From NCBI GenBank assembly GCA_012517755.1, contig JAAYUH010000044.1, positions 1 to 33,989 of the forward strand: a stretch of DNA of 33,989 bases, read 5' to 3'. Below the pieces are notes generated by a model. That model saw only the letters and a list, made by a program, of their open reading frames with translations. It ran no database searches and was not told where the DNA came from. Shown here piece by piece: positions 1-33,989 of this stretch. Numbering within the stretch: the stretch's first letter is position 1; every line of letters begins with the position of its first letter. The stretch is from a bacterium. Its GTDB lineage: Bacteria; Caldisericota; Caldisericia; B22-G15. Made by a program: the position numbers and the translations under genes.

Positions 1-660
1 AAATGGTATTTTTATAAAAGAGGGTTGAGTTCCAACAAGTTTCATTATTTCGATATCCTCTCTTCTATTATATATTGAAACTGTAATATTGGAGCCAAGG
101 AAAAAAATAAAAATTCCAATAAATATTGAGAATACTGCTATGCTTAAGAATGTAAATGTTCTTATTGAAAAAAGCAATTTATCAACAAGGTCTTTAGAAT
201 AGAAAAAATCAGATACTTCAGGAATCATTGAAATTTTAGATGTTATTTCATTTATAGAATAAACTGACTCTGGTTTTACAAAAAAAGTTGGCGGGAGAGG
301 ATTGTTTTCAAGATCTTTAAATATAGATTCATATTCAGGATACTCCTTTATTAATTCATCGAGAGCTGTATCAGGTGATATATATTTTACAGATTCGACA
401 CCACTTATATTACTAATTTCATTTTCAATCTCTCTTACCCTAACTTCATTTGTATCTTTTTTTAAATAAAAAGATATTTCAATTTTATTTTCTATCCCCC
501 TTTTTACCTCATTTGAATAATTTAAAAAATAGTAAATCATACCGATACTGAATATTGAAACAATAATTACAAAAATACTAATAAAAGTTAAAAAACCAGA
601 TCTTATTATATTTATAAAAGATTCTTTAATTTCTCTAAGAAATATTTGGATACTTTTCAT
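1..660 (-). CDS. ftsX: Cell division ABC-type permease protein FtsX, C-terminus cut by window edge
   Basis: Not in ORF track. Reverse translation from ATG at 660 gives MKSIQIFLREIKESFINIIRSGFLTFISIFVIIVSIFSIG..., an N-terminal TM segment and FtsX-like layout; overlaps the 3' end of ftsE. Confidence 0.88.
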   Translation of the reverse strand, partial: MKSIQIFLREIKESFINIIRSGFLTFISIFVIIVSIFSIGMIYYFLNYSNEVKRGIENKIEISFYLKKDTNEVRVREIENEISNISGVESVKYISPDTALDELIKEYPEYESIFKDLENNPLPPTFFVKPESVYSINEITSKISMIPEVSDFFYSKDLVDKLLFSIRTFTFLSIAVFSIFIGIFIFFLGSNITVSIYNRREDIEIMKLVGTQPSFIKIPF

Positions 661-1303
661 ACAATTTTTTTCCATCCTTAATATAAAATATCCTCTTATT
701 ATATTTTTTAATTATCTCCTCATTATGTGTTGACATAATCACTGTTGTTCCATTTTCATTTATCTTTACGAACAGATCAACAATATTAAATGAAGTTTTC
801 CAATCAAGATTTCCAGTTGGTTCATCTGCAATTAAAATATCTGGGTTGTTAACAATTGCTCTTGCTATTGATACTCTTTGCATCTCTCCACCAGAAAGAG
901 TATTAGGATATTTGTATATTTGTTCTTCTAAACCAACCATTTTGAGTGTATCTAAAACCCTACTTTTTATAAGTTGTGGAGAAAATCCCTGTATTTCAAG
1001 AGGAAAAGAGACATTTTCATAAACTGTTTTTCTTTTGAAAAGTTTATAATCTTGAAAAATCATACTGATTTTCCTTCTTAAAAGATAAACTTTTCCACTA
1101 TATTTTTTTAAAGAATCGTTATTAAAGAAAATTTCTCCTCTTGAAGGTTCAATTTCTTTATGAATCAATTTTAATATAGTTGTTTTACCAGCACCTGAAG
1201 GTCCTACAATAAATAGAAAATCACCTTTATCCAATTCGAAACTAATATTTGATAGAGCTTCTTTTTCATCATAAAATTTAGAAACTCCAACAAATTTTAA
1301 CAT
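635..1303 (-). CDS. ftsE: Cell division ATP-binding protein FtsE
   Basis: Walker A GPSGAGKTT, signature LSGGEMQRVSIARAI, Walker B ILIADEPTGNLD; adjacent to ftsX. Confidence 0.95.
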   Translation of the reverse strand: MLKFVGVSKFYDEKEALSNISFELDKGDFLFIVGPSGAGKTTILKLIHKEIEPSRGEIFFNNDSLKKYSGKVYLLRRKISMIFQDYKLFKRKTVYENVSFPLEIQGFSPQLIKSRVLDTLKMVGLEEQIYKYPNTLSGGEMQRVSIARAIVNNPDILIADEPTGNLDWKTSFNIVDLFVKINENGTTVIMSTHNEEIIKKYNKRIFYIKDGKKLYEKYPNIS

Positions 1304-2211
1304 TTATCAGAGAAATCTTTACAGAAGGTATTTGCAGCAATTGCACCGTCTGCACAAGCTGTAATAATCTGTCTTAGTTCTTTTTTTCTTACATCACCAA
1401 TAGCATAAACAAATTTCTCATTAGTTCTCATTTCACTATCTGTAATTATAAATCCATTTTCATCAAGATTAATTTTATCTTTAAATAAATTACTATTTGG
1501 AGTTAAACCAATATAGATAAAAACTCCATTAATATTAAGTTCATAAATTCTATCTTCTTTGATATTTTGTATTATTACTTTTTCAACTCTTTTTTCACCT
1601 TTAATCTCTTTTAAAATTGAATTAAAAATAAATTCAATCTTACTGTTTTTAAAAGCTTTCTCTTGTAGATATTGAGCAGCGCGTAATTTATCTCTTCTAT
1701 GTATAATATATACCTTATTTGCAAAATTAGTTAAATATAATGCTTCAACTATTGCCGAATCTCCTCCTCCAACAACCAAAACATCTTTATTTTTATACAA
1801 AAAAGCATCACATATAGCACAATATGATACTCCTTTTCCTGTAAATTCTTTTTCTCCGGGGATATCAAGTTTTTTTGGATTTACACCAGTAGCAATTATT
1901 AAACCATCAGATTCATATATAGAAGAATTTGTTTTGGTTTTTTTTATTTCATTATCAATTTCAACCCCCAAAACCTCATCAATTAAAAATTCTACACCAA
2001 ATTTTTTTGCTTGTTCTTCCATTTTATTAACAAGTTCTGATCCTTTTATTCCTTCTGGAAAACCTGGATAATTTTCAACAATATCTGTTAAGATTGCTTG
2101 ACCTCCGATTCCAAATTTTTCAATAAGAAGGGTTGATAAGCCAAATCTTTTTGAATATATTGATGCGGATAAACCAGCGGGACCTCCACCTATAATAACA
2201 ATGTCGTACAT
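1297..2211 (-). CDS. trxB: Thioredoxin reductase (NADPH-disulfide reductase)
   Basis: N-terminal FAD motif GGGPAGLSAS, redox CAIC in VSYCAICDAF, NADPH motifs GGGDSA and HRRDKLRA, C-terminal AIGDVR. Confidence 0.93.
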   Translation of the reverse strand: MYDIVIIGGGPAGLSASIYSKRFGLSTLLIEKFGIGGQAILTDIVENYPGFPEGIKGSELVNKMEEQAKKFGVEFLIDEVLGVEIDNEIKKTKTNSSIYESDGLIIATGVNPKKLDIPGEKEFTGKGVSYCAICDAFLYKNKDVLVVGGGDSAIVEALYLTNFANKVYIIHRRDKLRAAQYLQEKAFKNSKIEFIFNSILKEIKGEKRVEKVIIQNIKEDRIYELNINGVFIYIGLTPNSNLFKDKINLDENGFIITDSEMRTNEKFVYAIGDVRKKELRQIITACADGAIAANTFCKDFSDKC

Positions 2212-2241
2212 AAAATAATGTAAGCCTCCTTACAATCTAAA

Positions 2242-3423
2242 TTAATCTAAAAGTACCTTTATACCAGGTAACTCCTTTCCTTCAAGAAATTCAAGAAGTG
2301 CTCCTCCTCCAGTTGACATATGTGTTACACAGTTTGCATATTCAAACTTATTCAATGCAGAAATTGTATCACCACCTCCAACAACTTTTATATTTGGATT
2401 TTTACAAAGAGTTTCAGCAATCTTTTTTGTACCAAGGGAATATTTTTCCATTTCATAAATACCTAATGGCCCACTCCAAAATATTGTTTTAGCATCTAAT
2501 AACTCTTCAATGAACATTTCGATTGTTCTTGGTCCTATGTCAACTCCATACCAATCATATGGTATTTGTTCTACTGGAACAATTTTATTATCTGCTCCTT
2601 CTCTCAATTCTTCAGTTGTATTAACATCAACTGGAAGAATCAATTTGACACCTTTCTTCGAAGCTAAATCAATTATTTCCAATGCAACACTTTCCATTTC
2701 ACTTTCATAAATTGAACTCCCAATATTGTATCCTTCTGCTTTGATAAAAGTAAATGCTGCACCACCACCTATTAAAATCGTATCAACAATATTAACAAGG
2801 TTTTTTAAAACTCCAATTTTATCTGATATTTTTGCACCACCAATTATTAAAACAAAAGGTTTTTCTGGATTTTTAATCAATTTTGACAAAATATTGTACT
2901 CCTTTTCCATTAAAAAACCTGCATAAGAAGGAAGAAGAGTTGGAAGAAGAAAAACTGAGGTATTTGCTCTGTGTGAAACTGCAAAAGCATCACTAACATA
3001 TATATCACCATATTCACTTAATTTTTCAGCGAATTCTTCAGATTCTTTCTCCTCTTCTTTATAAAATCTTAAATTTTCAAATAGTATCACTTCTCCATTT
3101 TTAAGATTATTAATAATATTTTTTGTCTCTTCACTGAAAATATTATCAATCAGAGGAACATTTATACCAAGAATCTCTGAAAGTTTTTCACTCACAGGTT
3201 TTAATGAGAGTTCTAACTTTTTTTCACCCTTTGGTCTACCAAGATGAGTAAGAATTATTATTTTTGCACCTTTTTCTCTCATATATTTTATTGTTGGTAG
3301 TGTTTCTCTAATTCTTGTGTCATCTCTAATCTTTCCATCTTCTTTTAAAGGAACATTATAGTCTACTCTATATAATACCCTTTTACCTTCAAAATCTACA
3401 TTTTTGATTGTTCTTAGAGGCAT
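2242..3423 (-). CDS. pgk: Phosphoglycerate kinase
   Basis: RVDYNVPL, THLGRPKG, SDAFAVSHRANTS, C-terminal VGGGDTISAL and STGGGALLEFLEGKELPG. Confidence 0.98.
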   Translation of the reverse strand: MPLRTIKNVDFEGKRVLYRVDYNVPLKEDGKIRDDTRIRETLPTIKYMREKGAKIIILTHLGRPKGEKKLELSLKPVSEKLSEILGINVPLIDNIFSEETKNIINNLKNGEVILFENLRFYKEEEKESEEFAEKLSEYGDIYVSDAFAVSHRANTSVFLLPTLLPSYAGFLMEKEYNILSKLIKNPEKPFVLIIGGAKISDKIGVLKNLVNIVDTILIGGGAAFTFIKAEGYNIGSSIYESEMESVALEIIDLASKKGVKLILPVDVNTTEELREGADNKIVPVEQIPYDWYGVDIGPRTIEMFIEELLDAKTIFWSGPLGIYEMEKYSLGTKKIAETLCKNPNIKVVGGGDTISALNKFEYANCVTHMSTGGGALLEFLEGKELPGIKVLLD

Positions 3424-4431
3424 CTAAACCCCCTTATCAAAAATAAATTTTGTTAAATCTGCAACTCTCACTGAATAGCCCCACTCATTGTCATACCAGG
3501 AAAAAACTTTAATAAGATTTCCATCAATAACATCTGTCAATGTTGCATCAATAATTCCAGAGAATTCACTTCCTTTAAAATCTGAAGAAACAACGGGCTC
3601 TTCCGTATATCCAAGAATTCCTGATAAATATTTATCAGAAGCTTCTTTTAAAACTCTATTTACATCTTCAGGTGTTGTTGATTTTTTAACTAAACATGTA
3701 AAGTCAGTTATTGAAACAGTAGGGGTTGGAACTCTCAAGGCAATCCCATTTAATTTTCCTTTTAATTCAGGTATTACTGTTGCTACTGCTTTTGCTGCAC
3801 CAGTAGTTGTTGGAATTATATTTGTTGCAGCACTTCTTGCTCTTCTAAAATCTTTTTTGTGTGGAGTATCAAGTAGGGCTTGATCATTAGTATATGAGTG
3901 TATTGTTGTCATTAATCCTTTTTCAATTACATAATTTTTATGTAATACTTTAACTACAGGAGCAAGTGAATTAGTTGTACAAGATGCATTTGATATTATA
4001 TTATGTTTTTTTGGATCATATAAATCTTCATTTACCCCTAAAACTATTGTTACATCTTCATTTTTTGCAGGGGCAGTAATTATAACCTTTTTTGCTCCTG
4101 CTTCAAGGTGAGCTTTTGCTTTTTCAGCATCTGTAAATACACCAGTAGATTCAATTACGATATCAACATCCAAATCTTTCCATGGTAATAGGTTTATATT
4201 TTTCTCTTTGAAAAAGCGAACCTCATTACCATCAATGATGAATTTATCCTCCTTTAATTCATAAGAAAAATTGTAAATTCCATAATTTGAATCATACTTT
4301 AATAAATAAATTAACATTTCTAAATCAAATAAATCATTGACTGCAACAATTTCAATACCAGAATATTTTTTCTTTAAAGCCTTAAAAACTTGTCTTCCTA
4401 TTCTTCCAAATCCATTAATTGCTACTTTCAT
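3424..4431 (-). CDS. gap: Glyceraldehyde-3-phosphate dehydrogenase, type I
   Basis: INGFGRIGRQVFKAL, SNASCTTNSLAPV active-site Cys, RRARSAATNIIPTTTGAAKAV; SD AAAGGAGG upstream. Confidence 0.98.
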   Translation of the reverse strand: MKVAINGFGRIGRQVFKALKKKYSGIEIVAVNDLFDLEMLIYLLKYDSNYGIYNFSYELKEDKFIIDGNEVRFFKEKNINLLPWKDLDVDIVIESTGVFTDAEKAKAHLEAGAKKVIITAPAKNEDVTIVLGVNEDLYDPKKHNIISNASCTTNSLAPVVKVLHKNYVIEKGLMTTIHSYTNDQALLDTPHKKDFRRARSAATNIIPTTTGAAKAVATVIPELKGKLNGIALRVPTPTVSITDFTCLVKKSTTPEDVNRVLKEASDKYLSGILGYTEEPVVSSDFKGSEFSGIIDATLTDVIDGNLIKVFSWYDNEWGYSVRVADLTKFIFDKGV

Positions 4432-4483
4432 TTAAAGCCTCCTTTCTTTTTTAAATATAACAGAAAAACTTGAATTTTTAAAA

Positions 4484-5764
4484 CTATTTACTTCTTCTTT
4501 TGCTTTTAGATGGAATGTTGAGTTCATCTCGATACTTTGCAATTGTTCTTCTTTTAAGGTAGATTCCCTTTTTTATTAAAATTTTTTCAATTTCTGAATC
4601 TGAGTATGGCCTTTTTTTATCTTCTTTATCAACTATCTCTTTAATTAACATTTTAACTTTGGTTCCAAAAACTCCTTTTTTTACCCCCTCTTTTCCAAGT
4701 AAAAATTTAAATGGTAATATTCCCTTTGGTGTATCAATATATTTTTCATTTACGATTCTTGATAGTGTAGAAATTGAAAGATTTAAATCATTTGCAATCT
4801 CTTTTAAGGTTATAATATTTAAATAACCTGAATTTAAGAAAAAATCTTTTTGTTTATTTACAAGATATTCAGCAACTTTCAAAACCTTTTCCTGTCTTTC
4901 AAGTAACAAATATATAAGATCTTTTGCATCTTTTACTTTATTTTTAAAAAATTCCCTCTCCTCTTTTGTTAATTCATAAATTCTTGATTTCATATCGTTA
5001 TAAAGATTTTCATTGAATTTTACTTTTGGAAAAATTTTGTCATTGTAATAAACTCTTAACTCTTTATTTTCAATTTTTAAATAGACCTCTGGTGTTATGT
5101 ACATATTAATACTTTTCTCAAGAATATGAGATGGATAAATATATGCTTTTTCTAATTTTTTGTAATATTCCTGATTTATTTCTTGTCCTTTAAGTAATTT
5201 ATCTATAACATTTTCATATTCTTCAATATCATCTTTTTTGATTTCATTTTCTCTTAATAATTGAATAATTATGCACTCTTTAATATCTTTAGCAAATACT
5301 CCAGGTGGATGCATCTCATTTTTTAAAATTTCAAGAACTCTGTTTATCTCTTTTTTATTTTTTTTAATTTGATTTGAAATCAAATCTATTGAAATATTTA
5401 AAAAACCATTATCATCTATATTTCCAATCAAATAATGAGCAATCTCTTTTTCATCTTGATTAAAATCAAAAAGCATTATCTGTTCTTCAAGGTAATCTTT
5501 TAAAGTTTTTTCTTCCTTAATTAAAGATTCAAAAAGTTGGTAGTTTCCTTTATCCTCATTATCAAAATCTTCTAAACCAGGAATTGTATCAAATTTATTA
5601 TCTTCAAGTTCGATAAAAGGATTTTCCTCCCATCGAGATTCAATGAGTTCTCTCAAATCTAAAATTGGGTATTGAAAAATAGTCATCAATTGGAAAAGAT
5701 TCTGTCTTAAATATAGATTTTCTGTTATTGAAATAGTTGGTCTTAATTCATTTCTATTCTTCAT
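4484..5764 (-). CDS. rpoN: RNA polymerase sigma-54 factor
   Basis: Region I-like LRQNLFQLMTIFQYPILDLRELIESRWEENPFIE and C-terminal RpoN box LKRRTIAKYRDELNIPSKSKRR. Confidence 0.95.
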   Translation of the reverse strand: MKNRNELRPTISITENLYLRQNLFQLMTIFQYPILDLRELIESRWEENPFIELEDNKFDTIPGLEDFDNEDKGNYQLFESLIKEEKTLKDYLEEQIMLFDFNQDEKEIAHYLIGNIDDNGFLNISIDLISNQIKKNKKEINRVLEILKNEMHPPGVFAKDIKECIIIQLLRENEIKKDDIEEYENVIDKLLKGQEINQEYYKKLEKAYIYPSHILEKSINMYITPEVYLKIENKELRVYYNDKIFPKVKFNENLYNDMKSRIYELTKEEREFFKNKVKDAKDLIYLLLERQEKVLKVAEYLVNKQKDFFLNSGYLNIITLKEIANDLNLSISTLSRIVNEKYIDTPKGILPFKFLLGKEGVKKGVFGTKVKMLIKEIVDKEDKKRPYSDSEIEKILIKKGIYLKRRTIAKYRDELNIPSKSKRRSK

Positions 5765-6665
5765 TTATAAACCTCTCTTTTAATTTAATGATCCTTCTTA
5801 ATCTATGATTTACACATGATTTAGAAACTCCCATTTTTATAGCAAGTTCATTCAAACTTAAATAAGGATATTTCATTCTTAAATCTATTGTTTCTTTTAA
5901 TGATGGAGATAAAATTTTTATTAAATCATTCTTTTTTAAATAAATTATAGCATCTTTTGTCTTTAAATATGCATCTATCGTTTTCTTAAGATTTTTCATC
6001 TCTAAATTTACATTCTTAGTTAGTTTATTTCTTATATCTTTTATAATTGTATTTTCTAAAACTTGTATATATGAACCTGATGCACCCAAAAAAAGTAAGA
6101 ATTCTTTAATACTCTCTCTATCCTGTAAATATAATATTATATAATTTTTCCTATCTCTATCCTTAAAATTAAAATGCATAATTTTTAAGATTTCAAATAT
6201 TTCAAATATCGATGATTCTTTTTGAAATCTTAATTCAAGATAATAACCTTTTTTTGGGTCTCTAACAACTCCAGAGGCTAAAAAAGCACCTCTTATAAAT
6301 GATTTGATATCTCCTTCACTTTTAGGTCTAAAATGAACTTTTAAATCATTTTCATCTATTATTTTTAAATTTAACAAATCTTTTAATAGTATATTAAATT
6401 CTATTTCAAAATATTTTCTTCCTTTTTTTTCAATAATTTTTAGAGATTTATTAAATCCAGCTATTTTTAATAATTTTATGACTCTTCTTGCTATTTCAGG
6501 GGATGAAAGTGTAAAATTTATTTTAGTTTTTTCTTTAGTGATTATTATTTTACCAATTGATAAAAGAAATCCCTGAATTTCTGATAATGCTTCATCAGGT
6601 TTATTTATATCTATTTTCAATAAATCTCTCTTTACAATTTGTGTAAAGTAATCTATTTTTTCCAC
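5754..6665 (-). CDS. whiA: WhiA family DNA-binding protein (LAGLIDADG-like plus HTH)
   Basis: FIRGAFLASGVVRDPKKGYYLELRF, C-terminal LSLNELAIKMGVSKSCVNHRLRRI; adjacent to yvcK and rapZ. Confidence 0.92.
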   Translation of the reverse strand: MEKIDYFTQIVKRDLLKIDINKPDEALSEIQGFLLSIGKIIITKEKTKINFTLSSPEIARRVIKLLKIAGFNKSLKIIEKKGRKYFEIEFNILLKDLLNLKIIDENDLKVHFRPKSEGDIKSFIRGAFLASGVVRDPKKGYYLELRFQKESSIFEIFEILKIMHFNFKDRDRKNYIILYLQDRESIKEFLLFLGASGSYIQVLENTIIKDIRNKLTKNVNLEMKNLKKTIDAYLKTKDAIIYLKKNDLIKILSPSLKETIDLRMKYPYLSLNELAIKMGVSKSCVNHRLRRIIKLKERFINEE

Positions 6666-7969
6666 TTTAACATATCTTTAAGTAGATCTCTTATTTTTAA
6701 ATAATTGTGTCTTAAATATCCATTCTCAACAGCAACAAGGTTATCTTTTATAATTTTTAATCCTAATTTTTTTAAATTTTCTTCATCTACTTCAACAGGA
6801 TAAGAACCTACTTTCTTATACTTATCTAAATAGTATTCTCCTATTTTTCCATTATTAACAATAATATAATCAAAAATATTTTCTCCTGTATATTCATAAA
6901 TTTTTTGTACATGCATTGAGGCTGTAAAATCGTCTGTCTCCCCCTTTTCTGTCATTAAATTCAAAATATAGATCTTTTTAGCTTTTGACTTTTTTATAGA
7001 TTCAACTACTGCTGGAAATAGAAGTGGAGGAATTATTGAAGTATACAAACTTCCTGGACCTATGATTATTAACTCTGAAGTTTCAATCTCATACAAAACC
7101 TCAAATGCTGGTTTTGCATAAAATGGCTCAAGTGAAATTTTTTTAATTTTTTTACCTCTATTTCTTATATTAGTTTCACCTAAAGCAACTTCTCCATCTT
7201 CAAATTCTCCTCTTAAAGTGATTATACTTTCTGAGACAGGTAAAACTTTACCAGATAAATTTAAAGTTTCCTCTAATTTTGTTATTCCATAAATCAAGCT
7301 ATCCTTTAATTTTATTGAACCTGCAATTATTAAATTACCAATTGAATGCCCTTGTAGAGTTTCTCCTTCTTTAAATCTATATTGGAAAAGATCTTTTAAG
7401 AATTCCTCGCTTTCTGAAAGTGCGATTATACAGTTTCTCAAATCACCAGGAGGTGGAATTCCAAGTTCTTCTCTCAATTTTCCAGAACTTCCCCCATCAT
7501 CTGTGACAGTAACTATTGCAACTGGATAAAATGGATACTCTTTTAGACCTCTTAAAATTGTTGAAAGACCAGTTCCTCCACCACAAGCAACTACTTTTTT
7601 TACCTTACTCTTGAATCTATAATTATGAACAATATTTACAACTTCATTTCTTTTTTCTTTTAGAAGTGCAGTAAAAAGTGAGTTCATAAGTTTCGAAAAT
7701 CCAAAAACTATAAGAAAAATACCTAATAACATATACAGTAAAGCAATCAATCTTGTTAGCCATATTGGGAATTTATAATTTCCTTTCATAAAAATTATTA
7801 TGTAATCTATAATATATCTCTTAATTATACCCAATCTTGTGAAGTCAAGAATAACCATTAATCCAAGTAGTAAAATTATTAAGCCAATTATCATAAGGAG
7901 AATCCATCTCTTTATATTCATTCCAGGGTATAACCATTTAAAAAAACGTTTTATTTTGTCTTTATTCAT
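6653..7969 (-). CDS. yvcK: YvcK/CofD-like gluconeogenesis factor with N-terminal transmembrane segments
   Basis: VVACGGGTGLSTILRGLKEYP, VTDDGGSSGKLREELGIPPPGDLRNCI; two hydrophobic segments in the first ~100 residues. Confidence 0.93.
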   Translation of the reverse strand: MNKDKIKRFFKWLYPGMNIKRWILLMIIGLIILLLGLMVILDFTRLGIIKRYIIDYIIIFMKGNYKFPIWLTRLIALLYMLLGIFLIVFGFSKLMNSLFTALLKEKRNEVVNIVHNYRFKSKVKKVVACGGGTGLSTILRGLKEYPFYPVAIVTVTDDGGSSGKLREELGIPPPGDLRNCIIALSESEEFLKDLFQYRFKEGETLQGHSIGNLIIAGSIKLKDSLIYGITKLEETLNLSGKVLPVSESIITLRGEFEDGEVALGETNIRNRGKKIKKISLEPFYAKPAFEVLYEIETSELIIIGPGSLYTSIIPPLLFPAVVESIKKSKAKKIYILNLMTEKGETDDFTASMHVQKIYEYTGENIFDYIIVNNGKIGEYYLDKYKKVGSYPVEVDEENLKKLGLKIIKDNLVAVENGYLRHNYLKIRDLLKDMLKWKK

Positions 7970-8829
7970 TTCCTTATGTCTCTATGAAATATTGTACATC
8001 TAAATCCATTCTTTTCCAAAAAATTTTTAGTTTCCTCTGCAATAACTACAGAACGATGTCTTCCTCCTGTACATCCAAAGGATATTATAAGAGAACTTTT
8101 TCCTTCATTTATATATTGAGGTATGAGAAACAAAATTAAATCTTTAAATCTAATTAAAAATCCTTTTGTTGTGTCATTAGATAAAACAAAATTTTTTACT
8201 TCTTCATCTAAACCTGTAGTGTTTTTCAAATTATCCATATAAAATGGATTTGGTAAAAATCTCACATCAAACATTAAATCAGAATCTAAAGGTATTCCAT
8301 ATTTATATCCAAATGAAATTATTGTAATCGAGATTAAATTACTTTTTTCCTCTTTTAATATTTCAACAATTCTACTTTTTAAATCTGAAAGTTTCATTTC
8401 AGTAGTATCAATTACAATATCACTAATCTCCTTTATTGGTTTTAACATATCTTTCTCAATTTTTATTGATGAACTCAATCCTTCTTCACTATATAAAGGA
8501 TGTTTTCTTCTTGTTTCTTTATATCTTTTTATAAGTATCTCTTCATTAGCATCAAGAAAAATAATAAAAGGATTTATCCCTTTTTTATTAATATCTTTTA
8601 TTATCTCTGGAAAATTTATATCAAAATCCTTTTCTCTTATATCAAGAGTTATAGCAACTTTATTTACATTTGAAATTCCTTTTTTAAAAATCTCAACAAA
8701 TTTTTCTATTAAATTTAATGGAAGATTATCTATACAAAAATATCCAATATCCTCAAGAAACTCAGAAGCTTTAGTTTTACCTGCTCCTGAAATACCTGTT
8801 ATGATAACAAAATTTTTATTTTTTTCCAT
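7966..8829 (-). CDS. rapZ: RapZ/YvcJ family nucleotide-binding protein
   Basis: GISGAGKTKASEFLEDIGYFCIDNLP, DVRFLPNPFY, SFGCTGGRHRSV. Confidence 0.95.
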   Translation of the reverse strand: MEKNKNFVIITGISGAGKTKASEFLEDIGYFCIDNLPLNLIEKFVEIFKKGISNVNKVAITLDIREKDFDINFPEIIKDINKKGINPFIIFLDANEEILIKRYKETRRKHPLYSEEGLSSSIKIEKDMLKPIKEISDIVIDTTEMKLSDLKSRIVEILKEEKSNLISITIISFGYKYGIPLDSDLMFDVRFLPNPFYMDNLKNTTGLDEEVKNFVLSNDTTKGFLIRFKDLILFLIPQYINEGKSSLIISFGCTGGRHRSVVIAEETKNFLEKNGFRCTIFHRDIRK

Positions 8830-8836
8830 TACATAA

Positions 8837-8866
8837 ATTTTAACATACTGAAAAATGTATTATAAT
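8837..8866. promoter_or_regulatory. Two divergent -10-like boxes between rapZ and lipoprotein gene
   Basis: Minus TAAAAT (8842-8837) with upstream TG, 7 nt before rapZ ATG; plus TATAAT (8861-8866) 7 nt before ATG 8874. Confidence 0.5.
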
Positions 8867-8891
8867 AATAACTATGAAAAGAGGTGGAAGT

Positions 8892-9290
8892 ATGAAAAGG
8901 ATTTTAGTTACTTCATTAATATTTATTATAATAGTTTCAATTTTTCTAACATCATGTTCATCAAATTCTCCAGAAGGTATACTTAAAAGTTATTTCAAAT
9001 ATATTATGAGAGAAAATTATGAAGAAGCATATAAACTCCTTTCTGGAGATATGCTAAAAGAAAAGGGGAGTTTGGATGATTTTAAAGCATCTTTTGAACT
9101 GATGAAAAAAAATAATAGAAAAATTACTGGTGTTCGAATAGAAGATGTTGTTTTATCAACAGATAAAAAAAGAGCAAGAGTTCATTTTGTCTTAACAATA
9201 AATGAAAGTGGACAGGATGTTGAATATAGAGGTGCCTATATACTTATTCTGTATGATGAGGGATGGAGAATTGAAGGATCAGTTTTTTAA
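8892..9290 (+). CDS. Small lipoprotein, NTF2/DUF4878-like
   Basis: Track ORF starts 8874; the ATG at 8892 is preceded by SD AGAGGTGGA and gives MKRILVTSLIFIIIVSIFLTSCSSN with lipobox LTSC. Confidence 0.75.
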   Translation: MKRILVTSLIFIIIVSIFLTSCSSNSPEGILKSYFKYIMRENYEEAYKLLSGDMLKEKGSLDDFKASFELMKKNNRKITGVRIEDVVLSTDKKRARVHFVLTINESGQDVEYRGAYILILYDEGWRIEGSVF

Positions 9291-9292
9291 AT

Positions 9293-9547
9293 ATGAAAAA
9301 AGTTCTTATCAAAGTAAAAAGCGTTAAAGAGTTATGTGAAGCAAAATATAAAGTAGGAGACAGTTGGGAAATTAAAAATAATGTATTTATACCTGAAAAT
9401 TTTTGTATGCACGCTTTTTATGTTTTATATCCTTGGATTCAAACATTAAGGATGGGTGGAGAGATTCCCTGGAACATAAATGGGGAAATAGAAGTTCCCT
9501 GTATTGATAAAGACAATATGGTTATTTTTTCTTTGAAATGTGAATGA
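9293..9547 (+). CDS. TIGR04076-like small conserved protein
   Basis: Family-like pattern KYKVGDSWEI ... FCMHAFYVLYPWIQTLRMGGEIPW ... VPCIDKDNMVIFSLKC. Confidence 0.7.
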   Translation: MKKVLIKVKSVKELCEAKYKVGDSWEIKNNVFIPENFCMHAFYVLYPWIQTLRMGGEIPWNINGEIEVPCIDKDNMVIFSLKCE

Positions 9548-11243
9548 TAAAATGAAAAGTGACATTGAAATAAACAGAGAATACAAACCAAAAAAAATTG
9601 ATGAAATTGCTGAATTATTAAAAATTAAAGAAAAATATTTAATTAAATATGGTGATTATATTGCTAAAATTAAGTTAGATTTATTAGATGAAATCGAAAA
9701 AAACGAAAATGGAAAATATATTCTTATAACAGGTATAACACCGACACCTTTAGGAGAAGGAAAAACAACAACAACTGTTGGTTTAGGACAGGCATTTGCA
9801 AAACTAAAGAAAAAAGGATTAATTTCTATAAGACAACCATCATTAGGTCCAATTTTTGGAATTAAAGGTGGTGCACATGGTGGTGGTTATTCGCAGGTCT
9901 ATCCAATGGATGAATTTAATCTTCATTTCACAGGAGATAACTATGCAGTTTATACAGCACACAATTTACTCGTATCATTTTTATATAACTCTATTTATCA
10001 TAAAAATCCACTTAATATAGATTTAAATAGTATATCAATCAAAAGAGTTATGGATATCTCTGATAGAGGTTTAAGAAAAATTATTGCTGGTGTTTTTGAT
10101 AATTATCTTCCTCATGAAAGTGGTTTTGAAATAACATCTGCATCAGAGATAATGGCAATTTTATCTCTATCGAGAAGTTTAAAAGAGTTGAGAGAAAAAT
10201 TAGGAAACATTATTGTTGGTTTTAGATATGATAAAAAACCTGTTTTTTCTAATGATTTAGAGGTCGCTGGTTCCTTAACAGCATTAACCAAAAATGCTTT
10301 GATGCCAAATTTAATACAAACAATAGAAGGAACACCTGTTTTTGTCCATACAGGACCATTTGGAAACATAGCACATGGTAACTCATCAATAATTGCTGAT
10401 TTGATTGGAATTAAAATTTCTGATTATTTGATAACAGAGGCTGGATTTGGAACTGATCTTGGTGCTGAAAAATTTTTCAATATAAAATGTAGATACTCTG
10501 AGTTAAAACCAGATATTGCAGTAATTGTAGTTAGTTTAAGATCTTTGAAAATGCATGGAGGAGTTGGAAAAATATCTCCAGGTAAACCTTTACCAAAAGA
10601 GATATTAGAAAAAAATTTAGATGCTATAAAAGTTGGCTCTGAAAATTTAAAAAAACATATTGAGAATATAAAAATTCATGGAATAAAAGTGATTGTAAAT
10701 CTAAACTATTTTGAATGTGATGATGAAGATGAGATAAATTTGTTAAGGAAAATTTCATTAGAATATGGAAGTGATGACTTCGTTGTCTCTGAGGTTTATT
10801 CAAAAGGTGGTGAAGGAGGAGTTGATCTTGCTAAATCAATAATTAAATTGACAGAAAAAAAGGAAGATAACTTCAAATTTCTATATCCTCTCGATATGTC
10901 AATAAAAGATAAAATAAAAACAATTGCAACAAAAATTTATGGTGCTAAAGATGTTAAATTTTCAAATGAAGCAATAAATAAAATTGAACTTTTAGAATCT
11001 CTTGGATTTTCTAATCTTCCAATCTGTATGGCAAAAACACATTTATCTTTATCTCATGATTCTAAATTAAAAGGCAGGCCAGACAATTTTATCCTTCCAA
11101 TTGATAATATTAAAATTTCAAATGGTGCAGGGTTCATTGTTACATATTCTGGAGAGATAAGTACAATGCCATCTTTACCATCAAATCCAATTGGAAAATA
11201 TATAGATATTGATAATGATGGAAATATTTATGGATTGAAATAA
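9540..11243 (+). CDS. fhs: Formate-tetrahydrofolate ligase
   Basis: TGITPTPLGEGKTTTTVGLGQAF, RQPSLGPIFGIKGGAHGGGYSQV, TEAGFGTDLGAEKFFNIKCR. GTG start at 9540 or ATG at 9552. Confidence 0.97.
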   Translation: MNDKMKSDIEINREYKPKKIDEIAELLKIKEKYLIKYGDYIAKIKLDLLDEIEKNENGKYILITGITPTPLGEGKTTTTVGLGQAFAKLKKKGLISIRQPSLGPIFGIKGGAHGGGYSQVYPMDEFNLHFTGDNYAVYTAHNLLVSFLYNSIYHKNPLNIDLNSISIKRVMDISDRGLRKIIAGVFDNYLPHESGFEITSASEIMAILSLSRSLKELREKLGNIIVGFRYDKKPVFSNDLEVAGSLTALTKNALMPNLIQTIEGTPVFVHTGPFGNIAHGNSSIIADLIGIKISDYLITEAGFGTDLGAEKFFNIKCRYSELKPDIAVIVVSLRSLKMHGGVGKISPGKPLPKEILEKNLDAIKVGSENLKKHIENIKIHGIKVIVNLNYFECDDEDEINLLRKISLEYGSDDFVVSEVYSKGGEGGVDLAKSIIKLTEKKEDNFKFLYPLDMSIKDKIKTIATKIYGAKDVKFSNEAINKIELLESLGFSNLPICMAKTHLSLSHDSKLKGRPDNFILPIDNIKISNGAGFIVTYSGEISTMPSLPSNPIGKYIDIDNDGNIYGLK

Positions 11244-12094
11244 TGGGTGAAATAATAGACATAAAGCCACTTAAAGATAAAATTTTAAATGAAATAAAAA
11301 ATTTAATATTAAAAAATAATTTTAATAAAAAAATTGCTTTTCTTATTTTTTCAGATAGCTTTGATGCAAAAATTTTTTTGAATGAACTTAAGAATCTTTT
11401 TGATGAGCTTACATTAAAATATGAAGAGTTAAATCTTATAGATGAAAAAGAAGAGGATATTATAAAAATTTTGGATAGATTAAATAATAATTGTGAGATA
11501 AATGGTATATTACCAATAAGGCCTATACCAAAAAATATTGATGAACTTTCAATTTATTCGACAATAAAACCTGAAAAAGATATAGATTGTTTGAGTCTAA
11601 TAAATCTCGGTAAACTTTTTTCTTTTAAACCAAGTTTTATACCTTCAGTAGTTAATGCATCTTTTGAAATATTAAAATATTATATTTTGGAAAAATTCAA
11701 TAATCCTGATTATTTGTCTGGGAAAACTGCTGTTATAGTTGGAAGAAGTATCAATACCGGAAGACCTTTATATATTCTTTCTCTAATGAACAACATGATT
11801 CCAATAAATTTACACTCCAAGGTTAATAATTTGGAAAAATTTATAAAACTTGGTGATATTGTTTTTGCATGTTGTGGAGTTCCAGAACTTATCAAGGGTT
11901 ATATGATAAAGGAGAACTCTATAATAATAGATATTGGAATAAACAAATCAAAAAATAATGAGATAGTTGGAGATGTAGATATAAAAAGTGTTTTAGAAAA
12001 AGTAATGGCAGTGACACCAGTACCAAATGGAGTTGGAGAAATTACAAAATTGATGATTGTAAAAAATTACCTTTTAACATATAGCTTTATCTGA
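11243..12094 (+). CDS. folD: Divergent methylene-tetrahydrofolate dehydrogenase (FolD family); cyclohydrolase activity doubtful
   Basis: GILPIRPIPKNIDE, KPEKDID, VVGRSINTGRPL-like VIVGRSINTGRP, IDIGINKSKNNEIVGDVD, AVTPVPNGVGEIT; adjacent to fhs. Confidence 0.88.
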   Translation: MGEIIDIKPLKDKILNEIKNLILKNNFNKKIAFLIFSDSFDAKIFLNELKNLFDELTLKYEELNLIDEKEEDIIKILDRLNNNCEINGILPIRPIPKNIDELSIYSTIKPEKDIDCLSLINLGKLFSFKPSFIPSVVNASFEILKYYILEKFNNPDYLSGKTAVIVGRSINTGRPLYILSLMNNMIPINLHSKVNNLEKFIKLGDIVFACCGVPELIKGYMIKENSIIIDIGINKSKNNEIVGDVDIKSVLEKVMAVTPVPNGVGEITKLMIVKNYLLTYSFI

Positions 12095-12731
12095 ATTTTT
12101 TTACTCCAACTTTTTTACAATATTTTTCTATTGGACAAATTGAACATTTTGGAGAGATTGGTGTACAAATTTTTTTTCCAAAATTTACAAGGTAATCATT
12201 TAATTCTATCCAATATTTTTTTGGTACTATTTTTCTCAAATTTATCTCAGTATCTTCTGGTTTTTTTGTTTTTACAAATCCTAAACGATTAGAAATCCTA
12301 TGAACATGAGTATCAACAGCAATTCCATCTTTATTGAAACCTTTTGTTATTACAATATTAGCTGTTTTTCTGCCAACTCCGGGCAATTTTAATAACTCTT
12401 CTAAATCATCTGGCACTGAACCGTTATATTTATCAATCAAAATTTTTGATATCTCTTTTAATCTTTTAGCTTTAACTTTGTAAAATCCAATTGAGTATAA
12501 AATTTTTTCAAGCTCTTTATCTTCTATTTTTATCAAATCTTCTGGTGAACTAATAACACTAAATAAATTATTAGTAACTTTCTCTGTTATCTCATCTTTA
12601 GTTCTTTGCGAGAGTATGCAGGAAATTAATACTTTAAAAGGATCTCTTTCAATTGAAACCTTATCAATTAATGTTTTGTTATTCTCTTTATAATATTCCC
12701 TTAATTCTTTTATTATATTTTCTAAATTCAC
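12087..12731 (-). CDS. nth: Endonuclease III (DNA glycosylase/AP lyase)
   Basis: LPGVGRKTANIV, AVDTHVHRISNRLG, C-x6-C-x2-C-x5-C iron-sulfur motif CTPISPKCSICPIEKYC. Confidence 0.95.
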   Translation of the reverse strand: MNLENIIKELREYYKENNKTLIDKVSIERDPFKVLISCILSQRTKDEITEKVTNNLFSVISSPEDLIKIEDKELEKILYSIGFYKVKAKRLKEISKILIDKYNGSVPDDLEELLKLPGVGRKTANIVITKGFNKDGIAVDTHVHRISNRLGFVKTKKPEDTEINLRKIVPKKYWIELNDYLVNFGKKICTPISPKCSICPIEKYCKKVGVKKFR

Positions 12732-13663
12732 TCTCTCCTATATGGTTTTAAAAGTGCAGATGGAGCAATTGCGTTTCTTGCAACAAGAATTAAAACTACT
12801 ATAGTTAAGACATAAGGCATCATTAAGAAAAATTGATATGGTATGTTAAAACCAATTGCTTGTAATCTTAATTGTAAAGCATCAACTCCACCAAATAAAA
12901 GTGAACCTAAAAGAACTTTTGTTGGATCCCAGTTTGCAAAAATTACAAGAGCAATACAAACATAACCTCTTCCTCCTACAATTCCATATAGAAACATATT
13001 AAAATATGCAAGTGTAAAAAACGAGCCTGCAAGTCCCATTAAAGCCCCACCTATAATTAATGCAATATATCTTGTTTTATAAACATTAATACCAAGAGCA
13101 TCCGCAGCCTCAGGATTTTCTCCAACTGCTCTTAGAGATAAACCAAAATTTGTTTTATAGATCACAAAAGAAACTATTGGAACAAGAATTAAAGCAATAT
13201 ATGTTAGAATGTATTGATCGAAAAGTATTGGGCCTATGAACGGTATTTTTGATAAAAATGGAATGGCAAAAGTTTTGAATGTCTCTATTGTTGGAGGTAT
13301 TTGAGGTGAACCGATAATCTGTCTATAAGTGAAAAGAGATAAACCTGAAGCAAAAATTGTTATACCAAGGCCACTAACATGTTGTGAAACTCCAAGATTT
13401 ACAGTAAAGAAGGCCATAAGAATTCCAAATAAAATACCAACTAAAATAGCAAATAAAATTCCAAGCCATAAATTATTGGTAAAATATGCTGTTAGAAAAG
13501 CTACAAGTGAACAAAAAAGCATAACACCTTCTATTCCAAGATTCAAAACTCCCGATCTTTCACAAAAAACTTCACCAAGAGTAGCAATAATAAGAGGTGT
13601 TGCCATTCTTAAGGTTGCTGATAAAAGACCAATAAAAAAGCTTGCTGTCAATATATCATTCAT
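12728..13663 (-). CDS. BMP-associated ABC transporter permease (nucleoside/sugar type)
   Basis: Multi-TM protein with LGEVFCERSGVLNLGIEGVMLF and RAVGENPEAADALGINV; in an importer operon. Confidence 0.9.
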   Translation of the reverse strand: MNDILTASFFIGLLSATLRMATPLIIATLGEVFCERSGVLNLGIEGVMLFCSLVAFLTAYFTNNLWLGILFAILVGILFGILMAFFTVNLGVSQHVSGLGITIFASGLSLFTYRQIIGSPQIPPTIETFKTFAIPFLSKIPFIGPILFDQYILTYIALILVPIVSFVIYKTNFGLSLRAVGENPEAADALGINVYKTRYIALIIGGALMGLAGSFFTLAYFNMFLYGIVGGRGYVCIALVIFANWDPTKVLLGSLLFGGVDALQLRLQAIGFNIPYQFFLMMPYVLTIVVLILVARNAIAPSALLKPYRRE

Positions 13664-14724
13664 TCGACCCTCCTGATTCTATACTCATATAACACTAATA
13701 TTGCAAGTAAAACAAGGAGAGTTATCCCTTGAATAACATCTGCAATAAAAGATGTAACGCCTGTGGCTCTACTCATATATTGTGCACCTGTAATAATGAT
13801 TGCAAAGAAAAAAGATGAAAATAAAACACCAATAGGATTTAAACCACCAAGCATTGCAATAACAATGCCTGTATAACCATAACCTGGAGAAATGTTTTCT
13901 GTTAAGTGGTAGTGCAAACCTGCAACTTCACCAACTCCAGCAAGACCAGCAATTCCACCACTTATAAAAGATGTTATTATTAAAGTTTTTGTAACATTTA
14001 TTCCAAGAAAATTACTTGCATTTGGATTAGCACCTATTGCTCTAATATTAAACCCAAGTTTTGTTTTTTTGATTATTATATAAACAAGAAAAACTGATAA
14101 TAATCCAATTATTAATCCAAAATGTACTCTTGATTTTTGAATTAATTTAGGAAATTCTGCGTTAGGAGATATCATAACTGATTGTGGCCACATAGTTACA
14201 GGGTCTCTCCAAGGACCCTCAAGAACTGCTGTAACTAAATATAGAATTATATAATTCATAAGTAAAGTTGTAACAACATCATCGACTTTTAGTTTCGTTT
14301 TTAGATAACCAGGAATAAAAGCCCATAAACCACCAGCAATAAAGCCAACAACAATCAGTAATATGATATATAAAAATGGAGGAAGATTGAAATTACTAAT
14401 TCCGGCCCAGGTTGCTGCAAGGGCTCCTGCATAAAATTGCCCTTCTGCACCAATATTCCAGAATTTTCCAGTAAAAGCAAATGAAACTGCTATCCCAGTT
14501 AAAATCAATGGAGTTGCTTTAACAAGTGTCTCCATTAATCCTAATCTTGTACCTAAAGCACCATAAAAAATACTATAAATTGATGTAATAGGATTTTTTC
14601 CTGCAAATAAAATTATTATTGAAGAAAAAATGAATGAAATTCCTATAGCAATAAATGGAAGGGCTATTCTAAACCAATTTGGAACAGATTCCCTTTTTTC
14701 TAATCTATATTTAGGTAGTCGCAT
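13660..14724 (-). CDS. BMP-associated ABC transporter permease (nucleoside/sugar type)
   Basis: Multi-TM protein with FTGKFWNIGAEGQFYAGAL and RAIGANPNASNFLGINV; SD AAAGGAGG upstream. Confidence 0.9.
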   Translation of the reverse strand: MRLPKYRLEKRESVPNWFRIALPFIAIGISFIFSSIIILFAGKNPITSIYSIFYGALGTRLGLMETLVKATPLILTGIAVSFAFTGKFWNIGAEGQFYAGALAATWAGISNFNLPPFLYIILLIVVGFIAGGLWAFIPGYLKTKLKVDDVVTTLLMNYIILYLVTAVLEGPWRDPVTMWPQSVMISPNAEFPKLIQKSRVHFGLIIGLLSVFLVYIIIKKTKLGFNIRAIGANPNASNFLGINVTKTLIITSFISGGIAGLAGVGEVAGLHYHLTENISPGYGYTGIVIAMLGGLNPIGVLFSSFFFAIIITGAQYMSRATGVTSFIADVIQGITLLVLLAILVLYEYRIRRVE

Positions 14725-16252
14725 GTAACTCCTCCTTTTTTGTTCCAGTCATCATTAAACCAATTTCTTCTCTTGAAATTTTACCCTTCTCTATTTCACT
14801 CTTTTCTATTTCACCTGTAATTTCTCCATTATAAATTACTAAAATTCTATCTGAAAGATTCAATATTTCATCAAGATCCTCAGAAATTAAAAGAATACCT
14901 ACTCCTTTATCTCTCAACTCAAGTAATTTTTTATGGATAAATTCAGTTGCTCCAACATCAAGTCCTCTTGTTGGTTGAGCAGCAAGAATAAACTCTGGAT
15001 TCATAGATAAAATTCTTGCTAAAATACATTTTTGAAGATTCCCGCCTGATAAAGTTTTTGTTTTAACAGAAATATTTGGAGTTCTTATATCAAACTCTTC
15101 AACATTTTTTTTACAAAAATTTTCTATACTTTTATAATTAAGAAATATTCTCCCAGAAAAAGGATTTTTATCGTAACACTCAACTATCAGATTTTCAAAA
15201 ACAGGTAAATCGAGAATTAAACCAAGTTCCATTCTATCCTCTGGTATTCTTCCAATTCCTAAATTGATCCTCTCTTTTGGTGATTTATTTGTAATATCAA
15301 TATTTTTAAAAAATATTTTACCTTTTAAAGGTTTTTTAATTCCACTTATTACTTCTTCAAGTTCTTTCTGCCCATTTCCAGAAACTCCAGCGAGACCGAC
15401 AATTTCACCACCTCTAATTTTTAAACTGACATTTTTTAAAGCTATATGACCTCTATAACTTAAAGCATTGATATCTTTTAATTCAAGAACTACATCTTTC
15501 TTTTCAGAAGTTGTAATTGATATGACATCAAATACTTCTTTTCCAACCATTAAAGCGGCAAGTTCCCTTTTATTTGTTTGTTTTGGATCTCTTTCGCCAG
15601 ATATTTTTCCATTTCTTAAAACTATAATTCTATCACTTATTTCAAGAACTTCATCGAGTTTGTGTGAAATAAAAATTATTGTTTTTCCTTCATTTTTTAA
15701 AATTTTTAATGTTTTAAACAGTTCTTTGACTTCCTGAGGAGTTAATACAGCTGTTGGTTCATCAAGAATCAATATATCGATATCTCTAAATAAAATTTTT
15801 AGTATCTCTACTTTTTGTTTTTCACCAACTGATAGTTCACTAATTTTTACATCAGGATTAACAATAATTTCATACTTTTTCATATAATCTTTAATTTTTT
15901 CTTTTGCATTTTCTATATTTATAGTGAATTTATTACTTTTGAGACCTAAAATTATATTTTCAGTAACTGTAAATGGATTTACAAGAGTAAAATGTTGATG
16001 AACCATGCCAATCCCTAAATTGATCGCATCTTTGGGTGAATTTATATCAACTTTTTTACCTTTAATATAAATTTCTCCACTATCTTTTGTATACAAACCA
16101 TATAAAATTTTCATTAAAGTTGTTTTCCCTGCCCCATTTTCTCCAAGGAGAGAAACTATTTCACCTTTATTAGCATAAAAATCAACACCATCAAGAGCTA
16201 TAACTCCTGGAAATCTTTTTTTAATATTTTTCATTAAAATAATTTCATCCAT
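14711..16252 (-). CDS. ABC transporter ATP-binding protein with two ABC domains (nucleoside/sugar importer)
   Basis: GENGAGKTTLMKILYGLY; two signature regions LSVGEKQKVEILKIL and LSGGNLQKCILARIL. Confidence 0.93.
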   Translation of the reverse strand: MDEIILMKNIKKRFPGVIALDGVDFYANKGEIVSLLGENGAGKTTLMKILYGLYTKDSGEIYIKGKKVDINSPKDAINLGIGMVHQHFTLVNPFTVTENIILGLKSNKFTINIENAKEKIKDYMKKYEIIVNPDVKISELSVGEKQKVEILKILFRDIDILILDEPTAVLTPQEVKELFKTLKILKNEGKTIIFISHKLDEVLEISDRIIVLRNGKISGERDPKQTNKRELAALMVGKEVFDVISITTSEKKDVVLELKDINALSYRGHIALKNVSLKIRGGEIVGLAGVSGNGQKELEEVISGIKKPLKGKIFFKNIDITNKSPKERINLGIGRIPEDRMELGLILDLPVFENLIVECYDKNPFSGRIFLNYKSIENFCKKNVEEFDIRTPNISVKTKTLSGGNLQKCILARILSMNPEFILAAQPTRGLDVGATEFIHKKLLELRDKGVGILLISEDLDEILNLSDRILVIYNGEITGEIEKSEIEKGKISREEIGLMMTGTKKEELHATT

Positions 16253-16282
16253 TTATATCACCTAAAAAAATAATAACAATAT

Positions 16283-16305
16283 AAAAAAGGGGGCAGATTG
16301 CCCCC
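16283..16305 (-). terminator. Intrinsic terminator/attenuator between binding-protein gene and ATPase gene
   Basis: Minus strand reads GGGGGCA-ATC-TGCCCCC-TTTTTT: perfect 7-bp stem, 3-nt loop, 6-T run. Confidence 0.85.
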
Positions 16306-16325
16306 AATTATGTTTTTAACTGAAA

Positions 16326-17330
16326 TTAATCAGATACTGGTACTCCTTCATTTACATCAACTCTGAATACTCCTGAAAGAATAGCATTCTTTTTTTCTTC
16401 AACAAGATCTTTTATCTCTTGTGGTAATTTAGTTTCCCAATTATGATATGGAGCAAGTTTTGCACCACCTTTTGCCATCATACAGAAATCTTTGAGATCT
16501 ATTGCTTCAAAGGTACCATTTTTAACTTGATTAATAACATATTCAACTGTTGGATACATATCCCAAAGTGGGCCGGTTACAACTTGATCAGGAGCCAGTT
16601 CCCATTGATCAAGTAGACTACCAAAAACAGGTATATTTCTTTCTTTGCAGGCATCTATAACTCCGTATCTTTCTGCGAACATAACATCTGCTCCAGCTTC
16701 AATTTGAGCAATTGCAGCTTCCTTAGCTTTTGGAGGGTCAAACCAACTACCTATAAATGTTACTTTAACTTTAGCATTTTTATTTGCTTCTTTTACTCCT
16801 TGAATAAAAGCATTTACTATTCTGTTAACTTCTGGAACTGGGTATCCCCCTACTACACCAACAACATTGGTTTTTGTTAATTTTCCAGCTATTAATCCAC
16901 AAAGATATGCTGGTTCATGAATCCAGTCATCAAAAACTGCAAAATTTGGATCAGCAGGTCCACCACCAGATCCAAAAGCAAATGCAATATCTGGATAATC
17001 CTTAGCAACTCTTCTTGCTGCCTCTTCGTTTCCAAAAGCATCTCCCATAATAATATCTGGTTTTTTATCTGCATATTCTCTTAAAACTCTTTCAAAATCT
17101 GTATAACCAACACTTTCTACCCATTCGTAATCAATACCAAGCGTATCTTTTGCTTTTAAAAGAGCTTGGTGTATGCAACCATCCCAAGGTTCCTCGATTG
17201 GTGTTGCAAAAACCGCAACAACTTTAATTTTTTTCTCTTCAGTTGGTTTTTCTTCTGGTTTGGCACATCCATTTAGAACAATTAACCCTACTAACATAAA
17301 AAAAAGCAAAATTGTAATACCTTTTTTCAT
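16326..17330 (-). CDS. BMP family substrate-binding lipoprotein
   Basis: Lipobox VLNGC; FATPIEEPWDGCIHQAL..., MGDAFGNEEAARRVAKDYPDIAFAFGSG. Track ORF uses GTG at 17336; ATG at 17330 sits 5 nt after GGAGG. Confidence 0.9.
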   Translation of the reverse strand: MKKGITILLFFMLVGLIVLNGCAKPEEKPTEEKKIKVVAVFATPIEEPWDGCIHQALLKAKDTLGIDYEWVESVGYTDFERVLREYADKKPDIIMGDAFGNEEAARRVAKDYPDIAFAFGSGGGPADPNFAVFDDWIHEPAYLCGLIAGKLTKTNVVGVVGGYPVPEVNRIVNAFIQGVKEANKNAKVKVTFIGSWFDPPKAKEAAIAQIEAGADVMFAERYGVIDACKERNIPVFGSLLDQWELAPDQVVTGPLWDMYPTVEYVINQVKNGTFEAIDLKDFCMMAKGGAKLAPYHNWETKLPQEIKDLVEEKKNAILSGVFRVDVNEGVPVSD

Positions 17331-17570
17331 ATCCACCTCCTGATGGATTATTTAATTTTATTATAATAATAATTTTAATTTAATTTTTTATGTTGTCAAC
17401 TTCTTCATATTTTTTGTTATTATAAAGTGATAAACTTTAATATACTAAGTGACAGGCGTTTTGTACATTAAAATTGTAAATACTATAATTAAAATTATGG
17501 AATTATATTCTCAATTTCAATCATTAGATTAAAATAGAGTTAATTACTTAATTTTTTTTAAAATTAAAAC

Positions 17571-17945
17571 TTAGAGGTTTCCTACAATTTGTTTTAAATC
17601 ATTTACAAGATTTTTAAATTCTAACCTTATTAATCCTAATTTTGCTTCATTATTTAGAATTCCTAATAGAGCAATATTTTGAGAGATATTATAGATAAAT
17701 ATATAACCCTCTTTACCTCTTGCGAATATCTCCTCAAATTCACCTTTTTTAAAATCCTCGATTGCTCTTTCTCCAAGCATTACTAATGAAGCAGAAAGAG
17801 CTGCAATTTTTTCTTCTTCTTCCATAGAAAGTGTTGAAGAAATTGGTAAACCATCTTTGCTAATTAGAATTAAAGATTCAACAGTTTTGTCATTTTCCAT
17901 AAGTTTATTAAACTTTTCTTTTATAAGATTAACATCTTGTATCAT
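17571..17945 (-). CDS. Roadblock/LC7 domain protein
   Basis: ~124 aa, VESLILISKDGLPISS... AALSASLVMLGERAIEDFKKGEFEEIFARGKEGYIFIYNI; SD AAAGGAGGG upstream. Confidence 0.8.
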   Translation of the reverse strand: MIQDVNLIKEKFNKLMENDKTVESLILISKDGLPISSTLSMEEEEKIAALSASLVMLGERAIEDFKKGEFEEIFARGKEGYIFIYNISQNIALLGILNNEAKLGLIRLEFKNLVNDLKQIVGNL

Positions 17946-17968
17946 TTAACCCTCCTTTAAGGTTTTTT

Positions 17969-19249
17969 TTATTTTAACATATTTGATTCATATTTAAAAC
18001 TATCTCTTAATTCTTTATATAGTGGAAATTCCTCACATAAACTCTTTACCTCTTTTATCACGCTTTCTTGAATAGATTCATCAGATGGATTTTTTAAAAT
18101 TTTAGCAATTAATTTTCCTATAATTTCCATTTGTTCTTCTCCCATACCTCTTGTTGTTAATGCTGGAGTTCCAAGTCTTATTCCACTTGAAACAAAAGGT
18201 TTTTCAGGATCATATGGAATTGTATTTTTATTAACTGTTATATTGACTTTACCTAATAAATTTTCAGCGTTTTTACCAGTGATTTTAAATGGTCTTAAAT
18301 CTACAAGCATAAGGTGAGTATCTGTTCCATCTGATACCAATCTTGCTCCTTCATTTTTCAATGTTTCAGCTAATTTTTTAGCATTTTTAACAATTTTTTG
18401 TTGGTAAGTTTTAAACTCCTCACTCATTGCTTCTTTAAAGCATACAGCCTTTGCAGCAATCACATGCATAAGTGGACCACCCTGTATTCCAGGAAAAACA
18501 TTTTTATCAAGATCTTTTTTATAAATCTCTTTTGTTAAAATAAATGCTCCTCTTGGTCCTCTTAAGGTTTTATGAGTTGTTGAAGTTATAAAATCTGCAG
18601 AATTTATTGGTGTTGGATGTAAACCTGTAGCAACAAGACCAGCAATATGAGCAATATCTGCCATCAAATAGGAATTACTCTCATTTGCTATTTCTCTGAA
18701 TTTTTCAAAATCAATTTTCCTTGGATATGCAGAATATCCTGTAACAATAACTTTTGGTTTTTCTTTCAAAGCAAGTTCTCTTACCAAATTAAAATCTATT
18801 GTTTCATCATCTTTATTCACTCCGTAATAAACAACTCTAAAAAATCTGCCTGAAAAGGAAACAGGACTTCCATGTGATAGATGACCTCCATGCGAAAGTT
18901 CCATTGAAAGAATAGTATCTCCTGGGTTTAAAACTGTAAAATATACAGCCATATTTGCCTGTGTACCAGAATGTGGTTGAACATTTGCATGTTCTGCATT
19001 AAAAAGTTTTTTTACTCTATCTATTGCAAGTTGCTCTGCAACATCAACAAATTCACAACCTCCATAATATCTTTTTCCTGGATACCCTTCTGCATATTTG
19101 TTTGTTAAAGGAGAACCAAGAGCAGAAAGTACTGCGGGGCTAACAAAATTTTCTGAAGCAATTAGTTCAAGATTGTTGTGTTGCCTTTCAATCTCATTGT
19201 ATATTGCTAAAAAAACTTCTGGGTCTGTTTTTCTTAAGTTTTCAATCAT
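17969..19249 (-). CDS. glyA: Serine hydroxymethyltransferase
   Basis: [37 protein letters not shown] Lys in [23 protein letters not shown]. Confidence 0.98.
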
Positions 19250-19344
19250 TTATACCTCCTCTTTAATCTTCTTTATCATTTTATAACAAAATTAAATAAT
19301 TTTAGTTTAAAATTTTTTATCCTTTTTCTTGTTAAAATAATAAT

Positions 19345-20928
19345 GTGAGAAAAAAGTTTATCGATATTATAAAGAACATTGATTATCCATATACTTCAGC
19401 AATTGTGAACAATGAGAGAATTGGTTTTCTTGATGAAGTAGATGAAAATAGCAAATATGAATTAATAAAAATAGATGATATGGAGGGTATGAGAACCTAT
19501 GAAAGGACACTTACATTTCTTATATCATATATTTTTAATGAATTTTACAATTTAAAAATAGAAATAAAGCACTCTTTTGGAGATGCAATCTATGCAGAAG
19601 TTCAGGGAAAAAATAATATTGAAGAGATAATTCCTAAAATTAAAGAAGAGATGAATAATTTAATCAAAAAAGATATTACGATAAAAAAATTAACTTTAAG
19701 GAAAGAAGAGGCAAGTGATTTACTTTTTAAAGCTAACAGTAATTATGAACCTAAACTAATAAAATATCTATCAAAAGATACTCTTAGTCTTTATTCAATT
19801 AATAATTATTATTCATATTTTTTAGGACCTCTTCTGCCAAAAACAGGTATGATAAAAGTATTTGATATAACACCTTTTAAGAGTGGATTTTTAATTATTC
19901 TTCCTGACAAAAAAAATTTTTATAAATTAGGAAAGATAAATAAAAGTAAGAAATTATTTTCTACTTTTGAAGAATCAAAAAAATGGGCATGTTCACTTGG
20001 AATAAAATATGCTGGAGATTTGAATGAAAAAATTGTAAAAAATGAAATAATTGAACTTATTCTTTCCCAAGAAGCACTTCATGAAAAAAAGATTGCTGAA
20101 ATTAGTGAAATGATTAGAAAAAAAAATTCTAAACTAATACTTATTTCTGGTCCAACATCATCAGGTAAAACAACTTTAAGTAAAAAATTAAAAATTTATT
20201 TAAAAGTTTTAGGATTAAATTCAATATCAATATCTACTGATGATTATTTTTTTGATAGAGATAAAACTCCAAAAAGAGAAAATGGAGAACCAGATTATGA
20301 ATCTATAGATGCAATTGACCTTAATTTATTGCAGAAACACTTAGATTTATTAATTGATAACCAAAGTATAGATTTACCAAAATTTAATTTTGCTACTGGA
20401 AAACAAGAGATTGGAGAAAAGATAATCCCTCAAAAAAATAGCATTATAATTATTGAAGGTTTACATTCAATTAATCCTGTATTGACAGAGAAAATCAAAG
20501 ACTCATTAAAATTTAAGATATATATAAGTCCTTTAACTCAGATAAATTTTGATAACCTGAATAGAATTCCAACTCGTGATGTTAGATTGATAAGAAGAAT
20601 TGTTCGAGATAATGTTTTTAGAAAAATTACTCCAAAAGAAACGATTAAAAAATGGTCAGATGTGATAGGAGGAGAGGAAAAAAATATATTTCCATTTCAA
20701 GATGATGTTGATACAATGTTTAATTCATCTCTATTTTATGAACTTCCAGTATTGAAATTTTTTGCTGAAAAAGATTTAATGAGTATAGAAAATATTGATA
20801 AGGAATATTATAAGGCATCAATATTGATTAATTTTTTACAACATTTTGCAAGTTTATCAGATGATTATGTACCAACAACATCAATCTTAAGAGAATTTAT
20901 CGGTGGAGGTCTTATTAATGCTCAATAA
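19345..20928 (+). CDS. Nucleoside (uridine) kinase-like protein with ThrRS-like N-terminal region
   Basis: C-terminal P-loop ISGPTSSGKTTLSKKL, STDDYFFDRDKTP, IIIEGLHSINP; N-terminal HSFGDAIYAEV region. GTG start. Confidence 0.82.
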   Translation: MRKKFIDIIKNIDYPYTSAIVNNERIGFLDEVDENSKYELIKIDDMEGMRTYERTLTFLISYIFNEFYNLKIEIKHSFGDAIYAEVQGKNNIEEIIPKIKEEMNNLIKKDITIKKLTLRKEEASDLLFKANSNYEPKLIKYLSKDTLSLYSINNYYSYFLGPLLPKTGMIKVFDITPFKSGFLIILPDKKNFYKLGKINKSKKLFSTFEESKKWACSLGIKYAGDLNEKIVKNEIIELILSQEALHEKKIAEISEMIRKKNSKLILISGPTSSGKTTLSKKLKIYLKVLGLNSISISTDDYFFDRDKTPKRENGEPDYESIDAIDLNLLQKHLDLLIDNQSIDLPKFNFATGKQEIGEKIIPQKNSIIIIEGLHSINPVLTEKIKDSLKFKIYISPLTQINFDNLNRIPTRDVRLIRRIVRDNVFRKITPKETIKKWSDVIGGEEKNIFPFQDDVDTMFNSSLFYELPVLKFFAEKDLMSIENIDKEYYKASILINFLQHFASLSDDYVPTTSILREFIGGGLINAQ

Positions 20929-22522
20929 TATCTTTTTTATGAAGTTTTTTGTAATAACTTTTTGCGAATCTATGCGCCTCATCTCTTACTCTTTGAAAAA
21001 GTTGTAATACATTCGAATCTTTAGGAAGAATAATTTCCTTATCAAAATCTTCATAAAAAAGGGTTTCGAACTCTTTGGCTAATGCAATAAATTTGTATGG
21101 TAAATTTAACTCTTCTTTAACTTTTAATGCTACATTTAACTGTCCTCTCCCACCATCTATTAATATAAGATCTGGTTCCCATGGAAACTCTTTATCATTT
21201 TTATGTAAGAATCTTCTTATAAATACCTCTTTTAACATAGCATAATCATCTGGTTTATGAGTTAAATTTATTTTAAATTTTCTATAATAATCCTTTTTTT
21301 CTTTACCATTATAGAAAACAACAAGTGATCCAACACCATATTTACCAGAGATATTTGAAATATCATATCCTTCAATATATTCAGGAACTTTTTGTAAATT
21401 TAACAGTTCTTTAATTTCTTTAAGTGTTTCTTTATCTTTTGAAAAGTATATTTTTTGAAAATGTTCTTTTGCGTTTTCTTCTGCAAGTTTTAAAATATCT
21501 TTTTCAAAACCACTTTTAGGTATTTTAAATTTTAAATTTTTCTTAAATTTTTCTTTTAAAAATGTTAACAGTTCATAATCATTCTCTAACTTATAATTAA
21601 TAAAAATTGTGTCTGGAATATCAATTTTTTTTGAATAAAACTCAGATATAAAGGATATCAAAATTTCAGATTCACTACCTTCTCCAACCAATTCATAAGG
21701 TTTTTCGAAAACCAATCTGCCGCCCCTAATCTCCATAAATTCAATCAAACTTAAATTTTTTTCTTTATAAAGGTAAACAACATCGAAAGATTTATTTTGA
21801 GTTGTTATAACTCTTTGATTATAAAAAACCTTATCAATTGATCTTATAATATCTCTTGTAATCGCTGCCTTTTCAAAATTTAAATTATTTACATTTTTTT
21901 GCATATCTTTTAATAAGGAATCTTTTAATTTTTTATAACTATTTTTTATTAAAAGAATAAAATCATTAACAGATTTTAAATAATTTTCTTTAGAAATATT
22001 ATTTATGCAAGGAGCAGAACACTCTCCTAAATCATAATAGATACATTTTTTATCTGGTAATTTTTTTTCACATCTTCTTATTTTAAACAATTTTCTTCCC
22101 AAAGAGACAACTCTTCTCAAAGATTTTACATCAACAAAAGGTCCAAAGTAGATAGAATTATCTTTTTTTAATTTTCTTGTTATCTGTATATATGGATATT
22201 CATCCATAACTATTTTTAAATATGGATATGATTTATCATCTTTCAACCTAATATTGAATTTTGGTTTATATTTTTTAATAAGATTTGATTCTAAAAGAAG
22301 GGCTTCTTCTGGAGAAGATGTCATAATATAATCAAATGATTTTATGTTATTTCTTAGTATCTCATCTTTAGGAAATACTACATTTTTTAAATTAATATAA
22401 CTACTCAACCTATCTTTTAAAGAGGTAGCTTTTCCAACATAAATTACCTCTCCCTGTTCATTATAAAAAATATAAACGCCAGATTTTTCTGGAACTTTGA
22501 TTAAATCATCTTTCCACTTCAT
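20915..22522 (-). CDS. uvrC: Excinuclease ABC subunit C, lacking the usual C-terminal HhH domain
   Basis: GIY-YIG GVYIFYNEQGEVIYVGKATSLKDRL, UVR-like NFEKAAITRDIIRSI, RNase H-like motifs YDISNISG, LIDGGRGQL, RDEAHRFA. Track start 22537; Met at 22522 gives the normal N-terminus. Confidence 0.93.
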   Translation of the reverse strand: MKWKDDLIKVPEKSGVYIFYNEQGEVIYVGKATSLKDRLSSYINLKNVVFPKDEILRNNIKSFDYIMTSSPEEALLLESNLIKKYKPKFNIRLKDDKSYPYLKIVMDEYPYIQITRKLKKDNSIYFGPFVDVKSLRRVVSLGRKLFKIRRCEKKLPDKKCIYYDLGECSAPCINNISKENYLKSVNDFILLIKNSYKKLKDSLLKDMQKNVNNLNFEKAAITRDIIRSIDKVFYNQRVITTQNKSFDVVYLYKEKNLSLIEFMEIRGGRLVFEKPYELVGEGSESEILISFISEFYSKKIDIPDTIFINYKLENDYELLTFLKEKFKKNLKFKIPKSGFEKDILKLAEENAKEHFQKIYFSKDKETLKEIKELLNLQKVPEYIEGYDISNISGKYGVGSLVVFYNGKEKKDYYRKFKINLTHKPDDYAMLKEVFIRRFLHKNDKEFPWEPDLILIDGGRGQLNVALKVKEELNLPYKFIALAKEFETLFYEDFDKEIILPKDSNVLQLFQRVRDEAHRFAKSYYKKLHKKDIIEH

Positions 22523-22534
22523 AATTACATTTTT

Positions 22535-22554
22535 CATTGTATTATAAATTTATG
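22535..22554. promoter_or_regulatory. Candidate bidirectional -10 region for uvrC and miaA
   Basis: CATTGTATTATAAATTTATG: TATTAT on plus 6 nt before miaA ATG; TATAAT on minus facing uvrC. Confidence 0.5.
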
Positions 22555-23463
22555 AAAAAAGTAGTGGTTATTTTTGGTCCAACAGGAGTAAAAAAAAGTG
22601 AAATTGGAATTTTACTTTCAAAAGAGATAAATGGAGAAATAATCTCCTTCGATGCTTATCAAATATATAAATATATGGATATAGGAACAAATAAAATAAG
22701 AAAAGAAGATATGGATAATATCCCACACCACTTAATTGATATAGTTATGCCTAATGAAACTTTCTCTGCCGGATTATTTAAAGAATTCGCTGAAAAAGAA
22801 ATAGAAGAAGTTTTGAAAAGAGATAAAATTCCAGTTTTAGTTGGTGGGACAGGTTTATATATGAGAACACTTCTTTATTATGAACCTCCAAAAAAAGATG
22901 AGAAGATAAGAGAAATTTTGAATAAAAAATTCGAAAGATTTGGATTAGAAGAAATGTACAATGAATTAATAAAAGTTGACCCTTTTTATGCAAATAAGAT
23001 AAATAAAAATGATAAAAAAAGAATAATGAGAGCTCTTGAGGTTTATTATATTTATAAAAAACCATTTTCTGAGTTTTTAAAAGAAGAAGATAGATATGAT
23101 TCAATTAAGTTTGGAATTATTATGGAAAGAAAAGTTCTTTATAAAAACTTAGAAGATAGGATAGAAAAAATGTTTCAAAATGGATTTATCGAAGAGGTTA
23201 AGTTTATAAAAGAAAATTTTGGTTTTTCCCCTACATCAATAAAAGCGATTGGATATGAAACAATACTACAATATTTAAATGGTAATATCAATCTCGAAGA
23301 TTGTAAAAAATTGATATTGAAAAAAACAAAAGATTATGCAAGAAGGCAGATAATATGGTTAAGAAAAGAAAAAAATATGATAATTATAGATAGAACTAAT
23401 AAAGATGATAAAATAGTGATAAATGAGATTAGAGAGATTATAAAAGAGAGATGGAAGATTTAA
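22552..23463 (+). CDS. miaA: tRNA dimethylallyltransferase with atypical Walker A
   Basis: IPHHLIDIVMPNETFSAGLF, VLVGGTGLYMRTLL, NDKKRIMRALEVYYIYKKPFSE; ATG 22552 preferred to the TTG 22537 in the track. Confidence 0.92.
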   Translation: MKKVVVIFGPTGVKKSEIGILLSKEINGEIISFDAYQIYKYMDIGTNKIRKEDMDNIPHHLIDIVMPNETFSAGLFKEFAEKEIEEVLKRDKIPVLVGGTGLYMRTLLYYEPPKKDEKIREILNKKFERFGLEEMYNELIKVDPFYANKINKNDKKRIMRALEVYYIYKKPFSEFLKEEDRYDSIKFGIIMERKVLYKNLEDRIEKMFQNGFIEEVKFIKENFGFSPTSIKAIGYETILQYLNGNINLEDCKKLILKKTKDYARRQIIWLRKEKNMIIIDRTNKDDKIVINEIREIIKERWKI

Positions 23464-24662
23464 TTAAAAATTTAGAAAAAGAAATTAAATCAAAATTTGA
23501 GGAAATTGAGCGAATTGGAGAAAAAAATTTTATTAAAGTTCTGAACTCTTTCAGAAAAAACGGTGTAGTTGAAAGTGATTTTTTTGATTCAACAGGATAT
23601 GGTTTTAATGATGTAGGAAGAGAAAAACTTGAGAGAGTTTTTGCAGAAATATTTGATTGTGAAGATAGTTTAGTTAGATCTCAAATAACATCTGGAAGTC
23701 ATGCAATTTCAATTGTTTTCTTCTCCTTATTAAAACCAGGTGATGAATTAATCACTATTACTGGTGAACCATATGATACAATTCAAAGAATAATTGGAAC
23801 AAAAAAATCTCCACTTTCTTTAAAAGATTTGGAAATTAAATATAAAGAGTTTAACATTATAGAGAATGATATTGATTTTAGAAAAATCATTAATGATAAA
23901 ACAAAAATGGTTTTTATTCAAAAATCTATTGGCTATGGTAAGAGAAAAAAAACTCTATTAAACAGTGAGATAAAAAATTATATTGACGAGATAAAAAATA
24001 TAAAAAAAGATACTATTATTTTTGTTGATAATTGTTATGGTGAATTTGTAGAAGAAAATGAACCAACATCAGTCGGGGCAGATATTATTGCAGGTTCATT
24101 AACTAAAAATCCTGGAGGAGGGATTGTTCCATTTGGAGGATATGCAGCAGGTAAGAAAAATTTAATTGAAAAATGTTCATCTCTTCTATCATCACCTGGA
24201 ATAGGTAAATATGGTGGTGCTCAAATTGGTTTTAAAAGGTTAGCATTTATGGGTCTTTTTTTAGCACCACATTTTGTAAAAGAGACGCTTAAGGGTATGG
24301 TCTTTGCTTCAAAACTTTTATCACATTATAATTTTAATGTTTTTCCAGAATGGTTTGAAAAAAGAGGAGATATAATATTAGGAATTGAATTTAAAGATAA
24401 GAATAATTTAATAAAATTTGCTCAATTAATACAAAAATATTCTCCTGTTGATTCAAATGCAGTTCTTGAACCATTAAAAGAAGATTTTTATAATTATGAA
24501 GTTATAATGGCAGGTGGAACATTTACTCAGGGTTCGTCAATTGAGTTATCTTTTGATGCACCAATTAAAGAACCATATATTGGTTACTTACAGGGTGGGT
24601 TGATGTACGAATATATAAAATATGTTATTGTTAAAATTGTAGAAGAATTTAAAATGGTTTAA
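23451..24662 (+). CDS. Methionine gamma-lyase family / aluminium-resistance-like PLP protein (YnbB-like)
   Basis: DSTGYGFNDVGREKLERVFAEIF, VRSQITSGSHAIS, PLP Lys region AGSLTKNPGGGIVPFGGYAAG; directly downstream of miaA. Confidence 0.88.
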   Translation: MEDLIKNLEKEIKSKFEEIERIGEKNFIKVLNSFRKNGVVESDFFDSTGYGFNDVGREKLERVFAEIFDCEDSLVRSQITSGSHAISIVFFSLLKPGDELITITGEPYDTIQRIIGTKKSPLSLKDLEIKYKEFNIIENDIDFRKIINDKTKMVFIQKSIGYGKRKKTLLNSEIKNYIDEIKNIKKDTIIFVDNCYGEFVEENEPTSVGADIIAGSLTKNPGGGIVPFGGYAAGKKNLIEKCSSLLSSPGIGKYGGAQIGFKRLAFMGLFLAPHFVKETLKGMVFASKLLSHYNFNVFPEWFEKRGDIILGIEFKDKNNLIKFAQLIQKYSPVDSNAVLEPLKEDFYNYEVIMAGGTFTQGSSIELSFDAPIKEPYIGYLQGGLMYEYIKYVIVKIVEEFKMV

Positions 24663-24664
24663 AA

Positions 24665-26608
24665 ATGAGAAATTCAACTACTGAAACTAAAAAAAGATAT
24701 TTGCTTTATAAATTTTTAATAATCATTATTCTTTTTTTCTATTTTTTTAATATTTATTCTATCGAAAGTCAAAATCTAAAAAGAATAATTACTGTTTTGT
24801 GTTTTTGTTCCATTTATTCTCTAATATTTTATATATTTATTCAACAACTCTCAAAATTATTTTTTTATGATTTATTAGAAAGTCTATTAGATATAATATC
24901 AATAACTTTTTTATTGAATTTATTGGGTGGTTTAAATAACATATTGATTTTATTATACCCTTTATCAATTATTAGATTTATTGACAATAACAAATTCTTA
25001 GCTATTAATTTTGTTTTATCCACTTTATCAATACTATTTTTATCAATTTTACAAAAAAATTTTATTTTACCAATTTTCTTTACAGTTTTTATTTTAATGG
25101 TTATATTTTATTTTTATTTTAAAAGAAAAGAAAATTATGAATTAAGAGAAGGTGAATCTAACTCTTCTGAAAAAAAACTTAATGAGATATATAACCTATC
25201 AGAGGTACTAATTAAATCTAATGATTTAGACAATCTTCTTAATGAAGTGTCAAATTTTTTAAATAAATTCTTTGGTTTCGAAAATGTTTTTTTCTATCTT
25301 TTAGATGAGACTAAAGAAAACTTAATTTTAAGAGGGACTATCAATAAGAGAAAAGAGGAAATTGGCTTTAGAAAAATTAAGCTTGGCACAGGAGTAGCAT
25401 CAATACCTTTTGAAACAAAAAATTGGTTTTATGTTGATGATGTAAATAAAAATAATAGATATATTAAAGTTTACGATAATGTAAAATCTGAGTTTGTATA
25501 TCCAATAGAAATAAAGGAAGAGATAGTTGGAGTTATGGGTATTGAGAGCGAAAGAAGTTTAGATGAAGACGAAATAAAAATATTAATAACAATTGGAAAT
25601 ATTATTAATATTTCTATTGAAAAACTAACCTCAATATCTGAAACAAAAAAGAAAATAGAGTTTATTTCTCTTATAAATCAAATATCAACCTATCTTGTCT
25701 CTTCTCTTGATTTAAATAAAGTAACTAAAAAAATTGTCGAGATATTAACTAAACATCTTTCTTATGATTATATAGGAATTTTATTGAAATTTGATGATAA
25801 ATTGAAAGTAATTTATTCAGTGGGTTTTAAAACTCCTTATTTGGAAATAGATATTAACTCTGAAAAAGGAATAGTAGTTCATAGTTTTCGTGATAAAAAA
25901 ACAATAATTATAAATGATGTTACTAAAGATGATAGATTTATTCAGGATACAAATTCTAAATCTGAAATGGCTGTACCCATTATTTTTGAAAAAGAAGTAA
26001 TTGGAATAATAAATATTGAATCTCCAATATTAAATAGGTTTACAGAAGATGATAAAATTCTAATTGAAACTCTTTCAAACACAATTGGTATAGCAATTAT
26101 GAATGCAAGATTCTTTGAAGAAACAAAAAAATTAGCAATTACAGATTCATTAACTGGCCTTGGAAATTACAGATATCTCATTGCATCAGTAACTAAAGAA
26201 ATTGAAAAGGCAAAAAGATATGATTTACCAATTTCATTAATCTTTTTTGATTTAGATAATTTTAAGAGAATCAATGATACAAAGGGACATGAGGTTGGTA
26301 ATATGATATTGATAAAAGTATGTGAAATTATAAAGGAAAAAATCAGAAGTTCAGATTATGCATTTAGATATGGTGGTGATGAATTCATTATTTTATTACC
26401 TCTTACTGATAAATTAACCTCAAGGGAAGTTGCAGAAAGAATAAGGTTGGAGATAGAAAAAACAGATGTTAGTGGAGTTAAATTATCAGCAAGTTTTGGT
26501 GTTGCGTCTTATCCAGAGGATGGTTTTAATTGCTTCGATTTAATAGGAAAATCAGATAAATTTGCTTATATTTCAAAATCCTATGGAGGAAATAGAATAC
26601 ACTATTAA
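24665..26608 (+). CDS. Membrane GAF-GAF-GGDEF diguanylate cyclase
   Basis: Hydrophobic N-terminus, two GAF-like regions, DSLTGLGNYRYL, RYGGDEFIILLP, I-site RSSD five residues before GGDEF. Confidence 0.9.
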   Translation: MRNSTTETKKRYLLYKFLIIIILFFYFFNIYSIESQNLKRIITVLCFCSIYSLIFYIFIQQLSKLFFYDLLESLLDIISITFLLNLLGGLNNILILLYPLSIIRFIDNNKFLAINFVLSTLSILFLSILQKNFILPIFFTVFILMVIFYFYFKRKENYELREGESNSSEKKLNEIYNLSEVLIKSNDLDNLLNEVSNFLNKFFGFENVFFYLLDETKENLILRGTINKRKEEIGFRKIKLGTGVASIPFETKNWFYVDDVNKNNRYIKVYDNVKSEFVYPIEIKEEIVGVMGIESERSLDEDEIKILITIGNIINISIEKLTSISETKKKIEFISLINQISTYLVSSLDLNKVTKKIVEILTKHLSYDYIGILLKFDDKLKVIYSVGFKTPYLEIDINSEKGIVVHSFRDKKTIIINDVTKDDRFIQDTNSKSEMAVPIIFEKEVIGIINIESPILNRFTEDDKILIETLSNTIGIAIMNARFFEETKKLAITDSLTGLGNYRYLIASVTKEIEKAKRYDLPISLIFFDLDNFKRINDTKGHEVGNMILIKVCEIIKEKIRSSDYAFRYGGDEFIILLPLTDKLTSREVAERIRLEIEKTDVSGVKLSASFGVASYPEDGFNCFDLIGKSDKFAYISKSYGGNRIHY

Positions 26609-26610
26609 TT

Positions 26611-27210
26611 CTATTCTCCAATTATTCCATTAACAACTTTTTCAAAACTATTGTCGCACCAATTTTCTATATAATTTTTTATCTCATCAGCTTCATTTTT
26701 GACAGAATCAACAAAATTTTTATCTTTAATAGATTTTAAATTTATAATCACATTTAGATAACATGATAGAACCCCGCTTTTTAAATTTAAAATTGATACT
26801 CCGATATCAGAAATTGCATTTTTATTTCCCTTTTCTATTAAAATATTCAAAAAGGGTATAATCTCTTTTGATAATCTAATGGATTGTAAAGGAATTGAAG
26901 TTGCTCCTTTAAGAGCCTCTTCTATTTTTTGTTTTCTTATATTTTTTTCTTCATCACTATTTTTGGGTAGTTTATAAGCTTCCATCACAGAATTAAAACT
27001 TTCCTCATCTTCATAAGATAAATTTAAAAATTTATCTTTTAAATCTTTTAAATCATCAATATAATTTTCTAATCCTTTTGTTAAACCACACACCATTGCT
27101 GTAAGTGATGCTGAAAAAGATAGTAAAAGATTGCCTACACTTCCTCCTCCTGGAGTCGGAGATGGAGAAGACAACTCTTCGAGATATTTTTTAATTGATC
27201 TATCTTCCAT
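26611..27210 (-). CDS. fchA: Cyclodeaminase/cyclohydrolase family protein (FchA-like methenyl-THF cyclohydrolase)
   Basis: SSPSPTPGGGSVGNLLLSF, FNSVMEAYKLPK, EALKGATSIPL, KGNKNAISDIGV, LNVIINLKSIKD. Track start 27264; ATG 27210 follows AGGAGG. Confidence 0.85.
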   Translation of the reverse strand: MEDRSIKKYLEELSSPSPTPGGGSVGNLLLSFSASLTAMVCGLTKGLENYIDDLKDLKDKFLNLSYEDEESFNSVMEAYKLPKNSDEEKNIRKQKIEEALKGATSIPLQSIRLSKEIIPFLNILIEKGNKNAISDIGVSILNLKSGVLSCYLNVIINLKSIKDKNFVDSVKNEADEIKNYIENWCDNSFEKVVNGIIGE

Positions 27211-27347
27211 AAATCCTCCTAAATAGGTAATAAAAAATTCAATCATATTATAATATAGAATCAAAATTATTATTAAAATTAAAAATAATTATTTTTATAT
27301 TGATTTATTGTGATAAAATATCTTTAGAATATTTTAGGAGGTGAATA

Positions 27348-27545
27348 ATGCCTGGACCAATTATCGATCATGATAAGTGTAATGGAGATGAAGAGTGTTT
27401 CAATGTATGTCCATCAGATCCGAATGTTTTTGAAATTAGAGGAGAGGGTGATAATAAAAAATCATATGTTGTCAATCCAGAAGCATGTATTGAATGTGGT
27501 CTATGTGTTGATGCTTGTCCAACTGGTGCAATAACATTGGAGTAA
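27348..27545 (+). CDS. Two-cluster ferredoxin with Asp at one ligand position
   Basis: CNGDEECFNVCP and CIECGLCVDACP; SD AGGAGG upstream. Confidence 0.93.
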   Translation: MPGPIIDHDKCNGDEECFNVCPSDPNVFEIRGEGDNKKSYVVNPEACIECGLCVDACPTGAITLE

Positions 27546-27549
27546 TTTT

Positions 27550-27568
27550 GAGGGGATATGTTCCCCTC
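27550..27568 (+). other. Perfect hairpin between ferredoxin and tRNA-Ser
   Basis: GAGGGGA-TATGT-TCCCCTC, 7-bp stem, no following T run on the plus strand. Confidence 0.7.
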
Positions 27569-27573
27569 TAACT

Positions 27574-27665
27574 GGATGGGTGGCCGAGTGGTTGAAGGCA
27601 CCGCACTTGAAATGCGGTAGGTGGTTAAGTCTGCCTCGCGGGTTCGAATCCCGCCCCATCCGCCA
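27574..27665 (+). tRNA. tRNA-Ser(TGA), CCA encoded
   Basis: Acceptor GGATGGG/CCCATCC, anticodon arm CCGCA-CTTGAAA-TGCGG (anticodon TGA), long variable arm, T arm GCGGG-TTCGAAT-CCCGC, discriminator G, CCA. Confidence 0.96.
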
Positions 27666-27676
27666 GGTTAAATAAA

Positions 27677-28660
27677 ATGCCTGCAAATTTACCGCCACAA
27701 TTTTATGAATTAGAAAAAGAGTATAGAGAGAAAAAAGACATTGAAGAAAAAATTGAGATTTTAAAAAAAATGTATGCTGTTATGCCTAAGCATAAAGGTA
27801 CAGATAAGTTACAGGCAGATATTAAAGCAAAAATATCAAAATTAAAAGAAGAGTTAGATTATCAGAAAAAAAATAAAGGGAAAAGAAGCTCTTTTTATAT
27901 TGAGAAAGAAGGGGCTGGACAAATTACAATTGTTGGTCCAACAAACAGTGGGAAATCAACTCTATTTGTTTCATTATCAAACGCCTTTTCCGATGTTGCT
28001 CCATATCCTTATACTACAATAAATCCTATTGTTGGTATGGCAAATTATGAAGATATTAAATTCCAATTGATAGATTTACCACCTTTAACAAAAGAGGTTG
28101 ATTTTACAATTATTGATATAATAAGAAACTGCGATTTGATTTTAATTGTTCTCTCTTTTGATATAGATTATATTAATGAATTCAACAATATAATATCAAT
28201 ATTAAATGAGAAGGGAATAAATGTTCTTGGAGAGGGAGTAAGCGATGAATCAATCTTTGGACCATTAAATAAAAGAGGAGTTATTTTTGTTAATAAATCA
28301 GATTTAGTTGATGAAAAAAATATTAAAAATTATATAAATAATTTAAAAACAAATATACCTATTGTTTATGGCTCTTCATTATTAAATTATAATTTGGATA
28401 AGCTTTTAAATAAAATTTTTGAGGGTTTGAATATAATAAGAGTTTATACAAAGGAACCTGGAAAACCACCAGATATGAAAGATCCATTGATTTTAAAAAA
28501 AGGTTCTAATGTTATTGATGCAGCAACAAAACTTCATAAAGAGATTGGAAAAAATTTAAAATTTGCAAGATTATGGGGCTCAAGTAAATTTGATGGACAA
28601 AGAGTAATGAAAGATTATATATTACAGGATAAAGATATAATAGAATTTCACACAAAATGA
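27677..28660 (+). CDS. DRG/Obg-like GTPase with C-terminal TGS domain
   Basis: G1 GPTNSGKST, G3-like DLPP, G4 NKSD, C-terminal TGS-like VYTKEPGKPPDMKDPLILKKGSNVIDAATKLHKEI. Confidence 0.88.
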   Translation: MPANLPPQFYELEKEYREKKDIEEKIEILKKMYAVMPKHKGTDKLQADIKAKISKLKEELDYQKKNKGKRSSFYIEKEGAGQITIVGPTNSGKSTLFVSLSNAFSDVAPYPYTTINPIVGMANYEDIKFQLIDLPPLTKEVDFTIIDIIRNCDLILIVLSFDIDYINEFNNIISILNEKGINVLGEGVSDESIFGPLNKRGVIFVNKSDLVDEKNIKNYINNLKTNIPIVYGSSLLNYNLDKLLNKIFEGLNIIRVYTKEPGKPPDMKDPLILKKGSNVIDAATKLHKEIGKNLKFARLWGSSKFDGQRVMKDYILQDKDIIEFHTK

Positions 28661-29526
28661 AGAGAACAAAATTTTCTATCTTTCTGATTATATTATTTCT
28701 AATATTTTTATTTTTTATGAATGTAAATTTTATAAAATTTATAAAAATTTATTATGTTCAATTGATAATTTTTTTTATTCTATTTTTAGTTCTTATAGTT
28801 TTCTTTAAAATAAAACCATTTACATCATTCCTAATAATATTTCTCATCTCCTCTTTTTATTTTTATATCTATCCTAATTTCATTCAAAATAATTTTATTA
28901 ATTTTTCTGAAACATTTTTTGTACAAGAAAAAGAAAATATTAATAAAATAAATTTAGATATTTCTTTAAGTTCTGGAAATTTGAAAATAGATAGTGATAC
29001 AGATAAAGAAAAATTAATTTTTGATTACAACTCAAAATATAAAATATTCATATCATCTAATGTAAAAAACGATATTTTAAATTATGAAATATTTGAGAAT
29101 CCTATTTTTAATAGAGTTGATTTATCTGATTCTGAATGGAGTTTAAAAATAAATAAAGATATAATTACAAATCTAAATATTAAAACAGATTGTATTAATG
29201 GTTATTTTGATTTAAAAAATTTAAAAATTGGAAAATTAGATCTTATTGCAAAATCAAGTAGAATAGAGTTATATCTTCCTGAAAAAGAGGGAACTTCATT
29301 TTTTAATATTAAATTTGAACCATCTACAATAGATGTTTATATACCTAAAAATTTTTATATTGAAGTTGATTCAAAACTAACTCAATCTGTAACAAATATA
29401 TTAGAAGTTGGATTTAAAGAAAAAGAAAAAAATGTTTATTATCTTGATAGTGGAGATAAAGGTAAAATATATATAAAACTATCTGGAAAAAATTTAAATA
29501 TAAGATTCAATTTCATTCAAGATTAA
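28657..29526 (+). CDS. Membrane protein with N-terminal TM helices and beta-rich C-terminal domain (DUF4097/toastrack-like)
   Basis: Three hydrophobic N-terminal segments, then DISLSSGNLKIDSDT... LDLIAKSSRIELYLPEKEG pattern. Confidence 0.55.
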   Translation: MKRTKFSIFLIILFLIFLFFMNVNFIKFIKIYYVQLIIFFILFLVLIVFFKIKPFTSFLIIFLISSFYFYIYPNFIQNNFINFSETFFVQEKENINKINLDISLSSGNLKIDSDTDKEKLIFDYNSKYKIFISSNVKNDILNYEIFENPIFNRVDLSDSEWSLKINKDIITNLNIKTDCINGYFDLKNLKIGKLDLIAKSSRIELYLPEKEGTSFFNIKFEPSTIDVYIPKNFYIEVDSKLTQSVTNILEVGFKEKEKNVYYLDSGDKGKIYIKLSGKNLNIRFNFIQD

Positions 29527-29569
29527 TTTTTGCATCTCGATTAATGACATTTGTTCTATAATTTAAATT

Positions 29570-30799
29570 ATGAAAAAGATAAAATTTTTCAAATGTGTTT
29601 TATGCGGAAGAGAATTTGAAGAAGATGAAATAACTTATACCTGTCCATATTGTGGTCAAGATGGAATACTCCAAACATACCTTGATTATGAAAATATAAA
29701 ATTCTGTAAAGATGTTTTATTAGAAAGAGAACACACTATTTTAAGATATTTTGAACTTTTGCCTGTTGATAATTTAAATGGATTTCCTCCATTGAATGTT
29801 GGCTATACCCCAATCTATAAACCTGAAAGATTGTCTAAATATTTAAATTTAAAAAATCTTTATATAAAAGATGATGGTAGAAATCCAACTGCATCTTTTA
29901 AAGATAGAGCATCAGCTCTTGTTATTAAAAAAGCGGTCGATAAAGGTTTTGACACTATTACAACAGCATCTACAGGAAATGCAGCCTCATCACTTTCAGG
30001 ATTAGCAGCAAGTATGGGTTTAATAACATATATTTTTGTTCCTGAAAAAGCTCCAAAAGCAAAAATAGCACAACTTCTAAATTTTGGTTCAAATGTATTT
30101 GCAATAAAAGGGACATATGATGAGGCTTTTGATCTTTGTATTAAATCAAGCGAAAAATATGGTTGGTACAATAGAAACACTGCATACAATCCATATACAA
30201 TTGAAGGTAAAAAAACAGTCTCTTTTGAAATATGGGAACAACTCAATTTTTCTGTTCCAGATAAAATTTTTGTCTCTGTAGGAGATGGTGTTATCTATAG
30301 TGGAGTATATAAAGGTTTTTATGATCTTTACTCAATGAAATTAATTGATAAAATTCCACAGGTTATAGGTGTTCAAGCAGAAGGTTCATCACCAATAGTT
30401 AAGGCTTTCTTAGAAAAAAAGGAGAGAGTAACTCCAATAGAAAATCCTCAAACAATTGCTGATTCAATTTCAGTAGGTTATCCGAGAAATGGAACAATGG
30501 CTTTACAATTTGCAAAAAAATATAATGGGGATTTCATTTCTGTTTCAGACAGAGAAATAGTTGAATCAATACCTATTCTTGGAAAATTAACAGGAGTTTT
30601 TGGTGAACCAGCAGGTGTTGCTTCGCTATCAGGTTTAATAAAAATGGTACACAAAGGAAAAATAAAAGAAGATGAAAAAATCGTTGTTCTAATAACTGGA
30701 AATGGTTTAAAAGATATAGAATCAGCAATAAAAGCAGTAGGTGAACCATATTATATAGATAATGATATTAATGATGTAAAGAAATATGTGATAAAATAA
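29570..30799 (+). CDS. thrC: Threonine synthase
   Basis: N-terminal zinc ribbon CVLCGREF...CPYCGQ, PLP Lys in NPTASFKDRASALV, STGNAASSLSGLAA, FGEPAGVASLSGL. Confidence 0.93.
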   Translation: MKKIKFFKCVLCGREFEEDEITYTCPYCGQDGILQTYLDYENIKFCKDVLLEREHTILRYFELLPVDNLNGFPPLNVGYTPIYKPERLSKYLNLKNLYIKDDGRNPTASFKDRASALVIKKAVDKGFDTITTASTGNAASSLSGLAASMGLITYIFVPEKAPKAKIAQLLNFGSNVFAIKGTYDEAFDLCIKSSEKYGWYNRNTAYNPYTIEGKKTVSFEIWEQLNFSVPDKIFVSVGDGVIYSGVYKGFYDLYSMKLIDKIPQVIGVQAEGSSPIVKAFLEKKERVTPIENPQTIADSISVGYPRNGTMALQFAKKYNGDFISVSDREIVESIPILGKLTGVFGEPAGVASLSGLIKMVHKGKIKEDEKIVVLITGNGLKDIESAIKAVGEPYYIDNDINDVKKYVIK

Positions 30800-30816
30800 A
30801 AAAAAGGAGGTGCAAT

Positions 30817-31233
30817 ATGGCAGAAACATTTTGGGATAAAGTGAAAAAAGGGTTTCAGGTTAGTGCAGAAAAAACAAAGGAATTTGCAGCAATTGCAAAT
30901 TTAAAAGGTTCAATTTTTACTCTTGATAACAAGAAAGGTGGTAAGTTTAAAGATTTAGGTCTAAAAGTTTATTCTCTTTATAAAGAAGGAAATTCTCCAG
31001 AAGATATTTTTAAAGAGGTTAATAATATTCTTGAAGAGATAAAAAATATTGAAAATGAAATTAAACAGAAAGAGGAAGAAATAGAAAAGATAAGAAGTGA
31101 ATCAAATATAAAAGAAGAAGAGGTTAAAGAGATTGAAGTTGAAGTAAAAAAAGAGGTTAAAAAAGAAGAGACTGAAATTGAAGTAAAAAGGGAGGCTGAA
31201 GAAGCAGAAAATAGTAAGAAGAAGAAAAGGTAA
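30817..31233 (+). CDS. Hypothetical protein with charged coiled-coil C-terminus
   Basis: Good SD (AAAGGAGGT), ORF in operon; C-terminus rich in E/K/V. Confidence 0.7.
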   Translation: MAETFWDKVKKGFQVSAEKTKEFAAIANLKGSIFTLDNKKGGKFKDLGLKVYSLYKEGNSPEDIFKEVNNILEEIKNIENEIKQKEEEIEKIRSESNIKEEEVKEIEVEVKKEVKKEETEIEVKREAEEAENSKKKKR

Positions 31234-31241
31234 TAATAAAC

Positions 31242-32315
31242 ATGGATAATATAACTAAAAATTTTATTGAACTCTGTAAGATACCCTCTCCTTCAGGAAA
31301 TGAAGAAAAGGTACGAGAAAAAATAATTGATATGTATAGTGATCTTGGAAAATGGAAAGTAGATTCTATTGGAAATATGTATCTTTCTATAGGAGAAGGT
31401 GAAAAATCTCTTCTTTTGAATGCTCATATTGATACAGTCCCTGTTGATTCAGACAAAATAAATGTGATATTAGATAACAATATAATTAGAAGTGATGGAA
31501 AAACAATACTTGGTGCAGATGATAAATCTGGTGTTGTTGCAATACTTGAAGGAGTAAGAAAAAAGAAAAATGAAATAAAAGGTAGATTAGATGTTATTTT
31601 AACTGTCCAAGAGGAAACTGGTTTAAATGGAGCAAAAAATGTTAATACCTCATCAATAAAAGCAAAAGAGGGTTATGTTTTTGATTTGCATAACCCTCCT
31701 GGAGATATTGTAAATATTTCACCTTATCATAATACTTTTAAATTTTTTATCTATGGTAAAGCAGCGCATGCAGGAGTTGAACCAGAAAAAGGTATCAATG
31801 CAATTTTCTTATCATCAAAAGCAATAAGTAAATTAAAAATAGGAAGAATAGATGATGAATCAACTTCAAATGTAGGATTTATTAAAGGAGGTTCTGCCAC
31901 TAATGTTGTACCAGATTTTGTAGAGATTTGGGCTGAAGCAAGAAGTAGAGACGAAGAAAAATTAATTAAGATAAGTGACGAAATCATTGATACATTTATA
32001 AAAGAGGTTGAAGATGGTAGTGGAAAAATAGAATATAAATTAAATAGGGAATATAATGGATACAAATTTGATGAGGATGATAAACTCATAAAAATAATAA
32101 AAAAAGTTTTTGATTCATTAAATATTAAACCAAATATAATTTCTACAATGGGTGGTTCTGATTCTAATGTATTTAATGAAAAGGGAATTAAAACAATTGT
32201 CTTATCTACTGGAATGAACAATGTTCATACAAAAGAGGAATATATAAAAGTTGAAGATCTTCTTACTTCAGTAAAAGTTGTAGAAAAGATAATAGATTTA
32301 TATTTCGAAAATTAA
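31242..32315 (+). CDS. M20 family metallopeptidase (peptidase T-like)
   Basis: LNAHIDTVP, LGADDKSGVVAILEG, VQEETGLNGAK, KAAHAGVEPEKGINA. Confidence 0.92.
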   Translation: MDNITKNFIELCKIPSPSGNEEKVREKIIDMYSDLGKWKVDSIGNMYLSIGEGEKSLLLNAHIDTVPVDSDKINVILDNNIIRSDGKTILGADDKSGVVAILEGVRKKKNEIKGRLDVILTVQEETGLNGAKNVNTSSIKAKEGYVFDLHNPPGDIVNISPYHNTFKFFIYGKAAHAGVEPEKGINAIFLSSKAISKLKIGRIDDESTSNVGFIKGGSATNVVPDFVEIWAEARSRDEEKLIKISDEIIDTFIKEVEDGSGKIEYKLNREYNGYKFDEDDKLIKIIKKVFDSLNIKPNIISTMGGSDSNVFNEKGIKTIVLSTGMNNVHTKEEYIKVEDLLTSVKVVEKIIDLYFEN

Positions 32316-32845
32316 TGGAAAAAAAAATCTCTGAAGAAGTTGTTTTCAAAGGGAGTCTTCTTAAAGTTATTTTAAGAAAAGTTATAGTAAATGATAATAG
32401 AGAAACTTATAGAGAGATCGTTTATCATCCAGGTGCTGTTGGAATAATTTCTTTAACAAAAGAAAATAAATTAATTCTTGTTAAACAATACAGGTCGCCC
32501 TTTGAAGATTATTTAATTGAAATACCTGCAGGAAAACTAAAAGAAAATGAAAATCCATTAGAATGTGCAAAAAGAGAACTTCTTGAGGAGACGGGTTTTT
32601 CAGGAGAAATGGAAAAAATTGGAATCTATTCAACCTCTCCTGGATTTTCAAATGAACTGATATATATTTTTTTATGTAAGAATGCAGAATATGAAACAGA
32701 TAGATATAAAAAAATAGGAGAAATTGAAAATTTGATATTTCTTAACATTGACGAAGCAAATAAACTACTTTTAACTGGAGAAATAAAAGATTTAAAAACA
32801 GCATTCTCTATAATTTATATAAATGAAAAATTTAAATCTTTTTGA
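32315..32845 (+). CDS. NUDIX hydrolase, ADP-ribose pyrophosphatase-like
   Basis: Nudix box GKLKENENPLECAKRELLEETGF. Confidence 0.93.
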   Translation: MEKKISEEVVFKGSLLKVILRKVIVNDNRETYREIVYHPGAVGIISLTKENKLILVKQYRSPFEDYLIEIPAGKLKENENPLECAKRELLEETGFSGEMEKIGIYSTSPGFSNELIYIFLCKNAEYETDRYKKIGEIENLIFLNIDEANKLLLTGEIKDLKTAFSIIYINEKFKSF

Positions 32846-33740
32846 TAGTTTTTTAAGTTATATTGAACTTGAAAAAGAATATTCAAAAAATACAATATCT
32901 TCGTATAAAAATGATCTTGATGACTTCAAAGAATTTTTAACCAAAATAGATAAAGACCCTATTGAAATAGATAAAAAAGATATATTTAATTACCTTGTTT
33001 TTTTATCAAAAAAGAAACTTAAGCCAGCTTCATTAAGAAGAAAAATATCAGCATTAAGATCTTTTTATAAATTCCTTATTAGAGAAGAACTAATTGAAAA
33101 TGATCCAACGATAGATTTAACTTTACCAAAAAAAGATAAGGTTTTACCAGATGTAATTTCAGTTGAAGAGATAGAAAAGTTGATAAATATAATTCCTGAA
33201 AAAGGATTTAAAGGAAAAAGAGACAAGGCATTAATTGAACTGTTATATAGTTCAGGATTAAGGGTCTCAGAAATCATAAATTTAAAAATAAATGAGATTG
33301 ATTTGAAAAATGGATATCTAAAATGTTTTGGAAAAGGCAGCAAAGAAAGAATTGTACCTTTTGGTTCTTTTGCTAAAGATCTTTTAATAGAATACATTGA
33401 AGAAAGAGATAAAAATAATATAAATAGCGATTTGTTGTTTGTCACAAAAAAAGGAAAAAAAATAGTTAGACAAGAGATAAATAATATATTAAATAGATAT
33501 GCAAAAAAATCAAAATTAAAGAAAAAGATTCATCCGCATATGTTGAGACATTCATTTGCAACTCACCTTCTTGAGAGAGGCGCTGATTTAAGAAGTGTTC
33601 AGGAACTTTTAGGACATGTTGATATCTCAACAACTCAAATATATACACATTTAACAAAAGAACATTTAAGAGAAGTTTATATGAATTCACATCCTTTATG
33701 GAGGAAAAATGATAAAAAGAGTGATACTAATAATTCTTGA
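32823..33740 (+). CDS. xerD: Tyrosine recombinase XerC/XerD
   Basis: SGLRVSEI, HPHMLRHSFATHLLERGADLRSVQELLGHVDISTTQIYTH; XerD suggested by flanking nudix and deoB. Confidence 0.88.
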   Translation: MKNLNLFDSFLSYIELEKEYSKNTISSYKNDLDDFKEFLTKIDKDPIEIDKKDIFNYLVFLSKKKLKPASLRRKISALRSFYKFLIREELIENDPTIDLTLPKKDKVLPDVISVEEIEKLINIIPEKGFKGKRDKALIELLYSSGLRVSEIINLKINEIDLKNGYLKCFGKGSKERIVPFGSFAKDLLIEYIEERDKNNINSDLLFVTKKGKKIVRQEINNILNRYAKKSKLKKKIHPHMLRHSFATHLLERGADLRSVQELLGHVDISTTQIYTHLTKEHLREVYMNSHPLWRKNDKKSDTNNS

Positions 33741-33989
33741 TGGTTTGGGAATTGGTAATGCAAAAGATGAAAAAAAATATGGTGATGAAGGAGCAAATAC
33801 TTTACTTCATACGATTGAAAAAACAGGGATTTTACTACCAAATCTAAACAAAATGGGATTAATGAATTTAATTTATAATACAAAAGATGAAACTAATGGT
33901 TTTTATGGTATTTTAGAGGAAGTAAGCCCTGGAAAAGATACAACAACAGGTCATTGGGAACTTATGGGACTTGTTCTCAAAAAACCATT
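33709..33989 (+). CDS. deoB: Phosphopentomutase, C-terminus cut by window edge
   Basis: Not in ORF track. MIKRVILIILDGLGIGNAKDEKKYGDEGANTLLHTIEK...SPGKDTTTGHWELMGL; SD GGAGG upstream; overlaps end of xerD. Confidence 0.93.
   Translation, partial: MIKRVILIILDGLGIGNAKDEKKYGDEGANTLLHTIEKTGILLPNLNKMGLMNLIYNTKDETNGFYGILEEVSPGKDTTTGHWELMGLVLKKP

Follow-up and report, generated by a model that had tools for sequence, protein, structure and literature searches.

We favor, with moderate confidence, the reading that the FolD homologue encoded in the window (the whole stretch of 33,989 nucleotides analyzed here) is a dehydrogenase-only enzyme whose gene forms a unit with fhs, while the cyclohydrolase step is carried out by a stand-alone protein of the FTCD_C family. 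The window FolD would interconvert 5,10-methylene-THF and 5,10-methenyl-THF with NAD(P) but would not hydrolyze methenyl-THF, since the Lys required for this step (K54 in E. coli) is replaced by Leu and the Gln holding this Lys in position (Q98) by Ile. The FTCD_C/FchA-like protein would then interconvert methenyl-THF and 10-formyl-THF, Fhs would produce 10-formyl-THF from formate, THF and ATP, and GlyA would interconvert methylene-THF and serine, linking the unit to serine and glycine.

The folD gene is located on the plus strand at positions 11243 to 12094 and, starting from an ATG at 11243, encodes a protein of 283 amino acids with both FolD domains in order (PF00763, 56.4 bits, gathering threshold 32.8; PF02882, 132.7 bits, gathering threshold 27). 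It is directly preceded by fhs, encoding formate--tetrahydrofolate ligase (9540 to 11243, plus strand; NF010030, 737.6 bits, cut-off 652), with one base shared between the fhs stop codon and the start codon of folD. The same adjacency is seen in two relatives of the same genus (G002 and G003) and one of the same family (G004). The window also contains glyA for serine hydroxymethyltransferase (17969 to 19249, minus strand; NF000586, 635.4 bits), an enzyme that supplies or uses 5,10-methylene-THF, the substrate of FolD.

Active-site residues, constraint and fold of the window FolD

Residue positions were assigned in a MAFFT alignment containing E. coli K-12 FolD (NC_000913) and about 70 further FolD rows, including those of relatives. 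Here, E. coli Y50, K54 and Q98 correspond to F45, L49 and I92, confirming the first-pass annotation, which had placed a Phe at the catalytic Tyr, a Leu at the catalytic Lys and an Ile at the conserved Gln. Both the Lys of the YxxxK motif and the Gln that characterize bifunctional FolDs are thus missing. A phmmer comparison with human MTHFD1, in which the helix aligns without gaps, agrees with this assignment, as Y52, K56 and Q100 of the human protein are replaced by F, L and I. E. coli D121 is retained as D115, and the GRS and GRP motifs as well as the Rossmann motifs are kept, as had been stated for the Asp of KDxD and the VGRS..GRP segment. Two further changes listed at that stage, PCTP to PSVV and TPVPGGVGPMT to TPVPNGVGEIT, are real but not diagnostic, since FolDs of the same class that keep K54 carry PATP, PNTP or PSTP at the first motif and GSLT or GALT in place of GPMT. 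The F/L/I set at positions 50, 54 and 98 is common to G002, G003 and G004. Against the NCBIfam equivalogs for bifunctional FolD the window protein scored 164.4 bits at best, in comparison to a cut-off of 392, which is weak evidence as these cut-offs are clade-specific.

Mutational and structural studies of other FolDs describe the role of the changed residues. The E. coli mutant K54N shows about 19% dehydrogenase activity and no detectable cyclohydrolase activity, in agreement with the earlier claim that ties the Lys to cyclohydrolase function, and the mutant Q98H shows about 8% dehydrogenase and about 1% cyclohydrolase activity (PMC5688156). In P. aeruginosa FolD, Gln98 positions the Lys, Asp121 positions the pterin and Tyr50 holds the substrate (PMC3338484). 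Very low activity was reported for E. coli Tyr50 mutants, and loss of affinity for the substrate for silkworm MTHFD mutated at Tyr49 (PMC6443876). From these residue changes, cyclohydrolase activity is expected to be lost and dehydrogenase activity to be kept or reduced. Retention of the dehydrogenase is likely, albeit short of certain, because Y50F comes in addition to the other changes. A Phe at position 50 retains the aromatic ring and lacks the hydroxyl group.

The window FolD carries a Lys (K50) directly after the lost position, which might suggest that it is still bifunctional by means of another residue. We consider this very improbable: K50 is replaced by Asn in G002 and G003 and by Val in G004, Q98 is lost as well, and the E. 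coli enzyme has no cyclohydrolase activity once K54 is deleted or changed, even though a nearby Lys remains (PMC5688156). The lack of conservation of K50 in these three relatives also rules out a one-residue shift of the alignment that would place it at the catalytic position, and the alignment check for a Lys at this site consequently found none.

An AlphaFold2 model of the window protein (pLDDT 96.7) adopts the FolD fold, in line with the structural check against E. coli FolD proposed in the first-pass annotation. Foldseek comparisons of the model with known FolD/MTHFD chains, among them E. coli FolD and human MTHFD1, resulted in TM-scores of about 0.82 to 0.92, and of about 0.84-0.91 for the entries 1b0a (E. 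coli) and 1a4i (human). F45 and L49 both sit in helix 40-55 of the model, equivalent to E. coli helix alpha-2. The window FolD is the sole FolD of its genome, which is scored 100% complete and in which no second FolD was found outside the window. It shares 52-60% amino-acid identity with the FolDs of G002, G003 and G004, and a dN/dS ratio of about 0.16 (0.133/0.846) was determined for folD between G002 and G003. Based on these two observations, the gene is maintained by purifying selection; an intact open reading frame and the same ratio rule out a pseudogene.

In a FolD tree calculated by a quick method after removal of columns 50, 54, 98 and 99, the FolDs of the four family members sit together on a long branch of their own. 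Descent of the family's FolD from clostridial FchA-linked FolDs, a possibility we considered, is unsupported by this placement. Both groups share an Arg after the Q98 position. The FolD of G004 (L035) additionally contains the exchange D121E, and a Glu is also found in L056 (G049), both proteins being devoid of K54. The position is otherwise a nearly invariant folate-binding Asp.

The long branch and the exchange D121E in G004 would both fit a scenario in which the window FolD has lost or strongly reduced both activities, or has acquired a new function, and is retained for some other reason. So would the additional change of Y50, given the poor performance of the E. coli Tyr50 and silkworm Tyr49 mutants (PMC6443876), the low residual dehydrogenase activity of E. 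coli Q98H (PMC5688156), and a genome of the same class (G016, 94% complete) in which no full-length FolD was detected. This scenario appears improbable to us, however, as a Phe at position 50 still provides an aromatic ring for stacking on the folate, and D121, the nucleotide-binding motifs and other invariant FolD positions are kept, including P94, K112, D113, R168, S169, G173, P175, H191 and D230. Purifying selection on folD, and its status as the only FolD gene of the genome, located together with fhs, likewise argue for a functional dehydrogenase.

The FTCD_C protein encoded in the window

The FTCD_C family comprises the methenyl-THF cyclohydrolase FchA and formimino-THF cyclodeaminase. 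The window genome encodes one FTCD_C protein only, a stand-alone FTCD_C/FchA-like protein and probable methenyl-THF cyclohydrolase, on the minus strand of the window at 26611 to 27210, 14.5 kb from folD (PF04961, 179.6 bits). Translation starts at an ATG at 27210 with an AGGAGG at 27215-27220, while the open reading frame as listed begins with a TTG at 27264.

The top NCBIfam match of this protein is FchA (NF045657) with 170.6 bits, below the cut-off of 275. FTCD_C proteins of clostridial type whose genes neighbor folD do not reach this value either (210 and 189 bits), which means that probable true members are left out by the model. Its best match in the PDB is 7vg4, annotated as methenyl-THF cyclohydrolase, with 128.8 bits in comparison to 75.3 bits for the mammalian FTCD structure 1tt9, a preference for the FchA structure of about 53 bits. 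As controls, a clostridial FchA showed a preference of 60 bits (161.5 versus 101.5) and a fused cyclodeaminase one of about 15 bits (124.8 versus 110.2). Residues conserved throughout the FTCD_C family are present in the window protein. Its motif PGGGSV resembles that of fused cyclodeaminases, whereas the clostridial FchA group has PGGGGA, and an FTCD_C tree gave no firm placement of the protein with either FchA or the fused cyclodeaminases. Judged by these matches, the FTCD_C protein is probably the source of the methenyl-THF cyclohydrolase step in the window genome.

The genome additionally encodes HutU, a separate glutamate formimidoyltransferase and HutH, whose gene is truncated at the end of a contig. 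The FTCD_C protein may therefore serve as the cyclodeaminase of histidine breakdown, alone or besides a cyclohydrolase role. That one stand-alone FTCD_C performs both jobs, ending histidine degradation as cyclodeaminase and carrying out the methenyl-THF cyclohydrolase step that FolD gave up, is a possibility we advance tentatively. If true, the loss of the Lys and Gln from FolD would have been permitted by the passing of a biosynthetic step to a catabolic enzyme, and this would have happened several times in the phylum.

The same histidine genes can also be read differently: FolD might be dehydrogenase-only with its cyclohydrolase activity not replaced at all, FTCD_C acting solely as cyclodeaminase, Fhs making the 10-formyl-THF from formate and methenyl-THF hydrolyzing spontaneously. 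The coupling of fhs to folD and the PGGGSV motif are consistent with this, and spontaneous hydrolysis has been invoked to explain the survival of the E. coli K54N mutant (PMC5688156). Even so, we regard it as rather unlikely, as the closest solved structure of the FTCD_C protein is an annotated cyclohydrolase, and the gene content of relatives described below also speaks against it.

5-Formyl-THF cycloligase is encoded in G002 and G003, but no gene for it was detected in the window genome or in most of the class. In the window genome and most of the class, the stand-alone glutamate formimidoyltransferase is present in its absence. We considered a substitution of the cycloligase by the formiminotransferase, but the presence of the cycloligase in G002 and G003 together with its lack in the window genome leaves no clear pattern.

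K54 loss and FTCD_C across genomes

The co-occurrence of K54 loss and FTCD_C was followed in two samples. The first comprised 61 genomes, the window genome and its relatives, with counts restricted to genomes at least 85% complete. A stand-alone FTCD_C was present in all K54-less genomes of this class-wide sample (26/26). The nine genomes that keep K54 encode a fused FTCD only (four), no FTCD_C (two), both forms (one) or a stand-alone protein (two). Different families have L, M, I, Q or A in place of K54, so that the change is not private to the window family. The second sample consisted of 78 Clostridia genomes. All nine FolDs from Clostridia without FTCD_C retain both K54 and Q98, whereas K54 is missing from the majority of FolDs in genomes that encode FTCD_C, this position being mostly Q, A, V or I in the sampled Clostridia. 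In nine Clostridia genome pieces the FTCD_C gene adjoins the K-less folD. What had been presented in the first-pass annotation as an isolated oddity is thus widespread in the class and in Clostridia, and the probable FTCD_C partner within the same window had been missed.

On the gene level, 90 K-less FolDs occur with and two without FTCD_C, in comparison to 18 and 14 K-bearing FolDs, respectively. Fisher's exact test for the association gives p = 3.7e-8 but is uncorrected for phylogeny and is not taken as proof. At least six changes at K54 are required on the tree, and a phylogeny-aware pair test of the association, containing two independent supported pairs only, was not significant. The two exceptions, L065 (G061) and L068 (G064), stem from clostridial MAGs whose completeness is not known. 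In both, fhs directly precedes the K-less folD and FTCD_C was not detected, an arrangement that would suit a FolD whose cyclohydrolase activity is not replaced. Two relatives of about 55% completeness (G047 and G048) also have a K-less FolD with no FTCD_C detected.

Against such a lack of replacement, FTCD_C persists in K-less relatives without Fhs, namely G012, G014, G020, G033 and G049-G052, where absence of Fhs in the first four means none above the cut-off. A K-less FolD and FTCD_C are also encoded by G051, a genome of the same phylum that is 96% complete, and neither Fhs nor HutH, HutU or formiminotransferase was detected there, so that FTCD_C is kept in the absence of every histidine utilization and formiminotransferase gene searched for. 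In this genome as well as in G014 (99% complete) and G012 (93%), FTCD_C is the sole enzymatic route to 10-formyl-THF detected. These genomes argue that a stand-alone FTCD_C can act as cyclohydrolase in this phylum. Together with the changes of both K54 and Q98 in the sole FolD of the window genome and the presence of a stand-alone FTCD_C, this cross-genome pattern lends support to the dehydrogenase-only function that the earlier annotation had raised as a possibility.

Further FolD variants were observed in both samples. G016, which has no full-length FolD, encodes Fhs and a stand-alone FTCD_C; the missing FolD reflects either an assembly gap or a real loss. A second FolD with Ala54, Phe98 and Arg99 is found in G005, G032, G044 and G042 (L052-L055), and in the quick tree these proteins group with clostridial FchA-linked FolDs, suggesting horizontal transfer. 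Some Clostridia encode, beside a normal FolD, short FolD-like paralogues of about 210-255 amino acids (L218 and L219 in G091, L220 and L221 in G081, L222 in G106) with weak PF02882 matches (about 68-96 bits), an Ile at position 54 and mostly KDxDNF.

Relation to known systems

A dehydrogenase-only FolD working with a separate FchA is an arrangement already known from C. perfringens and acetogens. In C. perfringens, FolD is reportedly a monofunctional methylene-THF dehydrogenase, with FchA supplying the cyclohydrolase and Fhs alongside (Aluri et al. 2016, Microbiology 162:145, cited in PMC7219735). The window genome belongs to a different phylum, its FTCD_C gene lies 14.5 kb away from folD, and it contains histidine-degradation genes. 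The window FolD also carries Y50F and Q98I. The monofunctional NAD-dependent dehydrogenase MTD1 of Saccharomyces cerevisiae carries other residues at the Lys as well as at the Gln position. The window protein resembles it in its FolD fold, in these two replacements and in the predicted dehydrogenase-only activity; MTD1, however, is eukaryotic and far more divergent. With the bifunctional enzymes represented by 1b0a and 1a4i, the window FolD shares the fold, D121 and the Rossmann motifs, but it lacks Y50, K54 and Q98. Acetobacterium woodii has an fhs1-fchA-folD cluster (PMC10472528), in which FchA and FolD are likewise separate and Fhs takes part in the same pathway. In that cluster fchA separates the fhs gene from folD, whereas in the window family fhs and folD are directly adjacent and FTCD_C is encoded elsewhere. 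A monofunctional dehydrogenase is also known from Peptostreptococcus productus (PMC6443876). What the window would add is a further case from a little-studied group in another phylum, in which Tyr is additionally changed to Phe and the partner gene is not beside folD.

FolD is routinely annotated as bifunctional, and all NCBIfam FolD models shown for the window protein are so named. The residues at positions 54 and 98, considered alongside a genome's FTCD_C content, could provide a simple, testable rule for recognizing dehydrogenase-only FolDs, which would correct pathway models of uncultured bacteria. As binding of the FolD inhibitor carolacton to the E. coli enzyme depends on K54 (PMC5688156), the window FolD is predicted to be insensitive to this compound.

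Elsewhere in the window, consecutive WhiA-like, YvcK/CofD-like and RapZ-like genes were recognized by eye on the minus strand at 5754-8829; the next gene on this strand, at 4484-5764, encodes a protein resembling sigma-54 (RpoN).
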